Shown: positions 1-64,000 of the stretch, in pieces
How the letters are laid out: every line of letters begins with the position of its first letter
Numbering within the stretch: the first letter of the stretch is position 1
NCBI GenBank assembly: GCA_003220495.1
Contig: QHSP01000017.1
Coordinates: forward strand, 124,001 to 188,000
Direction: 5' to 3'
DNA from: Candidatus Rokuibacteriota bacterium
GTDB lineage: Bacteria; Methylomirabilota; Methylomirabilia; Rokubacteriales; CSP1-6
DNA length: 64,000 nucleotides
Made by a program: the position numbers and the translations under genes
The notes under the pieces: model-generated
What the model was told of the DNA's origin: nothing
What the model saw: the letters and a program-made list of their open reading frames with translations, nothing else
The model's database searches: none

Positions 1-468
1 GCTCCGCGGCTCGGAGAACTGCATGAACCAGCCCAGGTGCTCGCGCTTCATCGGGATCGCGACCTCCTGGTAGCCGAGCCAGTCCATCACGATTCTCAAG
101 ATGAGCGGATAGGCGAGGGTGGCGAGGCCGAAGTAGATGCCGGCGAGCCTGAACGTCGGCAAGCCGATCAGCACCGCGGCCAGGACCGCGGCGGCGACGG
201 CGGCGATCATGCCGAGCCACGGCGTGAGGCCGAGCTTGACGACCAGCAACACCGTGACGTACGCGCCGATGCCGAAGAACGCCTGGTGTCCGAACGAGAT
301 CTGGCCCGCGTAGCCGCTGATGATATTCCACGCCAGCCCCATCGACGCCCAGAGGAAGACCAGCGTCAGGACGCGATGGTGATACCGCTCCTGCACAACG
401 AACGACGCCGCAAGCCCGACCGCGACCACCACGATGATCGCAATCCAGCCTCGCGCTCGCGACGGCAT
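1..468 (-). CDS. livM: Branched-chain amino-acid ABC transporter permease LivM (partial)
   Basis: Inner-membrane permease of a HAAT-type (leucine/isoleucine/valine or related) ABC importer. The 3' part is cut off by the left window edge, leaving 156 codons. The visible part starts with a membrane segment (about residues 8-25), followed by the family hallmark around residues 39-72 (GLAWNIISGYAGQISFGHQA), where the 'G..G..SFGHQAFFGIGAY' pattern is diagnostic of LivM. Further hydrophobic segments follow to residue 130. The ATG at 468 is the first good start; an upstream ATG is out of frame and stops. It is the third gene after the binding protein and LivH, but is separated from livH by 227 bp containing a large inverted repeat, so read-through may be modulated there. 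ATPases LivG/LivF are expected beyond the edge. Confidence 0.9.
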   Translation of the reverse strand, partial: MPSRARGWIAIIVVVAVGLAASFVVQERYHHRVLTLVFLWASMGLAWNIISGYAGQISFGHQAFFGIGAYVTVLLVVKLGLTPWLGMIAAVAAAVLAAVLIGLPTFRLAGIYFGLATLAYPLILRIVMDWLGYQEVAIPMKREHLGWFMQFSEPRS

Positions 469-527
469 CAGCAGCGCCCTATGCTCGTCATGTCAGACGT
501 CGCGCGTAGGACGAAGACGGCAGACGC

Positions 528-679
528 GGGACGGAGCGCCGGTGCGGGAGGGGTCGAAGGGACCCGTTCCCGCCATGCGGCGACGGACGCCGCGGGCCCG
601 GATGGAGCCCAGCCGCCGCGGGGCAGCGCACGCGTGCCGCGTGGTCGTCTCGACCCCTCCCGCACCGGTGCTCCGTCCC
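528..679. repeat. Large imperfect palindrome between livM and livH (element 1)
   Basis: The left arm 528-557 and right arm 650-679 are reverse complements over 30 bp with a single mismatch. They enclose a 92-bp GC-rich centre that itself contains short inverted stretches (for example around 563-568). Looser pairing extends a few bases beyond the arms. The 227-bp spacer between the livH stop and the livM start holds essentially only this element. It could be a MITE/REP-like insertion or a long RNA hairpin in the operon transcript. Two similarly built elements occur at 31282-31421 and 56633-56769, with different arm sequences. Confidence 0.85.
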
Positions 680-695
680 GCGCCTCTCGTGGGCA

Positions 696-1586
696 TCAAA
701 CCGTGCGCGCACGCCGGCCAAAAAGTCCTTGGGGGCGCAGATACAGCACGAGCAGGAACGCGACGAAGACCCCGGTGTTCTGGAGCTGGAACGGGAGCAC
801 GAGCAAGGTGAGCGACTGCACCAGACCGATGAGGATGCCTCCGACGAACGCGCCCGGGATGGAACCGAGGCCGCCGAGCACGACGGCCACGAACATCAGC
901 ACGATGAAGTTGCCGGCGACGTTCGGCTCGATCGGATAATAGGTCGCCAGGAGCCCGCCGGCCGCGGCCACCAGCGCGATCCCGACGCCGAAGGCGAGGC
1001 CGTGCATGGTGCGCACGTCGATCGCCTGATAGCTCGCCGCCTCGGGATCGTCGGCGGCCGCGCGCAGCGCCCGGCCGAGGTCGGTGCGCGTCAGGAAGAG
1101 ATAGACCAGCCCTGCGAGCACGAGCGCCATCACGAAGGCGTAGGAGCGCGCCTGGTTGAGGAGCACCGGGCCGACGGCGAAGGCCTGCGTCGCGTAGCTC
1201 GTGCGGATGCCGCGGGGTGTCGGCGTCAGGATCATCGTCGTGGCGTTCGTGATCACGAGGGAGAGGCCGAGCGTCAGGATGAGCTGGGCGTCGTGCTGGC
1301 GGCCGGGATCGCCGCCGGTGACGCGCGCCAGCAAGAGGCGGTGCACGATCCAGCCGAGCACGAAGAACGGCGGCACGGCCAGGAGCGCGCCCACCAGCGG
1401 GTCGATGGAGCCCGCCACGGCGTAGAAGTACGTCACGTACATGCCGAGCATCATGAAGTCGCCCTGCGCGAAGTTCACGACGCGCATGACCCCGAAGATG
1501 AGGCCGAGGCCGATGCTCATCAGCGCATAGACACCGCCGACGAGCAGGCCGGTGACGACGTACTGGACGAGCTCGGCGAAGACCAC
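696..1586 (-). CDS. livH: Branched-chain amino-acid ABC transporter permease LivH
   Basis: Inner-membrane permease of 296 aa, the usual length for LivH. It starts with GTG. The N-terminus carries the diagnostic pattern 'GLLVGGVYALMSIGLGLIFGV' (split around residues 12-33), then 'VNFAQGDFMMLG', both conserved in LivH. About eight hydrophobic segments are visible, and the cytoplasmic loop 'LGRALRAAADDPEAA' (around residue 170) matches the EAA-like loop that contacts the ATPase. It lies 15 bp downstream of the binding-protein gene in the same transcript. Substrate cannot be read from the sequence: family members carry branched-chain amino acids, urea, amides or aromatic compounds. Confidence 0.93.
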   Translation of the reverse strand: MVFAELVQYVVTGLLVGGVYALMSIGLGLIFGVMRVVNFAQGDFMMLGMYVTYFYAVAGSIDPLVGALLAVPPFFVLGWIVHRLLLARVTGGDPGRQHDAQLILTLGLSLVITNATTMILTPTPRGIRTSYATQAFAVGPVLLNQARSYAFVMALVLAGLVYLFLTRTDLGRALRAAADDPEAASYQAIDVRTMHGLAFGVGIALVAAAGGLLATYYPIEPNVAGNFIVLMFVAVVLGGLGSIPGAFVGGILIGLVQSLTLLVLPFQLQNTGVFVAFLLVLYLRPQGLFGRRARTV

Positions 1587-1601
1587 CGGTGCGCGCGCCG
1601 A

Positions 1602-2822
1602 CTACCTGTGCCAGGCGATCGGCCGCGTCGCGACGGCGATCGGCACCACGGTGTAGGGCTCGCCGTCCTGCCACTGCACGATGAGCGGCGTCGCGCCGAT
1701 GCGCCGGCCGCGCTCGTCGAATCGCACTCGCGGCGGATAGAACGCGCTGACGGCCGGGCCCGACGAAATGTCGATCTTCGCGAGCGCGTCGCGGATCGCC
1801 TTGGGATCGGCTGACTTCGCCTGCTCGATGGCCTCCTTGATCAGCCAGACGTGGGCGTAGGTGCAGAGCGGGTCCTGCGTCATGAACGGCTCGCCCGTCC
1901 GCTGCTTGAACTTCTTGACGAGCTCTTCCTGACCCTTCATCGGATGCGCGGCCACGACCGTCTGGATGTTGTCGAGCGTGTCCTTGCCGACCGTCTTCAC
2001 GTACTCGGGCGTGACCAGCCAGGCCCCGACGCCCTGGATCGGCGACTTGACGCTGAACTCCTTGATCTTTTGTAAGACTTGGATCGAGTCGGGGAAGTTG
2101 GTGGCGCCGTAGAAGACGATGTCCGGCTGGGTCGAGCGGAGCTTCTGCACGATCGCTGTCGCGTCGGCGAGCGGCGGCGTCCACACGTCGTCCACGACCA
2201 GCTCGATTCCCTTGGCGGCCAGGAGCTTCTCGCGCAGCGGCTTGTAGAAGAACATCGAGGCCGCGGTGTTGTCACCGACGATCCCGGCCTTCTTGATGGG
2301 CCGGTTGTTCTTCTTGGCCAGGTCGGTCACGAGGTCGAGCGCCTGCTCGGCCTGCAAGGACGAGACCGGGGAGGTCTGGAACGTGTACTTGAAGCCGCGC
2401 TCGGTGATGCTGTCGGCGTAGGAGAGCGAGAGCCACGGCACCTGCAGCCGCTCGGCGACCTCGGTGACGCCCAGGGTGAACGAGCTGAGCCAGGAGCCGA
2501 TCCCGGCGCTGATCTTCTCGCGCGTCAGCACGCGCTGCGCCGCGCTCACCGCCTTCTCCACGCTGTCGCCGGCGTCGGCCTCGCGCAGCACGATCCTGGC
2601 GCCGCCGAGGGCCTTGATGCCGCCCTGGCCGTTGATCTCCTCGATGGCCATGTCGGCCCCCATCTTCTTGAGCTGGCCCTGGCGCGCCCAGCGGCCGGAC
2701 AGCGGCGCGACGAGCGCGATCTTGACGTCATCGGCGGCCGGCGCCTGGCCCATGAAGAGCACGGGGACGACGAGGGCGAGCGCCAGCGCGACGATGAGCA
2801 TGCGCGAGAGGGAACGCTTCAC
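1602..2822 (-). CDS. Periplasmic branched-chain amino-acid/amide-type substrate-binding protein
   Basis: Type I periplasmic binding protein (Peripla_BP_6 / LivK-like), 406 aa. The GTG start is followed by a Sec signal peptide (positive 'MKRSLSR', hydrophobic core 8-24, likely cleavage near residues 28-30 at APA/AD). The mature domain opens with 'VKIALVAPLSGRWARQGQ', typical of the family. It then has the 'GA..AIEEIN..GGI' stretch and the second-lobe segments expected. A strong Shine-Dalgarno (GGAGG, complement of 2831-2835) precedes the start. It heads a livK-livH-livM operon read leftward. Substrate specificity cannot be determined; the protein is more distant from canonical LivK than from the amide/aromatic binders. 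Confidence 0.9.
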   Translation of the reverse strand: MKRSLSRMLIVALALALVVPVLFMGQAPAADDVKIALVAPLSGRWARQGQLKKMGADMAIEEINGQGGIKALGGARIVLREADAGDSVEKAVSAAQRVLTREKISAGIGSWLSSFTLGVTEVAERLQVPWLSLSYADSITERGFKYTFQTSPVSSLQAEQALDLVTDLAKKNNRPIKKAGIVGDNTAASMFFYKPLREKLLAAKGIELVVDDVWTPPLADATAIVQKLRSTQPDIVFYGATNFPDSIQVLQKIKEFSVKSPIQGVGAWLVTPEYVKTVGKDTLDNIQTVVAAHPMKGQEELVKKFKQRTGEPFMTQDPLCTYAHVWLIKEAIEQAKSADPKAIRDALAKIDISSGPAVSAFYPPRVRFDERGRRIGATPLIVQWQDGEPYTVVPIAVATRPIAWHR

Positions 2823-2874
2823 GGTGGTCTCCTCCAGAGATCGGGTGACTGCGTTTCGATCCGGACGGCGATCG

Positions 2875-2880
2875 ACTATA
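2875..2880 (-). promoter_or_regulatory. Candidate -10 box (TATAGT) of the liv operon
   Basis: On the minus strand the hexamer TATAGT lies 52 nt upstream of the GTG start of the binding-protein gene, leaving room for a leader with the GGAGG ribosome-binding site. No convincing -35 box is seen. The divergent gene starts at 3009, so the region 2823-3008 is a two-way promoter region with nothing else recognisable. Confidence 0.35.
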
Positions 2881-3008
2881 CCACCCTGAGCCGTGGCACT
2901 CGCCCCGGCCGTGGTCTAAGATCCGGGCTGGGCGAGTCGCGCGCGCTGCGGGCCGTTGCGGGGCTGGGCCTCGCCGGCCCAGGCGCGCTCACGAACAAGG
3001 AGCCAGCC

Positions 3009-3683
3009 ATGGCGACGAAGAAAAAAGGCACTGGGCTGATGATGGTCTGGACGGATATCCCGGCGGACAAGGAGAAGGAGTTCAACCGCTGGTACAACGA
3101 GGAGCATCTGGCCGAGCGTCTCGCGCTGCCCGGGTTCCTGAACGGCGCGCGCTACGAAGCGGTCAAGGGCGGACCGAAGCATCTCGCGGTCTACGAGCTC
3201 GAGAGCGTCGCGGCGCTCGAGACCGACGCCTACAAGCGAGTCCGCTCGAACCCGACGGCGTGGACCAAGAAGTGCTCGCCCGAGGTCATCGGCGCCAACT
3301 ACATCCGCAACGTGTACACCTTGATCCACCCCAAGAGCGTGACCCCGCCGGTGGCCGAGAGCCCGATGGCGCCGGCGCTGCAGCTCGGGCGGATGGACGT
3401 GCCACCGGAGATCGACGCCGACTTCAACACCTGGTACAACACGATCTACATTCCGAACTACGAGAAGGTGCCCGGCGTGCTCCGCGGGCGGCGCTTCCGT
3501 GCCGTGACGGGCACGCCGACCTATCTCACGTTCTACGAATTCCAGAATCCGAAGGTCTCGGAGACGCCGGCCTGGCTGGCCCAGCGCGACATCGCGCCGG
3601 AGACGCAGCGCATCCGGCCTCACATGAAGCACGCGCCGGGATCGCCGGGCGTCTACGTCAAGACGTTCGAGCTCGGGGGGTAG
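3009..3683 (+). CDS. Conserved protein with duplicated EthD/ferredoxin-like (dimeric alpha-beta barrel) domain
   Basis: A 224-aa protein of unknown function. It has two homologous halves: residues about 10-75 ('WTDIPADKEKEFNRWYNEEH', then LPGF and GARYE) and about 125-200 ('MDVPPEIDADFNTWYNTIYI', then VPGVLRGRRFRA). Each half has the 'FN.WYN..... ..LPG..RGRR' signature of EthD-like or DUF4286-like dimeric alpha-beta barrels. A duplicated barrel probably forms an intramolecular pseudo-dimer. Such domains often accompany degradation of aromatic or polyketide compounds, but catalytic residues are not identifiable here. The ATG at 3009 is set by an AAGGAG ribosome-binding site at 2997-3002. It is divergent from the liv operon, which may make it a catabolic partner; that is inference only. 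Confidence 0.75.
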   Translation: MATKKKGTGLMMVWTDIPADKEKEFNRWYNEEHLAERLALPGFLNGARYEAVKGGPKHLAVYELESVAALETDAYKRVRSNPTAWTKKCSPEVIGANYIRNVYTLIHPKSVTPPVAESPMAPALQLGRMDVPPEIDADFNTWYNTIYIPNYEKVPGVLRGRRFRAVTGTPTYLTFYEFQNPKVSETPAWLAQRDIAPETQRIRPHMKHAPGSPGVYVKTFELGG

Positions 3684-3686
3684 GCC

Positions 3687-4001
3687 TCATGCCTTCTTCA
3701 GGGCTTCCCACGCCGCCCGTTGCGTCGCGCGCCACGGCGTTCGCTCCCACCCGGTACCCGTGGCGCTCGTCGGCGAGTGCTCCGTGCCGGTCGTGTAGAA
3801 CGTCGCGCGCCAGCCCTTCTCGTCGTAGCGCGTGAGCTGCAGGTCGTAGCCCTGGCGCGCCATACTGACCGCGACGCGGCCGATACCGGCCCAGGAATCG
3901 AGCCATGAGCGCAGCGCGTGGAGCGCTCGGTCGTACGAGGGCAGGGAGCACCCAGTGAAGCCGAGCGCCGCGACGAGCAGCCGTCCGCGCTGGTCGAGCA
4001 C
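3687..4001 (-). CDS. Small hypothetical lipoprotein downstream of an anti-sigma factor
   Basis: A 104-aa protein that I do not recognise. A short hydrophobic stretch (about residues 7-15) is followed by a possible lipobox 'LGFTGC' with Cys18. The N-terminus is short and weakly charged, so lipidation is uncertain. The rest has alternating strand-like segments ('VAVSMARQGYDLQLTRYDEKG', two parts), suggesting a small beta-rich periplasmic domain. It starts with GTG 3 nt after the anti-sigma stop and is therefore in the same operon (sigma, anti-sigma, this gene). It could be a surface or periplasmic product of the sigma-factor regulon. Its stop is 3 nt from the stop of the convergent gene ending at 3683. 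Confidence 0.55.
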   Translation of the reverse strand: MLDQRGRLLVAALGFTGCSLPSYDRALHALRSWLDSWAGIGRVAVSMARQGYDLQLTRYDEKGWRATFYTTGTEHSPTSATGTGWERTPWRATQRAAWEALKKA

Positions 4002-4004
4002 GCG

Positions 4005-4706
4005 CTAATTCGCCGGGACGGGCTCGGTCGACACGCGCAGGCGGACGAAGTAGTCCTTGAAGCGCTCCACGTCCGACTCGGAGACCATGTCGGCCACGAT
4101 GAAACAGGCCAGGTCACCCTGGCGCCACACCCAGGCCGAGAATCCGCTGTCGCTCATGAGCGCCGGCCGCCACCGGTTTTCGATCTGAATCCGGCGCGCC
4201 TCGGGCAGCGGCAGCCCGGGCGCGGGCAACGCGGTGTACGTCACCAGGTGGCCGTCGCCGTCGCGGTAGTAGAGCGCCATGCCTCGCCGCTCCTCGAGGT
4301 AGATGGGCTCAGCCCCGACGAAGACGAGCCGGTCGTCGCCGACGAAGAACTTCCGCAGCGCGATGCCGGATTCCTGGGTGAGCCACGGCAGCGCGGTCGG
4401 GACCACTTCGGTCCGGCGCGCCCCCCACATGAGCGCGCGGGTGTGCTCGGCCACGACCGACCGCACGAGCCGCTCGGTCGGATCGGCCGGCAGGATCCGC
4501 GGCAGGAACGGTATCGACACGAGCACGAGCACCAGCGCCGTGGCGGCGGCCGCGAGAGTCGGCGCGAGCCACGCCGGGCGCGCGCGCAGGGGCTCGGCGC
4601 TCTCCCCGATGGAGCCGCGCAGGTACGCGGGCGCCGGGTAGCGGCGAAGCTCGGTGCGCAGTCGCGCGCCGATCGCGTCGTCGGATTCGGGGGAGTGATT
4701 GCTCAT
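4005..4706 (-). CDS. Membrane anti-sigma factor-like protein
   Basis: 233 aa. The N-terminal about 45 residues are cytosolic and helical ('DAIGARLRTELRRYPAPAYL'). They are followed by one membrane segment (about 48-68, Ala/Leu/Val rich) and a periplasmic domain of about 150 residues with repeated strand-like stretches ('RLVFVGAEPIYLEERRGMAL'). This single-pass layout and the 4-nt ATGA overlap with the ECF sigma gene identify it as a probable cognate anti-sigma factor. The usual zinc-binding His-x3-Cys-x2-Cys of ZAS anti-sigma factors is not visible, so it is a non-ZAS type. The signal that releases the sigma factor is unknown. Confidence 0.7.
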   Translation of the reverse strand: MSNHSPESDDAIGARLRTELRRYPAPAYLRGSIGESAEPLRARPAWLAPTLAAAATALVLVLVSIPFLPRILPADPTERLVRSVVAEHTRALMWGARRTEVVPTALPWLTQESGIALRKFFVGDDRLVFVGAEPIYLEERRGMALYYRDGDGHLVTYTALPAPGLPLPEARRIQIENRWRPALMSDSGFSAWVWRQGDLACFIVADMVSESDVERFKDYFVRLRVSTEPVPAN

Positions 4707-5215
4707 TCTTTGCTGTAGTCGCGTAGGAGTCCGCGCAACCGCTCCTTGGCCCTGAAGATCCGCGATTTCACGGTGCCGACCGGACAGGCCAGGATACGGG
4801 CCACGTCCTCGAGCGCCAGGCCTTCAACTTCCGCGAGCAGCAGCACGGTTCGAAATTCCTCGGGGAGGCGCCGGAGAGCGCGCTCGAGATCGGTATGCGC
4901 CTCGACGGCGCCGCTCGATTCCTCGGGCGCATCGTGAAACATCGGAGCGTCCCAGGTCGGAACGCCGTCCTCCGCGAGCGCCGACTCCCGCTCGCGAAGC
5001 CGATAGAACGTCAAGAATGTGTTCCTCAAGATTTGAAACAGCCAGGCTCGGAGATGGGTTCCCGGCTGGAACCGGTGGGAAAACCGGAAGGCGCGGAGGT
5101 AGGTTTCCTGGACGAGGTCGTCGGCCTCCGGCGGATTGCGCGTCAGATACATCGCGAAGTTGTAGAGCGCGTCCAGGTGCTCGAGCGCGGCCCGATGGAA
5201 GTCGTCGGAGGCCAC
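4703..5215 (-). CDS. ECF-type RNA polymerase sigma factor
   Basis: A 170-aa sigma-70 family protein with only regions 2 and 4. Region 2 includes 'YNFAMYLTRNPPEADDLVQE' with 'TYLRAFR' (-10 recognition and core binding). Region 4 includes 'LRRLPEEFRTVLLLAEVEGL', then 'ALEDVARILACPVGTVKSRI' (the helix-turn-helix that reads -35). The GTG at 5215 is chosen because region 2 begins shortly after it and longer versions run into folK. It lies 7 nt after the folK stop and overlaps the anti-sigma start by 4 nt. The distal position in a lysine/folate operon is odd for a stress sigma factor and suggests it may also have its own promoter. Target genes are unknown. Confidence 0.9.
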   Translation of the reverse strand: MASDDFHRAALEHLDALYNFAMYLTRNPPEADDLVQETYLRAFRFSHRFQPGTHLRAWLFQILRNTFLTFYRLRERESALAEDGVPTWDAPMFHDAPEESSGAVEAHTDLERALRRLPEEFRTVLLLAEVEGLALEDVARILACPVGTVKSRIFRAKERLRGLLRDYSKE

Positions 5216-5222
5216 GGGCCGC

Positions 5223-5771
5223 TCAGTCGACGAACCAGCGCGCCGGGTAGTTGCCCGGCCGCACCTGGTGCTCGTCCTCGAGCTCACCCAGCAGCTCGCG
5301 TATCGAGCGGTAGAGGACGGGGTGCTCGAAATCGGGCGCCAGGTCCGCCAGCGGCTGCAGGACGAAGCCGCGCTCCGCCAGGAGCAGGTGGGGAACGTGG
5401 AGGTCGTCGCCCGCGCTCAGCACCTCGTCGCCGTAGAAGAGGATGTCGATGTCCAGGGTTCGCGCCGAGAATCGCTGGGCCTCGGGCGTGCCCCGCGGCC
5501 GGGTCCGCCCGAGCGAGGTCTCGATCGCCTGCATCGCCGCCAGCAGGGCCCGTGGCGCGAGCGATGTCTCGATCGCCACGACGCAGTTGAGGAACCAGCG
5601 CTGCTCGCTGTCGGTCTGGCCGGGCTCGGTCTCCCACGGCTCGGAGTCGTAGAGCGGCGAGGCGTCGACGAACCGGATCGCGTCGGTCCCGTGTAGGCGC
5701 TGCACCGCGGATCTGAGGGTCGCGAGCCGATCGCCGTCGTTCGAGCCGAGCGAGAGGTAGACGCGCGTCAC
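5223..5771 (-). CDS. folK: 2-amino-4-hydroxy-6-hydroxymethyldihydropteridine pyrophosphokinase
   Basis: HPPK, the folate-pathway enzyme that transfers pyrophosphate from ATP to 6-hydroxymethyl-7,8-dihydropterin in the cytosol. At 182 aa it is near the family norm. The N-terminus 'VYLSLGSNDGDR' is the classic HPPK opening. 'YDSEPW' (41-46), 'WFLNCVVAIET' (59-69) and 'RTLDIDILFYG' (104-114, Mg/ATP Asp pair) follow. It starts with GTG overlapping the folB stop (GTGA). folB and folK are consecutive steps and are translationally coupled here. No folP is present nearby. Confidence 0.95.
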   Translation of the reverse strand: MTRVYLSLGSNDGDRLATLRSAVQRLHGTDAIRFVDASPLYDSEPWETEPGQTDSEQRWFLNCVVAIETSLAPRALLAAMQAIETSLGRTRPRGTPEAQRFSARTLDIDILFYGDEVLSAGDDLHVPHLLLAERGFVLQPLADLAPDFEHPVLYRSIRELLGELEDEHQVRPGNYPARWFVD

Positions 5772-6130
5772 GACCGGCTCCGCGTCAGCTCCACCGAGGG
5801 CGTCCCGACCAGGCCCTCCATCGGAGGCGTGAGCTTGCGCACGCGCACCCGGATCTCGCGCGCCGGGAATTCGCGCAGGAGCGCCTCGACGATCAGCCCG
5901 GCCAGGCGCTCGATCAGGTTCACCCGGTTGCGGGTGCCGATCTCGACGATGCGCCGGGCGACCACGCCGTAATCCACCGTCGCCGACACCTGATCGGACG
6001 CCACCGCGGAGGCCAGATCGACGGCCATCTCGACGTCGACCGAAAACCAGGCGCCCACCACCTGCTCCGCGCGCGTCAACCCGTGCCGACCGTAGAAGCG
6101 CACGTCCTCCAGCAGGAGCCGGTCGCCCAT
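5768..6130 (-). CDS. folB: Dihydroneopterin aldolase
   Basis: 120-aa FolB, which converts 7,8-dihydroneopterin to 6-hydroxymethyl-dihydropterin and glycolaldehyde. 'LLLEDVRFYGRHGLTRAEQ' (5-23) is the family opening with the substrate-pocket Tyr/His region. 'VDYGVVARRIVEI' (52-64) and 'NLIERLAGLI' with the conserved Glu (71-80) match FolB. The ATG at 6130 overlaps the last base of the upstream FAH-family stop (TGATG), and its own stop overlaps the folK start. Confidence 0.93.
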   Translation of the reverse strand: MGDRLLLEDVRFYGRHGLTRAEQVVGAWFSVDVEMAVDLASAVASDQVSATVDYGVVARRIVEIGTRNRVNLIERLAGLIVEALLREFPAREIRVRVRKLTPPMEGLVGTPSVELTRSRS

Positions 6131-6885
6131 CAGAGCTTCACGACCGTGTTCTTCAGGCTGCCGATCCCCTCGATCCGCACCTCGACCCGATCGCCCGGCT
6201 CGAGCAGGCCGGCGCCGGCGGGCGTACCCGTCGCGACCACGTCGCCCGGCATGAGCGTCATCACCTGAGCGATCCGCGCGACGATCTCGTCGGTGGGGAA
6301 GATCAACTCCTTCGTCGACGACGACTGCCTGAGCTCGCCGTTGACGAATGTCTCGACGGCCACCGCGTCGGGATCGATGTCGGTGGCGATGCACGGGCCG
6401 AGGGGACAGAAGGTGTCGAACGCCTTGGCCGTCAGCCAGAATCCCTTCGACGCCAGGTCCCGCGCGGTCACGTCGTTGAGGCACGTGTAGCCCAGCACGT
6501 ATTCGCGCACGCGCTCGGCGGGGACGTTGCGGCACCGGCGCTTGATCACGACCGCGAGCCCCGCGCCGTGCTGGACGAGGGCGCTGAGGGTTGGATAAAC
6601 GATCGGGTCGTCGGGCCCCGCGAGCGTCGTCGGCGGCTTCAGGTAAAAGCGCGGCTCGGCCGGCGCGGTCCGCGCCGATTCGGCGGCGTCGCCGCGATGG
6701 TTGAGCTCGACGCCGACGATCTTGGAGGGCATGGTCGGCGCCAGCAGGACGGCGTGCTTGAGGGGCAGGCGGCGCCGGCCGCGACGGAACGGGCCCCACG
6801 GAGTTCCCAAGTATTCGACGACGTCGCCGCCCTCGAGCGCGCCATACGCCATGTTGGTGTCCGTCTTGAATCGCACGATCTGCAT
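6130..6885 (-). CDS. Fumarylacetoacetate hydrolase family protein
   Basis: A 251-aa FAH-fold enzyme. Members hydrolyse or decarboxylate beta-diketo acids, such as 2-hydroxyhepta-diene-dioate isomerase or acylpyruvase. Visible are 'KIVGVELNHRGDAAE' (about 55-69), 'FYLKPPTTLAGPDDPI' (81-96) and the metal-binding 'YVLGYTCLNDVTARDL' (129-144). 'STKELIFPTDEIVA' and 'LMPGDVVATGTPAG.G' complete the family pattern, with the acidic metal ligands in the middle. It sits between dapB and folB with short spacings. The operon context (lysine and folate) does not reveal a substrate. Confidence 0.88.
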   Translation of the reverse strand: MQIVRFKTDTNMAYGALEGGDVVEYLGTPWGPFRRGRRRLPLKHAVLLAPTMPSKIVGVELNHRGDAAESARTAPAEPRFYLKPPTTLAGPDDPIVYPTLSALVQHGAGLAVVIKRRCRNVPAERVREYVLGYTCLNDVTARDLASKGFWLTAKAFDTFCPLGPCIATDIDPDAVAVETFVNGELRQSSSTKELIFPTDEIVARIAQVMTLMPGDVVATGTPAGAGLLEPGDRVEVRIEGIGSLKNTVVKL

Positions 6886-6894
6886 GGCGGCCGG

Positions 6895-7752
6895 TCACGC
6901 GAGGCCGAGGACGTCGGCCATCGAGTAGAGCCCCGGCGGACGTCCCACGATGAACCGCGCGGCGCGCAGCGCGCCGCGCGCGTACGTGTCGCGATTGTGG
7001 GCGCGGTGCGTCAGCTCGAGCCGCTCGCCCAGGGTGCCGAAGGACACCGTGTGCTCGCCGACGACGTCTCCGGACCGCAGGGAGAGGATGCCGATCTCGG
7101 GTTTGGTGCGCTCGCCGGGCAATCCCTGGCGGCCGTAGACCGCGACCTGATCGAGATCGCGCCCGAGCGCGGCGGCGACGACCTCCGCCATGCGGAGCGC
7201 GGTGCCGCTGGGCGCGTCCTTCTTGAACCGGTGGTGGATCTCGGTGATCTCGACGTCGTACTCGTCGCCGAGCGCCTTGGCCATGGTCGCCAGGAGCTTG
7301 AACGCGACGTTGGTGGCGACGGACATGTTGGGCGACATCAAGATGGCCGCCCGCTTCGCGAGCTCGCCGATCTCGGCGCGCTGCGCGGGGCTGAACCCGG
7401 TCGTGCCGATCACGGCGCGGGCGCCGGCCTGTGCGACGAGCCGGAGGTGCGCCAGCGACGCCTCGGGGACCGAGAACTCGATCAGCACGCGCTCGCGCGT
7501 GACCTCGGCCCCGGCGTCCGCGCCGACGCTCACGCCGGCCTTGCTGATCCCGGCGAGCTCCCCGGCGTCGCGCCCGAGGGCGGCGTGGCCCGGCGCCTCG
7601 AGCGCGGCGACGAGCCGGAGATCGGACTGGCCGGCGAGGCACGCGATGATCCGATTGCCCATCCGACCGGCGGCCCCCGCGACGACGACATCCGCCGCCG
7701 AGGCGCCGCGGCGCCCGACGTTCGGGGATGTCTCCCCGCCGACAACGCTCAT
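6895..7752 (-). CDS. dapB: 4-hydroxy-tetrahydrodipicolinate reductase
   Basis: DapB, the NAD(P)H-dependent second committed step of lysine/DAP synthesis. At 285 aa it is slightly long because of an N-terminal extension of about 20 residues. The nucleotide-binding loop 'VVVAGAAGRMGNRII' (22-36), 'GTTGF' and the catalytic 'EIHHRFKKDAPSGTA' (His-His and Lys) are intact. It is followed 9 nt later by the FAH gene and preceded 6 nt upstream by dapA. Together with dapA and lysA here and dapL at 15220, it gives the aminotransferase variant of the pathway. Confidence 0.95.
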   Translation of the reverse strand: MSVVGGETSPNVGRRGASAADVVVAGAAGRMGNRIIACLAGQSDLRLVAALEAPGHAALGRDAGELAGISKAGVSVGADAGAEVTRERVLIEFSVPEASLAHLRLVAQAGARAVIGTTGFSPAQRAEIGELAKRAAILMSPNMSVATNVAFKLLATMAKALGDEYDVEITEIHHRFKKDAPSGTALRMAEVVAAALGRDLDQVAVYGRQGLPGERTKPEIGILSLRSGDVVGEHTVSFGTLGERLELTHRAHNRDTYARGALRAARFIVGRPPGLYSMADVLGLA

Positions 7753-7758
7753 GGGACG

Positions 7759-8646
7759 CTACTTGATGAGGCCGTACGGCTTGAGGATTGCGCGGAGCTT
7801 CTCGCGATTGGCGTCGCTCATCCGGCACATCGGCAGGCGGAACTCGGGCTCGATCATGCCGGCCATCGCCATCGCTTCTTTGATCGGAATGGGATTGGTT
7901 TCGAGGAACGCCGCGCGGGCCAGCGGGAAGAGTCGGTAGTGGAGATCCCGGGCGCGCTTCCAGTCGCCGTCGAGCGCCGCGTGCACGAGCTCGGCCGTCT
8001 CGCGCGGCACGATGTTCGCGATGACCGAGACGACGCCGCTGCCGCCGATCGCCAGGAGCGGAAGCGTGATGTTGTCGTCGCCCGACAGGACCGAGAAGTC
8101 GGGACCGCACGCCGCGATCACCTGGCTCATCTGGTCGAGCGATCCGGACGCTTCCTTCACCCCCACGATGTTGTTCACGTCGCGGGCGAGTCGCGCCATG
8201 GTGTCGGTCTCGACGTTGATCGCCGTGCGGCTCTGGATGTTGTAGACCAGGACCGGGATCGCGACCGACTCGGCGACCGCGCGGAAGTGGCGGTAGAGCC
8301 CCTCCTGCGTGGGCTTGTTGTAGTACGGGTTCACGACGAGCGCGCCCGCCGCCCCGGCCCGCTCGGCGTGCTTGGTCATCTCGATCGCGTCGGCGGTCGC
8401 GTAGGAGCCAGTACCCGCCACGACCCGGATGCGGCCGCGGGCGGCTTCGATCACGAGCTCGACCACGTGGTGGTGCTCGTCGTGACTCAGCGTCGGCGAC
8501 TCGCCGGTGGTCCCGCAGGGGATCAGCCCGTCGGTGCCGTTGGTGACGTGGAACTCGACCAGCTCCCGGAGCTTCGCCTCGTCGACCTTGCCGTTCCTGA
8601 AGGGGGTGACCATCGCGACGAATGAACCCTGGAATGTCTGGCTCAT
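7759..8646 (-). CDS. dapA: 4-hydroxy-tetrahydrodipicolinate synthase
   Basis: DapA, a class I aldolase condensing pyruvate with aspartate semialdehyde; 295 aa, typical length. 'GSFVAMVTPFRNGKVD' (7-22), 'PCGTTGESPTLSHDEH' (43-58), Tyr135 in 'PVLVYNIQSRTA' and Schiff-base Lys164 in 'NIVGVKEASG' are all in place. The ATG at 8646 overlaps the lysA stop (ATGA). The order lysA-dapA-dapB in one operon groups the start and end of lysine synthesis. Confidence 0.96.
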   Translation of the reverse strand: MSQTFQGSFVAMVTPFRNGKVDEAKLRELVEFHVTNGTDGLIPCGTTGESPTLSHDEHHHVVELVIEAARGRIRVVAGTGSYATADAIEMTKHAERAGAAGALVVNPYYNKPTQEGLYRHFRAVAESVAIPVLVYNIQSRTAINVETDTMARLARDVNNIVGVKEASGSLDQMSQVIAACGPDFSVLSGDDNITLPLLAIGGSGVVSVIANIVPRETAELVHAALDGDWKRARDLHYRLFPLARAAFLETNPIPIKEAMAMAGMIEPEFRLPMCRMSDANREKLRAILKPYGLIK

Positions 8647-9893
8647 GGGGCTGTCTCCCCCGCCACCAGGTCCTCGTACGTCTCCCGGCGGCGCACGATC
8701 GTGTACCGGTTGCCGTCCACGAGCACTTCGACGGCCCGCGGTCGCGTGTTGTAGTTGGAGGCCATCACGAAGCCATACGCGCCGGCGCTCATCACGGCGA
8801 GCAGGTCTTCCGGCTCGACCTGGGCCAGCTCGCGGTCCTTCGCCAGGAAATCGCCCGACTCGCAGATCGGGCCCACGACGTCGACGGTCTCGAGGTCCCG
8901 CGCGCAACGCGTCTGGTCGACCGGCACGATCTCGTGATAGGAGCCGTAGAGCGACGGCCGGATCAGGTCGTTCATCGCGCCGTCGACCACCACGAACTTC
9001 TTGGCGCCGGTGTCCTTCCGGTAGAGCACCCGCGTCAGGAGGACGCCGGCGTTGCCGACGATGGAGCGGCCCGGCTCGAGCAGGACCGTCACGCCCGCCT
9101 CGCGCAGCGCAGGCAAGAGGAGCGTCGCGAACTCCTGGTGAGTCGGCGGCTTCTCGTCGCGGTAGCGGATGCCCAGCCCGCCGCCGATGTCGATCATGCG
9201 GATCTCGATCCGGCGCTCGCGGAGAGCCTTCACCAGCGCGACGACGCGGGCCACCGCGTCGGCGACCGGCGTGGCCTTCGTGAGCTGCGAGCCGATGTGC
9301 ATGTCCGCGCCGATGACCTCGAGGCCCTTGAGCGTCGCCGCTTCCTCGTACGCCTCGAACGCCTCGTGGTAGGGAATGCCGAACTTCGAGGTCTTGAGGC
9401 CGGTCGCGATGTAGGGGTGCGTCTGCGGATCGACGTCCGGATTCACGCGCAGCGCGACCGGCGCGCGGATGCCCATCTCGAGGGCCACCTCGTCGAGCAC
9501 GCGGAGCTCGGCCCGCGACTCGACGTTGAACATCAGGATGTCCGCCTTCAACGCCTCACGCATCTCGTCGCGGCTCTTGCCGACTCCCGAGAAGATGATC
9601 TTCTTGGGCGGCACACCGGCCCGGAGCGCGCGATAGAGCTCGCCGCCAGAGACGATGTCGGCGCCCGCGCCGGCCTTCGCCAGCACCGACAGGACGCCGA
9701 GGTTCGAGTTGGCCTTGACCGAGTAGCACACGACGTGGGGCACGTCGTGGAACGCGCGCCCGTATCCGGCGAGACTCTCGAGCAGCGACGCCTTCGAGTA
9801 GACGTAGGCCGGCGTGCCGACGACGGCCGCCAGCGCGCGCAGCGACACTTCCTCACAGCAGAGCTCGGAGTCTCGATACTGAAACGGGCTCAT
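8643..9893 (-). CDS. lysA: Diaminopimelate decarboxylase
   Basis: PLP enzyme converting meso-diaminopimelate to lysine; 416 aa, usual length. Lys60 in 'VVCYSVKANSNLGVL' is the PLP lysine. 'SGGELYRAL', 'GADMHIGSQL', 'IDIGGGLGI.Y' and 'EPGRSIVGNAG' follow in fold-III order. 'GPICESGDFLA' carries the catalytic Cys-Glu from the partner subunit. It lies 34 nt after a lipoprotein gene and overlaps dapA by 4 nt. No dapF is seen in the window, although LysA needs the meso isomer. Confidence 0.96.
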   Translation of the reverse strand: MSPFQYRDSELCCEEVSLRALAAVVGTPAYVYSKASLLESLAGYGRAFHDVPHVVCYSVKANSNLGVLSVLAKAGAGADIVSGGELYRALRAGVPPKKIIFSGVGKSRDEMREALKADILMFNVESRAELRVLDEVALEMGIRAPVALRVNPDVDPQTHPYIATGLKTSKFGIPYHEAFEAYEEAATLKGLEVIGADMHIGSQLTKATPVADAVARVVALVKALRERRIEIRMIDIGGGLGIRYRDEKPPTHQEFATLLLPALREAGVTVLLEPGRSIVGNAGVLLTRVLYRKDTGAKKFVVVDGAMNDLIRPSLYGSYHEIVPVDQTRCARDLETVDVVGPICESGDFLAKDRELAQVEPEDLLAVMSAGAYGFVMASNYNTRPRAVEVLVDGNRYTIVRRRETYEDLVAGETAP

Positions 9894-9927
9894 GTATTCG
9901 TGTTCGTAACACCCGAGCCAGGTGAAG

Positions 9928-11004
9928 TCAAGGTAGGGTGACCCTCACCTCGTTCGAGCGCCGGCTCTCGTTCGGTCGCGCGGCGTCGTCGTGCGCCGTG
10001 ATCGCGTAGCGATAGGTGCCGCGGGTCACCGCGCGGTCGACGTACGTCGTCGACGGCGCGCTGGTCGACCCGATGCGTTCGAAACCGCCCGCCGCCGGAG
10101 CGCGGTAGACGATGTAGCCCGCCACGTCGGTCTCGGGGCTCGGGCTCCAGGACAGGCGCACGACCCCCGCGGAGGCGATGGCCACGAGGTTCGCGGGGGG
10201 TGAGGGGGGCGTCACGTCGCGAGGCGTCGCCGCGACCCGCGGCGACGGGCGGCCGTAGAGGGTCGTGCCCGCGACGATGCGCACCGCACGGACGGCGTAG
10301 TAGTAGTCGCGATCGTTCTCGAGATTGGCGTCGGTCAGCGTGGTGTCCGAGCCCGGCGGCGAGACCGGCGTCAGCTCCGCGTCGGCCGACGGCGCGCGGA
10401 GAACCTCGTACCGGAGGGCGTCCGTCACCGCGTTGCCGTCGAGAAGGCGTGTGGTCGCGTCCCATTTGAGACGCACGGACCGTTCACCCGGCTCGGCGAC
10501 GACGTTGCCGGGCTCGGCGGGCGCGGCGGCGTAGCTCACCGAGATCCGATGAGAGGGTGGCCCGATGCGCCCCTGGCGGTCGCCGGTGAGAACCACGTAG
10601 GTATAGCGGCGCCCGTACGTGAGCCCCTTCCGATCGGTGAACACGAGGCGAGAGCCTCGCCTGACCGCGGGCTCTGGCTCGGCGCTGCGGATCGCGGCGA
10701 TCTCCTCGTAGCCGGCGATGCGTCCGTCGGCGAGCATCGCCGACTTGGGCTCACCGGCGCCGCCGTCCTCGACCCGGAAGATGCGCATCAGGGTGACATC
10801 GCGCTGGCGCGTGTTGTCGGCGCGGCGGGTCGGCGGTGTCCACGACAGCACGATCGCCGACTCGTCCACGTTGCCCGTCAGATCGGCGACGGCCTGGGGT
10901 GCCCGCTGCTCCGGCGCGACCGGTGGAGACTTCTTGCCGCACGCGGTGAAGGTCAGCGCAGCGAGCCCGAGGCACGCGGCGAGGCGCCGACCGCGCCCGA
11001 TCAT
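9928..11004 (-). CDS. Lipoprotein with fibronectin type III repeats and an LptM-like N-terminus
   Basis: 358 aa. The signal peptide ends in lipobox 'LTFTAC' (Cys22). The mature start 'CGKKSPPVAPEQRAP' resembles the 'CGxKGPLxxP' start of the LptM/YifL lipoproteins. In many proteobacteria LptM is encoded next to lysA/dapF, as this one is. After that come about three fibronectin-III-like units: residues about 36-125 ('QAVADLTGNVDESAIVLSW'), 145-245 ('GNVVAEPGERSVRLKWD') and 255-355 ('NLVAIASAGVVRLSWSPSPE'). The ATG overlaps the argH stop (ATGA). It is probably an outer-membrane or periplasmic surface protein. The LptM comparison rests on a short motif plus position and is an inference. Confidence 0.8.
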   Translation of the reverse strand: MIGRGRRLAACLGLAALTFTACGKKSPPVAPEQRAPQAVADLTGNVDESAIVLSWTPPTRRADNTRQRDVTLMRIFRVEDGGAGEPKSAMLADGRIAGYEEIAAIRSAEPEPAVRRGSRLVFTDRKGLTYGRRYTYVVLTGDRQGRIGPPSHRISVSYAAAPAEPGNVVAEPGERSVRLKWDATTRLLDGNAVTDALRYEVLRAPSADAELTPVSPPGSDTTLTDANLENDRDYYYAVRAVRIVAGTTLYGRPSPRVAATPRDVTPPSPPANLVAIASAGVVRLSWSPSPETDVAGYIVYRAPAAGGFERIGSTSAPSTTYVDRAVTRGTYRYAITAHDDAARPNESRRSNEVRVTLP

Positions 11005-12431
11005 GCGCGCGCGATGAGCGTGCGGGCGAGCGCGAGTGAGCGGCGCACGGCGTCGGGCGCGGTCCCACCGGTGACCGCGCGCGCCCGCAGCGACGCCTCG
11101 ACCGTGACGGCATCCTTGGCGTCGTCCTCGAAGAGCGGAGAGAATCGGCGCAGCTCGGCCAGGCCGAGCGCCTCCAGCGGCTTGCCCTCGGTCTCACAGA
11201 GCCGCACGATCCGCCCGACGACACCGTGCGCCTGACGAAACGGAAGGCCCTTGCGCACGAGATAATCGGCCAGATCGGTCGCCGTCGCGAAGTTCTCCGC
11301 GGCGGCGCGCCGCATCCGCTCCGTCCGGAAGGCGAGGGAGGCGAGCATCGGCGGCACGACGGCGAAGATCGCCTCGAGCGTGTCGACCGAGTCGAAGAAC
11401 GGCTCCTTGTCCTCCTGCATGTCCGAGTTGTAGGCGAGCGGGAGCCCCTTCATCGTGGTGAGCACCGCGACGAGATTGCCGTAGAGCCGGCCGCTCTTGC
11501 CACGGACCAGCTCGGCCACGTCCGGATTCTTCTTCTGCGGCATGATCGACGAGCCGGTCGCGAAGGCGTCGGAGAACTCCACGAAGCCGAACTCCGCGGT
11601 CGCCCAGAGCGTCAGGTCGGCGGCGAGCCGCGACAGGTGCATGGCGGTGATCGCGGCCGCCGCCAGGAACTCGAGCAGTGTGTCGCGATCGCTCACCGAG
11701 TCGAGGCTGTTCGGCGAGACTTCGGCGAAGCCGAGATCCCTGGCGAGCGCCTCGAGATCGATCGGAAACGCGGTACCGGCGAGTGCCGCGGCGCCGAGGG
11801 GCATGGAGGAGGCGCGCCCCCCACAGTCACCGAACCGGTCCCGATCGCGCTGCAGCATGAAGACGTACGCGAGCAGGTGGTGACCGAGGACGATCGGCTG
11901 CGCGCGCTGGAGGTGCGTGTAGCCCGGCAGCGGCGTCTCGATCGTCTCGGCGGCGCGCGCGACGAGCGTCTCCTGGACGCGACGCAGGCCGGCGCGGACT
12001 CGCGCGATGATCTCTCGGAGGTACAGGCGTTCGTCGACCGCGATCTGGTCGTTGCGGGAACGCCCGGTGTGCAGCTTGCCGCCGACCTCGCCGATCAACT
12101 CTTGCAATCGCCGCTCGATGTTCGTGTGGATGTCCTCGAGCTCGGCGCGATACGGGAAGGTGCCCGCCGCGAGCTCGTCCCGGACGGTCGCGAGCCCCCG
12201 CACGATCGCGTCGCGCTCGGCGGCGGACAGGAGCCCGGCTCTGGCGAGGGCCTTGGCCCACGCGACGCTGCCGGCGACGTCGTGCGGCCACAGGCGCCGG
12301 TCGAAGGCGAGGGACCCGGTGAACCGCTCAGCGGCCGGATCGGCCCCCCGGGTGAACCGTCCACCCCAGAGCTTCTCGGACTTCGCCGCGCCGCTCCGCG
12401 GAGCCGCGCGCTTGCGGGGCCGCGACTTCAC
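11001..12431 (-). CDS. argH: Argininosuccinate lyase
   Basis: Last step of arginine synthesis (argininosuccinate to arginine and fumarate). 476 aa, with a basic N-terminal tail of about 20 residues before 'KLWGGRFTRGADP'. 'HTGRSRNDQIAVD' (catalytic region), 'GYTHLQRAQPI' with the catalytic His, and the superfamily signature 'GSSIMPQKKNPD' are intact. The GTG start overlaps the upstream acyltransferase stop (GTGA), and its own stop overlaps the lipoprotein start. argG is not in the window. Confidence 0.97.
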   Translation of the reverse strand: MKSRPRKRAAPRSGAAKSEKLWGGRFTRGADPAAERFTGSLAFDRRLWPHDVAGSVAWAKALARAGLLSAAERDAIVRGLATVRDELAAGTFPYRAELEDIHTNIERRLQELIGEVGGKLHTGRSRNDQIAVDERLYLREIIARVRAGLRRVQETLVARAAETIETPLPGYTHLQRAQPIVLGHHLLAYVFMLQRDRDRFGDCGGRASSMPLGAAALAGTAFPIDLEALARDLGFAEVSPNSLDSVSDRDTLLEFLAAAAITAMHLSRLAADLTLWATAEFGFVEFSDAFATGSSIMPQKKNPDVAELVRGKSGRLYGNLVAVLTTMKGLPLAYNSDMQEDKEPFFDSVDTLEAIFAVVPPMLASLAFRTERMRRAAAENFATATDLADYLVRKGLPFRQAHGVVGRIVRLCETEGKPLEALGLAELRRFSPLFEDDAKDAVTVEASLRARAVTGGTAPDAVRRSLALARTLIARA

Positions 12432-13099
12432 GGCAGGAGCGCCGCGATGTCGTCCATGATCCGACGGGTCACGTGGAAGCGCGCGCTCCGGCCTCCGGGG
12501 GCGCCGTCGCCCACGAAGCAGCGCGCCGGGCCGAACCGGACGCCGATCGGGACGCGCCGCGGAATGTAGCCGCGGCGCCCCGCGAGCGCCTCGTAGGTGC
12601 CGCGGATGCCGGCGGGGATCACCGGCACGCCCGAGCGAAGCGCGAGTAACGCGACGCCCGGGAGGCCGGGCTCGAGCCGGCCGCGGACGCTGAAGGGGCC
12701 CTCCGGGAAGATCCCGACCACGCGACCCTCCTGGAGAATCTGGAGCGCGCGACGGAGGGCGCCGACGTCGGCGCGCTCGAGGTCGATCGGGATCGAGCGG
12801 ATGTTCCGGTGGAACATGGGATGAAAGGGTGTCGCGCGCCAGACACGTGGCATCACGAGGAACGAGATCGGCTCCGGGACCGTGACGCCGAGGACGACGC
12901 CGTCGAGATAGTTGTGATGGTTCGCGGCGATGAGATACGGACCGCTCGCCGGGAGATGCTCGAGGCCGTCGACGCGAAGATCGAACCAGCGCACGAGGGC
13001 GTGCCGGAGGGGCGGACGGAGCGCGCGATACAGGAACGGCACGGGCGGTGCCTCGCGGGCGAGGCGCCCCGTCGCGGCGAGCGTGGTGGGGCCGGCCAT
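12428..13099 (-). CDS. 1-acyl-sn-glycerol-3-phosphate acyltransferase (PlsC family)
   Basis: 223-aa membrane-associated acyltransferase of phospholipid synthesis. Motif I HxxxxD is 'HHNYLD' (61-66, after AAN). Motif III 'FPEG' is at 131-134 with 'PFSVRGRL' following. A Pro-rich motif IV-like 'VPVIPAGIRGTYEAL' is also visible. The N-terminal half is amphipathic rather than clearly transmembrane. The start codon ATG lies only 9 nt after a TATAAA hexamer (13109-13114), suggesting a nearly leaderless transcript that begins the plsC-argH-lysA-dap operon. Whether it is the housekeeping PlsC or a specialised family member cannot be decided. Confidence 0.88.
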   Translation of the reverse strand: MAGPTTLAATGRLAREAPPVPFLYRALRPPLRHALVRWFDLRVDGLEHLPASGPYLIAANHHNYLDGVVLGVTVPEPISFLVMPRVWRATPFHPMFHRNIRSIPIDLERADVGALRRALQILQEGRVVGIFPEGPFSVRGRLEPGLPGVALLALRSGVPVIPAGIRGTYEALAGRRGYIPRRVPIGVRFGPARCFVGDGAPGGRSARFHVTRRIMDDIAALLP

Positions 13100-13108
13100 G
13101 TCGCGCGT

Positions 13109-13114
13109 TTTATA
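13109..13114 (-). promoter_or_regulatory. Candidate -10 (TATAAA) of the plsC-argH-lysA-dap operon
   Basis: On the minus strand TATAAA ends 9 nt before the ATG at 13099. With a usual 7-nt discriminator the transcript would begin about 3 nt before the start codon. No Shine-Dalgarno is present. No clear -35 hexamer is visible. Confidence 0.4.
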
Positions 13115-13121
13115 GCACGGT

Positions 13122-14120
13122 TCACCGAGCGCGGGCGAGCCGGTACCGGGCCACCGCCGCGTTGTGCTCGGCGATCGTCGCCGAGAAGTGGTGATGGGTG
13201 TCGTCCATCGCGACGAAGTAGAGGTACTTCACCGGCGCCGGATCGAGCGCCGCCTCGATCGCCGCGAGCCCGGGGCTCGCGATCGGCCCGGGCGGCAGCC
13301 CCGGGTTGCGGTACGTGTTGTATGGATGATCGATCCGGAGGTCCGCGCGCGTGAGCGCGCGCCGCTCCTTGCCGGTCGCGTACTGCACGGTGGGGTCGGC
13401 CTGGAGCGGCATCCTGAGCCTGAGCCGGTTCCAGAAGACCGCGGAGATGGTCCGCATCTCGTCGCGCTCCACCGCTTCTCGCTCGATGATCGAGGCGAGG
13501 GTGAGCAGCTGGTGGACGGTGAGCCCGCGCGCGGCGGCGCGTGCCGCGATGTCCGCACCCGTCTTCGCCCGCAGGCGGTGCACCATCCGGGTCAGCATCT
13601 CTTCGGCGGTCATGCCCCGAATGAACTGATAGGTGTCGGGGAACAGATAGCCCTCGACGCTCGGGGCTTCTATCCCGACCGTCGAGAGGAAGACGGGGTC
13701 GCTCGCGAGGCGCTGAACCGCGGCGCTCGACGCGAGACGCTCGCCCTCGAGCGCGCGCGCGAGCTCGGCGACGGTCGCGCCCTCGGGTTGGAGGACCACG
13801 TGCTGCTTGACTCGTCCGGCCTCCAGCTGGCTCAGGACGCCGACGGTGGAGACTCCCCGGTCGAGCTCGTATTCGCCCGCCTTCAGATATCGGGCGGTGC
13901 CTCGAAAGACGGCCAGCATGACGAAGCCCGTGCGGCTTCGGATCGCTCCCGCCTGGTACAGGCGACCGGCGATGGCCAGGATCCCGTCGTGGGCAGGAAT
14001 CTCCACAAGAACCGGCCCGGCTCGGAGCGAGTCGGTCGGAGTCAGAACCTCGTGGCCCAGGAGGACGGCCAGACCGACCCCCATGAGCATGAGGAGGGCG
14101 ATGGCGGCACGCAACCCCAT
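13122..14120 (-). CDS. mltG: Endolytic murein transglycosylase MltG (YceG-like)
   Basis: Inner-membrane lytic transglycosylase that cleaves nascent peptidoglycan and sets glycan length. 332 aa from the chosen ATG. One membrane segment (about residues 3-21) is followed by a LysM-like region ('VLVEIPAHDGILAIAGRLYQ'), then the catalytic YceG domain. The latter has 'EGYLFPDTYQF' and 'LLTLASIIEREA', whose Glu after SII is the family's catalytic residue. 'ISAVFWNRLRLRMPLQADPT' and 'YNTYRNPGLPPGPI' complete it. An ATG 18 nt further upstream is also in frame, but a TACACT hexamer (14129-14134) then overlaps the coding start, so 14120 is preferred. Divergent from rpoA. Confidence 0.93.
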   Translation of the reverse strand: MGLRAAIALLMLMGVGLAVLLGHEVLTPTDSLRAGPVLVEIPAHDGILAIAGRLYQAGAIRSRTGFVMLAVFRGTARYLKAGEYELDRGVSTVGVLSQLEAGRVKQHVVLQPEGATVAELARALEGERLASSAAVQRLASDPVFLSTVGIEAPSVEGYLFPDTYQFIRGMTAEEMLTRMVHRLRAKTGADIAARAAARGLTVHQLLTLASIIEREAVERDEMRTISAVFWNRLRLRMPLQADPTVQYATGKERRALTRADLRIDHPYNTYRNPGLPPGPIASPGLAAIEAALDPAPVKYLYFVAMDDTHHHFSATIAEHNAAVARYRLARAR

Positions 14121-14128
14121 GATTTCCC

Positions 14129-14134
14129 AGTGTA
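14129..14134 (-). promoter_or_regulatory. Candidate -10 (TACACT) of mltG
   Basis: On the minus strand TACACT ends 8 nt before the ATG at 14120, predicting an almost leaderless mltG transcript. It is only about 15 bp from the divergent extended -10 of rpoA (14147-14155), so the two promoters overlap. Confidence 0.3.
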
Positions 14135-14146
14135 ACATCTGGGCTC

Positions 14147-14155
14147 TGGTATACT
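14147..14155 (+). promoter_or_regulatory. Extended -10 promoter (TGGTATACT) upstream of rpoA
   Basis: TGG immediately before TATACT (14150-14155) forms an extended -10 element; no good -35 is seen, which is normal for this class. It implies a leader of about 50 nt to the ATG at 14213, with an AGGGGGT ribosome-binding site at 14202-14208. It supports rpoA being transcribed alone, outside a ribosomal-protein operon. Confidence 0.5.
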
Positions 14156-14212
14156 GTGATGCCTTGGTGGCCTGTTCACCCCGATCACATTGGCTCGCTT
14201 CTAGGGGGTCTC

Positions 14213-15205
14213 ATGCTTGAGTTGCAACCACCCACCCGTCACGACTGGACTGTCCAGGACAAGGTCTACGGCAAGCTATCCATGGAGCCCTTCGAGGCCG
14301 GCTTCGCCTTGACCGTCGGCATCGCCTACCGCCGGGCGCTGCTGTCGGCGATCCACGGCGCCGCGCCGACGTGGGTCAAGATCGAGAACGTCCTGCACGA
14401 GTTTTCCCATCTGCCGGGTGTGATGGAAGACACGCTCGACATCATGATGAATCTCCGCAAGGTCGTGTTCACGCTCCACGTGAACCGGCCCAAGATCCTC
14501 CGACTCCGTGCCCAGGGCGGCTCGGTCGTCAAGGCCAGCGATTTCGAGACGGACGCGGACATCGAGGTCCTTACACCCGACGTCGTGCTGGCGACGCTCG
14601 ACAAGGACGGCGTGCTCGAGATGGAGGTCTGCGTCGAGCGCGGCCGCGGCTACGTGTCGGCCGAGAAGCGTGAGCCGGAGGCCCTGCCGATCAACGCGAT
14701 CCTGCTGGACGCCGACTTTTCGCCCGTCAAGCGCGTGAACTTCCACGTCGAGCCCGTCACCGAGGGCCGCGAGCGGCTGGTGCTCGAGGTATGGACCGAT
14801 GGCAGCGTCAGCCCGGCCACCGCGGTTGGCGAGGCGTCGCGGATCCTCGAGGATCACTTCGACCTGCTCATGGACTTCCCGGAGATTTCACCCCAGGAAG
14901 AGGCGGCCGAGCGTGACGATGTGCGGCCGCGGACCGAATTGAACGAAAACCTCTTCCGCAACGTCGACGAGCTGGAGCTGTCGGTCCGCGCGTCGAATTG
15001 CCTCAAGACCGCGAACATCCGGACGATCGCCGACCTCGTGCAGAAGAGCGAAGCCGAGCTGCTCAAGACCAAGAACTTCGGCAAGAAGTCGCTGAACGAG
15101 ATCAAGACGATCCTGGGCGAGATGAGCCTGTCGCTCGGCATGCGGCTCGATCCAGAGGAGCTGGAGAGGCTCCGCTCGCAGTACGAAAGGGCGTACGAAG
15201 CCTAG
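14213..15205 (+). CDS. rpoA: RNA polymerase alpha subunit (solitary, divergent copy)
   Basis: 330 aa, full alpha-subunit length. The NTD has 'VLHEFSHLPGVMEDTLDIMM' (60-79), the dimer/assembly region 'GFALTVGIAYRRALLSAI' (30-47), and 'VERGRGYVSAE' with 'FSPVKRVNFHVEP'. The CTD has 'LSVRASNCLKTANIR' with the DNA-contact Arg (about 259, E. coli R265) and 'LLKTKNFGKKSLNEIK'. Odd points: the near-invariant 'GNALRR' reads 'GIAYRR' (Asn to Ile at 37, Leu to Tyr at 39), while both arginines (40, 41; E. coli R44/R45) are kept. The gene stands alone between mltG and dapL instead of in the rpsM-rpsK-rpsD-rpoA-rplQ cluster. It may be a paralog or a relocated single copy. The start is set by AGGGGGT and excludes an upstream in-frame ATG at 14156. 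Confidence 0.93.
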   Translation: MLELQPPTRHDWTVQDKVYGKLSMEPFEAGFALTVGIAYRRALLSAIHGAAPTWVKIENVLHEFSHLPGVMEDTLDIMMNLRKVVFTLHVNRPKILRLRAQGGSVVKASDFETDADIEVLTPDVVLATLDKDGVLEMEVCVERGRGYVSAEKREPEALPINAILLDADFSPVKRVNFHVEPVTEGRERLVLEVWTDGSVSPATAVGEASRILEDHFDLLMDFPEISPQEEAAERDDVRPRTELNENLFRNVDELELSVRASNCLKTANIRTIADLVQKSEAELLKTKNFGKKSLNEIKTILGEMSLSLGMRLDPEELERLRSQYERAYEA

Positions 15206-15218
15206 GGGCTGCCGCCCC
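15205..15218. terminator. Short GC hairpin between convergent rpoA and dapL
   Basis: GGGGC (15205-15209) pairs with GCCCC (15214-15218) around TGCC, directly at the rpoA stop and 1 nt from the dapL stop. There is no U-tract on either strand, so intrinsic termination is uncertain. It is the only structure in the 14-bp gap. Confidence 0.3.
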
Positions 15219-15219
15219 G

Positions 15220-16455
15220 TCAGCGGGCGAGGCGGGTCTTGATGCGGTCGACGGCTTCTTCCGTGGTGGCCCGGCCGCCGAAAGCCGTGAGGCGGAAGTA
15301 GCCCTCGCCGCTCGGACCGAAGCCCGCGCCGGGTGTCCCGACGACGTGGGCCTCGTTCAAGAGCTTGTCGAAGAAGTCCCACGAGGACAGGCGCCCCGGA
15401 GTCTTCACCCAGATGTACGGGGCGTTCCGCGCGCCATACACGGTGAGCCCGGCCGCCTCAAGCCCTTCGCGAATGATGCGTGCGTTCTCCATGTAATAGT
15501 CCACCAGCGCGGTCACCTGCTTCTTGCCCTCGCTGGTGTAGGTCGCGGCCGCGGCGCGCTGGATCACGTACGCGACGCCGTTGAACTTGGTGGACTGGCG
15601 CCGGACCCAGAGCGCGTTGACGCTCACCGGCTCGCCCGAGGCCGAGCGCCCTTGCAGCTCCTTCGGCACGACCGTGTAGGCGCACCGCGTGCCCGTGAAG
15701 CCGGCGGTCTTCGAGAAGGAGCGAAACTCGATCGCGACCTCGCGCGCGCCCTCGATCTCGTAGATCGAGTGCGGGATGTCCGGGTCGCGGATGTACGCCT
15801 CGTAGGCGGCGTCATAGAGGATGACGGCACCTCGTTCGCGCGCAAAGTCGACCCACGTCTTCAGCGCCGCGCGCGTCAGCACCGCGCCGGTCGGATTGTT
15901 CGGATAGCAGAGGAAGATCAGGTCGACCGGCCGGTCGGGAATGCGCGGCTGGAAATTGTTCTCGGCCGTGCACGGCAAGTACACGATCCGATCGTACCGA
16001 CCGCTCGCGTCCGCGTTCCCGGCGCGCCCGCCCATCACGGTGACGTCGAGGTATGCGGGATACACCGGGTCGCTGAGCGCGACGACGCAGTCGGACCCGA
16101 AGATCTCCTGGATGTTGCCGGTGTCGCTCTTGGCGCCGTCGCTGACGACGATCTCGTCGGCGGTGAGCTTGATCCCGCGCTCGCCGTAGTCGTGACGGAT
16201 GATCGCGTCGACGAGGAAATCCCAGCCGGTCTCGGGCGGATAGCCGCGGAAGGTCTCCGGCTTCGCCATCTCGTCCACGGCCTCGTGCATCGCGCGGATC
16301 ACCGCGTCGGGCAGCGGCCGCGTCACGTCGCCGATGCCCAGGCGGATGAGCTTCGCGTCCGGGTGCGCCCCCTGATACTCACGTGTGCGCCGGCCGGTCT
16401 CACTGAAGAGGTAGCTGGCGCGTAGCTTCAGATAGTTGTCGTTGACACGGGCCAT
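15220..16455 (-). CDS. dapL: LL-diaminopimelate aminotransferase
   Basis: PLP class I/II aminotransferase of 411 aa, exactly the DapL length. It converts tetrahydrodipicolinate and glutamate directly to LL-DAP, bypassing succinyl or acetyl intermediates. Visible are '[18 protein letters not shown]' (36-53), '[10 protein letters not shown]' (72-81), '[13 protein letters not shown]' (183-195), PLP lysine 249 in '[20 protein letters not shown]' and C-terminal 'YFRLTAFG'. The ATG at 16455 lies 8 nt after a TAGAAT hexamer that overlaps the comEC stop. The gene is separated from dapA/dapB/lysA, yet completes the pathway except DapF. Confidence 0.96.
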
Positions 16456-16463
16456 GCCGCTCG

Positions 16464-16469
16464 ATTCTA
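16464..16469 (-). promoter_or_regulatory. Candidate -10 (TAGAAT) of dapL
   Basis: TAGAAT on the minus strand, overlapping the comEC stop codon and ending 8 nt before the dapL ATG, which has no Shine-Dalgarno. A start of transcription 7 nt downstream would leave a 1-2 nt leader. No -35 is recognisable. Confidence 0.35.
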
Positions 16470-18731
16470 GCAGATCGCTTCGGGGTCGAGGCAGAAGCGG
16501 TCGACCCGGCGTGCGGCCCAGCGCGTGACCGTGAGCGTCCCGCCGTCCGTCTCGAAGATGAGCGCCCCGTCGCGGTCGGTTCGATAGATCTGAGCTCCCG
16601 CCGCGGCGAGCCGCCCCATCACGCCGGCGTCCGGATGGCCGTACGAGTTGCGCGCCCCGACCGAAATCGCCGCGAGCCTCGGGCCGACCGCGTGGAGGAG
16701 CTCCACGCCCGTAGAAGAGCGCGAGCCGTGGTGGGCCACCTTGAGGACGGTCGAATCGAGACGAGCTCCCACGGCGACCAGCTCGCGCTCGCGCAGCGCG
16801 CCGATGTCGGACGCGAGCAGAAACGAGGCGAGCCCCATGTCGACACGCAGCACCAGCGCCGCGTCGTTCCGTCGGCCGGCGACCGCCGCCATCGACGGGA
16901 GCGGCGCGATCACCGCGCGCCCGAACCGGTGGGGCTCCATCGGGACCGCCGCCGTCCATTCCTCGTCGATCGAGAAGAGCCGGCGAATCGCCGCCGCGCC
17001 GCCTGCGTGGTCGCTGTCGTCGTGCGTGACGGCGATGCCGGCGAGCCGGAGGATGCCGCGGTTCCAGAGGAACGGCGCGACCACACGCTCGCCGGCGTCG
17101 AGCCGCATGGGGCCGCCGGACCCGGTGTCGACGAGAATCGCGCGGCCATCGGGCATCTCGACCACGATGGCGTCGCCCTGGCCGACGTCGAGCACCGTCA
17201 GGCGCAACAGACCGTCGGCCGGCCGCACCAGCGGCCACGCCGCGCAGCCGACGGCGAGCACAACGAGCGCGATCCCGGAAGGAAGGAAGACCCTTCGAGA
17301 GTTGCCTCGGCTCCCGTGCCATCCGAGCAACAACGCGAGTCCGGCGACGTAGGACGTCACGGCGAGCCAGCCGGGAGCCGGCAAGTGGACGACGGCGCCC
17401 GGCACCCTGGCGGCGAGCAGAACGACTGCACGGAGCGCCAGCAGAACGGGCCACACCGCGTCGAACGCCACCGCGGCGATCCCCTCGCTGAGGAAGGACA
17501 GGCCGACCGCGACGAGCCCCACGATGGTCGCGACACCGGCGAGAGGAACGACGCCCAGGTTCGCGACGACGCCGATCGTCGAGAGCTGATTGAAGTGGGT
17601 CAGGGTGATCGGCAGCACCGCCAGCTGGGCGGCCACGCTCACCCCGACCGCGCCTACGACCACTCCGCGCGGCAGCGGAGCGACCACGATGCCGAAGGTG
17701 GCCGCGAACGACAGCTGGAAGCCCGGGTCGAAGAGGTCGCTCGGGCGAACCGCGAGGATCGCGAGAGCCGCCAGCGCCAGGCTGTTGGTCACCGACGCGT
17801 CTCGATCCAGGAGCGAGGCGACCAGAACGAGCACGGCCATCACGACGGCACGGAGCACCGAGGGCTCGGGGCCCACCACCAGCGCGAACGCGACGACCAC
17901 GACGATCGCGGTCACGGCCGACGGACGATGGGGCAGACGCAGGAGTCGACAGAGCGCCCAGACAGACGCGGCCAGGATCCCGACGTTGAAGCCGGAGACG
18001 GCCAGGACATGATAGACGCCGGCGCGCCGGAAGGCGTCGTCGATGTCGCGCGGCAGCTCGGTTCGGTCGCCGAGCAGGAGCCCGGCGAGCAGCGCCGCTG
18101 ACGCGGACGGCAGCGCGCTCCCGATCGCCGCGACCGACGCGCGCTTGACCCGGACCGACCACGGCGGCCCCGGATCGTCCAGAGGCTCCACCGACTCGGC
18201 TCGCGTGGTGGCCACGACGTGGATGCCTTCACGCGCGAGGTGCGCCGCGACGTCGTATGTCCCGGGATTGCGGAAACCGGTGGCGGGGTGGAGCCGGAGC
18301 GGCGCCGCCACGCGCTGCCCTTCGGTCAGTGGCGGCAGCACCCCGTATGTCGTCACCTGGATGAGCCCGGTGCCCGGCAAATCCTCCACCCGCTCGGTGT
18401 CGACCAGGAGCCGAGCACGATCGGGCGCCCAGCGTCGTGGCTCGGCGGCCAACCGACCCTCGACGCGAAGGGTGCGGGGGAGACCGAGGTTCCCCACGTG
18501 GCCGGGCGGAAGCGGCACCACGGCGCCACGAAGCCCGCCCGTCGCAACCACACCGAGTAGCAGCGCGACCGCAGCCGCCTCGAGTCGGCCAGCCGCCAGC
18601 AACACGAGACAGGCCGCGACGGCGACGAGCCACGCGACCAGCAAGACCTCGGGCATCGCCAGGGCGGAGATGGCGATTCCCGCTCCGAAGGCGGCGGCGA
18701 CCGGCGCGAGCGGAGTCCGCTTGAGACTCAC
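16467..18731 (-). CDS. comEC: DNA internalisation competence protein ComEC/Rec2
   Basis: Inner-membrane channel protein that passes single-stranded DNA into the cytosol during transformation; 754 aa, full length. The N-terminal hydrophobic region and a soluble DUF4131-type domain (about 85-190) precede the competence domain. That domain contains '[18 protein letters not shown]' (about 243-260) with several membrane segments to residue about 500. The C-terminal metallo-beta-lactamase-like domain has '[20 protein letters not shown]', '[15 protein letters not shown]' and '[13 protein letters not shown]'. The HxDxDH metal motif is intact, consistent with nuclease activity. It starts with GTG overlapping the comEA stop (GTGA). 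Confidence 0.95.
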
Positions 18732-19210
18732 TCGGCGATGGTCACGAAGGCGCGGAGCTTCTCGGCTTTGCGGGCGCTCATCCCGCGGACGCGCCCGAGA
18801 TCGGCGATTCGCGCGAAGGGACCTTCCGCGTCACGCGTGTCGACGATCCGGCGGGCCAGCGCCGGCCCGATCCCGGGCAGCTGGGCCAGCTCGACCGTGG
18901 TCGCGCGGTTGAGGTCGATCGTGTCGGCCGGCACGTCCGTCGGAAGGCCTTGCGGGCGCTCGGACTCCCGTGGTTCCTTGCGCCGGCGCGAGCGTCGAGG
19001 CTCGGGCTCGGACGATGTGGGCGACGCAGTCCCGTCTCCCGATCGCGGAGCCGTCAGGCTCGAGCTCGGTGCCGGCGCGCGGTCGAGCTGCTCGAGATAG
19101 TCGGCGGCGTCCGGCCTCGCTCGTCGCCAGTGGCCGATCGCGAGACCGAGGCCGGCGATCGCGAGCAGAATCAGCAGCACGACGATCTGGCGACGCGTGT
19201 AGAGGGTCAT
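18728..19210 (-). CDS. comEA: ComEA-like helix-hairpin-helix DNA-binding protein
   Basis: 160 aa from the ATG at 19210. One membrane segment (8-26) is followed by a charged, low-complexity linker of about 60 residues rich in Ser/Pro/Arg/Glu. The C-terminal tandem HhH domain has 'IDLNRATTVELAQLPGIGPA' with 'LARRIVDTR', then 'GRVRGMSARKAEKLRAF'. In competence systems ComEA binds incoming double-stranded DNA at the outer face of the membrane and hands it to ComEC. Its overlap with comEC supports that role. A longer reading from 19279 would put 23 extra residues before the membrane anchor and is less likely. Confidence 0.92.
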   Translation of the reverse strand: MTLYTRRQIVVLLILLAIAGLGLAIGHWRRARPDAADYLEQLDRAPAPSSSLTAPRSGDGTASPTSSEPEPRRSRRRKEPRESERPQGLPTDVPADTIDLNRATTVELAQLPGIGPALARRIVDTRDAEGPFARIADLGRVRGMSARKAEKLRAFVTIAE

Positions 19211-19375
19211 GAGCGGACGATCCCACGCCCCTCGGCGCGCGACTAGAGTCGAAGATTTCAGACGGTGAGTGACCGCCATCGTGCACGCGCCGCGTCACAA
19301 CAAGTCGAAGTCGGGCGTCGATCTGCGTATCATGGCGGCGCCGACAGCGCAGACGACTCGAGCCAGGAGGCCGCC

Positions 19376-19840
19376 ATGATCTCGTTCACCGTCAACGGCA
19401 AGCAGCGGCAGGTCGACGTCCCGCCGGAGATGCCGCTCCTCTGGGTGATTCGCGAATCGCTCAACCTGACCGGGACCAAGTACGGGTGCGGCATCGCGGT
19501 CTGCGGGGCATGCACCGTGCACGTCGACGGCGCGGCCGTTCGTTCGTGCGTCACGCCGGCGTCGGCGGTCGCGGGGAGAAAGGTGACCACGATCGAAGGG
19601 CTGTCCGAGCGCGGCGATCATCCGGTCCAGCGCGCGTGGACGGAGGTCGACGTTCCGCAGTGCGGCTACTGCCAGTCCGGTCAGATCATGTCGGCGGCCG
19701 CGCTGCTGGCTCGCAAGCCCGCGCCGACCGACGCCGACATCGACGACGGCATGTCCGGCAACATCTGCCGTTGCGGCACGTATCAGCGGATCCGGGCCGC
19801 CGTCAACCGCGCCGCGGCGATCAAGAAGGGAGGCGCGTGA
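19376..19840 (+). CDS. Molybdenum hydroxylase small [2Fe-2S] subunit (isoquinoline 1-oxidoreductase alpha type)
   Basis: 154-aa iron-sulfur subunit of a xanthine-oxidase-family enzyme. The plant-type cluster ligands are Cys38, Cys43, Cys46 ('[12 protein letters not shown]') and Cys58. The second cluster uses Cys96, Cys99 ('QCGYCQSGQ'), Cys131 and Cys133 ('NICRCGTY'). It passes electrons between the molybdenum site on the large subunit and an acceptor. The AGGAGG ribosome-binding site (19366-19371) fixes the start. It overlaps the large-subunit start by 1 nt. No FAD subunit is encoded here, as is usual for the IorAB/aldehyde-oxidoreductase type using a cytochrome acceptor. Confidence 0.93.
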
Positions 19841-21975
19841 TGAAGACGCTGGTCAGTCGCCGCGAGATCCTCAAGGGCGGCCTCGCGGTCGGCGCGGGGC
19901 TCACCGTCGGCTTCACGCTCCCGCGGCGCGGGCGCGCGCAGACACAAGGCGTGTTCGCGCCAAACCAGTGGCTGCGTATCGATCGCGACGGGGTCGTGAC
20001 GATCACCAACTCGGTGCCCGAGATGGGGCAGGGATCCTTGACGACCACGCCGATGATCATCGCCGACGAGCTCGACGCCAAGCTCGACAACGTGAAGGTC
20101 GAGCAGGCTCCGGCGAATCCGGCGCTGTACAAGAACCCGGTCACCGGGAGCCAGAGCTACGGCGGCAGTCGCGGCGTGCGCGACCACCTGGACCTGTGGC
20201 GCAAGGCCGCGGCGTCTGCCCGCGAAATGCTGAAACAGGCCGCCGCGAACGAGTGGGGCGTGCCGGTCGAGAGCGTGGAGACCGAGGAGGGCGCCGTGAT
20301 CCACCGGCCGACCGGCCGGCGCTTGCAGTACGGGCAGCTCGTGGACAAGGCCCAGGCGCTTCCCGTGCCGCAGAATCCGAAACTCAAGACGCCCGACCAG
20401 TTCAAGTACATCGGCAAGGCGGTCAAGCGGCGCGACACGCCCGACAAGGTCACCGGCCGCGGCATCTACGGCATCGACGTGCAAGTTCCAGGGATGCTCG
20501 TCGGCTCGATCGAACGCTGCCCGGTGTTCGGCGGCAAGGTGCAGAGCTTCGACGCGTCGGCCACCAAGGCGATCAAAGGCGTCAAGGACGTCGTCCAGGT
20601 TTCGAACGGCGTCGCCGTGGTCGCCGACAACTTCTGGACCGCGGTCCAGGGGCGGCGGGCGCTCAAGGTGACGTGGGACGAAGGCCCGACGGCTCAGGTC
20701 TCGAGCGCCCTGATCACGCGCGAGTACGAGGCCGCATCCAAGCAGCCGGGCCAGGTCGCGAGAAACGACGGCGACGCCGAGAAGGTGCTGGCCGGCGGCG
20801 GCAAGGTCTACGAGGCCGTGTATCAGGTGCCGTTCCTCGAGCACGCGTGCATGGAGCCGATGAACGCGACCGCGCAGGTCAGTCGCGACTCGTGCGTGAT
20901 CTGGGCGCCGACCCAGAATCCCGGCGGCACGCAGGCGACGGCGGCGAGGATCACGGGGCTGCCGCCCGAGAAGGTCATCGTCAACACGACCTTGCTCGGT
21001 GGCGGCTTCGGCCGGCGCGGCGAGATCGACTTCATCGTCGACGCGGTCGAGACGGCGAAGGCCGTCGGCGCGCCCGTGAAGGTCGTGTGGACGCGCGAGG
21101 ACGACATCACCCACGGCTTCTACCGTCCCGCGACGTACAACGTGTTCCGTGCCGCGCTCGGCGCCAACGGCATGCCGGAAGCATGGTCGACCCGCGTCGT
21201 CGGACCGGGGATCCAGATCCAGAAGGGCCGCGCGCAGGCGGGCACGATCGACCCGGCTGCCGTCGAGGCCGTCCGCAACATGCCCTACGACATCCCGAAT
21301 CTCCGGATCGAGTGGAACAACAAGGATCTCGGCATTCCGCTCGGCTTCTGGCGCTCGGTCGGGCCCTCGCAGAACGGCTTCATCATCGAGAGCTTCATCG
21401 ACGAGCTCGCGCACGCGGCCGGCAAGGATCCCTTCGAGTATCGGCGCGCGCTCCTCGGCAAATCACCGCGCCACAAGGCGATCCTCGAGCTGGTCGCGAA
21501 GCGCGGCAACTGGGGCGCGCCGATGCCGGCCGGCCAGGGCCGCGGAATCGCCGTCGTGTTCTCGTACGGAAGCTACGCGGCCACCGTGGCGGAGGTGGCG
21601 GTCGCACCGGACGGCGCGGTGAAGGTGAACAAACTCGTCTGCGGGATCGACGCCGGCATCGCGGTCAATCCCGACGCGGTGCGGGCGCAGATGGAAGGCG
21701 GCGCCGTCTACGCGCTCACCGCCGCGTTCTACGGTCAGATCACGATCGACCGGGGCCGCGTGCAGCAGTCGAACTTCAACGACTATCAGATGCTGCGAAT
21801 CAACGAGATGCCGATGGTGGACGTGCAGATCCTCGACTCGGGCGAAGCCCCGGGAGGTCTGGGCGAGCCCGGCGTGCCCACCGTCGCCCCCGCGGTCACC
21901 AACGCGATCTTCGCCGCGACGGGCAAACGCATCCGCAAGCTGCCCATCGACCGCAACGACCTCAAGCGCGCCTGA
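19840..21975 (+). CDS. Molybdenum hydroxylase large subunit, Tat-exported (isoquinoline 1-oxidoreductase beta / aldehyde dehydrogenase type)
   Basis: 711 aa. The N-terminal twin-arginine signal '[17 protein letters not shown]' (RR at 7-8) implies folded export to the periplasm with cofactor. Two aldehyde-oxidase/xanthine-dehydrogenase molybdopterin-binding regions follow. '[18 protein letters not shown]' lies near 55, '[14 protein letters not shown]' (Moco contact) near 385, and '[14 protein letters not shown]' near 675, whose Glu is the expected catalytic base. It pairs with the preceding [2Fe-2S] subunit (1-nt overlap). The substrate could be an aldehyde or N-heterocycle; the sequence does not say which. 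No Moco-maturation gene (XdhC, CoxI) is nearby. Confidence 0.92.
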
Positions 21976-22171
21976 GCCGACGTCGCGCGCCGAGCCGAAC
22001 TGGCGCGGTGGAGTGGGACCCCCTCGTCCCGCCCGCAGCTCGAAGAGCTGCGAATCGGGCGAGCGGGTGACGGAGCCGATCGCCGGACATGGCCCCCGGC
22101 GGAAGGCCCCGTCAGTCGCTCGCTGTGCTCGGGCTCCCGACTGCCGTTAGGTAGTCGCCGCTAAGCGATGG
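21976..22171. other. Noncoding 196-bp spacer with REP-like hairpin
   Basis: Between two convergent genes. The clearest structure is 22030-22061, where CGCCCG (22030-22035) pairs with CGGGCG (22056-22061). Inside it CAGCTC (22036-22041) pairs with GAGCTG (22045-22050) around GAA. There is no U-tract. The rest shows no open frame or recognised RNA. It may serve as a bidirectional termination or mRNA-end structure. Confidence 0.5.
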
Positions 22172-23284
22172 TCAAGGGACGAGCGCCGCCCGAGTGATGG
22201 TGGTCGTGTCTTTGGAATGCCACTCGGCCTCGGCAAAAGCCTTGTTGATGTCCTCGAGCGGATACTTGTGCGAGATGAGCCGATCGAAGGGCCAGCGTGT
22301 CCGGTTGCGGACGAGGAAGTCGAGCGCTCTCGGTATCACGCCGGGGTCGTACTGGATCACGCCCACGATCTTCTTCGACCCCCAGACGAGCAACGAAGGC
22401 TCGAGCTCGATCTTGGCGCCGCGACTGATCGTCCCGATCTCCAGATACGTTCCTCCCGAGCGGAGCATCTCGATCCCTTCCGGGATGACGTGAGGAAAGC
22501 CGACGAAGTCGCAGGCGACGTCCGCGCCAGCTCCGCCCGTCCACTTGCGGACGAGGTTGACGCGCTCCCGACGGTCGGCGACCTCCTTGACGTTGATCGT
22601 GTGGTCGGCGCCGAAGGCGCGCGCCAGCTCGAGTCGTCCCGGCAGCTGATCGACGACGATCACGGTGGCCGCGCCCATGTCCTTGGCGACCGCGGCCGCC
22701 TGGATCCCGAGCCCGCCGGCGCCCTGGATGACGACGCTGCCCCCGAACGCGAGCCCCGCGCGGTCGAGGCCGAAGATCACCTGTGAGAGGGCGCAGTTGA
22801 CCGGCGCCACCAGCTCGTCGGGGAGGGAATCCGGCACGACGAAGATGGCCCCGCGGCTTCGCAGGTAGTAGTACTCGGCGAAGGCCCCGTGGAAATGCGG
22901 GAATTGCGAGGGGCCGAGCGGGCGCTCGATCTTGGCCGGGCACGCCGCCGGCTCGTTCGCCAGGCACGCGTAGCAGCGGCCGCACGGATAGAAGTACGTG
23001 TACGCGACCCGATCGCCCTCCTTGATCGGGCGGCCGAGCGAGTCGGTCTTCACGCGGGCGCCGAGCCTGGCCACGCGGCCGGTCATCTCGTGGCCGTAGA
23101 TCCAGCCGTCTTCCGGCAGCCGGAGCGGCGCGTCGCCCCGCCAGAAGTGGAGGTCCGAGCCGCAGACGTTGGCGAGCGAGACGCGGATCAGCACCGCGTC
23201 GGGCTCGACGTCGGGCACGGGCACCTCGCGGATCTCGAACGGCTTGCCCGGACCGAAGAAGACCGCCGCCTTGCCGCTGCTCAT
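22172..23284 (-). CDS. Zinc-dependent medium-chain alcohol dehydrogenase
   Basis: 370-aa MDR-family dehydrogenase. Catalytic zinc ligands are Cys41 ('[10 protein letters not shown]') and His65-Glu66 ('YGHEMTG'). Structural zinc ligands are Cys101, Cys104, Cys107 and Cys115. The Rossmann loop '[19 protein letters not shown]' binds NAD(P). The overall pattern is closest to the sorbitol/L-threonine/aryl-alcohol-type subgroup; the substrate is not determinable. The ATG at 23284 overlaps the lysC stop (ATGA), so it is translationally coupled to aspartokinase, an unusual partnership. Confidence 0.9.
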
Positions 23285-24504
23285 CGGCTGGCTCCTCTCG
23301 CGACGTCGAACGCGTCGTGCAGGCTCCGCACCGCCAGCTCCGCGTACTTGTCCTCGATCACGCACGACACCGCGATCTCGGACGTCGAGATCATCTGGAT
23401 GTTGATGCCCTCGCGGGCGAGCGTGGCGAACATCGTGGACGCGACGCCGGAGTGGCTGCGCATCCCGACGCCGACGATCGAGACCTTGGCGACCCGCTCG
23501 TTGTGCACGATCCCGCGCGCGCCGATCTCCTGCACGACCTCGGTGAGCTCCGCGACCGCCCGCGCGTCGTCGCCGCGGGGCAACGTGAACGACATGTCGG
23601 TGAAACCGTCCTGGCTGATGTTCTGCACGATCATGTCGACCACGATGTTGCTGGTGGCGATCGCGCCGAAGACGCGCGCGGCGATGCCGGGGCGGTCGGG
23701 CACTCTCAGGATCGAGATCTTCGCCTGGCTCCGGTCGTGCGTGACGCCGGTGACCACCGCCTGTTCCATGCCGGGTTCCTCCTTCGTCACGAGCGTGCCC
23801 GGATCCGGGCGGAACGTGGAGCGCACGTGGACCGTGACGTCGTATTTCTTCGCGAACTCGACGGAGCGCGTCTGGAGCACCTTCGCGCCGAGGCTCGCGA
23901 GCTCGAGCATCTCGTCGTAGGCGACGCGCGCGAGCTTTCGCGCGTCGGGCACGATGTTCGGGTCGGCGGTGTACACGCCGTCGACATCGGTGTAGATCTC
24001 GCACACGTCCGCCTTCAGCGCCGCCGCCAGCGCGACCGCGGTGAGGTCGGAGCCGCCCCGCCCGAGCGTCGTGATCTCGTCCTCGTCCGAGAGCCCCTGG
24101 AATCCGGCGACGACCGCGATCTCGCCGGCGTCGAGCGCCCGCCGCACGCGATCGGCATCGATCTGGGTGATCCGCGCCTGCGTGTGCGCGTGATCGGTGC
24201 GCATGCCGACCTGCGGGCCGGTGAAGGACCGTGCCTTGAGACCGAGCGACTGGAGCGCTAGCGCCAGCAGCGCGATGGTGACCTGCTCACCGGTGGACAG
24301 GAGCATATCCATCTCACGCAGGTCGGGCGTCGTAGAGATCTGACGGGCGAGCGCCAGCAGGCCGTCGGTCGTCTTGCCCATAGCTGAGACGACGACGATC
24401 ATCTGATTGCCGGGGGCGCTCGCGGCCACGCGTCGCGCGACGTTCATGATCTTCTCCGCGTCGGCGACCGAAGAACCCCCGAACTTCTGGACGAAGATCG
24501 CCAT
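23281..24504 (-). CDS. lysC: Aspartate kinase
   Basis: First step of the aspartate family; 407 aa, the monofunctional length. The kinase domain opens with '[16 protein letters not shown]' (4-19), has '[20 protein letters not shown]' (about 134-153) and '[15 protein letters not shown]'. The C-terminus holds two ACT domains: '[20 protein letters not shown]' at about 266, and '[20 protein letters not shown]' near 340 with '[12 protein letters not shown]'. Such ACT pairs mediate feedback inhibition by lysine or threonine. The start ATG lies 9 nt after a TAGGCT hexamer (24514-24519), another possible short-leader promoter. An internal start for a beta subunit is possible but not evident. Confidence 0.95.
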
Positions 24505-24611
24505 GCTGGCGAGAGCCTACACGACGCCCGTGCCGACCGCAAAGAACGCGGACGACGCGGTCCGACCGTGACGCCGTCGCGCCCGGCGCCGGTGCACGCG
24601 GCGACTCGCCA

Positions 24612-25628
24612 CTAGCCCGCGGCGCCGGGCTCGACGCCCGGTCGCGCGTGAGTGGCTTCACCGAGGCTCATGTGCTCGCGGAGCAGATAGAACCAGCCGA
24701 GCAGGGTGACCGGCACGATCTGGCTGGCGTGAAAGAGCAGCGCATAGCCGACACCGGCCGAGCGGGACACGCCGAAGAGGCCGACGGCGAGCACCGCGGC
24801 CGCGTGAAAGACCCCGACGTAGCCCGGGGCGGACGGAATCGACACGCCCAGCCCGACGAAGGCGAGCACCGCCCACGGCGCCGCGAACGGCAGGTGAAGG
24901 TCCAGGGCCATCAGGACTGTCCACGCCGCGAACGCGGGCGCGAGCCAGACGAGGATCGTCCAGGCGATCAGCGGGACGGCGTGCGACGGCGTTCGGATCC
25001 CGTCGAGCCCGTGCACGAAGGTCTCGAATGCCGTGAACGCCCGCCGGTGGAGACCGGGCCAGCGAGCGAGCAGTCGGGTGATGAAGCGGGCGCAGACCTG
25101 GGGCGCCGCGACGATGGCGATCAGCATCGTGACGCTTGCGAGATCGATCGCCAGCACGACCAGGGCGGCGACCTCGAGAAACCGGGGGACCGGGACGACG
25201 AGCACCAGCACCGCCAGGATGAGCACGACGCTGAGGCTGTCCAAGACCCGCTCGACGATGAGCGTGGCGAGGGTCGTCCAGAACGGGTGGGACCGCGCGG
25301 CGGCGCCGACGGACGCATTCCAGCGCCGGGCGACCACGTACACGCGCACGACCTCACCCGCGCGGAGCGGGAGCACGTTGTTGGCCATGTAGCCGATCAT
25401 CATGGCCGGCGTGATGCCTTTTGGATTGGAGCCCGGTGGAAAGAGGTACCGCCAGCGCCGGCCGCGCACCCAGATTTGGAGCGGCGCCAGGACGACGGCG
25501 ACCACCATCCAGCCCCAGTGGGCGCCGCGCAGCTGATGACCGAGCTCGGCCAGATCGACGCTGAGGAAGAGATAGACGAGCAGGGCGACGCTGATCGCGA
25601 CGCCGAGCGCGACTTTGAGGCGGTTCAG
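24612..25628 (-). CDS. Lysylphosphatidylglycerol synthase TM-region / flippase-like membrane protein (UPF0104)
   Basis: About 338 aa with eight or so membrane segments. 'RGRRWRYLF' and 'MMIGYMANNVLPLRAGEVVR' (about 75-94) are the family signature (PF03706, AglD/MprF flippase region). Members move lipid-linked compounds or aminoacyl-lipids across membranes; no aminoacyl-transferase domain is attached. The start is uncertain. An ATG at 25508 would delete the first helix. The reading frame continues upstream with a clear helix (LKVALGVAISVALLVYLFL) to a CTG at 25628 overlapping the thrC stop, which I use as the boundary. It sits in the thrC-hom operon. Confidence 0.78.
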   Translation of the reverse strand: MNRLKVALGVAISVALLVYLFLSVDLAELGHQLRGAHWGWMVVAVVLAPLQIWVRGRRWRYLFPPGSNPKGITPAMMIGYMANNVLPLRAGEVVRVYVVARRWNASVGAAARSHPFWTTLATLIVERVLDSLSVVLILAVLVLVVPVPRFLEVAALVVLAIDLASVTMLIAIVAAPQVCARFITRLLARWPGLHRRAFTAFETFVHGLDGIRTPSHAVPLIAWTILVWLAPAFAAWTVLMALDLHLPFAAPWAVLAFVGLGVSIPSAPGYVGVFHAAAVLAVGLFGVSRSAGVGYALLFHASQIVPVTLLGWFYLLREHMSLGEATHARPGVEPGAAG

Positions 25629-26683
25629 AGGCCGAGCTGCGCCAGGACGGCGTCGACCCGCGGTGGCACCGTGGTCGGGCGCGACGCGGACTCGAGCGCG
25701 GTGTCCGGGTCCTTCAGCCCGTGGCCCGTGAGTGTCAGCACGAGGGTGGATCCGGGCTCGAAACGACCGGCCTTGATGAGCTTGCTCAGGCCGGCCACCG
25801 TCGCCGCCGATGCCGGTTCCATGAAGATGCCCTCCTCGTGCGCGAGGAGGCGGTAGGCGCGAAGGATCTCTTCGTCGGTGACGATGTCGATCCAGCCTCG
25901 CGAGTCCTTCATCGCCTCCAGCGCCGGGCCCCAGGAGGCGGGATTACCGATCTTGATCGCGGTCGCGACCGTCCGCGGCTCTTGGATGACCCGGTTCTCG
26001 TAGATCGGCGCGGCGCCGGCGGCCTGAAAGCCGACCATTCGAGGCAGCTCCTTCACCCGTCCGGCCCGGTGATACTCGCGGTAGCCGCGCCAGTAGGCGG
26101 TGATGTTGCCCGCGTTGCCGACGGGAACCAGGTGGTAGTCCGGCGCGCGGCCGAGCTGATCGCAGACCTCGAACGCGCCGGTCTTCTGCCCCTCGAGCCG
26201 GAACGGATTCACGGAGTTCACGAGCGTGACGGGATAGCGCTCGGCGATCTGGCGGACGATCGTCAGCGCCTGGTCGAAGTTGCCGTCGACCATGAGGACC
26301 TTGGCGCCGTGGATGGCGGCCTGCGAGAGCTTACCGAGCGCGACCGCGCCCTTCGGCACCATGACGAAGGCGCGGATGCCGGCGCGCGCGGCGAAGGCGG
26401 CGGCCGAGGCCGACGTGTTCCCGGTCGAGGCGCAGATGACGGCGCGCGAGCCCGTCTCGAGCGCCTTCGAGATGGCCACGGTCATCCCGCGGTCCTTGAA
26501 CGAGCCCGTCGGATTGAACCCCTCGCACTTCAGGTAGATCTGCATGCGCGCGTCGGTCGCCTCGGCGAGCCGGGGCGCGGGCACGAGAGGGGTGTTGCCC
26601 TCGAAGAGCGTGACGATCGGTGTCTTGTCGGTGACCGGGAGAAAGTCCCGGTACTCCTCGATCACGCCGCGCCACGCCTTCAC
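25625..26683 (-). CDS. thrC: Threonine synthase
   Basis: PLP enzyme converting O-phosphohomoserine to threonine; 352 aa, the short bacterial type. 'VTLFEGNTPLVPAPRLAE' (24-41), PLP lysine 63 in 'GFNPTGSFKDRGMTVA', 'ICASTGNTSASAAAFAARAG' (84-103) and the phosphate loop 'VPVGNAGNI' agree with the family. The GTG start overlaps the hom stop (GTGA), and its own stop overlaps the start of the next membrane gene. thrB (homoserine kinase) is absent from the window. Confidence 0.96.
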   Translation of the reverse strand: MKAWRGVIEEYRDFLPVTDKTPIVTLFEGNTPLVPAPRLAEATDARMQIYLKCEGFNPTGSFKDRGMTVAISKALETGSRAVICASTGNTSASAAAFAARAGIRAFVMVPKGAVALGKLSQAAIHGAKVLMVDGNFDQALTIVRQIAERYPVTLVNSVNPFRLEGQKTGAFEVCDQLGRAPDYHLVPVGNAGNITAYWRGYREYHRAGRVKELPRMVGFQAAGAAPIYENRVIQEPRTVATAIKIGNPASWGPALEAMKDSRGWIDIVTDEEILRAYRLLAHEEGIFMEPASAATVAGLSKLIKAGRFEPGSTLVLTLTGHGLKDPDTALESASRPTTVPPRVDAVLAQLGL

Positions 26684-28014
26684 GCCGGGCTGCCCTCCAC
26701 GCGGATCATGGTCGTGGCCGCGGCGACGTCGCGCAGCCGGTCGATCTTCGCCAGCGCCGCGCGCATGTCGCGTTCCCGTGCCTCGTGGGTCAGCATCACC
26801 ACCGGCACCGCCTCGCGGATCCCGCGACCCTTCTGGATGACGTTGGCGATCGAGATGTCGTTCTCGCCCAGGATGCCCGCGACCTTCGACAGGACGCCCG
26901 GTCGATCCTGGGCCGTCACGCGCAGGTAGTAGCGGCAGCGGATCGCCTCCATCGGCGTGAGGGGCAGCGGGGCGGGTCCGACCGACGGCAGCTCGAGGGA
27001 AAGTGAAGGAATGCCGTGGGCGATTCGCCGCGCGATCTCGATGACGTCCGACAGCACCGCGGAGGCCGTCGGCATCTGGCCCGCGCCTCGGCCGTAGAAC
27101 ATGAGGTCGCCGACCGCGTCACCGGTCAGGAAGATCCCGTTGAAGACGCCAGACACCGCGGCGAGCGGAGAGGCCGCCGGAATCATCGTGGGATGGACGC
27201 GGACTTCCACGCCGGCGCCGCCCGGCGCGTCGGCGGCCGTCGCCTTGGCGATGGCCAGGAGCTTGATCCGATAGCCGAGCTCCCGCGCGTACTCGATGTC
27301 GTGAGCCGTGACGCGCGAGATTCCCTCGGTGTGGATGTGCTTGAGATCGACGAAGGTCCGGAAGGCCAGCGCCACGAGGATCTGCAGCTTGTGCGCCGAG
27401 TCCATGCCCTCGACGTCGAGCGTCGGGTCGGCCTCGGCGTAGCCGTGCGCCTGCGCTTCCTTGAGGACCAGCGAGAAGTCCAGGCCCTCGTCGGTCATCT
27501 TGCTGAGGATGTAGTTGCAGGTTCCGTTGACGATGCCGGCCAGCGACAGGACCCGGTTGGCGACCAGCCCGTCCTTGACCGCGCGGATCAGCGGGATACC
27601 CCCGGCCACCGCCGCCTCGAAGCCGAGCGCGACGCCGGAGCGCCGCGCCTCCTCGTAGAGCTCCACGCCGTGGTGCGCGAGGAGCGCCTTGTTCGCGGTC
27701 ACCACGTGCTTGCCGGCGGCGAGCGCGCGGGAGATGAACGAGCGCGCCGGCTCGAGGCCTCCGACGAGCTCGATCACGATGTGGATCGACGGATCCGCGA
27801 GCACGCGAGCGGCGTCGCCCGTCAGCGGCAGCGACTTGAGATCGAGGCCTTCGCGGGGGCGGGTGAGGTCGGTGTCGGCCACGGCGGCCAGGGTGAGCCG
27901 CGCGCCGGCTCGCTCCTCGAGCATCTCGCGGCGGCTTTGGAGGATCTTGGCGACGCCGGCCCCGACGGTGCCGAGCCCCAGCAAACCGATGCGTACGTCG
28001 CTTGCGCGGCTCAC
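26680..28014 (-). CDS. hom: Homoserine dehydrogenase
   Basis: 444 aa, three-domain form. The NAD(P) domain starts 'VRIGLLGLGTVGAGVAKIL' (7-25). The catalytic domain has 'GIVNGTCNYILSKM' and 'EADPTLDVEGMDSAHKLQIL'. The C-terminal ACT domain (about 360-440, 'YYLRVTAQDRPGVLSKVAGI') binds threonine in regulated family members. Starts with GTG. It lies 22 nt after the aminotransferase gene and overlaps thrC by 4 nt, forming a threonine branch operon with lysC nearby. Confidence 0.96.
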   Translation of the reverse strand: MSRASDVRIGLLGLGTVGAGVAKILQSRREMLEERAGARLTLAAVADTDLTRPREGLDLKSLPLTGDAARVLADPSIHIVIELVGGLEPARSFISRALAAGKHVVTANKALLAHHGVELYEEARRSGVALGFEAAVAGGIPLIRAVKDGLVANRVLSLAGIVNGTCNYILSKMTDEGLDFSLVLKEAQAHGYAEADPTLDVEGMDSAHKLQILVALAFRTFVDLKHIHTEGISRVTAHDIEYARELGYRIKLLAIAKATAADAPGGAGVEVRVHPTMIPAASPLAAVSGVFNGIFLTGDAVGDLMFYGRGAGQMPTASAVLSDVIEIARRIAHGIPSLSLELPSVGPAPLPLTPMEAIRCRYYLRVTAQDRPGVLSKVAGILGENDISIANVIQKGRGIREAVPVVMLTHEARERDMRAALAKIDRLRDVAAATTMIRVEGSPA

Positions 28015-28036
28015 CGAGAGATTCCCGCCAGCCCGG

Positions 28037-29206
28037 TCAGCGGCTCAGCTGCTTGAGCCCGCGCAGCGCCTGGCGGATCCGCTGCTCGTTCTCGACGAGC
28101 GCGAACCGCACGTAGCCCTCGCCGTACTCGCCGAAGCCGATACCCGGCGACACGGCCACCCTCGCCTCCTGAATCAAGAGCTTGGAGAACTCGAGCGAGC
28201 CCAGGCTGCGGAAGGCATCGGGGATCGGCGCCCATACGAACATCGTGCCCTTTGGCTTCGGGACGTTCCAGCCCAGCTTGTTGAGCCCGTCCACGAGGAC
28301 GTCGCGGCGCTTCCGATGGAGCTCGACGATCTCGCCGACGCACTTCTGGTCGGCCTCGAGCGCGACGATGCCGGCGATCTGGATCGGCTGGAAGGCGCCG
28401 TAGTCCAGATAGGACTTGATGCGGGCCAGCGCGGCGATCATCCGAGAGTTGCCGCAGACGAAGCCGAGCCGCCAGCCGGCCATGTTGTACGACTTCGAGG
28501 TCGAGAAGATCTCGACGCCGACGTCGCGCGCACCCGGCACCTCGAGGAACGAAGGCGGCTGGTAGCCGTCGAAGGTGAAGTCGGCGTACGCGAAGTCGTG
28601 GACGACCATCAGGCGATGCTCGCGCGCGAACTCGACGACCTTCACGAAGAAGTCGCGGTCCACGCACATCGTCGTCGGGTTGTGCGGGAAGGAGAGGATC
28701 AGCAGCTTCGCCTTGGGCCACGCCAGGCGCGCCGTCTCTTCCAGCCGCGCGAAGAAATCCCCGTCGGGCGTGAGCGGCACCGAGCGGAGATCGCCGTCGG
28801 CGATCACGACCGAGTACGAGTGAATCGGATAGGTCGGGTTCGGGACGAGCGCGCCGTCACCCGGCTGGAGCACGGCGAGCGCCAGGTGCGCCATGCCTTC
28901 CTTGGCGCCGATGGTGGCGATCACCTCGGAGTCCGGGTCGAGATCGACCTTGTAGCGGTCGCGATACCACTTCGCCATCGCGACCCGCAGCCGCGTGATG
29001 CCGCGCGAGGCGGAGTACCGGTGATTCTTCGGGTTCTTCGCCGCCTCGACGAGCTTGTCGACGATGTGCTTGGGCGTCGGCATATCCGGGTTTCCCATGC
29101 CGAGGTCGATCACATCCTCGCCGCGAGCTCGCGCCTTGGTCTTGAGGTCGTTGACGATGGCGAAAACGTACGGCGGCAGGCGCTTGATTCGATAAAACTC
29201 GTCCAT
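28037..29206 (-). CDS. AlaC-type pyridoxal-phosphate aminotransferase
   Basis: 389-aa class I aminotransferase, the glutamate-pyruvate (AlaC/YfdZ) subgroup by its opening '[17 protein letters not shown]' (6-22) and '[14 protein letters not shown]' (32-45). PLP lysine 238 lies in '[19 protein letters not shown]'. It probably makes alanine from pyruvate and glutamate. Some relatives act on methionine precursors or homoserine-derived keto acids, so the location next to hom leaves this open. The start is fixed by a GGAG ribosome-binding site and by the sigma-70-type promoter at 29235-29263, which excludes the longer reading to 29263. Confidence 0.88.
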
Positions 29207-29234
29207 GGAGGACTCCTCTTCGCGTAGCCCATGG

Positions 29235-29263
29235 ATGATACGCGGGACTGCGAAGGGTGTCAA
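29235..29263 (-). promoter_or_regulatory. Sigma-70-type promoter TTGACA-17-TATCAT
   Basis: On the minus strand a perfect -35 TTGACA (29258-29263) is followed after 17 bp by TATCAT (29235-29240). Transcription would start near 29228, giving a leader of about 22 nt to the ATG at 29206. It is the best match to the housekeeping consensus in the window and should drive the aminotransferase-hom-thrC run. Confidence 0.7.
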
Positions 29264-29375
29264 GAAAGGTATGATCTCATGCGGGGTTAGGGGCCAGTCT
29301 CGTGCCGAAACTGACGCGAAATGTCGTCGATGTTGTCGTTATGGCAGGGGGTGTCATCCAAACCCTTGATAGTTC

Positions 29376-30395
29376 GTGCCGGACTTCCGGCACGCGGCTT
29401 GCCCCTTCAGGCCCTTCGTGGTTGACCAGGAATCTTCTGTTGACAGTTTGGCTGAGCCGGCCGGAGAACCCGCTAGGCCCCTAGCGCCCAGCGCCAGCGC
29501 CGGGCGCCCGCGCCGACCCAACCGGAAACAGTTCAGCCTCCTCATCGTCCGGGGCGACGGGACCCGGGTCGCCCGGTTCAACTTCCCCCGACCTGCGGCG
29601 ATCGGCGTCTTCGCTGGAGTCGCCCTCGGCTTGACGACGTTCTTCGGTCTCCTCGGCGACTGGCTCCAGCTCCGACAGCTCACGGTCGAGGCCCGGACCT
29701 TCAAGGCGCAGATCGCCGAGCAGCAGGCAACGGTCGATTCCTTCAACCGCCGCGTCGTCGAGCTGCGCACGGAGATGACGGGCTGGCGCGAGCTGCACGC
29801 GAGAATCTGGGAGCCATTCGGCCCGGAGCTGCAGCCCGGCGGTCGCGACCGCGCGATCGGTGGTGGCGCGCTCCGCGCCGACCGCGTGACCGGCAAGCTC
29901 TCGCCGCGGGACGAGCTCGAGCGCCTCGCCGACAGCGTGGCGGAGCAGGGCGAGAGCCTCAAGGCGCTCGACCGGCTCGTCGCGCGCGCGGGCAAGGCGC
30001 TTGCGGCGCTGCCCTCGCGGTGGCCGGTCCGCGGCGCCGTCAACTCCGAGTTCGGCATGCGGACATCTCCGTGGTCGTCGGGGACCGAGTTCCACAGCGG
30101 TCTCGACATCCGCGCCCAGCACGGCACGCCGATCCGCGCTCCGGCCGGTGGTGTCGTGACGATCGCCGGGACGTACCAGGAATACGGGATCACGGTCATC
30201 CTCGACCACGGCCAGGACGTCAAGAGCGTCTACGGTCACCTCTCGAAGACGAACGTCAAGCCCGGCGACCGGGTCGATCGCGGCGCCGTCGTTGGCTGGT
30301 CCGGCAACACCGGCCGCTCGACCGGCGCGCACCTCCACTACGAGATTCTGGTCAAGGGGCAGTCGGTCAACCCGCGCGCCTACCTCTGGGATTGA
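29376..30395 (+). CDS. M23 family metallopeptidase (membrane-anchored, coiled-coil)
   Basis: Peptidoglycan hydrolase of the LytM/NlpD type, 339 aa from GTG. A cytosolic N-terminus (1-72, Pro/Ala-rich) is followed by one membrane segment (73-93) and a coiled-coil of about 35 residues ('QLRQLTVEARTFKAQIAEQQ'). The C-terminal M23 domain has 'FHSGLDIRAQHGTPIRAPAG' (His and Asp zinc ligands) and 'GAHLHYEILVKG' (HxH). All zinc ligands are present, so it is probably active rather than a degenerate activator. The start is uncertain: GTG 29376 overlaps a perfect hairpin (GTGCCGGA CT TCCGGCAC, 29376-29393), and another in-frame GTG lies at 29418. Confidence 0.88.
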   Translation: MPDFRHAACPFRPFVVDQESSVDSLAEPAGEPARPLAPSASAGRPRRPNRKQFSLLIVRGDGTRVARFNFPRPAAIGVFAGVALGLTTFFGLLGDWLQLRQLTVEARTFKAQIAEQQATVDSFNRRVVELRTEMTGWRELHARIWEPFGPELQPGGRDRAIGGGALRADRVTGKLSPRDELERLADSVAEQGESLKALDRLVARAGKALAALPSRWPVRGAVNSEFGMRTSPWSSGTEFHSGLDIRAQHGTPIRAPAGGVVTIAGTYQEYGITVILDHGQDVKSVYGHLSKTNVKPGDRVDRGAVVGWSGNTGRSTGAHLHYEILVKGQSVNPRAYLWD

Positions 30396-30426
30396 GAGCC
30401 TCCTCGTTCGACTCCGTCCGCGCGAG

Positions 30427-31236
30427 CTAGTTCTTGGGGGACGTGCGCCCGATGAAGTCGAGGCTCAGCGCGTTGAACACGTCCGGGCGCTCGAGGAAGA
30501 AGCCGTGGCCAGCCGCGGGGACCAGGTGAAGCTCGGCGCCGGGCACCCGCGCCGCGATCTCACGGGCGAAGCGTGATGGCACCAGGATGTCGTCTTCGGC
30601 GACGCTGACCAACGTCGGGCAGCGGATGGCCGGGAGGCGCTCCAGCGCGTCGTGGGCGGCGACCGCTGCGCTCTGCCTGAGGAATCCCGCGAGGGATTGA
30701 GGATAGGGGTTCGCCAGGGAGTTTTGCAGCAACGCCTCGATGAAATCCGGGCGCTCAGCGTAGGTCGTCGGGGAGAAGAGCCACAGACCGAGCGTCCGTA
30801 ATGTCGACTCGCGGCCAAGACCGATGCGCATCTCGCGCCAGGCCGCGTTCAGTGCCAGCATGTACGCGTCCGGGCGCGCGAACGTGCAGGCCAGGTGCAG
30901 CGAGCGCACGCGATCCGGCCGTGCCAGCGCCAGCTCCTGCGCGATCATGCCCCCCATCGACACGCCGATCACGTGAGCGCTGTCGACGCCGAGCGCGTCC
31001 ATGAGGCCGAGCGCGTCGCCGGCCATCATCCGTATCGTGTAGGGGTGATCGGGAGCATCGCTCTGCCCCACGCCGCGGTTGTCGAACGCGATCACCCGGT
31101 ACTGCGCGGAGAAGTCGGCCATCTGAAGCGCCCACGCCATGTGGTCGCCACCAAAGCCCATGATCAACACCAGCGGCTCGCCCTCGCCCACATCCTGGTA
31201 GAAGATCTTGATGTCGCCGACGCTGACACTCGGCAC
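30427..31236 (-). CDS. Alpha/beta hydrolase
   Basis: 269-aa serine hydrolase. The nucleophile elbow is 'GVSMGG' (Ser93), the acid is in 'SVAEDDILVP' and the His in 'AAGHGFFLERPDVF'. The oxyanion region 'LIMGFGGDHMAW' and 'FDNRGVGQSD' match the 3-oxoadipate enol-lactonase / esterase-type subgroup. Such genes often act in aromatic or ester catabolism, but nothing nearby specifies a substrate. It starts with GTG and stands alone between the convergent M23 gene and the palindromic element at 31282. Confidence 0.85.
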   Translation of the reverse strand: MPSVSVGDIKIFYQDVGEGEPLVLIMGFGGDHMAWALQMADFSAQYRVIAFDNRGVGQSDAPDHPYTIRMMAGDALGLMDALGVDSAHVIGVSMGGMIAQELALARPDRVRSLHLACTFARPDAYMLALNAAWREMRIGLGRESTLRTLGLWLFSPTTYAERPDFIEALLQNSLANPYPQSLAGFLRQSAAVAAHDALERLPAIRCPTLVSVAEDDILVPSRFAREIAARVPGAELHLVPAAGHGFFLERPDVFNALSLDFIGRTSPKN

Positions 31237-31281
31237 TGGCTCGCCCTCTAAGCACGCACGTCGGCGCGCTCGGTAATGTCA

Positions 31282-31421
31282 GGAGCGGGGCCGGGGCAGC
31301 GGTGGGCTCTCGTGAGCCCTGTGTAGGCACGATGGTCAGGGTCGCGACGCACTCAGTGAGTCTACAGCACGCATACGCGCGCAGGGCTCACGAGGGCCCA
31401 CCGCTGCCCCGGCCCCGCTCC
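31282..31421. repeat. Large palindrome (element 2) with 40-bp arms
   Basis: Left arm 31282-31321 and right arm 31382-31421 are reverse complements over 40 bp with one mismatch, around a 60-bp centre. The element fills most of the 190-bp spacer between dppF (stop at 31427) and the start of the alpha/beta hydrolase (31236). It would form a very stable RNA hairpin 5 bp beyond the dppF stop, so it may also end or protect the dpp transcript. There is no T-run typical of an intrinsic terminator. Confidence 0.9.
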
Positions 31422-31426
31422 GGCCG

Positions 31427-32413
31427 CTACCGAGTGGGGACGCCGGTGCGAACCTGGCAGGCGACCCAGTGGCCGGGCGAAACTTCTTTGAGGATCTGCT
31501 CGTTCTCCGAGCAGGACGGCACGCGCAGCGAGCACCGCGTGTGGAAGCGGCAACCCGAGGGCGGATTGATCGGGCTCGGCACGTCGCCTTCGAGCAGGAT
31601 CCGCTTGCGCTTCATCGTGGGGTCGGGGATCGGCACCGCGGACAGGAGGGCTTCGGTGTACGGATGACGCGGGTTGGTGTAGAGCTCCTTGCCCGGCGCG
31701 ATCTCGACGATCTTGCCGAGATACATGACGGCCACGCGCGTCGAGATGTGCTCGACGACCGAGAGGTCGTGAGCGATGAAGAGGTACGTGAGGCCGAACT
31801 TCGACTGGAGATCCTCGAGCAGATTCACGATCTGCGCCTGGATCGAGACGTCGAGGGCGGACACCGGCTCGTCGGCGACGATGAGCTTGGGACTCACCGC
31901 CAGGGCGCGCGCGATCCCGATGCGCTGACGCTGGCCGCCGGAGAACTCGTGCGGGTAGCGCCGTAGATGGTCGGGCAAGAGGCCGACCGTCTCGAGCAGC
32001 TGCACCACGCGCTCCTCGCGCTGCTTTCGCGTGGGCGCCAGCTTGTGAATGACCAGCGCCTCGCCGATGATCGAGCCGACCGTCATCCGCGGATTCAGCG
32101 ACGCGTACGGATCCTGGAAGATGATCTGCATTTCCTTCCGGAGCGCCCGTAGCGACCGCTTGTCGAGCGTCGTCACGTTCTTCCCCTGGAAGGTGACCTC
32201 GCCCGAGGTCGGCTCGATCAGCCGCAGGATCGAGCGGCCCGTCGTCGACTTGCCGCAGCCCGATTCGCCGACGAGGCCGAGCGTCTCACCGGGCATGATG
32301 TCGAAGGACACGTCGTCGACGGCGTGGACGCGAGCGACTTCACGAGACAGAAGTCCGCCGCGGATCGGGAAATACTTCTTGAGGTTCCTGACCTTGAGCA
32401 GAGCGTCTGGCAT
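31427..32413 (-). CDS. dppF: Dipeptide/oligopeptide ABC transporter ATPase DppF-like
   Basis: 328-aa ATP-hydrolysing subunit of a peptide/nickel-type importer. Walker A is '[14 protein letters not shown]', signature '[15 protein letters not shown]', Walker B '[12 protein letters not shown]' and the H-loop '[10 protein letters not shown]'. The C-terminal oligo_HPY region carries '[14 protein letters not shown]', whose cysteines are typical of the [4Fe-4S]-binding C-terminus in this family. The preceding gene encodes the DppD partner, 9 nt upstream. No permease or binding protein gene is adjacent. Confidence 0.94.
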
Positions 32414-32422
32414 GGCGGGCCC

Positions 32423-33400
32423 TCAGTAGAGGAAGCAGGCCACCTTGTGGCCCGGCCGGACTTCTTTGAGCGGTGGCGTGTTTTCAAAGTGCATCGGCTT
32501 CGCGAGCGCGCAGCGGGGCGCGAACCGGCAGCCCGGCTTGATGTCGCCGCGCAGGGTCGGCACGGTGCCCGGAATCGCCTCGAGCTTCTGTTTCTGCGTG
32601 GCGGCGAGATCGATTCGCGGGATGGAGCGCAGGAGCCCCTGCGTGTAGGGATGGAGCGGCTCCTTGAACAGCTCGGTGACGGGCGCCTCCTCGACGACCT
32701 GCGCGCCGTACATCACGATGACCCGCTGGGCGGTCTCCGCGATCACGCCCATGTCGTGGGTGATGAGCAAGATCGCCATCCCCAGCTTCGCCTTCAGCTC
32801 GTTCAGGAGCTCGAGGATCTGCGCCTGGATCGTCACGTCGAGCGCGGTCGTCGGCTCGTCGGCGATCAGGAGCTTGGGGTTGCACGACAGCGCCATCGCG
32901 ATCATCACGCGCTGCCGCATACCGCCGGAGAGCTGGTGGGGGTATTCCTTCACCCGCCGCTCGGCGTTCGGGATGTGGACGAGCTTCAGCATGTCGACGG
33001 TCTTCGCCATCGCGTCGCGCCGGCCCAGGCCCTCGTGGAGCCGGACGGCCTCGGCGATCTGCTCGCCCACCGTGAACACCGGGTTGAGCGAGGTCATCGG
33101 CTCCTGGAAGATCATCGAGATCTCTTTGCCGCGGATCTTCCGCATCTGGGGCGGGGGGAGCTCGAGAAGGTTCTTGCCGCTGTAGTTGATCGTGCCCTCG
33201 ACGATACGGCCGGGGGGCGTCGGAATCAGGCGCATGATCGACAGCGCCGTGACGCTCTTGCCGGAGCCCGACTCGCCAACAATCCCGAGCGTCTCGCCCT
33301 TGTTGATGTAGAGATCGATCCCGTCGACGGCGCGGACGATGCCCTCGTCGGTGAAAAAGTGCGTTTTCAGGCCCTTGACCTCGAGTAGTCGTTCCGCCAT
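32423..33400 (-). CDS. dppD: Dipeptide/oligopeptide ABC transporter ATPase DppD-like
   Basis: 325 aa. '[20 protein letters not shown]' (10-29) is the usual DppD opening. Walker A '[15 protein letters not shown]', signature '[15 protein letters not shown]', Walker B '[12 protein letters not shown]' and H-loop '[10 protein letters not shown]' are intact. The C-terminal '[13 protein letters not shown]' also has the Cys-rich tail. It forms an ATPase heterodimer with the following DppF. The gene upstream is threonine aldolase rather than dppB/dppC, so the membrane part must be encoded elsewhere. Confidence 0.94.
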
Positions 33401-33414
33401 GGCGCCCCCTCGAG

Positions 33415-34458
33415 CTACCACTTGCGTGTGATTTCCGCGAAAGCATCGAGCGTACGGCCGATGTCCTCCGCGTCGATGTCCTTGTGGATCACGCACCGGA
33501 TCGAGGCGGGGCCGATCGCGTGGATCTTCACCTTGCGCGCGGCGCACCCCGCGACCAGCTCGGCCGTCGCGGCGGCTCCGCCGCGCTCGACCCGGAAGAT
33601 TACGATGTTCGTCTGCACGCTCGCCAGATCGACCGACAGCCCCGGCAGCTTGGCGACGCCGTCGGCGAGGGTTCGCGCGTTGGCGTGATCCTCGGCGAGC
33701 CGATCCACCATCCGCTCGAGCGCGACGATGCCGGCGGCCGCGATGATACCGGCCTGGCGCATGCCGCCGCCCAGCATCTTCCGCACGCGCCGGGCTTTGG
33801 CGATCACCTCGCGCGAACCGCAGATCACCGAGCCGACCGGCGCGGCCAGCCCCTTGGAGACGCAGAACGTGACGGAGTCGACGTCGCGCACGAAGTCGCG
33901 CGCCGGGCGCCTGAGGGCGATCGCGGCGTTGAAGAGCCGGGCGCCGTCCAGGTGCACCGGGACCGACGCTTCGTGGGCGACGGCGGCGATGGCGCTGATC
34001 TCCTCGGGCGTGCAGCAGGTCCCGCCGTGTCGGTTGTGCGTGTTCTCGATGCAGACCAGACCGGTGGGCGGCAGATGGATGTTCGCGGGACGCAGCGCCT
34101 CTCGAACCTGCTCGGGCGTGAGAAAGCCGCGCGCCGTCTTGACCGGCCGCATCTGGACGTTGCCGACCACTGCGGCGCCGGCGACCTCGTAGTTGAAGAT
34201 GTGCGAGTCCAGGTCGACGACGACTTCCTGGCCGGTCTGCGTCTGGCTGACCACGGAGATGAGATTGCCCATGGTGCCGGAGGCGACGAAGAGGCCGGCC
34301 GCCTTCCCCAGCCGCTCGGCGGCCAGCGCTTCCAACCGCTTGACGGTCGGATCCTCTTCCCAGACGTCGTCACCGACCTCGGCGCGCGCCATGGCGTCGC
34401 GCATCTCGGGGGTCGGGAGCGTGAGCGTGTCGGAGCGGAGGTCGACGATGTCGTGCAC
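33415..34458 (-). CDS. ltaE: Low-specificity L-threonine aldolase
   Basis: PLP (fold I) enzyme splitting threonine or allo-threonine to glycine and acetaldehyde; 347 aa. '[19 protein letters not shown]' (5-23), '[11 protein letters not shown]' (59-69), 'ENTHNRHGG', '[15 protein letters not shown]' (Asp for PLP) and PLP lysine 202 in '[13 protein letters not shown]' are clear. The GTG start is 3 nt from the upstream lipoprotein stop. Glycine produced here could feed the glycine-cleavage operon at 44767, though the genes are not linked. Confidence 0.93.
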
Positions 34459-34461
34459 GGG

Positions 34462-35259
34462 CTATCTCTTGGTTCCGGCGAGCCCGGAGCTGTTGAGTCG
34501 TTGTTTGCCGCGTCGGCCCCACTCCGTGAAGTCGTAGTCGACCGACAGGCGCCGGAGCAGCTCGGTCGCCTCGGCGTTTTTACCTTCGTAGAAGTTCACC
34601 TCGGCGAGCAGAAAGAGCGTCTCCGGGATCACGGCGGTCCGCGGGTAGTCCTTGAGCACCAGCTCGAGCCGCTGCCGCGCCGCGCTCGGGTTGCCCTGGG
34701 TGAAGTAGTAGTTCGCGACCCACACTTCCTTCTGGGCGATCCGCTCGCGACACTTGTCGATCTTCGCGAGGCCGTCGGTCGCGTAGCGGCTCTGCGGGTA
34801 TTCCTTCACGAGCTTCTTGAACTGGTCGAGCGCCTTCTGCGTCAGCGCCTGGTCCTGCTCGACGGGCTTCATCTGGTCGTAGTAGCTCATCGCCAGCCGA
34901 TACTGCACGAGATCGGCGATCTCGTGCCGGGGGAAGAACGCGAGGAAGGACTCGAACTCCTTCACCGCCTTGTCGAACTCGGCCTCGCGGTAGTAGGCCT
35001 CGCCGATGTAGAACCGCGCCTTGGGCGCGTACGAGGAGTTCGGATGGCGCTCCACGATCTTCCGGAAATTCAGCCGCGCCTCTTCGTAACGGCGGTTGCC
35101 CAGCTCGGTCTCGCCGGTCTTGTAGAGCTCGTCTGGAGGCAGGATCGGCATCGGCGCAGGCGTGAACGCTGCGCAGCCGGCCACGAGCAGCGGCAGGCCC
35201 ATCGCGAGGACTCGTACAAGCAAGGCAGGATACCCTAACATCGAAATTGGCCCATACAT
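34462..35259 (-). CDS. bamD: Outer-membrane assembly lipoprotein BamD-like
   Basis: 265 aa. The signal peptide ends in lipobox 'LLVAGC'. 'LYKTGETELGNRRYEEARLN' and 'VERHPNSSYAPKARFYIGEA' start the BamD/YfiO-type tetratricopeptide array (five repeats to about residue 230). In the BAM complex it helps insert beta-barrel proteins, which implies a diderm cell. The start ATG at 35259 is chosen because AGGAG (35268-35272) lies 8 nt upstream; an in-frame GTG at 35268 would overlap that site. Another ATG at 35241 is possible. The C-terminus lacks the extra alpha-helical tail of E. coli BamD. Confidence 0.85.
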   Translation of the reverse strand: MYGPISMLGYPALLVRVLAMGLPLLVAGCAAFTPAPMPILPPDELYKTGETELGNRRYEEARLNFRKIVERHPNSSYAPKARFYIGEAYYREAEFDKAVKEFESFLAFFPRHEIADLVQYRLAMSYYDQMKPVEQDQALTQKALDQFKKLVKEYPQSRYATDGLAKIDKCRERIAQKEVWVANYYFTQGNPSAARQRLELVLKDYPRTAVIPETLFLLAEVNFYEGKNAEATELLRRLSVDYDFTEWGRRGKQRLNSSGLAGTKR

Positions 35260-35350
35260 ATAGCACACTCCTAACGGAAAAACCCCCTACCGCGCCCGCC
35301 TCGTGATCGGCTGCCCGGCCTATCCCCAGACCGGCCATCAGAGGTAAGAT

Positions 35351-36616
35351 GTGGGTCGCCCAATGAAGCGCAAGCTGCTCCTTACGCTCGGCTGCCTGGT
35401 CGGCCTGGCGACACTCTCATACGGCGTCTACGCCTGGTACAACGCGATCACCTACGTCTCGACCGACGATGCGTACGTCGACGGCACGATCTCACCCGTC
35501 AGCGCGAAGGTCGCGGGCCACGTCGTGGAGCTCATGGTCCAGGACAACCAGATGGTGAGGAAGGGCGATCTGCTGATGCGAGTCGACCCCCGCGATTTCC
35601 AGGCCAGGCGCGAGCAGGCCCGGGCCGCGGTCGCGACCGCCGAAGCGAATCTACGCGCGGCGCGCTCCGAAGTGCCCTTGACCCGCGAGGGTACGCACGC
35701 GCAGATCGAGCAGGCGCGGGCATCGCTGCAGGTGGCGATGGTCGGCGTGAAGTCGGCCGAGTCGGCCGTCGACGAGTCGCGCGCGCGGCTCGAGGCGCGC
35801 CGAGCCGCGACCGATGCGATGCGCGCCGACATCAGCGGCGCCCAGAGCACCTACCGCCAGGCGGGCCGGGAGCTCGAGCGAGTCCGAAGCCTGCTCAAGA
35901 GCGATCTCGTGGCGCGGCGCGAGTACGACCAGGCCGAGGCGGCCTACGAGACCGGCGGCGCGACGGTCGAAGCGCTGCAGCGGCGGATGGCGCAGTCCGA
36001 GCGCGAGATCCAGCAGGCGGAGGCCGAGCTCGGCAACCGCATCCACGCGGTGGACCAGTCGCGCCAGCGCGTCGCCGAGGCGCGCGCCGCGCTGGCGCTG
36101 GCCGAGAGTCAAATCCATCAAGTGTCGATCAAAGACGCGGAGGCGAGTCGCGCCGAAGCGCGGTTACGCGAGATGCAGGCGGACCTCGCGTTCGCCGACC
36201 TGCAGGTCGAGCACACCGAAGTCCGAGCCGCGGTCGACGGCGTCGTGTCGAAGCGAAGCGTCGAGCTCGGGCAGGTGGTCCAGATGGGCCAGCCGCTCCT
36301 GGCGATCGTGCCGCTCCAGGACGTGTGGGTGGTCGCCAACTTCAAGGAGACGCAGCTCGCCCGTCTGCGGCCCGGCATGAAGGCGGCCGTCGAGGTCGAC
36401 GGCTATCCCGACAAATCCTACACCGGCACGATCGACTCGATGAGCGCCGGCACCGGCGCGCGCTTTTCGCTCTTGCCCCCCGAGAACGCGACCGGCAACT
36501 GGGTGAAGGTCGTCCAGCGGGTCCCGGTACGGATCCATCTGGACGGGAAGGGAATCGGCAACCCGCACACGCTGCGCGCGGGCATGTCGGTCGTCGTCAC
36601 CGTTCGCGTCCGCTGA
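35351..36616 (+). CDS. HlyD/EmrA-type membrane fusion protein
   Basis: Periplasmic adaptor of tripartite or MFS efflux systems; 421 aa from a GTG with GAGG 6 nt upstream (an ATG at 35363 is the alternative). One membrane segment (about 10-28), then 'VSTDDAYVDGTISPVSAKVA' (37-56, lipoyl half), a long coiled-coil hairpin (about 75-265) and the second lipoyl half 'VRAAVDGVVSKRSVELGQVV'. The beta-barrel has 'VWVVANFKETQLARLRPGMK', characteristic of EmrA. No EmrB-type MFS or TolC gene is adjacent; downstream is a convergent GNAT gene. It is an orphan adaptor here. Confidence 0.88.
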   Translation: MGRPMKRKLLLTLGCLVGLATLSYGVYAWYNAITYVSTDDAYVDGTISPVSAKVAGHVVELMVQDNQMVRKGDLLMRVDPRDFQARREQARAAVATAEANLRAARSEVPLTREGTHAQIEQARASLQVAMVGVKSAESAVDESRARLEARRAATDAMRADISGAQSTYRQAGRELERVRSLLKSDLVARREYDQAEAAYETGGATVEALQRRMAQSEREIQQAEAELGNRIHAVDQSRQRVAEARAALALAESQIHQVSIKDAEASRAEARLREMQADLAFADLQVEHTEVRAAVDGVVSKRSVELGQVVQMGQPLLAIVPLQDVWVVANFKETQLARLRPGMKAAVEVDGYPDKSYTGTIDSMSAGTGARFSLLPPENATGNWVKVVQRVPVRIHLDGKGIGNPHTLRAGMSVVVTVRVR

Positions 36617-36637
36617 CGAACGCCCCGCTCGAGGAGC

Positions 36638-37396
36638 TCAGGCCGATAAGAGCTTCTCCATGACGATCGTGTCCACCCACTTGCCGTCGAGCTGACCCTG
36701 CTCGTGGTAGATGCCGACCGTGCGGAAGCCGGATTTGGCGTAGAGAGCCACGCCGCCGGCGTTGCCCGGAAACGCGGACAGCACGAGCTTGTGGTAGCCG
36801 TGCGTGCGGCCGAGCTCGGTCAGCTTCTCGAGCAGGACCCGCCCCACGCCGCGGCCGCGCCAGCCGCGCTCGACGTACACCGAGATGTCGGCGACAAAAC
36901 GATAGGCGTCCCGGCCATTGAAAATGTTGAGACTCGCCCAGCCTACAGGGCCAGCAGGGTTGTCCGCACGCACGGCGCCAGGTCGCTCTGACGGGTTGTC
37001 CGCGGACACGGAACCGGGTCGCGCCTGACTCAGGCCACCCTCGGTCAGAGCCGGGCTCACGGTCCCCGCTACAATCAATCCGGGTGGCGCCTGACTCAGG
37101 CCACCCTCGGTCAAAGCCGGGCTCACGGTCCCCGCTACAATCAATCCGGGTGGCGCCTGACTCAGGCCACCCTCGGTCAAAGCCGGGCTCACGGTCCTCG
37201 CTACAATAAATCCAGCACATTCAGCCACGATGACGGGATGACGGGGGCCCCGGCTCATCAGCCATTGCCGGCGCTCTCCGGGCGTGCGTAGCTCGGTCTC
37301 GAGCGTGGCGACGCGGTCCTCGATCCCCTGGTTGTAGATGCGGCAAATCGCCTCGGCGTCCGACATCGTCGCGGGCCGGAGGCGATAGGCCGTCAC
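36638..37396 (-). CDS. GNAT-family N-acetyltransferase interrupted by a repeat-encoded insert
   Basis: 252 aa, against about 165-180 for phosphinothricin-acetyltransferase-type relatives. Residues 1-60 ('YRLRPATMSDAEAICRIYNQ' to 'PVIVAEC') and 150-252 ('VGWASLNIFNGRDAYRF', 'GRGVGRVLLEKL' as the acetyl-CoA loop, 'SGFRTVGIYHEQGQ') together make one normal GNAT domain. Residues about 61-149 are extra. They comprise three near-identical 22-aa units (GTVSPALTEGGLSQ core) from a 66-bp tandem repeat, plus a shorter ADNP-containing pair. The insert falls where family members have a short loop between two strands, so the fold might survive. The GTG start overlaps the epimerase stop (GTGA). Confidence 0.85.
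   Translation of the reverse strand: MTAYRLRPATMSDAEAICRIYNQGIEDRVATLETELRTPGERRQWLMSRGPRHPVIVAECAGFIVARTVSPALTEGGLSQAPPGLIVAGTVSPALTEGGLSQAPPGLIVAGTVSPALTEGGLSQARPGSVSADNPSERPGAVRADNPAGPVGWASLNIFNGRDAYRFVADISVYVERGWRGRGVGRVLLEKLTELGRTHGYHKLVLSAFPGNAGGVALYAKSGFRTVGIYHEQGQLDGKWVDTIVMEKLLSA
36961..37018. repeat. Short imperfect repeat pair next to the 66-bp array
   Basis: 'GTTGTCCGC' occurs at about 36958-36966 and again at 36995-37003. It encodes 'ADNP' twice on the minus strand (residues about 132-147 of the GNAT protein). The second copy sits in a perfect 12-bp palindrome TGTCCGCGGACA (36997-37008). The segment joins the tandem array to the resumed GNAT sequence. Confidence 0.6.
37019..37213. 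repeat. Three-copy 66-bp tandem repeat inside a GNAT gene
   Basis: Units 37019-37084, 37085-37150 and 37151-37213 (last one 63 bp) differ by only a few bases. 66 bp equals 22 codons, so the frame is kept. Each unit contains GCCTGACTCAGGC, a 13-bp near-palindrome. There are no unique spacers, so it is not a CRISPR. Its high internal identity suggests recent expansion. Confidence 0.95.
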
Positions 37397-38367
37397 GTCA
37401 GCTCTCGGCTGTCGAGCCGTCCGTCCTTCTTGAGCCGCTCGAACTCGTCGAGGGTCTTCGCGACGCCGTCGGCGAGCGAGGTGGGAGGGGCGGGGCCGAG
37501 GTCCTGCTGATAGCGCCTGTCGTCGAGCGCGGCCGGAAACGGGAGCGCTTGCTCCACGCGAGTGATCGAGCCCGTCGCCGCCGGCCGCGCCGCTTCGATC
37601 GTGCGCACGACCTCGGCGACCGAGGCCGAGGCGCCGTGGAGGTTGTAGACGCGGGCGCCGTCGAGCCGCGCGCCGGCCGCGGCCAGGAGCGCGCGCGCGA
37701 CGTCCTCGGTGTAGATGAGGTCGGTCGACCCGCCCCAGCGGATCTGGAACGGACGGCCGAGGACGGCGGCCTTCATCGCCAGGGTCGGATCGGCGGTGAG
37801 CCCGAAGTCGCGGCCCGGCCCGTAGACCGTCAGGGGACGAAAGCCGGACGAGGGGATCCGGTGCTCCTCCCAGTAGACGCGCGCCGTCTCCTCGTTGGCG
37901 ACCTTGTACACGCCGTAGTGCGTGGCCGGGTGCGCGGGCGCGTCGTCCGCGATCGGCCCGGGCGGATAGAGGCCGGGCGCGCCGAAGACCGCCGCGGACG
38001 AGGCGTAGACCACGCGCTCGATCTGGCCGGCGGCCGCGCGCGCGACGTCGAAGACGTTCGCGGTGCCGACGACGTTGATCGCGGCGCCGCGCGGCGGGTC
38101 CTGCCGGCAGAGCGGGACCTGCCAGGCGGCGAGGTGGATCACGCGGCGGATCGCGTGCTCGCGCACGACGCGTCCGAGGCTCTCGCGGTCGGTGATGTCG
38201 CCGCGCACGACGACCATGCGGCTCGGCGCGTGGGGCCCCGCGATCATGCGCACGCGCCACGGGTCGTCGCCCACGTCGAAGACGACGGGACGCTCGCCGG
38301 CGGCGAGGAGCCCGCGCACGACCCAGGCGCCGATGCAGCCGAACGCGCCCGTCACCAGGGTCGTCAT
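37393..38367 (-). CDS. NAD-dependent epimerase/dehydratase (extended SDR)
   Basis: 324 aa. The NAD loop 'VTGAFGCIGAWVVRGL' (5-20), 'GDITDRESL', 'VIHLAAWQVP', Ser/Tyr/Lys catalysis with 'YASSAAVFGAPG' and 'THYGVYKVANEE' (YxxxK, here Y-G-V-Y-K) and 'FRPLTVYGPGRDFGLTADPT' mark an extended SDR of the nucleotide-sugar epimerase group. The substrate is unknown. The ATG start is separated from the divergent methyltransferase start by only 13 bp, so both promoters must overlap coding sequence or the mRNAs are leaderless. It is followed by the overlapping GNAT gene. Confidence 0.88.
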   Translation of the reverse strand: MTTLVTGAFGCIGAWVVRGLLAAGERPVVFDVGDDPWRVRMIAGPHAPSRMVVVRGDITDRESLGRVVREHAIRRVIHLAAWQVPLCRQDPPRGAAINVVGTANVFDVARAAAGQIERVVYASSAAVFGAPGLYPPGPIADDAPAHPATHYGVYKVANEETARVYWEEHRIPSSGFRPLTVYGPGRDFGLTADPTLAMKAAVLGRPFQIRWGGSTDLIYTEDVARALLAAAGARLDGARVYNLHGASASVAEVVRTIEAARPAATGSITRVEQALPFPAALDDRRYQQDLGPAPPTSLADGVAKTLDEFERLKKDGRLDSRELT

Positions 38368-38376
38368 GAACCGGAA

Positions 38377-38382
38377 TATAAT
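38377..38382 (+). promoter_or_regulatory. TATAAT box overlapping the methyltransferase start
   Basis: A perfect TATAAT overlaps the ATG at 38381. Transcription 7-8 nt downstream would begin at about 38389-38390, exactly at an in-frame GTG (38390, codon 4). The real product may therefore start at that GTG from a leaderless mRNA. No -35 consensus is visible. Confidence 0.4.
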
Positions 38383-39145
38383 GCCCCTCGTGTTCCAGAG
38401 CGAGCGGTTCTTCCGCGAAGCGTGGCCCCAGATCTCGCAGTCGGTCGAGTCCGGGACCGACGCCGCGAGCGACGTGCAGTGGATCGCCGGCGTGGTCGGG
38501 CTCGAGGCCAGCGCGCGCGTGCTCGATGCGCCCTGCGGCTTCGGCCGGCACTCCGTCGAGTTCGCGCGACGCGGCTGCGACACGACGGGCGTGGACTTCA
38601 GCGAGACCGAGCTGGGCCGCGCGCGCAAGGCGGCCGGCGAGGCGGCGGTCTCGCTCGCGCTCGAGTGCCAGGACATTCGCGACATGGAGTTCTCGAGCGA
38701 GTTCGATCTCGCCGTGAACCTCTTCAGCTCGATCGGCTACTTCTCTGACGACGAGGACCGGCTCGTGCTCGACCGCTTCTGGCGGGCGCTGAAGCCCGGC
38801 GGCGCCTTCGTCGTCGATACGCGCAACCGAGACCAGTGCGTGCGCTCGCTGCCGCCGGAAGAGCGGATGCGCCGGGGCAGCTCGACGATCCGCGTCGAGA
38901 ACGAGTTCGATCCCACGACGAGCCGCTGGCGCGCCCGCTGGTGGCGGCTCAAGCGAGCGTCGGCGAAGTCGGCCGAGGGCCCCCCGGAATTGATCGGTGA
39001 GAGCGAGATCCGGCTCTACTCGGCCCACGAGCTGCTCCACATGCTGCGGCCGGAGCGCTGGCGCAAGGTCGAGCTCTTCGGTGGTCTCGACGGCACACCC
39101 TTCTCGCTGGACGCCCGCCGGCTCGTCGTCGTCGCCTGGAAGTAG
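38381..39145 (+). CDS. SAM-dependent class I methyltransferase
   Basis: 254 aa (251 if the GTG at 38390 is used). SAM motif I is 'ARVLDAPCGFGRHSVEFARR' (about 46-65), motif II 'CDTTGVDFSE', and motif 'FDLAVNLFSSIGYFSDDEDR' with 'ALKPGGAFVVDTRNRD' follows. The C-terminal half is beta-strand rich ('SSTIRVENEFDPTTSRWRAR'). This architecture is common in unannotated methyltransferases near sugar or cofactor genes; the substrate is unknown. Followed at once by a -10-like TAGAAT for the next gene. Confidence 0.87.
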   Translation: MPLVFQSERFFREAWPQISQSVESGTDAASDVQWIAGVVGLEASARVLDAPCGFGRHSVEFARRGCDTTGVDFSETELGRARKAAGEAAVSLALECQDIRDMEFSSEFDLAVNLFSSIGYFSDDEDRLVLDRFWRALKPGGAFVVDTRNRDQCVRSLPPEERMRRGSSTIRVENEFDPTTSRWRARWWRLKRASAKSAEGPPELIGESEIRLYSAHELLHMLRPERWRKVELFGGLDGTPFSLDARRLVVVAWK

Positions 39146-39151
39146 TAGAAT
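39146..39151 (+). promoter_or_regulatory. Candidate -10 (TAGAAT) for the 2-hydroxyacid dehydrogenase gene
   Basis: TAGAAT begins directly after the methyltransferase stop codon. It would give a leader of about 25 nt containing GAAGGAG (39167-39173) before the ATG at 39183. Unlike several other promoters in the window, this leader has a normal ribosome-binding site. Confidence 0.35.
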
Positions 39152-39182
39152 CCGGCACCTGTCAACGAAGGAGACCCGCTCG

Positions 39183-40166
39183 ATGGCCACTGACCGTCCG
39201 CTCGTCGTGCTCGCCGGTCCCATTCACCCCGATGGCAAGGCGGTGCTCGAGAAGGAGGCGCGCGTCGTCGTGTGCGAGGACGAGACCGAGGTCGGCCTGG
39301 TCAAGGCGGCCGCCGGGGCGCAGGGCATCCTGTTTCGCATCCGGCCGCGGTGCACCGAGAGTCTGATGGCGGCTTGCCGCTCGCTCAAGGTGGTCGGCCG
39401 GCACGGCGTCGGGCTCGACACCGTGGACATTCCCGCCGCGACCCGGCTCGGCGTCGCGGTCGTGCACGCCCCCGGCTCCAACTCGCAGGCCGTCGCCGAG
39501 CACGCGCTGATGCTGATGCTGACCTGCGTCAAGCGCACGTTCGCGGTCGACAAGGCGACGCGCGCGGGCGACTGGGGCACGGCGCGCGCCGGCAACATCG
39601 AGCTCGGTGGCAAGACCCTCGGCATCGTCGGCGTCGGCAACGTCGGCCGGCGGGTCTCGAAGTTCGCGGGCGCGCTCGGGATGCGCGTGCTCGGCTACGA
39701 CAAGTACGTGCCCGACGACGAGCTCCGGCGCCGCGGCGCCGAGCCGGTGGCGAGCCTCGAGGCGTTGCTGCCGCAGGTCGACGTGCTCACGTGTCATACC
39801 CCGCTCACCCCCGAGACGCGGCACATGATCAACGAGAAGACCATCGGCCTCATGAAGCCGGGGGCGATCTACATCAACACCTCGCGCGGCCCCGTCCAGG
39901 ACGAGCGCGCGCTCTTCGAGGCGCTCACCCGCGGCAAGCTCGGCGCCGCCGGGCTCGACGTCTGGGAAGACGAGCCCACGTCCGCGGACAACCCGATCTT
40001 GAACCTCCAGAACGTGGTGTGCTCCTCGCACGTCGCCGGGGTCACGCGCGAGGCCACGCGCCAGGCGGCTATGCAGGTCTCCGGCGAGATGCTCCGCGTC
40101 CTGCGTGGCGAGCGGCCCGACGTCCTCGTGAACCCGGACGTGTGGCCGCGCCTCGGTCAGAGGTAG
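39183..40166 (+). CDS. D-2-hydroxyacid dehydrogenase (3-phosphoglycerate dehydrogenase-like)
   Basis: 327 aa, two Rossmann-like domains without a C-terminal ACT domain. The NAD loop is 'KTLGIVGVGNVGRRVSKFAG' (about 145-164). The catalytic Arg is in 'INTSRGPVQDERAL', Glu in 'LDVWEDEPTSADNP' and His in 'CSSHVAGVTREATRQ'. The early 'KVVGRHGVGLDTVD' is typical of PGDH/hydroxypyruvate-reductase proteins. It may belong to the serine/glycine network or to the downstream lactam cluster (57 bp to the next gene). Confidence 0.88.
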   Translation: MATDRPLVVLAGPIHPDGKAVLEKEARVVVCEDETEVGLVKAAAGAQGILFRIRPRCTESLMAACRSLKVVGRHGVGLDTVDIPAATRLGVAVVHAPGSNSQAVAEHALMLMLTCVKRTFAVDKATRAGDWGTARAGNIELGGKTLGIVGVGNVGRRVSKFAGALGMRVLGYDKYVPDDELRRRGAEPVASLEALLPQVDVLTCHTPLTPETRHMINEKTIGLMKPGAIYINTSRGPVQDERALFEALTRGKLGAAGLDVWEDEPTSADNPILNLQNVVCSSHVAGVTREATRQAAMQVSGEMLRVLRGERPDVLVNPDVWPRLGQR

Positions 40167-40211
40167 TCGCCGAGGCAACCCGTGAGAGCACGCCGTCTGC
40201 CCAAACAGAGG

Positions 40212-40217
40212 TAGAAT
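40212..40217 (+). promoter_or_regulatory. Candidate -10 (TAGAAT) giving a leaderless kip/pxp transcript
   Basis: TAGAAT ends 6 nt before the ATG at 40224, so a +1 seven bases after the hexamer falls on the A of the start codon. No Shine-Dalgarno precedes the ATG. No -35 consensus is visible. Confidence 0.4.
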
Positions 40218-40223
40218 TCCCCT

Positions 40224-41012
40224 ATGCCGATCGACACGCGCCATCCGCGAGAGATCCGGCGGGACGTCAGAAACGGCAAGCTTACCGGGATCACCGCGGG
40301 TCTCGGCCAGAACTTCGTCCAGGCCAACCTGGCGGTGCTCCCGAAGGACCAGGCCTACGACTTCCTCCTGTTCTGCCAGCGCAATCCGCGTCCGTGCCCG
40401 CTGCTCGAGGTGACGGACGTGGGCTCGCCCGAGCCGGTCGGCGTGGCGCCGGGTGCGGATCTGCGGACCGACGTCCCGCGCTACCGGATCTACAAGGATG
40501 GAGTCCTCGCCGATGAGGTGACCGACGCGACGCCGTACTGGCGAGACGATCTGGTGGCCTTCCTGCTGGGGTGCTCTTTCACCTTCGAGTGGGCGCTGCT
40601 CGAGGCGGGCATCAAGCTCTGGCACGTCGAGCACGGAAAGAACGTCGCGATGTGGCGCACGTCGACCCAGTGCCGGCCGGCCGGCGTCTTCCACGGGCCG
40701 ATGGTCGTCTCGATGCGGCCGATCGCCGCCACGCAGCTGGCGAAGGCGGTGACGGCGAGCGCCCGGTTCCCCGGCGCCCACGGCGCCCCGGTGCACGTCG
40801 GCGACCCCGCCGCCATCGGCGTCGCGGACATCGCGCGCCCCGACTGGGGCGACGCGCAGGAGTTCGCGCGCGGCGACGTGCCGGTCTTCTGGGCGTGCGG
40901 CGTCACGCCCCAGGCCGTCGCGCTCGCGTCCCGACCGCCGTTCATGATCACGCACAGCCCGGGCCACATGTTCATCACGGACGTCCCGAACTCCGTGCTC
41001 GCGGCGATCTAG
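40224..41012 (+). CDS. DUF1445 / YcsI-family protein (D-glutamate cyclase-like hydro-lyase)
   Basis: 262 aa, near the family length. 'MWRTSTQCRPAGVFHGPMVV' (around 144-163) and 'FWACGVTPQAVALASRPPFM' (about 220-239) with 'ITHSPGHMFITDVPN' are the hallmark C-terminal blocks. Relatives include B. subtilis YcsI of the kip operon and the DUF1445 domain of mitochondrial D-glutamate cyclase, which interconverts D-glutamate and 5-oxo-D-proline. Location just before pxpB and pxpC supports a role in supplying or handling 5-oxoproline. It is the first gene of a run reaching gcvPB. Confidence 0.88.
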   Translation: MPIDTRHPREIRRDVRNGKLTGITAGLGQNFVQANLAVLPKDQAYDFLLFCQRNPRPCPLLEVTDVGSPEPVGVAPGADLRTDVPRYRIYKDGVLADEVTDATPYWRDDLVAFLLGCSFTFEWALLEAGIKLWHVEHGKNVAMWRTSTQCRPAGVFHGPMVVSMRPIAATQLAKAVTASARFPGAHGAPVHVGDPAAIGVADIARPDWGDAQEFARGDVPVFWACGVTPQAVALASRPPFMITHSPGHMFITDVPNSVLAAI

Positions 41013-41016
41013 CGCG

Positions 41017-41727
41017 TTGCGGTTTCTGCCGGCGGGCGATCTCGCCGTGTGCGTCGAGCTCGGCGAGGAGATCAGCGTCGAGGTCAACACGCGAGTCCGC
41101 GCGCTCGAGTTCTTGATCCAGCAGAAGGGGCTGACCGGCGTCGTCGAGACGGTTCCGGCCTACTCCTCGCTCCTCGTGTACTACGATCCTCGCGTGGTTG
41201 GATACGACCCCGTGTGCGCGGCGATCGCCGAGCTGGTGCCGCAGGCGACGACCGCGGTCCTGCCGCCGCCCCGGACGGTCGAGCTGCCGTGCTGCTACGA
41301 GGATCCCGATCTCGGCTTCGACCTCGCCGCCGCCGCGAAGCGTCTCGAGCTCTCGACCGACGACCTGGTCCGGCTCCACGCCGGCGCCGAGTACCTCGTC
41401 TACTTCATCGGTTTCACGCCGGGGCTTCCGTACATGACCGGAATGCCCGAGCGCATCAACATCCCGCGCCTCGACACGCCGCGCACGAAGACCCCGCCCG
41501 GGAGCGTCGGCATCGGCGGCATCCAGTGCTGCATCTACTCGGTCGAGAGCCCGGGCGGCTTCTGGATTCTCGGCCGCACGCCGGTGGCGCTCTACGATCC
41601 GAGCGCGTCCGAGCCCACGCTCTTGCGTCCGGGCGATCGGGTCCGTTTTCGGCGGATCGATCGCGCGGAGTTCGACGCCATCGGGGTCGCCGTCGCTGCC
41701 CGGACCTACCAGCCGGTGATCTCGTGA
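41017..41727 (+). CDS. pxpB: 5-oxoprolinase subunit PxpB (KipI-like)
   Basis: 236 aa, starting with TTG 4 nt after the DUF1445 stop. 'LPAGDLAVCVELGEEIS' opens the protein. The C-terminal cyclophilin-like half has 'YFIGFTPGLPYMTGMPERIN' and 'TPPGSVGIGGIQCCIYS' with 'PGGFWILGRTP', the family signature. PxpB with PxpC and PxpA performs ATP-dependent opening of 5-oxoproline to glutamate; in Bacillus the homologue is known as kinase inhibitor KipI. It overlaps pxpC by 4 nt (GTGA). Confidence 0.93.
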   Translation: MRFLPAGDLAVCVELGEEISVEVNTRVRALEFLIQQKGLTGVVETVPAYSSLLVYYDPRVVGYDPVCAAIAELVPQATTAVLPPPRTVELPCCYEDPDLGFDLAAAAKRLELSTDDLVRLHAGAEYLVYFIGFTPGLPYMTGMPERINIPRLDTPRTKTPPGSVGIGGIQCCIYSVESPGGFWILGRTPVALYDPSASEPTLLRPGDRVRFRRIDRAEFDAIGVAVAARTYQPVIS

Positions 41728-42659
41728 TCAGGATTCTCGATGCCGGCCCGCAGACCACCGTGCAGGACCTCGGCCGCACCGGGCAGATGCGCTACGGCAT
41801 TCCGCCGTCGGGCCCGGTCGACCGATTCGCGTTCGTGCTCGCCAATCGTCTCCTCGGCAATCCCGACACGGCGGCGGCGCTCGAGTGTACCTTGATGGGG
41901 CCGCGCTTCGAGGTCACCGCGGCGGGCGCGATCGCGGTGACCGGCGCCGACACGCCGGTGACCGTGAACGGCCAGGACGCCGCAGGCTGGGCGACGATCA
42001 TGGTGAAGCCCGGCGACCTCGTCAAGCTCGGGCCGGCGCGCACGGGTGTCAGGTCCTACATCGGCTTCGCCGGCGGGCTCGACGTGCCGCTCGCGCTGGG
42101 GTCGCGGTCGACGTATCTCCGCGGCCGGGTCGGGGGCCTGCAGGGTCGCGCGCTCAAGAAGGGCGACGAGCTCGAAGTTTTTCCGTCCGGTCCCGTCAAG
42201 CTCCGCCGGGTTCCTCGAGGGGAGATCCCGGACTACACGGGCGAGCCGACCGTCCGCGCTGTGCCCGGCCCGCAGGCCGACCGCTTCACACCCGAAGGCC
42301 TCCGGGCGTTGTTCGGTGGACGGTACGAGGTGCTGCCGCAGTCGGATCGGATGGGCTCGCGCCTGCGTGGGCCGCGGATCGAGCACGCGCGCGGTCACGA
42401 CATCATCTCCGACGGGATCGCGCTCGGAGCTATCCAGGTCCCCGGCGACGGGCAGCCGATCGTGCTCCTGGTCGACCGGCAATCGACGGGCGGATATACG
42501 AAAGTGGCCACGATCTGTTCGAGCGACATCTGGCGTGTCGGCCAGGCGAGGCCGGGGCAGTCGCTCCGCTTCCAGTCGATCGGCGTGGAAGAGGCGCACC
42601 GGCTGCTTCGCGAGTCCGACACCGCGCTGGAAGCGGCAGTGAGAGAGGAGATTGCATGA
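41724..42659 (+). CDS. pxpC: 5-oxoprolinase subunit PxpC (KipA-like, biotin-dependent carboxyltransferase family)
   Basis: 311 aa from GTG. 'ILDAGPQTTVQDLGRTGQMR' (4-23), 'GIPPSGPVDRFAFVLANRLL' (25-44) and 'QSDRMGSRLRGP' with 'SDGIALGAIQVPGDGQPIVL' are the AHS2/KipA family blocks. It works with PxpB on the lactam, possibly through a phosphorylated intermediate with ATP. Overlaps the start of the aminotransferase (ATGA). Confidence 0.93.
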   Translation: MIRILDAGPQTTVQDLGRTGQMRYGIPPSGPVDRFAFVLANRLLGNPDTAAALECTLMGPRFEVTAAGAIAVTGADTPVTVNGQDAAGWATIMVKPGDLVKLGPARTGVRSYIGFAGGLDVPLALGSRSTYLRGRVGGLQGRALKKGDELEVFPSGPVKLRRVPRGEIPDYTGEPTVRAVPGPQADRFTPEGLRALFGGRYEVLPQSDRMGSRLRGPRIEHARGHDIISDGIALGAIQVPGDGQPIVLLVDRQSTGGYTKVATICSSDIWRVGQARPGQSLRFQSIGVEEAHRLLRESDTALEAAVREEIA

Positions 42660-43981
42660 GCGTCGACAAAGAGCTGAACGAGTACACCGCGAAGTCCGGC
42701 CGCTCGCGCGTCCTGCACGAGGAAGCGCTGGCGGTCATGCCCGGCGGCAACAGCCGCACGACGACTTTCTTCGATCCCTATCCCTTCACCATCCAGCGGG
42801 GGCAGGGCGCCCACATCTGGGATGCCGACGGGATCGATCGCCTGGACTTCAACGGCAACTACACGAGCCTGATCCTCGGGCACGCGCCGCCGGACGTCGT
42901 GAAGGCCGTGCAGCAGGCGGTGGAGCTCGGCCTGTCGTTTCCGGGACCGACCGAGCACGAGGTGCGCCTGGCCGAGCTGCTGACGCGCCGGGTGCCGTCC
43001 GTCCAGGCGGTCCGCTTCACCAACTCGGGCACCGAGGCCACGATGAACGCGGTGCGGCTGGCGCGCGCCTTCACCGGCCGGCCGAAGATCGCGAAGTTCG
43101 AGGGCGCCTACCACGGCACGCACGACTGGGTGATGGTGAGCGTGAGCGGGGACGCCAAGGCCACCGGCAGCCGGAAGCGGCCGAAGCCCGTGGCGTGGTC
43201 GGCGGGTATCCCGCCGGCCGTGCTGAAGCACGTCGTGGTCCTCCCGTGGAACGACGCCGAGGCGTGCGCGGAAATCCTCGAGGCCGAGGCCGGACAGCTG
43301 GCCTGTCTGATCCTGGACCCGATGATGTGCAACGCCGGTCTCGTACCGCCGGCCGAGGGGTTCCTGGCGCGGCTGCGCGAGATCACCGAGCGTCATAATA
43401 TCGTGCTCATCTTCGACGAGGTCATCTCGTTCCGGACCGCGTGGGGCGGCGCCCAGGAGCGATTCGGCGTCCGGCCCGATCTCACGACGTTCGGCAAGAT
43501 CATCGGCGGCGGGCTGCCGGTCGGCGCCTTCGGCGGGCGGCGCGACATCATGGACTTCTACGACCCGCGCAAGGGCGGTGCCCGCATCAGCCACGGCGGC
43601 ACCTTCAACGCGAACCCGGTCACGATGGCGGCCGGCCTCGCCACGCTGAATGCGCTGACTCCCGACGCGTACACACGGCTCGATGCGCTCGGCGAACGCC
43701 TCCGCGGCGGCGTCGCCCGCCTGCTCGCGGCGACGCGGCGCCGGGGTCAGGTGACCGGGCTCGGGTCGCTGTTCTGGTTACACTGGACGTCGGAGGCGCT
43801 GACCGACTATCGTTCTGCGCGGCCCAAGGACGGGGAGACGCCGGTCCGCGTGTTCCTCGGGCTGTTGAACGAGGGGATTCTCTTGACCCAGCGGGGACTC
43901 GGCGCGTGCTCCCTCGCGATGACCGACGAGGACGTGGATCGCTTCATCAACGCACTCGCGCGCGTGCTCGCGCGAGGATAG
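42656..43981 (+). CDS. Class III (GSAM-like) aminotransferase in the pxp cluster
   Basis: 441 aa. 'MPGGNSRTTTFFDPYPFTIQ' (28-47) replaces the 'PGGVNSPVR' of true glutamate-1-semialdehyde aminomutase, so it should not be called hemL. 'FTNSGTEATMNAVRLARAFT' (about 120-139), 'FDEVISFRTAWGGAQ' (PLP Asp) and PLP lysine in 'TTFGKIIGGGLPVGAFGG' are intact. It is translationally coupled to pxpC and followed 9 nt later by pxpA, so it very likely acts on the same nitrogen compounds, perhaps a D- or omega-amino acid. The actual substrate is unknown. Confidence 0.87.
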   Translation: MSVDKELNEYTAKSGRSRVLHEEALAVMPGGNSRTTTFFDPYPFTIQRGQGAHIWDADGIDRLDFNGNYTSLILGHAPPDVVKAVQQAVELGLSFPGPTEHEVRLAELLTRRVPSVQAVRFTNSGTEATMNAVRLARAFTGRPKIAKFEGAYHGTHDWVMVSVSGDAKATGSRKRPKPVAWSAGIPPAVLKHVVVLPWNDAEACAEILEAEAGQLACLILDPMMCNAGLVPPAEGFLARLREITERHNIVLIFDEVISFRTAWGGAQERFGVRPDLTTFGKIIGGGLPVGAFGGRRDIMDFYDPRKGGARISHGGTFNANPVTMAAGLATLNALTPDAYTRLDALGERLRGGVARLLAATRRRGQVTGLGSLFWLHWTSEALTDYRSARPKDGETPVRVFLGLLNEGILLTQRGLGACSLAMTDEDVDRFINALARVLARG

Positions 43982-43990
43982 GAGCTGACG

Positions 43991-44770
43991 ATGGCCAAGT
44001 TCATCGATCTCAACGCCGACATGGGCGAGAGCTACGGTCGCTGGACGCTCGGCGCGGACGAGGAGATCATGCCGAACATCACCTCGGCCAACGTCGCCTG
44101 CGGGTTCCACGGCGGCGATCCGCACGTGATGCGCAAGACCGTGGAGCTGGCGATCCGGCACGGCGTCGCGATCGGCTCGCACCCGTCGCTGCCGGACCTC
44201 ATGGGCTTCGGGCGGCGCGTGATGGACGTCTCGCCGCAAGAGCTGAAGGACTACCTCTGTTACCAGACCGGCGCGCTCCGCGAGTTCGTCCGCGCGTCGG
44301 GCGGCGACCTCCAGCACACCAAGCCGCACGGCATCCTCTATTCCATGATCGAGAAGGACGAGCCGCTCGCCACCGCCGTCGCCGAGTCGGCCCGCGAGTC
44401 TGGACGCGACCTGATCCTCATGGCGCTGGCGTCCGGGAAGTATGACCGGACGGCCCGCAAGATGGGCGTGCGCGTGGCCTCGGAGGGCTTCGCCGACCGC
44501 GCGTACAACGTCGACCTCACGCTCGTTTCGCGCAAGCTGCCGGGCTCGCTCATCACCGATCCGGAGCGGGCCGCCGCCCAGGCCGTGAAGATGGCCATGG
44601 AGGGCAAGGTGCGCACGATCGACGGTGTCGAGATCGACATCTCGGTCCAGACGATCTGCTGCCACGGCGACACACCGGGGGCGCAGAAGATCGTGCGCAC
44701 GGTCCGCGAGGCTCTCGACCGGGCCGGCTGCCAGGTCAAGCCGCTTCGCGGCTGGCTACCGAAAGCGTGA
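43991..44770 (+). CDS. pxpA: 5-oxoprolinase subunit PxpA (LamB/YcsF family)
   Basis: 259 aa, usual length. 'IDLNADMGESYGRWTLGADE' (5-24), 'NITSANVACGFHGGDPHVM' (29-47), 'IGSHPSLPDLMGFGRR' and 'HTKPHGILY' match the family, with clustered Asp/His residues expected at the active site. It is the catalytic partner of PxpB/PxpC. The stop overlaps the gcvT GTG (GTGA), coupling lactam opening to the glycine-cleavage operon. Confidence 0.94.
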   Translation: MAKFIDLNADMGESYGRWTLGADEEIMPNITSANVACGFHGGDPHVMRKTVELAIRHGVAIGSHPSLPDLMGFGRRVMDVSPQELKDYLCYQTGALREFVRASGGDLQHTKPHGILYSMIEKDEPLATAVAESARESGRDLILMALASGKYDRTARKMGVRVASEGFADRAYNVDLTLVSRKLPGSLITDPERAAAQAVKMAMEGKVRTIDGVEIDISVQTICCHGDTPGAQKIVRTVREALDRAGCQVKPLRGWLPKA

Positions 44771-45882
44771 CGCACGCGCTCAAGCGCACGCCGCTCTATC
44801 ACGAGCACGTCGCGGCCGGCGCGCGCATGGTGCCGTTCGGCGGCTGGGAGATGCCGGTGCAGTACACCGGCATCATCGAGGAGCACCGTGCGACCCGCGG
44901 CGCCGTCGGCCTCTTCGACGTGAGCCACATGGGCGAATTCGAGGTCGAGGGCCCCGGCGCCCTCGCGGCGCTCCAGCACCTGACCACCAACGACGTGGCG
45001 GCTCTCCAGGTCGGCCAGATCCAGTATTCGGTCTTCTGCTATCCGAACGGCACGATCGTCGACGACCTCACGGTCTACCGCATGGGCGACGAGCGCTACA
45101 TGATCACAGTCAACGCGGGTAACATCGACAAAGACTGGGCCCACGTGACGAAGTCGACGGCGCACGTCAAGGACGCGCGCTGGCGCAACGCGTCCGAGCG
45201 CACCGGGCTCATCGCGGTGCAGGGGCCGAAGGCCGAGGCGCTCGTCGGCCGCCTCGCCGACCGCGACGTGACGACCATCGGGTACTACCGCTTCGCGCGC
45301 GGCAACGTCGGCGAGGTGCCGACCGTGATCTCGCGGTCGGGTTACACCGGCGAGGACGGCTTCGAGCTCTACGCGCCCGCCGACAAGACCGTGCGGCTCT
45401 GGAAAGCGCTCCTGGCCGCCGGCCGCGCCGACGGAGCCAGCCTGGTCGGGCTCGGGGCGCGCGACACGTTGCGGCTCGAGATGAAGTACGCCCTCTACGG
45501 CAACGACATCGACGAGACGACGAATCCGCTCGAAGCGGGGCTCGGGTGGGTCGTCAAGCCGGCCAAAGGCGAGTTCGTCGGGCGCGAGGCGCTCGAGAAA
45601 GTCCGCGCCGAGGGCGTACGGCGCCGCCTGGTCGGCATCGAGATGGTCGACAAGGCCGTCGCGCGCCACGGCTACCCCGTGCAGAAAGACGGCCGCGCAG
45701 TCGGCATCGTCACCTCGGGCTCGTACGGCCCGTCGGTCGACCGGTACATCGGGATCGCCTACGTCGAGACGGCCCTGGCCGCTGTCGGCACCGCGCTCGA
45801 GGTCGAGATCCGCGGTCAGGGCAAGGCGGCCCGGGTCGTCCGCACGCCCTTCTATCCGTCCAGGGTGAAAAAGCCAGGCTGA
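44767..45882 (+). CDS. gcvT: Glycine cleavage system T protein (aminomethyltransferase)
   Basis: 371 aa from GTG. It releases ammonia from the aminomethyl-lipoyl arm of the H protein and forms methylene-tetrahydrofolate. 'VPFGGWEMPVQYTGIIEEH' (22-40), 'GLFDVSHMGEFEVEGPGA' (about 47-64, with the catalytic Asp region), 'SRSGYTGEDGFELY' and 'GLGARDTLRLEMKYALYGND' are typical. It leads the gcvT-H-PA-PB run and overlaps pxpA. No glycine riboswitch is possible in this arrangement. Confidence 0.96.
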   Translation: MTHALKRTPLYHEHVAAGARMVPFGGWEMPVQYTGIIEEHRATRGAVGLFDVSHMGEFEVEGPGALAALQHLTTNDVAALQVGQIQYSVFCYPNGTIVDDLTVYRMGDERYMITVNAGNIDKDWAHVTKSTAHVKDARWRNASERTGLIAVQGPKAEALVGRLADRDVTTIGYYRFARGNVGEVPTVISRSGYTGEDGFELYAPADKTVRLWKALLAAGRADGASLVGLGARDTLRLEMKYALYGNDIDETTNPLEAGLGWVVKPAKGEFVGREALEKVRAEGVRRRLVGIEMVDKAVARHGYPVQKDGRAVGIVTSGSYGPSVDRYIGIAYVETALAAVGTALEVEIRGQGKAARVVRTPFYPSRVKKPG

Positions 45883-45895
45883 GAGACCGAACGTC

Positions 45896-45922
45896 GAGCG
45901 CCGGGGGCCTGCGAGGGCGCTC
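45896..45922. other. Small hairpin between gcvT and gcvH
   Basis: GAGCGCC (45896-45902) pairs with GGCGCTC (45916-45922) around a 13-nt loop, within the 58-bp gcvT-gcvH gap. The gcvH ribosome-binding site AAGGGGAGAAG lies just after. It may set mRNA processing or H:T stoichiometry; this is a guess. Confidence 0.35.
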
Positions 45923-45940
45923 CGACGGCAAGGGGAGAAG

Positions 45941-46333
45941 ATGGCCAACGTTCCCAGGGACCTGAAGTACACGCGCGAGCACGAGTGGGCCAAGCAGGAG
46001 GGCGACCGCGTGCGCGTGGGCATCACCGCCTACGCGCAAGAGCAGCTCGGCGACGTGGTCTTCGTCGAGCTGCCGAAGGTCGGCGCGAAGGTGACCGCCA
46101 GCAAGAACTTCGGCGTCGTCGAGTCGGTCAAGGCCGTGTCCGATCTCTTCGCGCCCGTTTCGGGCGAGGTCGTCGAGGTCAACGGCGAGCTCGGACAGAA
46201 GCCCGAGATCGTCAACCAGGATCCGTACGGCAAGGGCTGGATGCTGGTCGTGAAGCCGTCGAACAAGGGTGAGTGGGACCAGCTCCTGACGGCGCAGCAG
46301 TACGAGGAGCTCATCGCGCAGGGAGGCCACTGA
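45941..46333 (+). CDS. gcvH: Glycine cleavage system H protein
   Basis: 130-aa lipoyl carrier. 'YTREHEWAKQEGDRVRVGIT' (10-29), 'LGDVVFVELPKVGAKVTASK' (38-57) and the lipoylation site Lys in 'GVVESVKAVSDLFAPVSG' are standard. It shuttles the aminomethyl group between P and T proteins. The ATG is preceded by a purine-rich ribosome-binding site (AAGGGGAGAAG). The stop overlaps the gcvPA start by 1 nt (TGATG). The ligase-like gene at 50547 could lipoylate this protein. Confidence 0.97.
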   Translation: MANVPRDLKYTREHEWAKQEGDRVRVGITAYAQEQLGDVVFVELPKVGAKVTASKNFGVVESVKAVSDLFAPVSGEVVEVNGELGQKPEIVNQDPYGKGWMLVVKPSNKGEWDQLLTAQQYEELIAQGGH

Positions 46334-47682
46334 TGGCCTCGCGCTACATCGCCAACACGCCGGACGAGCAGAAGCACATGCTCGGCGTGATCGGCGCCGG
46401 CTCGCTCGAGGAGCTCCTCGTGAAGATCCCGCCCAAGGCGCGGCTCGCGAGGCCGCTCGGTCTGACCCCGGCGCTTGCCGAGACGGACTTGATCCGGCAC
46501 ATGATGGCGCTGGCCGGCCGAAACGCCCACGCCGAGTCGCACGTGTCGTTTCTCGGCGCGGGCGCGTACGACCACTACATCCCCAGCCCGATCAACCACA
46601 TGGTCCTGCGTGGCGAGTTCTTCACCGCGTACACGCCCTATCAGCCCGAGGCGAGCCAGGGGACCCTCCGCACGATCTACGAGTACCAGACGATGATCGC
46701 CGAGCTGACGGGCATGGACGTCGCCAACGCGTCGATCTACGACGGCGCATCGTCCCTGGCCGAGGCGGCGCTGATGGCCCATTCGGTCACGGACCGGCGC
46801 GAGGTCGTGCTCTCGCGCGCCGTGCACCCGCTCTACAAGCGGGTCACCGCGACCTATTGCGAGGGCCCGGGTGTCCGGCTCCGTGACGTGCCGGCGCCTG
46901 AAGGCGTCACCGACCTCGCCGCCGCGCGGCAGCTCGTCAACGCGAAGACGGCGGCGCTCGTCATCCAGACGCCGAACTTCTACGGTTGCCTCGAGGATGT
47001 GGCCGCTGCGGCCGAGATCGCGCACGCGGCCGGCGCGCTGCTGGTCGTGGTGGCCGATCCGGTGAACCTCGGCGTGCTCGAGGGCCCGGGCAAGCTCGGC
47101 GCCGACATCGTCGTGGGCGAAGGCCAGGGGCTCGGAGTGCCGGTGGGCTTCGGCGGCCCGAACCTGGGCGTCTTCGCCGCGAAGAACGAGCTCGTGCGGC
47201 GCATGCCCGGGCGCCTCGTCGGCGCCACGGTGGACCGCGACGGCAAGCGCGGATTCGTGTTGACGTTGCAGACTCGCGAGCAGCACATCCGCCGAGCGAA
47301 GGCGACCTCGAACATATGCACCAACGTGGCGCTCTGCGCGTTGATGGCGACGATCTACCTCGCGACGCTCGGGCGCCGCGGGCTCGTCCGGGTCGGCGAG
47401 CTCTCGACGGCGAAGGCCCACTATGCGGCCGAGCGCCTGGCGAAGGTCCCCGGCGTCTCGCTGCGCTTCGCGGCGCCCTTCTTCAAGGAGTTCGCGCTCA
47501 AGCTGCCGAAGGCGCCTGACCGCGTGCTGCCCAGGCTCGCCAGGCAGGGCTTCCTCGCGGGCGTCCCGCTGAAGACCTTCGATCGCAGCCTGGCCGAGTG
47601 CCTGCTGGTCGCGGTGACCGAGAAGCGGACGAAGGCCGAGATCGACGCCTTCGCGTCGGCCCTCGAGAAGGCGGTGGCGTGA
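46333..47682 (+). CDS. gcvPA: Glycine dehydrogenase (decarboxylating) subunit 1
   Basis: 449 aa, the N-terminal half of the two-subunit P protein. '[20 protein letters not shown]' (5-24), '[19 protein letters not shown]' (about 73-91), '[20 protein letters not shown]' and '[20 protein letters not shown]' are diagnostic of GcvPA. It lacks the PLP lysine, which sits in subunit 2. The P protein decarboxylates glycine and loads the H protein. Stop and gcvPB start overlap (TGATG). Confidence 0.97.
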
Positions 47683-49142
47683 TGGCCGACGCCTACGACA
47701 AGCTGATCTTCGAGCTGTCCTCGCCCGGGCGCGTCGCCTGGTCCTTACCCGAGGCCGACGTGCCCGAGGCCGACGCGCGGAAGCTCTTGCCGGCCAAGTA
47801 CCTCCGGCGGGACGCGCCCGATCTCCCCGAGGTCTCCGAGTTCGACGTGGTCCGGCACTACTCGCGCCTGTCGCGGATGAACTACGGGGTCGACACGCAC
47901 TTCTATCCGCTCGGCTCGTGCACCATGAAGTACAACCCGAAGCTCCACGAGGACATGGCGCGGCTCGCCGGCTTCGCCAAGGTCCATCCGCTGGCGCCCG
48001 AAGCCTCGGCGCAGGGCGCGCTTCAGCTCATGCACGAGCTCGCGCGCGATCTCGCCGAGATCGCCGGGATGGACGCCGTCTCCCTCCAGCCCGCGGCGGG
48101 CGCCCAGGGCGAGCTCGCCGGAGTCCTCATGATCCGGGCCTACCACCAATCGAGGGGCGAGAAGCGGACGAAGGTGCTCGTGCCCGACTCGGCGCACGGG
48201 ACCAATCCGGCATCCACCGCGATCGCCGGCTACGAGGTCGTCGAGGTCAAGTCGCTCCCCAACGGCGAGGTGGACGTGGACGCGCTCGCGCGCACCCTCG
48301 ATACCGACGTGGCCGCGTTCATGATCACCGTGCCGAACACGCTCGGCATGTTCGAGCCGCGCATCGTCGAGATCACCGAGCTCTGTCACGCCAAGGGTGT
48401 GCAAGTCTACATGGACGGCGCCAACCTGAACGCGATTCTCGGCATCACGCGCCCGGGCGATCTCGGCTTCGACGTCTGCCATTTCAACCTGCACAAGACC
48501 TTCACGACACCGCACGGCGGCGGCGGGCCCGGCGCGGGCCCGGTCGGCGTCAAGGCGCACCTCGAGCCGTTCCTGCCGGTGCCCGTCGTCACGAAGGACG
48601 GTGACGAGTGGGCGCTCGACTGGAAGCGGCCGCGGTCGATCGGCAAGCTCCAGGCCTTCTGGGGCAATTTCGGGATGCTCGTGCGCGCGTACACCTACAT
48701 CCGCACGATGGGGCCCGACGGACTCAGGTCGGTTTCCGACAACGCGATCCTGAACGCGAACTACATCATGAAGCGGCTGGAGAAGGCTTACGATATCGCC
48801 GTGCCCGGGCCCTGCATGCACGAGTGCGTCCTGTCGGCCCGCCGTCAAAAGAAACTGGGTGTCACGGCAACGGACATCGCCAAGCGTCTGCTCGATCTCG
48901 GCTTCTATGCGCCATCGACGTACTTCCCGCTGATCGTCGAGGAGGCGCTGATGATCGAGCCGACCGAGACCGAGGCGAAGGAAACGCTCGACGCCTTCTG
49001 CGATGCGATGATCCAGATCGCGCGCGAGGCCGAGACGAACCCGGCGGTGATTCACGACGCGCCAGTGACCACCGCCGTGCGCCGGCTCGATCAGACGAAG
49101 GCCGCGCGCGAGCCGAACTTGCGCTGGACGCGACGGAGCTAG
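47682..49142 (+). CDS. gcvPB: Glycine dehydrogenase (decarboxylating) subunit 2
   Basis: 486 aa, PLP-bearing subunit. '[20 protein letters not shown]' (about 66-85), '[20 protein letters not shown]' and PLP lysine in '[20 protein letters not shown]' are clear, followed by '[20 protein letters not shown]'. With GcvPA it forms the alpha2beta2 P protein found in many bacteria and archaea. It ends the operon; dihydrolipoyl dehydrogenase (L protein) is not in the window. Confidence 0.97.
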
Positions 49143-49176
49143 CCGGGACCAGGAGCCCGCCGCGGGTGCGACGACC

Positions 49177-49695
49177 ATGCCGGCCAGCCTGCGCGGGGTT
49201 CACGCCGACATCACCACCCTCTCGGTCGACGCCATCGTCAATGCGGCGAACTCGTCGCTGCTCGGTGGTGGCGGAGTGGATGGCGCGATCCACCGCGCCG
49301 CCGGGCCGGAGCTTGTCCAGGAGTGCCGGCTTCTCCGCGGCTGCCAGATCGGCGACGCCAAGCTCACCAAGGGCTATCGGCTGCCCGCCCGGTTCGTCAT
49401 CCACACGGTCGGCCCGATCTGGCGCGACGGCGCCCACGGCGAGCCCGAGCTGCTCGCCTCATGCTACCGGCGCTCGATCGAAGTCGCGGCGACGAACGGC
49501 ATCCGCACCCTCGCGTTTCCGAGCATCAGCACCGGCGTCTTCGGTTACCCGATCGAGCCGGCCGCCCGGGTCGCGGTGACGTCCGTCCGATCGGCGATGC
49601 AGGAGTTTCCCGCGATCCGGGAGGTCGTCTTCTGCTGTTTCTCGGCCTCCGACCTCGCGGTCTATACGCGCCGCCTCGGTGAAGCCGGGGTCTGA
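49177..49695 (+). CDS. Macrodomain protein (O-acetyl-ADP-ribose deacetylase-like)
   Basis: 172 aa, a single MacroD/YmdB-type domain. '[20 protein letters not shown]' (17-36) with '[10 protein letters not shown]' contains the conserved Asn and Gly-rich loops that hold ADP-ribose and catalytic water. '[10 protein letters not shown]' and '[15 protein letters not shown]' form the phosphate loop. It would remove ADP-ribose from proteins or hydrolyse O-acetyl-ADP-ribose. Overlaps the next gene by 17 nt. No ADP-ribosyltransferase or sirtuin gene is adjacent. Confidence 0.92.
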
Positions 49696-50494
49696 CGACG
49701 GAGCCGCCATCCTCCTGATCGCCGCCGTGGCCGGAGTGGTCGGGATCGCTGTCGGGATCCCGTTCGGCATCGTGTTATCGCGGCGGGTCTCAAATCCCGG
49801 AACGAGGATCGCAATCCGGATCGCCGCCATCGGCGGCGCCATCGTCCTCGCCGAGGGTGGCGCGCTCGCTGCGATACGAATGGGGGCGAGCGAGCGATTT
49901 GTCCTGAGCTCCGGGGACCGGACGAGGCTCGACGTGGTCGTATCCCGTGAATACCGCGATGAATACAAGGACCTCGTGTCGCACCCGAAATTCGCCCAGG
50001 TCACGAGGGGCAAGTCGCCCGCCGAGATCAGAGCGCTGGCGACCAGCCTCACATCGAGAGGGCTCCAGTACCTCGATCTACCCGACCTGCAGGACTGGGC
50101 TCGCATCAAGCTGCGCATGGCCGAGCGCTCGCCGAAGCTGTGCGCCGGAATGTGGAAGGGCCGGGTCGACGATCCTACCCTTGGCGCGCGGACGCTGACC
50201 GAGCTCGGGGAGCCTGACGCGCGAGCCTGGGCTCGACTGAGCGCCCGGGCCAGCGTGCATGCCCTGGAGGGCCCTCCTCCGCCGGTGGTCACCAACGAAG
50301 CGCGGATGCTGGCGTTGCACCAGATCGTCCTGAAACTCCCGGAAGGGGATCGCCCGGCGGCGATGGCGGACATGTTCAAGCGCGAACAGCTGTCCGACGA
50401 ACGGGCGTGCGAGCTCATGCGAATGATCCTCGAGGGCTCGCGCGACTTGGAGCCTGAGCTCCAGCACGCCTTCCTGCGGTTTCTGTCCACGTAG
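49679..50494 (+). CDS. Hypothetical membrane protein
   Basis: 271 aa from GTG overlapping the macrodomain gene by 17 nt. Two hydrophobic segments (about 9-35 and 42-67) are followed by a soluble region of about 200 residues rich in helices. That region includes '[20 protein letters not shown]' and a Cys in '[12 protein letters not shown]'. It resembles no family I know. Codon use is slightly less GC-skewed than its neighbours (several third-position A/T codons), which might mean later acquisition. The overlap with the macrodomain gene suggests co-translation. No active-site pattern is visible. Confidence 0.6.
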
Positions 50495-50546
50495 TCCCGG
50501 ACGCGAGGCGAAGCGGGCGCGGCGGTCTCGTGCGATCCTAGGGGCC

Positions 50547-51365
50547 GTGACCGACAGCCAACGCGGCCGGACCTGGCGGCTTCTCGTGACGGAGCCCACC
50601 GACGGCGCTACGAACATGGCGATCGACGAGGCGGTCTGGCTCGGCCGCCGCGCGGGCGCCTCACCGCCGACGATTCGCTTCTTCGCCTGGGCGCCGCCCA
50701 CCGTCTCGCTCGGCTACGGCCAGCCGCTCGACCACCACGTCGACGTCGCCGGGTGCCGCCGCGTCGGCGTGGGGATCGTCCGACGCCTCACCGGCGGGAG
50801 CGCCATCTACCACGACGGCCCGGAGCGCGAGCTGACGTACAGCGTCGTCGCCGCCGCCGACGACATCGGCGGGGGCGCGCGCGACCTGCTGCACAGCTAC
50901 CAGTGGATCGGCCGGGCGCTCGCCGGCGGGCTCCGGGCGCTCGGCGCTCCGGTCGAGATGATCGGCGTCGCGCGCGGCGACGAGCCGACGCCGGCGTTCT
51001 GTTTCGCGCGCACCGGCAGCTGCGAGATCGAGCTCCACGGGCGCAAGCTCGTCGGGAGCGCGCAGCGGCGTTACGGCAGCACGTTTCTCCAGCACGGATC
51101 GATCCTGCTCGGCGTCGACGCGGACCGCCTGGCCGCGGTCTTCCCGACGACCGACGATCCGCTCGCCAGCTTGACGACGCTCGAGACCGCGCTCGGTCAC
51201 CGACCCAAGTTCGACGACGTGGCGGCGGCGCTCGCGGCGGCGTTCGAGCGCGAGCACGGCCTCGACCTGCGGCCCGATGGGCTCGGCGCGGACGAGGTCG
51301 CGGTGGTCGAGCGCCTCGTGCGCGACAAGTACGCGACCGACGCCTGGCTGACGGGGCCCGCGTGA
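50547..51365 (+). CDS. Lipoate/octanoate protein ligase family protein (LplA/LipM-like)
   Basis: 272 aa from GTG. 'EPTDGATNMAIDEAVWLGRR' (16-35), 'PTVSLGYGQPLDHHVDVAGC' (51-70), 'IVRRLTGGSAIYHDGPERE' (77-95, equivalent to RRxSGGGAVYHD) and the lysine in 'GRKLVGSAQRRYGSTFLQHG' define the BPL/LplA/LipM fold. It probably transfers octanoyl or lipoyl groups to carrier proteins. A Cys in 'AFCFARTGSCEIELHGRKL' could be the LipM-type acyl-thioester residue, so LipM is possible. It lies 1.4 kb after gcvPB, whose partner GcvH needs lipoylation. Confidence 0.88.
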   Translation: MTDSQRGRTWRLLVTEPTDGATNMAIDEAVWLGRRAGASPPTIRFFAWAPPTVSLGYGQPLDHHVDVAGCRRVGVGIVRRLTGGSAIYHDGPERELTYSVVAAADDIGGGARDLLHSYQWIGRALAGGLRALGAPVEMIGVARGDEPTPAFCFARTGSCEIELHGRKLVGSAQRRYGSTFLQHGSILLGVDADRLAAVFPTTDDPLASLTTLETALGHRPKFDDVAAALAAAFEREHGLDLRPDGLGADEVAVVERLVRDKYATDAWLTGPA

Positions 51366-51802
51366 GCCGCGAGTACCCGGACTATCCGCGGGTCGGCGTC
51401 GGGGCGGTCATTCTCCACGACGACAAGGTGCTGCTCGTGCGGCGCGGCCAGGCGCCGTCCTTCGGGAAGTGGAGCTTGCCCGGCGGCCTCGTCGAGCTCG
51501 GCGAGACCACCCGAGAGGCCATCGCGCGCGAGATCCTCGAGGAGTGCGGGATCAAGATCCGGATCGTCGACGTGGCCGGCGTCCTCGATCGCGTGGTGAA
51601 GGATGACGCCGGCCGCGTTCGTTATCATTACGTGCTGGTGGACTACCTGGCGTATCCCGATTCGCTGGACGTCACGGCGGGCGACGACGCCGCCGAGGCG
51701 CAGTGGTTCGAGCTCGGCCAGCTGGCCGAGCTCGACACAACCCAGGGCCTCCTGGACATGATCCGGCGAGCCGAGGCGCTGAGAGGAGGAACGCGCGGGT
51801 GA
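51362..51802 (+). CDS. Nudix hydrolase
   Basis: 146 aa from GTG. The Nudix box runs 'GGLVELGETTREAIAREILE' then 'ECGI', matching Gx5Ex7REUxEExGU in full. N-terminal 'VGVGAVILHDDKVLLVRRGQ' and 'WSLPGG' are typical of ADP-ribose or (d)NDP-sugar hydrolases. The substrate cannot be assigned, though with a macrodomain gene two genes upstream ADP-ribose turnover is plausible. Translationally coupled on both sides (GTGA). Confidence 0.92.
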   Translation: MSREYPDYPRVGVGAVILHDDKVLLVRRGQAPSFGKWSLPGGLVELGETTREAIAREILEECGIKIRIVDVAGVLDRVVKDDAGRVRYHYVLVDYLAYPDSLDVTAGDDAAEAQWFELGQLAELDTTQGLLDMIRRAEALRGGTRG

Positions 51803-53283
51803 AAGTCGAGATCGTCACCAAGCGGCTCGAGGAGGTCCCGGCCGACGCGCTCGTCGTCGGTCTCTATGTCGGCGAAACGAAGCTGCCGGAGCGGCTGGCG
51901 CGCCTCGACCGCGCGGCGCAGGGGCAGCTCAAGCGCGTGCTCGACGCCGAGAAGTTCTCGGCGAAGGCGGGCCAGGTCACGCACGCGCACGCCGACGGCC
52001 GTCGCATCGTCGTCGCCGGGCTCGGCGCGCGGACCGAGACGACCTCCGAGGTCCTGCGCCGGGCGGCCGCGGCGGCGGTGCGCCGGGCCCGCGACCTCGG
52101 CGCGCGCACGGTGGCCGCGGAGGTGCTCGGCGACCGGCTGACCGCGCGGCAGCGGGCGCAGGCCGTCGTCGAGGGCGCCATCCTCGGCACCTACTACTTC
52201 GACCGCTACAAGGGCGAGAAGGCGGACAAGACCGTCAACGAGCTCCGCATCGCCGAGCCCGACGCGCGCCGCGCGCGCGAAGCCGGCGACGGCATGCGGC
52301 GCGGCGAGAGCTTCGCGCTGGCGACCTCGTTCGCGCGCGACCTGATCAACGCGCCCGCCAACGAGCTGTATCCGACCGATCTCGCGCGCGCCGCCACCGA
52401 GCTGGCGAAAGAGCCGCGCATCGAGGTCAAGGTGTTCGAGCGGGCCGACTGCAAGAAGATGGGCATGGGCGCATTCCTCGGCGTCGCCGCCGGGAGCGAG
52501 CAGCCCCCGAAATTCATTCACCTGACGTACAGCCCATCCGGCCGGCCCGCCGCGGGTCGCAAGCGCAAGAAGGTCGTCCTCATCGGCAAGGGCATCACGT
52601 TCGACTCCGGCGGGCTCGACCTCAAGCCGCCCGACGGCATGCTGCGCATGAAGTACGACATGGCCGGCGCGGCGGCGGTGCTGGGTATCATGCGCGCGCT
52701 GCCGGCGCTCAAGCCGGCGGCCGAGGTCCACGGCCTGATCGCGGCGACCGAGAACATGCCGTCGGGCTCGGCCATCCGCCCGGGGGACATTCTCCGCGCC
52801 ATGAACGGCACGACCATCGAGATCGGCAACACGGACGCCGAAGGGCGTCTGACCCTGGCCGATGGGCTGTGCTACGCCAACACGAACATCCAGGCCGATG
52901 AGATCATCGACATGGCGACCCTGACCGGGGCCTGCGTCATCGCGCTCGGCCAGCTCTGCTCGGGGCTCATGACGAACAACCAGGCGCTGGCGAATCGCCT
53001 CATGAGGGCGGCCGAGGCCGCGGGCGAGCGCCTCTGGCAGCTCCCGCTGATCGACGAGTACCGCGACAACCTCAAGAGCGAGGTCGCGGACCTCAACAAC
53101 GTCGGGCCGCGCGGCGGCGGGGCGATCACGGCCGGGCTGTTCCTGAAGGAGTTCGCGGGCAAGACGCCGTGGGCGCACCTGGACATCGCGGGCCCGGCGT
53201 TCACCGAGAAGGATCTGCCGCTGGCCCCGAAGGGCGCCACCGGATTCGCGGTGCGCACGGTCCTGACGTACCTGGGCGACTAG
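51799..53283 (+). CDS. pepA: Leucyl aminopeptidase (M17)
   Basis: 494-aa cytosolic two-zinc aminopeptidase. Metal and active-site blocks are 'VVLIGKGITFDSGGLDLKPP' (about 262-281), 'MKYDMAGAAAVLG' and the signature 'NTDAEGRLTLADGL'. The N-terminal domain ('LEEVPADALVVGLYVGETK') is of normal length. Starts with GTG overlapping the Nudix stop. A DNA-binding role, as for E. coli PepA, cannot be judged from sequence. Confidence 0.95.
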   Translation: MKVEIVTKRLEEVPADALVVGLYVGETKLPERLARLDRAAQGQLKRVLDAEKFSAKAGQVTHAHADGRRIVVAGLGARTETTSEVLRRAAAAAVRRARDLGARTVAAEVLGDRLTARQRAQAVVEGAILGTYYFDRYKGEKADKTVNELRIAEPDARRAREAGDGMRRGESFALATSFARDLINAPANELYPTDLARAATELAKEPRIEVKVFERADCKKMGMGAFLGVAAGSEQPPKFIHLTYSPSGRPAAGRKRKKVVLIGKGITFDSGGLDLKPPDGMLRMKYDMAGAAAVLGIMRALPALKPAAEVHGLIAATENMPSGSAIRPGDILRAMNGTTIEIGNTDAEGRLTLADGLCYANTNIQADEIIDMATLTGACVIALGQLCSGLMTNNQALANRLMRAAEAAGERLWQLPLIDEYRDNLKSEVADLNNVGPRGGGAITAGLFLKEFAGKTPWAHLDIAGPAFTEKDLPLAPKGATGFAVRTVLTYLGD

Positions 53284-53285
53284 CG

Positions 53286-54161
53286 GTGGGCGGCGCGGTC
53301 GATCTGCACTCGCACACGACCGCGTCCGACGGCACCCTGACGCCGCGCGAGCTCGTACGGCTGGCGGCGCGCCACGGCGTGCGCGTCCTCGCCGTGACCG
53401 ACCACGATTCCACCGGGGGCGTCCGGGAGGCGATGGACGAGGCGCGCAGCCTGGCGTCGCTCGAGATCGTCCCCGGCCTCGAGATCAACTGCGACGTGCC
53501 CGGCGCCGAGATCCACGTGCTCGGCTATTGCCTCGACTGGGAGGCGCCATGGTTTCAGGAGTTCCTCGGCGCCCAGCGCGAGGAGCGACGGCAGCGCGTC
53601 TACCGGATGGCCTCGCGACTCGCGGAGCTCGGCGTGCCGATCGATCCCGATGAGGTCGTCGCCCTCGTGAAGGAGGGCTCCGCCGGCCGTCCGCACGTGG
53701 CGCAGGCGATGGTCGCCCGCGGCCACGTGAAGTCGGTCCGCGAGGCGTTCGACCGCTACCTGTCGCTGAACGGTCCGGCGAACGTGCCGCGCCAGCGGCT
53801 CACGCCCGTCGAGGCCATCCGCATCATCCGCCGCGCGCGCGGCGTGCCGGTGCTCGCTCATCCCGGGCTCGCGAACCGCGACGAGCTGATTCCCGAGCTG
53901 GTCGAGGCCGGGCTCCTGGGCATCGAGGCGTTCTATCCCGAGCACTCGTCGGGGCAGATCACGGCGTATCGAGAGATGTGCTCGCGGCTCGACCTCGTCG
54001 CGACGGGCGGCTCCGACTTCCACGGCCCGCGTGTCGGAGGCGTCCGGCATCCCGGCGTCCAGCCGGTTCCGGAGAGCGCCTGGCAGGAATTGCAACGCCG
54101 ACTCGCGTCGCTCGCCGAGGAGACCCCGAGCGCGTCGCCGGCCCCGCCTCCGATCGCATGA
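53286..54161 (+). CDS. PHP-domain phosphoesterase (YciV/RNase AM-like)
   Basis: 291 aa from GTG. The metal motifs 'VDLHSHTTASDGTLTPREL' (5-23), 'AVTDHDSTGG' (about 37-46), 'PGLEINCDVPGAEIHVLGYC' and 'LAHPGLANRDEL' to 'GGSDFHGPRVGG' cover all PHP blocks. Relatives include TrpH/YciV, which trims 5' ends of rRNA precursors or hydrolyses 3',5'-nucleoside bisphosphates. Metal ligands appear complete, so it should be active. It overlaps the next gene (ATGA). Confidence 0.9.
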   Translation: MGGAVDLHSHTTASDGTLTPRELVRLAARHGVRVLAVTDHDSTGGVREAMDEARSLASLEIVPGLEINCDVPGAEIHVLGYCLDWEAPWFQEFLGAQREERRQRVYRMASRLAELGVPIDPDEVVALVKEGSAGRPHVAQAMVARGHVKSVREAFDRYLSLNGPANVPRQRLTPVEAIRIIRRARGVPVLAHPGLANRDELIPELVEAGLLGIEAFYPEHSSGQITAYREMCSRLDLVATGGSDFHGPRVGGVRHPGVQPVPESAWQELQRRLASLAEETPSASPAPPPIA

Positions 54162-54541
54162 CCGCGACTCAGGCGCAGATCTTCGGCTTCACCGACTGCC
54201 AGGACACGCGCAAGGCGCAGCGCTTTTTCAAGGAGCGGGGCATCGCCGTGCACTTCGTCGACCTGAAGGAACGCCCGGCGGCGCGCGGCGAGCTCAGACG
54301 ATTCGCCGAGAAATTCGGCGCCGGGCCGCTGATCGATCGCGAGGGCGCCTGCTACAAGGCGCTCGGCTTGCGCGTGGCCGGCGACTCGCCCGAGCGCCTG
54401 CTCGAGCGCGCGCTGACCGAGCCGCGTCTGCTCCGCACCCCGCTCGTGCGGTGCGGGGGCCGCGTCGCGGTCGGTCACGCGCCGGAGGCGTGGCAAGAGT
54501 GGGTGGAAACCGCCAAGCAGGGAGGGGGCAAGCCCGCATGA
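54158..54541 (+). CDS. ArsC/Spx-family (YffB-like) protein
   Basis: 127 aa. 'IFGFTDCQDTRKAQRFFKER' (8-27) has the single Cys of the YffB/ArsC-like glutaredoxin fold, here in a C-Q-D-T-R-K setting. 'PLIDREGACYKALGL' and 'TEPRLLRTPLVRCGGRVAVG' complete the family. True arsenate reductases have a C-S/T-K-S-R context, so arsenate reduction is doubtful. Spx-like transcriptional roles need a CXXC or partner surface that is not evident. Confidence 0.82.
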   Translation: MTATQAQIFGFTDCQDTRKAQRFFKERGIAVHFVDLKERPAARGELRRFAEKFGAGPLIDREGACYKALGLRVAGDSPERLLERALTEPRLLRTPLVRCGGRVAVGHAPEAWQEWVETAKQGGGKPA

Positions 54542-55695
54542 CGCCGCGCCCGTTCGCGATCAAGGTGGCCGACGACGTCCTCGCCGACCTGCGCGCCCGG
54601 CTGGAGCGCGTGCGGTGGCCCGACGAGCCCCCGGACGCGGGCTGGCGCTACGGCACGAGCGTCGCGTACATGAAGGAGCTGGTCGAGTACTGGCGCGCAC
54701 GCTACGACTGGCGCGCGCACGAGGCGCGGCTGAACACCCTCCGGCAGTTCACCGTCGAGCTCGATGGGATCGACGTCCACTTCATCCACGAGCCCGGCGT
54801 GGGCCCCAAGCCGATGCCGCTGCTGCTCTCGCACGGCTGGCCCGGATCGATCGTGGAGTTCGAGCGGATCCTGCCGATGCTGACCGATCCCGCGCGCTTC
54901 GGCGGCGACCCGGCGGACGCGTTCACCGTCGTCGCGCCGTCGCTGCCGGGTTACGGGTTTTCCTTCCGCCCCGATCAGGCGCGCTTCGGCGTGGAAGAGA
55001 TCGCCGACGCGTTCGCGCGGCTCATGACCGACGTCCTCGGCTACCGCCGCTTCGCCGCGCAGGGCGGCGACTGGGGCGCCTTCGTCACGTCGCGGCTCGG
55101 CCTGCAGTATCCCGAGCGTCTGGCGGGCATCCACCTGAACCTGCTCGCCGTGCGGCGCGACCCGGCGTTGCCCGACACGCCGACCGACGAGGAACAGACC
55201 TACATCAAGCAGCTCCAGCGCTGGCAGCGAGAGGAAACCGGCTACCAGTGGATCCAGGGCACCCGGCCACAGACGCTCGCCTACGGCCTCACCGACTCGC
55301 CGGTCGGCTTGGCGGCGTGGATCGTCGAGAAGTTCCGGACGTGGAGCGACTGCGGGGGCGACGTCGAGCGGCGCTTCTCGAAGGACACCCTGCTCACCAA
55401 CGTGATGCTCTACTGGGTCACCGGTGCGATCAATTCCTCGTTCTGGCCGTACTACGCCCGCTTCCATCGCCCGTGGCCCATCCCGGACGGCAAGCGGATC
55501 ACCGTGCCCACGGCCTACGCCGCGTTTCCGCGCGAGATCCTGCTGCCGCCCCGGGCCTGGGCCGAGCGCAGCTACAACATCCAGCGCTGGACCGTCATGC
55601 CGGCCGGCGGCCACTTCGCCGCCCTCGAAGAGCCCGAAGCTCTGGCCGCCGACGTCCGCGCCTTCTTCCGCCCTCTCCGCCGGGAGACGAGCTAG
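54538..55695 (+). CDS. Epoxide hydrolase (EHN domain alpha/beta hydrolase)
   Basis: 385 aa. An N-terminal EHN segment ('FAIKVADDVLADLRARLERV' to 'WPDEPPDAGWRYGT') precedes the alpha/beta fold. 'SHGWPGSIVEFERILPML' (oxyanion HGWPG), nucleophile Asp in 'AQGGDWGAFVTSRL', 'YGFSF' and the His in 'AGGHFAALEEPEAL' match microsomal-type epoxide hydrolases. It opens epoxides or, in some members, related ethers; the real substrate is unknown. Its stop shares the tetranucleotide CTAG with the stop of the opposite gene. Confidence 0.92.
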   Translation: MTPRPFAIKVADDVLADLRARLERVRWPDEPPDAGWRYGTSVAYMKELVEYWRARYDWRAHEARLNTLRQFTVELDGIDVHFIHEPGVGPKPMPLLLSHGWPGSIVEFERILPMLTDPARFGGDPADAFTVVAPSLPGYGFSFRPDQARFGVEEIADAFARLMTDVLGYRRFAAQGGDWGAFVTSRLGLQYPERLAGIHLNLLAVRRDPALPDTPTDEEQTYIKQLQRWQREETGYQWIQGTRPQTLAYGLTDSPVGLAAWIVEKFRTWSDCGGDVERRFSKDTLLTNVMLYWVTGAINSSFWPYYARFHRPWPIPDGKRITVPTAYAAFPREILLPPRAWAERSYNIQRWTVMPAGGHFAALEEPEALAADVRAFFRPLRRETS

Positions 55696-56078
55696 CCGAT
55701 CAGACGACGAGCCTTGGCGGCATTGCCGACGGTGATGACGACCGTGGCCCCGCCGCGTCCCGCGGTCGTCGCGTAGGCCGACTTGATGTTGACTCGCGCC
55801 TTCGCCAGCTTCTCGGTGATCCGCGCGAGCGCTCCGGGCTTGTTGCTGAGCCGCTTCGCGAACGCGACCTCCTCGACGAAGCGCACGCGCGCCTTGCGGA
55901 GCGCGCGCTTGGCGAGGGTCGGCTTGTTCACGACTATCCGGATCTTGCCGCGCCCGGCCGCTTCGGCCGCCGAGAGCGAGAGGATGTTCACCTTGGCGTC
56001 GGCCAGGGCGCGGCTGATACCGGCCAGAACGCCGGTTTTGGACCGGAGCGTCAGGACGAGCTGGGTTGTCTTGGGCAT
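55692..56078 (-). CDS. Tandem ACT-domain protein
   Basis: 128 aa made almost only of two ACT-like units: residues 3-66 ('TQLVLTLRSKTGVLAGISRA', 'VNILSLSAAEAAGRGKIRIV') and 68-128 ('FVEEVAFAKRLSNKPGALAR', 'VNIKSAYATTAGRGGATVVI'). Stand-alone double-ACT proteins bind small ligands such as amino acids and act as sensors. The protein is basic (many Arg/Lys), which is unusual for ACT sensors and hints at nucleic-acid or acidic-partner contact. An AGGAGACG ribosome-binding site precedes the ATG at 56078. Confidence 0.82.
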   Translation of the reverse strand: MPKTTQLVLTLRSKTGVLAGISRALADAKVNILSLSAAEAAGRGKIRIVVNKPTLAKRALRKARVRFVEEVAFAKRLSNKPGALARITEKLAKARVNIKSAYATTAGRGGATVVITVGNAAKARRLIG

Positions 56079-56116
56079 CGTGCGTCTCCTTTTCCTACCT
56101 CAGTGAGCTGCACGTC

Positions 56117-57097
56117 TCAGCGCGTGTAAGCGGGAAATACGCGCTGCACGCACTCCGGGTCGTTGATCGCCAGCATCCCGCCGACGAGGCGGCGCGCGGC
56201 GCCGCGCACGACCACGAACGTGATGCGCGCCGTCGCGACGACGTGACCGCCGGCGCGCGCGACGATTTCGGTCTCCTGGTAGCGCGGGTCCTCGTTGCGC
56301 GGGCGCACCGAGGCCCGGGCGGCGCTCACCGTGACGGGCGCATCGAACGGGGCGGGTTGGTGGAGGGCGACGCGGAGCTCCGTCGTCATTCCCGATTCGC
56401 CCGTGGCCAACGCGCCGAGCCAGAACGCGGCCTCGTCGAGCAACGTCGTCAGCGCGGCAGGCGCGAGCGAGCCGTCGTCCCTCCGAAACGGCGCGCGCGG
56501 CTGCCACGTCCCACGAACCGTGTCGGCGTCGAACGCGAGGCGTGCGCGAAGCCCGACCGCGTTCTCGGTCCCGCACGCAAAGCACGCACGCGAGACCGGC
56601 AGTGGATACGCGCCTCGCGCGGCGTCGTCGTCGTCGGCCGGGCGGGGGCGGGGTGGCTCCGCGGGGACCACGCCAGCCACTTCGCTCGAGACCAGTGCCG
56701 TCACGTCTCGTCGGTTCGACCCTGACAACACGGGTCTTAGCGGAGCCACCCCACCCCCGCCCGGCCGACTTGGCGCGGCGGTGACCGCATCCGTTGCCTG
56801 CGGCGCGACGCGACCTTCGACGAGGACACTGCCTCCGGCCTCGGAGAGGACGAAGGTGTCGGCCGAGTTTTCGCGCGCGCGGAGCAAGGTCAGCGGGAGG
56901 GCGAGCGGGACGCGGCGGCGGTAGAGGCCCGAGACCTCGCGTGGCGCGGTCACGCTCGAGAGCGCGTCGAACACGGCGAGCACCGAGCCGCCGTGCGCGG
57001 TGTCGGGGAGACCCTGGAGAGCGGGGTCGAGGGTGAGGATCAGATCGCGGCCGCTAACCTCCAGAGCGTGACGAAGCACGGCATCAATAGTGGTCAT
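56117..57097 (-). CDS. Double-HotDog (thioesterase/dehydratase-like) protein with an inserted palindrome-encoded linker
   Basis: 326 aa. The N-terminal HotDog is about 8-98, with 'DPALQGLPDTAHGGSVLAVF' (HGG) and 'VSGLYRRRVPLALPLTLL'. The C-terminal HotDog begins 'ACFACGTENAVGLRARLAFD' (about 171-190), followed by 'LTTLLDEAAFWLG' (conserved Asp/Glu). The linker, about 110-157, is low-complexity (PGGGGVAPL, RPRPADDDD). It is encoded by the inverted-repeat element 56633-56769, so it arose by in-frame insertion. The fold resembles tandem acyl-CoA thioesterases, but no confident active site is claimed. Its start is 14 bp from the divergent MFS gene. Confidence 0.8.
   Translation of the reverse strand: MTTIDAVLRHALEVSGRDLILTLDPALQGLPDTAHGGSVLAVFDALSSVTAPREVSGLYRRRVPLALPLTLLRARENSADTFVLSEAGGSVLVEGRVAPQATDAVTAAPSRPGGGGVAPLRPVLSGSNRRDVTALVSSEVAGVVPAEPPRPRPADDDDAARGAYPLPVSRACFACGTENAVGLRARLAFDADTVRGTWQPRAPFRRDDGSLAPAALTTLLDEAAFWLGALATGESGMTTELRVALHQPAPFDAPVTVSAARASVRPRNEDPRYQETEIVARAGGHVVATARITFVVVRGAARRLVGGMLAINDPECVQRVFPAYTR
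56633..56769. repeat. Palindromic element inside a coding sequence (element 3)
   Basis: Left arm 56633-56662 and right arm 56740-56769 are reverse complements over 30 bp with one mismatch, around a 77-bp centre. It is built like elements at 528 and 31282 but with different arm sequence. It falls in the linker of a two-domain protein and keeps the reading frame open, so translation passes through a potentially strong hairpin. Arms are very rich in G/C runs. Confidence 0.92.
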
Positions 57098-57099
57098 GA

Positions 57100-57105
57100 G
57101 ATAAT
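57100..57105 (+). promoter_or_regulatory. Candidate -10 (GATAAT) giving a leaderless MFS transcript
   Basis: GATAAT ends 6 nt before the GTG at 57112, so a +1 at the usual distance falls on the start codon. There is no Shine-Dalgarno in the 14-bp gap between the two divergent starts (57097 and 57112). The AT-rich stretch ATAATTTTTG is exceptional in this GC-rich window. Confidence 0.4.
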
Positions 57106-57111
57106 TTTTGA

Positions 57112-58293
57112 GTGTCGCCGCCCATTTTAGCCGACAAGGCTTTTGTTCGGGCGACGATCACCAACTTCTTTTTCTTCTTCAGCCTCAACTGCTTCATCCT
57201 CCTGCCGCTCTACATCGAGGGCAGCGGCGGGACCGAAGTCGAGATCGGCCTGGTCATGGGTCTCTACAACGCGATCGGCATCCTCTGCCAGCCGCTCGTG
57301 GGCCCGCTGGTCGACGCGTTCGGACGGCGGCGCTTCATGCTCACCGGCGCGGGCCTCGTGATCGGCGCGGCGCTCCTGGCCACGACGATGCCGTCGATCC
57401 CGCTGCTCGCTCTCGTGCGCGGCCTGCAGGGGATCGGCTTCTCCGCCTTCTTCGTGGCGAACTACTCGTACGTGCTGGACCTGACTCCGCCCTCCCGTCG
57501 GGGCTGGGCGCTCGGCATCTACGGCGTCGCCGGGCTCGTGGCGACCGCCATCGCGCCGCTCGTGGGGGAAGCGGTGGTCCGCCGGATGGGATTTCGTCCG
57601 CTCTTCGTCCTGTCCGCGGCGATGGCGGTCGTCGCGGCGGGATACGTCTGGAGCCTGCCGCGCGGGCGGCCGGGCGCGCCGCTGCCGGTCGCGGGCTCCC
57701 TGTGGGAGCGCGGCGGGCTCGACGAGCTCCGCCATCGCCACATGGCGGTCACGCTCTTCTTCGGTCTCGGCGCCGGCACGATCTTCGTCTTCGTGCCGAC
57801 CTTCGCCGATAGCCTCGGGGTGGAGACCCTCGCGCTGTTCTACACGGCCTTCGCCGTCGCCGCGATCGGCGTGCGAGTCTTCGGCGGCCGCCTGATCGAC
57901 ACCCATGGGCGGCGGGCGGTGATCGTGCCGTCGATGTTCGTGCAGGCCGGCGCGACCGCGCTGCTCGCGCTGCTCGGCTTCGTGGTCACCCGTACGAGCC
58001 TCACGCCGGTGGTCCCGGTGCTGTTCGTGATCGGATTGATGTCGGGCAGCGCGCACGGCCTGCTCTATCCGGGACTGGCGGCGATGGTGACCGACCACGC
58101 GCCGGAGACACGGCGCGGGGTCGTCGTCGCGATGTTCAGCGCGGTCTTCCTGGTCGGGCAGACGGCGGGCTCGTTCGCGTTCGGCTACATCACGCACGCC
58201 ATCGGCTACCGATTCATGTGGATGATGCTCGCCTCGTTCATGCTGCTCGGCGCAGCGCTCAGCATGCGGCTGGTCGAGCGTCGCACCACCTGA
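57112..58293 (+). CDS. Major facilitator superfamily transporter
   Basis: 393 aa from GTG, twelve predicted membrane segments. Motif A-like 'GPLVDAFGRRRFMLTGAGLV' follows helix 2, and a second copy is 'GRLIDTHGRRAVIVPSMFV' in the C-half. 'GIGFSAFFVANYSYVLDLTP' marks helix 4. It has no large domains and probably exports a small molecule; the substrate is unknown. Divergent from the double-HotDog gene with 14 bp between starts, so it is probably from a leaderless promoter. Confidence 0.9.
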   Translation: MSPPILADKAFVRATITNFFFFFSLNCFILLPLYIEGSGGTEVEIGLVMGLYNAIGILCQPLVGPLVDAFGRRRFMLTGAGLVIGAALLATTMPSIPLLALVRGLQGIGFSAFFVANYSYVLDLTPPSRRGWALGIYGVAGLVATAIAPLVGEAVVRRMGFRPLFVLSAAMAVVAAGYVWSLPRGRPGAPLPVAGSLWERGGLDELRHRHMAVTLFFGLGAGTIFVFVPTFADSLGVETLALFYTAFAVAAIGVRVFGGRLIDTHGRRAVIVPSMFVQAGATALLALLGFVVTRTSLTPVVPVLFVIGLMSGSAHGLLYPGLAAMVTDHAPETRRGVVVAMFSAVFLVGQTAGSFAFGYITHAIGYRFMWMMLASFMLLGAALSMRLVERRTT

Positions 58294-58303
58294 CGGGCGG
58301 CGC

Positions 58304-58309
58304 TATACT
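58304..58309 (+). promoter_or_regulatory. Candidate -10 (TATACT) for the nuclease-domain gene
   Basis: TATACT at 58304-58309 just beyond the MFS stop (58293). The expected transcript start is near 58316, giving a leader of about 25 nt with an AGGAGCC ribosome-binding site (58331-58337) before the ATG at 58341. It would lead the run of seven genes ending at the right edge. Confidence 0.4.
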
Positions 58310-58340
58310 GGCTCTCACCGTTGCGGGAACAGGAGCCGGC

Positions 58341-58880
58341 ATGAATACGAGCGTCCGGATCGGCGTGATCGGCCTGTTGATCGTCGCAGTCCTCGGCGTG
58401 CCCGAGCGCGCCGACGTCGCCCCGGACCGGCAGGACGTGGTCCCGCCGAAGCCCACCGGCGCCCAGGAGGTCGACGTCGTCGCCGTCATGGTCGATCAGA
58501 ATACCCAGCAGCCGACGGTCCTGCTGCAGGGCAAGCGCGACCGTCGCTCCGTCGCCCTCGCGATCGGATTGGCCGAAGCGACCGGGATCGCCGTCCCGCT
58601 CCAGGGCGTGACGCCGCCGCGGCCGCTCACGCACGATCTGTTCCTGACACTCTTCGGCCGGCTCAAGGTGACGCTCACGCGCGTCGTCATCACCGATCTG
58701 CGCGACGACATCTTCTACGCGATCGTCTATCTGAACGCGGGCGGGCCCGAGCTCCAGCTCGACGCGCGCCCGTCGGACGCGATCGCGCTGGCGATCCGCG
58801 CGAAGGTGCCGGTGCTGGTCGAGGAGCGTGTCTTCGACAAGGCCGGCGGCAACGCGCCGCCGCGGCGTCCGTCGATCTGA
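58341..58880 (+). CDS. Bifunctional nuclease (BFN/DUF151) domain protein with a signal-like N-terminus
   Basis: 179 aa. An N-terminal hydrophobic stretch (5-20, 'VRIGVIGLLIVAVLGV') suggests export or anchoring. The BFN domain (about 45-165) contains 'VLLQGKRDRRSVALAIGLAE' (60-79), 'GVTPPRPLTHDLFLTLFGRL' and 'LDARPSDAIALAIRAKVPVL', the core blocks of the family. BFN proteins of plants and some bacteria have been reported to degrade RNA and DNA, but this is not certain for bacterial members. Followed 4 nt later by an AAA ATPase. Confidence 0.85.
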   Translation: MNTSVRIGVIGLLIVAVLGVPERADVAPDRQDVVPPKPTGAQEVDVVAVMVDQNTQQPTVLLQGKRDRRSVALAIGLAEATGIAVPLQGVTPPRPLTHDLFLTLFGRLKVTLTRVVITDLRDDIFYAIVYLNAGGPELQLDARPSDAIALAIRAKVPVLVEERVFDKAGGNAPPRRPSI

Positions 58881-58884
58881 CGCC

Positions 58885-59826
58885 ATGGCCGACCCGGAGC
58901 GGACGGAGAAGGAGTGGGCGCTCCAGCGGCGTCTCGAAGACGTCTTCGTCAAGCTGGGTGAAAAGTACGGGGACCTGACCGGCCGGGTCGAGACGAAGAT
59001 CAAGTCGACGATCACCTTCGACGACGTCGGCGGGCTCCGCGAGGCCAAGACCATCCTCAAGGGATTCGCCCTCGCGCTCACCGAGCCCGACCTCTACCGG
59101 CAATGGGGCATCGAGCCGCCGAAGGGCATGCTCCTCTACGGCCCGCCCGGCACCGGAAAATCCAAGCTCGCCCAGGCGCTCGCGACGACGTCGGGCGCGA
59201 TCTTCTACCACCTGAAGCTGATGAACCTCACCTCGAAGTTCGCCGCCAACACCGGCGATCTGATGCAGGAGATCTTGAAAATCGCGATGGGCGAGGGGCC
59301 GGCGGTGCTGTTCCTGGACGAGGCCGAGGCGCTCTCGCTCGACCACCTGCTGCCGCCGCCTCAGGCGCGGGAGGCGAGCGCTCGGCTGGTCGCGGCCCTC
59401 TGCGAGAAGCTCGACGGGATGAGCACGACCGAGCGCATCCTCGTGGTGGCGTCGACCACCCACACCGACGCGCTCGACCCCGCGCTGGTCGCGCCGGGGC
59501 GTCTCGACCACCTCATCGAGATCCCGCTCCCGGATCCGGCGGCCCAGCGCGAGATCCTGGAGCTGATCCGTCTGCGGACGGAGAAAACGGCGGGGCGTCC
59601 TCTCTTCGAGAAGATCGACTACGACAAGATCCTGCCGGTCATGGGCGGCATGAGCGGCGCCGACCTCTCGGTGATCGTGCGGCGCGCGCTCGAGGTGAAG
59701 GTGCGCGCCGCGGCCGAGCGTCCGGGCGCCTCGCCCGTCTCCACCGAGGACTTGCTGGACGCGATCGACAGCTACAAGGGCGTGCGGGGGGTCGTGGAGA
59801 AGATCCGCTACGGCCAGTATCTGTGA
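58885..59826 (+). CDS. AAA-family ATPase (Cdc48/spastin-type single domain)
   Basis: 313 aa. About 45 N-terminal residues (helical, 'ALQRRLEDVFVKLGEKYGDL') precede one AAA module. 'DDVGGLREAKTILKG' begins it. Walker A is 'GPPGTGKSKLAQAL', Walker B 'VLFLDEAEAL' (DE, active), and the second region of homology is 'TDALDPALVAPGRLDH'. Usual members have RPGRFD there; here the first Arg is Ala, while the Arg before Leu-Asp remains, which could alter trans-activation. C-terminal helices follow ('GMSGADLSVIVRRALEV'). It could remodel a partner made by neighbouring genes. The GTG of the next gene overlaps its stop (GTGA). Confidence 0.86.
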   Translation: MADPERTEKEWALQRRLEDVFVKLGEKYGDLTGRVETKIKSTITFDDVGGLREAKTILKGFALALTEPDLYRQWGIEPPKGMLLYGPPGTGKSKLAQALATTSGAIFYHLKLMNLTSKFAANTGDLMQEILKIAMGEGPAVLFLDEAEALSLDHLLPPPQAREASARLVAALCEKLDGMSTTERILVVASTTHTDALDPALVAPGRLDHLIEIPLPDPAAQREILELIRLRTEKTAGRPLFEKIDYDKILPVMGGMSGADLSVIVRRALEVKVRAAAERPGASPVSTEDLLDAIDSYKGVRGVVEKIRYGQYL

Positions 59827-60227
59827 TCGCGTCCACGAAGATTCGCGTCCGCTACAAGGACACGGATTGCATGAAGGTCGTCTACTACGGCAACTACCTC
59901 ACCTACTTCGAGGTGGGTCGCGTCGAGTTCCTCCGCCAGCAGGGGCTCGCGATGTCTCACGTCGATCGGCAGATCCACCTGCCGGTCGTGGAGGCGCTGG
60001 TCCGCTATCGCAAGCCGGCGCGGCTCGACGACCTGCTCGAGGTGCGGTGCTGGGTGAGCGAGCGCCGGCGGGCGAGCTTTCGCTTCGCGTACGAGATCCT
60101 CAACGAGGAGGGCGAGCCGGTCGCCACCGGGTCCACGCTCCACGCGTGCCTGGACCCGGCGACGAGCGAGATGGTCGCCGTGCCGTCCTGGCTCCTTGAG
60201 CGCATGCCGGTCGTGGAGTCGAAGTAA
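59823..60227 (+). CDS. YbgC/FadM-type acyl-CoA thioesterase (4-hydroxybenzoyl-CoA thioesterase family)
   Basis: 134-aa single HotDog from GTG. 'VRYKDTDCMKVVYYGNYLTY' with 'FEVGRVEFL' (8-36) carries the family Asp-x-Asp and VYYxxY motifs; the Asp is the usual catalytic residue. It hydrolyses acyl-CoA or acyl-ACP of unknown chain length. It is coupled to the AAA gene, an arrangement without obvious metabolic logic. Confidence 0.9.
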   Translation: MIASTKIRVRYKDTDCMKVVYYGNYLTYFEVGRVEFLRQQGLAMSHVDRQIHLPVVEALVRYRKPARLDDLLEVRCWVSERRRASFRFAYEILNEEGEPVATGSTLHACLDPATSEMVAVPSWLLERMPVVESK

Positions 60228-60241
60228 GCGGCCGGCCGTTG

Positions 60242-60247
60242 TATACT
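60242..60247 (+). promoter_or_regulatory. Candidate -10 (TATACT) of the GldA-like gene
   Basis: TATACT ends 15 nt before the ATG at 60263. The predicted leader is about 9 nt and has no Shine-Dalgarno, close to leaderless. The -35 position is not recognisable. It would let the ABC operon be transcribed separately from the AAA/thioesterase pair. Confidence 0.35.
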
Positions 60248-60262
60248 TCGTAACCGGCCTCG

Positions 60263-61255
60263 ATGATCGAAGTCGACCGCCTTACAAAGAACTACGGCCT
60301 CGTCGCGGCAATCCGGGACGTGTCGTTCAGCGTGTCCCCCGGCCAGATCGTGGGCTTCCTCGGGCCCAACGGCGCCGGCAAGTCCACGACCATGCGCATC
60401 CTCGCCTGCTTCATGCCCGCCACGAGCGGTGTGGCGCGGGTCGCCGGCTACGACGTGTTTCGGCAGTCCATGGAGGTCCGCCGCCGGATCGGCTACCTGC
60501 CCGAAAACGTGCCGCTCTACACCGACATGCGCGTCGCGCCGTATCTGGACTTCGTCGCCGAGGTGAAGGGGGTCGGGCGGGCCGAGCGCCGTCGGCGCGT
60601 CGCCGACGTCATGGACCGCTGCATGGTCGCCGACGTCCAGAATCGTCTGATCGGGAAGCTGTCGAAGGGTTATCGCCAGCGCGTCGGGCTCGCCCAGGCG
60701 ATCGTGAACGATCCGGAGGTGCTCATCCTGGACGAGCCGACGATCGGGCTCGACCCCAAGCAGATCACCGAGATCCGGTCGCTCATCAAATCGCTCGCCG
60801 GTCAGCACACCGTGATCCTGTCGACGCACATCCTCCCGGAGGTCTCGATGGTGTGCGGCGCGGTGATCATCATCAACAATGGCGCGATCGTGGCGCAGGG
60901 GCCGATCGACACCCTGGTCGAGCAGTTCTTCCCGACCTCGCGGCTCGAGGTCGAGATCGTCGGCCCGCCGCCCGCGGTCCGCGACCAGATCCGGGCGATT
61001 CCCGGCGTCCTGTCCGTGCAGGATCAGGCGCCGGCGAACGGCGCCGCGCGGTACACCGTCGAGGCGGCGCGCGGCCGTGACGTGCGCGCCGAGATCTTCC
61101 AGCTGGCCGCCCAGCAGCGGTGGGAGCTGCTCGAGCTCAAGCGCGTGGGGATGACGCTCGAGGAGGTCTTCATCCGGGTCGTCGCCGGAGAGGAATCCGA
61201 GGAGGGATCCGCGGAGAAATCTGCGGAGAAATCCGCGGGAGAGCCGGCGCCGTGA
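60263..61255 (+). CDS. ABC transporter ATPase (GldA-like)
   Basis: 330 aa. Walker A 'GPNGAGKSTTMRIL' (about 35-48), signature 'LSKGYRQRVGLAQAI', Walker B 'VLILDEPTIGLDPKQ', H-loop 'STHILPEVSMV'. The C-terminal about 100 residues form an extra domain ('LEVEIVGPPPAVRDQIRAIP'), ending in a charged low-complexity tail with SAEKSAEKSAG. The tail comes from a short direct repeat at 61209-61238. It pairs with a GldF-like permease and a GldG-like protein directly downstream (4-nt overlap). Confidence 0.92.
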   Translation: MIEVDRLTKNYGLVAAIRDVSFSVSPGQIVGFLGPNGAGKSTTMRILACFMPATSGVARVAGYDVFRQSMEVRRRIGYLPENVPLYTDMRVAPYLDFVAEVKGVGRAERRRRVADVMDRCMVADVQNRLIGKLSKGYRQRVGLAQAIVNDPEVLILDEPTIGLDPKQITEIRSLIKSLAGQHTVILSTHILPEVSMVCGAVIIINNGAIVAQGPIDTLVEQFFPTSRLEVEIVGPPPAVRDQIRAIPGVLSVQDQAPANGAARYTVEAARGRDVRAEIFQLAAQQRWELLELKRVGMTLEEVFIRVVAGEESEEGSAEKSAEKSAGEPAP

Positions 61256-62019
61256 AGATCTGGGCGATCTTCAAGAAAGAGATGCGCCTCTATTTCACCT
61301 CGCCGGTGGCGTGGGTGGTGCTGACGATCTTCCTCTTCATCGCCGGCTACTTCTTTTCCTCGATCTTCTCGTTCTTCTCGCAGGCCTCCATCCAGTCGGC
61401 GATGAATCCGGCGATGGGACGCGAGCTGAACGTGACCGACAGCGTCATGCGGCCACTCTTCTCGAACATCAGCGTGATCCTGCTCCTGCTCATGCCGCTG
61501 GTGACGATGCGGCTCTTCGCCGAGGAGCGGCGCGCCGGCACCATCGAGCTGCTGCTCACGTTCCCGGTGCGCGACGGCGCGGTGCTGGCCGGGAAGTACC
61601 TCGCGGCCCTCGCCCTCTACGCGATCATGATCGGGCTCACCGTGCTCTACCCGGTGATCGTGGTGTACTTCGCGCGGCTCGAGTGGGGTCCGGTGCTCAC
61701 GGGCTATCTCGGGCTCCTCCTCATGGGCGCGACGTTCATCGCGGTCGGCGTATTCGCCTCGTCGCTGACCGAGAATCAGATCGTGGCCGCGGTCACCACC
61801 TTCGGGGTCCTCCTCATCTTCTGGATCCTGGGCTGGAGCGCGGACTACGCCGGGGGGACCGCCGGACGCCTGCTGCAGTTCCTGTCGATCCTCGAGCACA
61901 ACGACAGCTTCTCGAAGGGCGTCCTCGACACCAAGGACATCCTCTACTACGTGAATTTCACGGTGCTCGCGCTGTTCCTGACCTCGCGCTCGCTCGAGGC
62001 CCGGCGATGGAAGGGATGA
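61252..62019 (+). CDS. ABC transporter permease (GldF-like, ABC-2 type)
   Basis: 255 aa from GTG. 'WAIFKKEMRLYFTSPVAWVV' (4-23), then six hydrophobic segments, with 'RRAGTIELLLTFPVRDGAVL' (about 98-117) as the ABC-2/NosY family amphipathic region. 'ILEHNDSFSKGVLDTKDILY' precedes the last helix, a hallmark of GldF-like permeases. It overlaps GldA-like and the next gene by a few bases. Confidence 0.9.
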   Translation: MKIWAIFKKEMRLYFTSPVAWVVLTIFLFIAGYFFSSIFSFFSQASIQSAMNPAMGRELNVTDSVMRPLFSNISVILLLLMPLVTMRLFAEERRAGTIELLLTFPVRDGAVLAGKYLAALALYAIMIGLTVLYPVIVVYFARLEWGPVLTGYLGLLLMGATFIAVGVFASSLTENQIVAAVTTFGVLLIFWILGWSADYAGGTAGRLLQFLSILEHNDSFSKGVLDTKDILYYVNFTVLALFLTSRSLEARRWKG

Positions 62020-63539
62020 TCCGGCGGCTGCTCGACTGGGGCGGGTACCTCGGAGTCGCCGTGCTGGCCTTTGGAGCGATCCTGCCGTTCGTGCGTCCGG
62101 AGTGGAACCGGTATCGATGGACCTTCCTGGCCGTTGGCCTCGTGCTCGTCCTGGTGTCCCTGCTCGCCCGTGTGGAAGACTACCGCGGCTTCTTCGGCCG
62201 CCGCGGGATGCGATACGGCGTGAACACGGCCGTGGCGGTCGCGCTGGTGCTGGGCGCGACGGTCGTCGTGCAGGCGCTGTCCTTCCGGCACAGCGCGCGC
62301 TGGGATCTCACGGAGAACAAGCGCTTCAGCCTGTCGCCGCAGACCATCCAGCTGCTCGGTAGCCTCAAGACCGAGGTGAACGCGGTCGCGTTCTTCCGCA
62401 GCGATCAGCCCGGCAAGCGGACGGCCGAGGAGCTGCTCAAGCAATATGCCCGCTACTCCAACGGCAAGTTCACCTGGAAGAGCGCCGATCCCGACCGCGA
62501 GCCCGGGCTGGCCCGGCGCTACGGCATCGAGTCGTACGGGACCATCGTGCTCGAGACCAAGGCGAAGTCCGAGAAGGTGCTCGACGCCGAAGAGGAGAAG
62601 CTGACGAACGGCCTCGTCAAGGTCACGCGCGAGGGCAAGCGTATCGTCTACGTGATCCAGGGGCACGGCGAGGCCGAGCTCGGAAACACCGAGCGGCCGG
62701 GGTTCAGCGAAGCGAAGTCGTCGATGGAGAAGGCCAACTACGAGGTCAAGCCGCTCGTCCTGGCGCGCGCCGGCAAGGTGCCGGACGACGCGACGGTCGT
62801 GATCCTCGCCGGCCCCCGCAACGACCTGTTCCCGCCGGAGCTCGAGGCCCTCGACGCGTACCTGGGCCGCGGCGGCAAGGTGCTCGCGATGATCAACCCC
62901 TTCCAGAACGAGGGGCTCAAGAAGCACCTCGTGAAGTACGGATTCCAGCTCGACGACGACCTCGTGGTGGAGCAGAACCCGATCGGACGTCTCTTCGGGA
63001 TCGGCCCCGAAGTGCCGATCATCCAGCAGTACGAGTCCCATGCGATCACGCGCGATCTCGGCGGCGTCACGACGCTGTTCCCCCTCACGCGCTCGATCAC
63101 CGCGCTCAAGACGCCGCCGAAGGGCGTCAACGTCCAGGTGCTCGCGCGCACCAGCCCGGACAGCTGGGGCGAGACGAACCGTGCCGACCTCCAGCGCGGG
63201 GTGGCGAAGCCCGATCCTCAGGACCTGAAGGGGCCGCTGGCCGTCGCCGCGGTCGCGACGATCGACAAGGCCCGCATCGTCGTCTACGGCACGTCCAACC
63301 TCGCCGCCAATCAGTTCCTGAACATCCAGGGCAACCGAGACTTCTTCCTCAACACGGTGAGCTGGCTCGCCGAGGAAGAGGATCAGATCTCGGTCCGTCC
63401 GAAGGACGTGAAGCAGACGCCGGTCTTCATGAGCGCGAACCAGGCGCAGGCCGTGAACCTCCTGCCCATGCTGGTCCTGCCGGGGCTCGTGCTCGTCGGC
63501 GGAATCATCGCCGTCGTTCGCCGCCGCGCGGCGAACTAG
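62016..63539 (+). CDS. GldG-like ABC transporter auxiliary membrane protein
   Basis: 507 aa from the ATG at 62016 that overlaps the permease stop (ATGA); an in-frame ATG at 62007 is the alternative. Three hydrophobic segments lie in the first 95 residues. 'DLTENKRFSLSPQTIQLLGS' (about 95-114) opens the ABC-type uncharacterised transport domain (PF09822). 'VYVIQGHGEAELGNTERPGF' and 'LGRGGKVLAMINPFQNEGLK' are typical. A final membrane segment ends the protein ('LLPMLVLPGLVLVGGIIAVV'). Gliding homologues are in Bacteroidetes; here no gliding genes are seen, so the substrate is unknown. Confidence 0.9.
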   Translation: MIRRLLDWGGYLGVAVLAFGAILPFVRPEWNRYRWTFLAVGLVLVLVSLLARVEDYRGFFGRRGMRYGVNTAVAVALVLGATVVVQALSFRHSARWDLTENKRFSLSPQTIQLLGSLKTEVNAVAFFRSDQPGKRTAEELLKQYARYSNGKFTWKSADPDREPGLARRYGIESYGTIVLETKAKSEKVLDAEEEKLTNGLVKVTREGKRIVYVIQGHGEAELGNTERPGFSEAKSSMEKANYEVKPLVLARAGKVPDDATVVILAGPRNDLFPPELEALDAYLGRGGKVLAMINPFQNEGLKKHLVKYGFQLDDDLVVEQNPIGRLFGIGPEVPIIQQYESHAITRDLGGVTTLFPLTRSITALKTPPKGVNVQVLARTSPDSWGETNRADLQRGVAKPDPQDLKGPLAVAAVATIDKARIVVYGTSNLAANQFLNIQGNRDFFLNTVSWLAEEEDQISVRPKDVKQTPVFMSANQAQAVNLLPMLVLPGLVLVGGIIAVVRRRAAN

Positions 63540-63550
63540 CCGAGCCGGCC

Positions 63551-64000
63551 ATGCGCTGGCAGACGACCGCGGTCCTGGCCATCATCCTGATCGCGCTCGG
63601 CGCCTTCTATTACGTCTACGAGGTCCGGCTGGGCCCGGAGCGCGAGAAGACGGAAGGGCGCAAGGGGCGGGTCTTCACGGTCGAGCCGGCCGACGTCGTC
63701 GAGGTCGAGCTCAAGCGGACCGATTCCACCGTCAAGCTCAAGCGCGAAGGCGACGGCTGGCAGATCCTCGCCCCGGTGAACGCGCGCGGTGATCGCGGAC
63801 CCGTCGACGAGACGGTGACGTCGATCGTGACCGCCCGCATGGACCGCGAGATCGAAGCCGATCCGAAATCGCCGGGCGACTTCGGGCTCGACCGCCCCGC
63901 GGTCGAGGTCACGCTTCGGCTCAAAGACGGCAAGCACGTCGGCCTGGTCCTGGGCGCCAAGAGTCCCACAGGGGTCTGGGTCTACGCCCGCGAGGCCGAC
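63551..64000 (+). CDS. DUF4340 domain protein (partial)
   Basis: 150 codons visible, cut by the right window edge. One membrane segment (about 6-22) is followed by 'VFTVEPADVVEVELKRTDST' (about 41-60) and 'GDWQ'-like 'GDGWQILAPVNARGDRGPVD', then 'DFGLDRPAVEVTLRLKDGKH', the repeated DUF4340 pattern. DUF4340 proteins regularly follow GldAFG-like transporters and probably form the periplasmic part of that complex. Only 11 bp separate it from the GldG-like gene. Confidence 0.88.
   Translation, partial: MRWQTTAVLAIILIALGAFYYVYEVRLGPEREKTEGRKGRVFTVEPADVVEVELKRTDSTVKLKREGDGWQILAPVNARGDRGPVDETVTSIVTARMDREIEADPKSPGDFGLDRPAVEVTLRLKDGKHVGLVLGAKSPTGVWVYAREAD

Follow-up and report, generated by a model that had tools for sequence, protein, structure and literature searches.

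Small palindromic elements that occur both between and inside genes have been described in several bacterial systems. The Rickettsia palindromic elements (RPEs) are about 150 bp long and fall into several families, and some of their copies lie in frame inside unrelated genes, where they are reported to encode a conserved peptide (PMC10969869). The REP, BIME and REPIN sequences associated with RAYT transposases are small palindromes located downstream of genes, sometimes intragenic and sometimes paired head to head, with stems of 5-13 bp tagged by GTAG or CGTC (PMC3733652). MITEs such as ERIC are short and interspersed, intergenic and occasionally intragenic. In the mitochondria of Nematomorpha, long inverted repeats lie inside translated genes and both arms encode conserved protein sequence (PMC6649704).

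Here we describe three families (A, B and C) of hairpin-forming DNA elements of about 140-170 bp in soil Rokubacteria, scattered mostly just after genes, with some copies in frame inside genes, where they add a predicted disordered linker between two protein domains. As interspersed palindromic elements of about 100-170 bp with copies in frame in unrelated genes (here HotDog, LigD and radical-SAM genes) they behave like RPEs. They differ from RPEs in that the encoded peptide is unconstrained, the arms are not shared between copies and it is the core that is conserved. In contrast to REP sequences, the arms are 23-53 nt long, and a search for the Y1 (RAYT) transposase domain PF01797 gave 0 matches in the genome studied while the control genomes gave hits; a GTAG does occur at the family C junction, but beside far longer arms. 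Compared with MITEs, no terminal inverted repeat shared across copies was seen, the arms of family A copies being unrelated although outer end motifs are present in some genera. Unlike the nematomorph palindromes, the arms in the gene copies encode an unconstrained linker, and the elements are multi-copy with conserved cores. The set appears to be unreported, no paper on it having been found in the literature searched. It would add to an uncultured phylum a large group of palindromic elements with repeated in-frame use of interdomain linkers outside Rickettsia, and it offers many natural replicates for asking how complementary arms stay matched while their sequence changes, and whether selection or DNA repair does it.

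Element 3 and its host gene

The window analysed is a stretch of 64,000 nucleotides of a Candidatus Rokuibacteriota genome (assembly GCA_003220495.1, contig QHSP01000017.1, positions 124,001 to 188,000). The genome comprises 6 Mb in 159 contigs, and nine genomes of the genus, its own included, were compared (G000 to G008, element 3 being in G000). The features considered are the following.

56117-57097, minus strand: host gene of element 3, a double-HotDog, TesB-like thioesterase-type protein of 326 aa (predicted structure)
56633-56769, minus strand: element 3, a family C palindromic element in frame in the interdomain linker
56740-56769, minus strand: 5' arm on the coding strand, G-rich, 30 nt
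56633-56662, minus strand: 3' arm on the coding strand, C-rich, 30 nt
56717-56735, minus strand: family C junction motif ACCCGTGTWGTCAGGGTTG (1 mismatch)
31269-31434, plus strand: element 2, family C, intergenic, with 53-nt arms
517-690, minus strand: element 1, family B (core about 559-649 on the minus strand), intergenic between branched-chain amino-acid permease-like genes, so named from reading the ORFs
22011-22074, plus strand: intact family A core without detectable inverted arms, in a convergent intergenic region

The two 30-nt arms of element 3 differ by 1 mismatch and enclose 77 bp, and a repeat-finding program extends them to 37 nt at 89%. Five third-order Markov simulations of the window gave no inverted repeat scoring above 17, while the three in the window score 27, 30 and 38, so that the arms are not an artefact of GC content. 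The stem is extreme, at -108 kcal/mol as RNA (z -9.5). The host ORF is open across the element, although this by itself is weak evidence at 69% GC, since the opposite strand is open across it too (56295-56924, plus strand). The predicted structure of the protein has two folded halves and one segment below pLDDT 50 (residues 106-146), most of it encoded by the element, and the best PDB matches are thioesterase II / TesB-type double-HotDog proteins.

The insert is in frame in G003 and G002 and absent from G006, G005, G004 and G001, while G007 keeps only its right part. In other genera four more orthologues have inverted repeats, more divergent, in the same linker, two with the core apparently reversed, all in frame. 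These comparisons support the proposal of the earlier note that a palindromic element lies in frame in the linker of this gene and behaves like an RPE, with two refinements. The arm sequence, whose consensus the note had suggested searching for, is not the repeated part: a search with the whole element finds no other copy in the genome, and what repeats is the core and its junction motif. Moreover, the encoded peptide shows no sign of conservation. Substitutions inside element 3 show no third-position excess (2/9/10 by codon position, against 29/24/72, that is 72 of 125 changes at third positions, in the rest of the gene; G000-G003). The frame is kept, the sequence is not.

Core families, their distribution and the in-frame copies

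Scanning about 1.6 Mb of the genome for long inverted repeats gave about 20 candidates, most of whose loops fall into three families, A (about 65 bp), B (about 90 bp) and C (about 60 bp), whose profiles find one another's members separately. The seventeen or so family members found extrapolate to roughly 60 or more in the genome. Core A occurs in 20 of 60 genomes of the order (10 of 27 genera) and core B in 22 of 95 genomes of the phylum (7 genera), all in one family; the copy counts are lower bounds. An assembly artefact is unlikely, as the same cores and arms recur in independent assemblies. In contigs of four further genomes (G033, G037, G038 and G041) many family A cores lie within about 150 bp of contig ends, as if the hairpins broke the assemblies.

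Element 3 itself is a divergent member of family C. A model trained without it gives E of about 1 for G000 and about 0.01 for its orthologues, and the assignment is carried by the 19-nt junction motif. With up to one mismatch, this motif occurs 36 times in the nine genomes against 0 for the reversed control, and once in the window, inside element 3; 29 of 30 loci examined have 23-51-nt inverted arms around it. The motif was written from element 3 and its relatives, so the control and the arms at other loci, not the match to element 3, are the test.

In-frame insertion is not limited to the HotDog gene. Two family A copies of G002 fell inside genes, one in LigD, between the ligase and polymerase domains, and one in a B12-binding radical-SAM protein, between its domains. 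All nine genomes have an element in the LigD linker, with an A core in G000, G002, G003 and G006 and a B core in G001, G004, G005, G007 and G008, the G007 gene being interrupted. The radical-SAM copy is seen only in G002, and five relatives whose linkers were read have no inverted repeat there. Elsewhere, sites occupied in one species are empty in others, with neither arm present, or hold a different family. No target-site duplication could be seen clearly at the empty sites of congeners, but their flanks are about 10-25% diverged, and these sites could be deletions rather than pre-insertion states.

Among 38 elements, 15 lie between convergent genes, 18 between codirectional ones, 1 between divergent ones, 3 inside genes and 1 is undetermined; by our count the element is nearer the upstream stop in 15 of 17 codirectional cases. 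The gene context rests on a gene caller of our own making. Two elements of the same family lie side by side in opposite orientation in a BIME-like manner (loci L194, L195 and L203, L205, L206, L224; L numbers are our handles for loci). In other genera, family A elements are nested inside larger inverted repeats (L167, L182, L177 and L186), which in L167, L182 and L177 contain TTCATGA-like ends.

Evolution of arms and cores

Within elements the arms, whose 5' side is G-rich, are on average 94-97% complementary. Between family A copies, however, arm identity is close to that of shuffled arms (0.579 against 0.559), although several G002 copies have identical 60-nt cores; about 10 nt next to the core look shared and belong to the core rather than the arm. 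When the arms were compared with other genomic sequence, only 15-25-nt matches were found in 1.6 Mb, apart from two double elements whose inverted repeats include the cores. At orthologous sites the arms change in step: 322 of 379 left-arm substitutions (85%) keep Watson-Crick pairing and 24 more are retained as G.U, and element 3 alone has 4 compensatory pairs in 3 species. This count is taken only over arms that still pair, which favours pairing. Mismatches on the sense strand are G.T 9 against A.C 20, which is not the pattern expected if transcripts were selected to pair and points to correction at the DNA level, although the counts are small. Much faster evolution of the arms than of the flanks at orthologous sites is not supported once gaps are allowed (arms about 0.81, flanks 0.86).

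Fourteen family A cores, chosen by hand from several genera, support 22 pairs, 8 of them with double-sided changes. The terminal loop is C-GNA-G in 46 of 51 family A copies with a stem found. This triloop is probably an exceptionally stable mini-hairpin in DNA, which suggests, without proving, a single-stranded DNA role. Hairpins without a core also exist in the genome studied. At L106:16223-16317 perfect 40-nt arms surround a 15-nt loop, and at L096:19139-19287 a 149-bp inverted repeat has near-perfect 40-nt arms that are not G-rich and a loop that holds the family A outer-end motifs GGGCGGGTGGCG and CGACAGGCCCCG.

Origin and maintenance of the elements

We consider it likely that element 3 is one copy of a group of small, apparently non-autonomous palindromic elements spread through one family of Candidatus Rokuibacteriota, although no mobilising enzyme was found. 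From the data above we infer that the core is the recognised and spreading part, probably acting as folded single-stranded DNA, and that the arms are kept complementary by hairpin-templated repair or conversion between them, not by selection on the RNA. We read the arm data as arms inherited with the site and corrected against each other, with cores able to be exchanged, the exchange step being inference. The linker copies may survive because the insert has no in-frame stop and adds only a disordered linker.

A possible, though tentative, alternative is that cores home into, or replace one another inside, hairpins that already exist, the arms being inherited with the site while the core is exchanged. 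The presence of A cores in four species and B cores in five in the same LigD linker agrees with this view, as do the core-less hairpins (L106, and G007 at the L065 site) and the absence of a site phylogeny in the cores. The outer 24 nt of the arms are also more alike at the same site with different cores than between sites (0.677 against 0.563), although the pairs are not independent. Empty sites, on the other hand, lack any hairpin, so arms also arrive or leave with the core. One may also envisage a two-part mobile system in which a structured core of roughly 60-90 nt spreads between, and replaces cores inside, long DNA hairpins whose arms are continually rewritten in step by hairpin-templated repair, so that core and stem have separate histories, including inside translated genes.

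It is somewhat less likely that the elements are host structured RNAs or bidirectional terminators at gene ends, with base pairing kept by selection on the transcript and the linker copies accidental. The strong 3' bias, the near absence between divergent genes and the covarying core structure would fit this explanation. However, there is no excess of G.U over A.C on the sense strand, no T-run terminator is present at element 2, sites are empty in close relatives and copies occur in frame in genes. In addition, no match to Rfam 15 at the gathering threshold was found in the window, and there were only sub-threshold matches in five loci.

A local inverted duplication, in which the core inserts and copies about 40 bp of the target in reverse so that one arm is original sequence, appears improbable. 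The unrelated arms around identical cores and the right-arm-like sequence in G007 could be taken in its favour. The empty sites at L100, L073 and L119, however, are too short to hold an arm or show none, and the radical-SAM relatives show no inverted repeat, which contradicts this model at these sites unless they are deletions; G007 also keeps the core's end motif, so it is better read as a partial deletion. Retention of the linker because it benefits the HotDog protein is very unlikely in spite of the elements found in the same linker in several genera, as there is no protein-level constraint inside the element, the segment is disordered in the model and the insert is absent from many orthologues.
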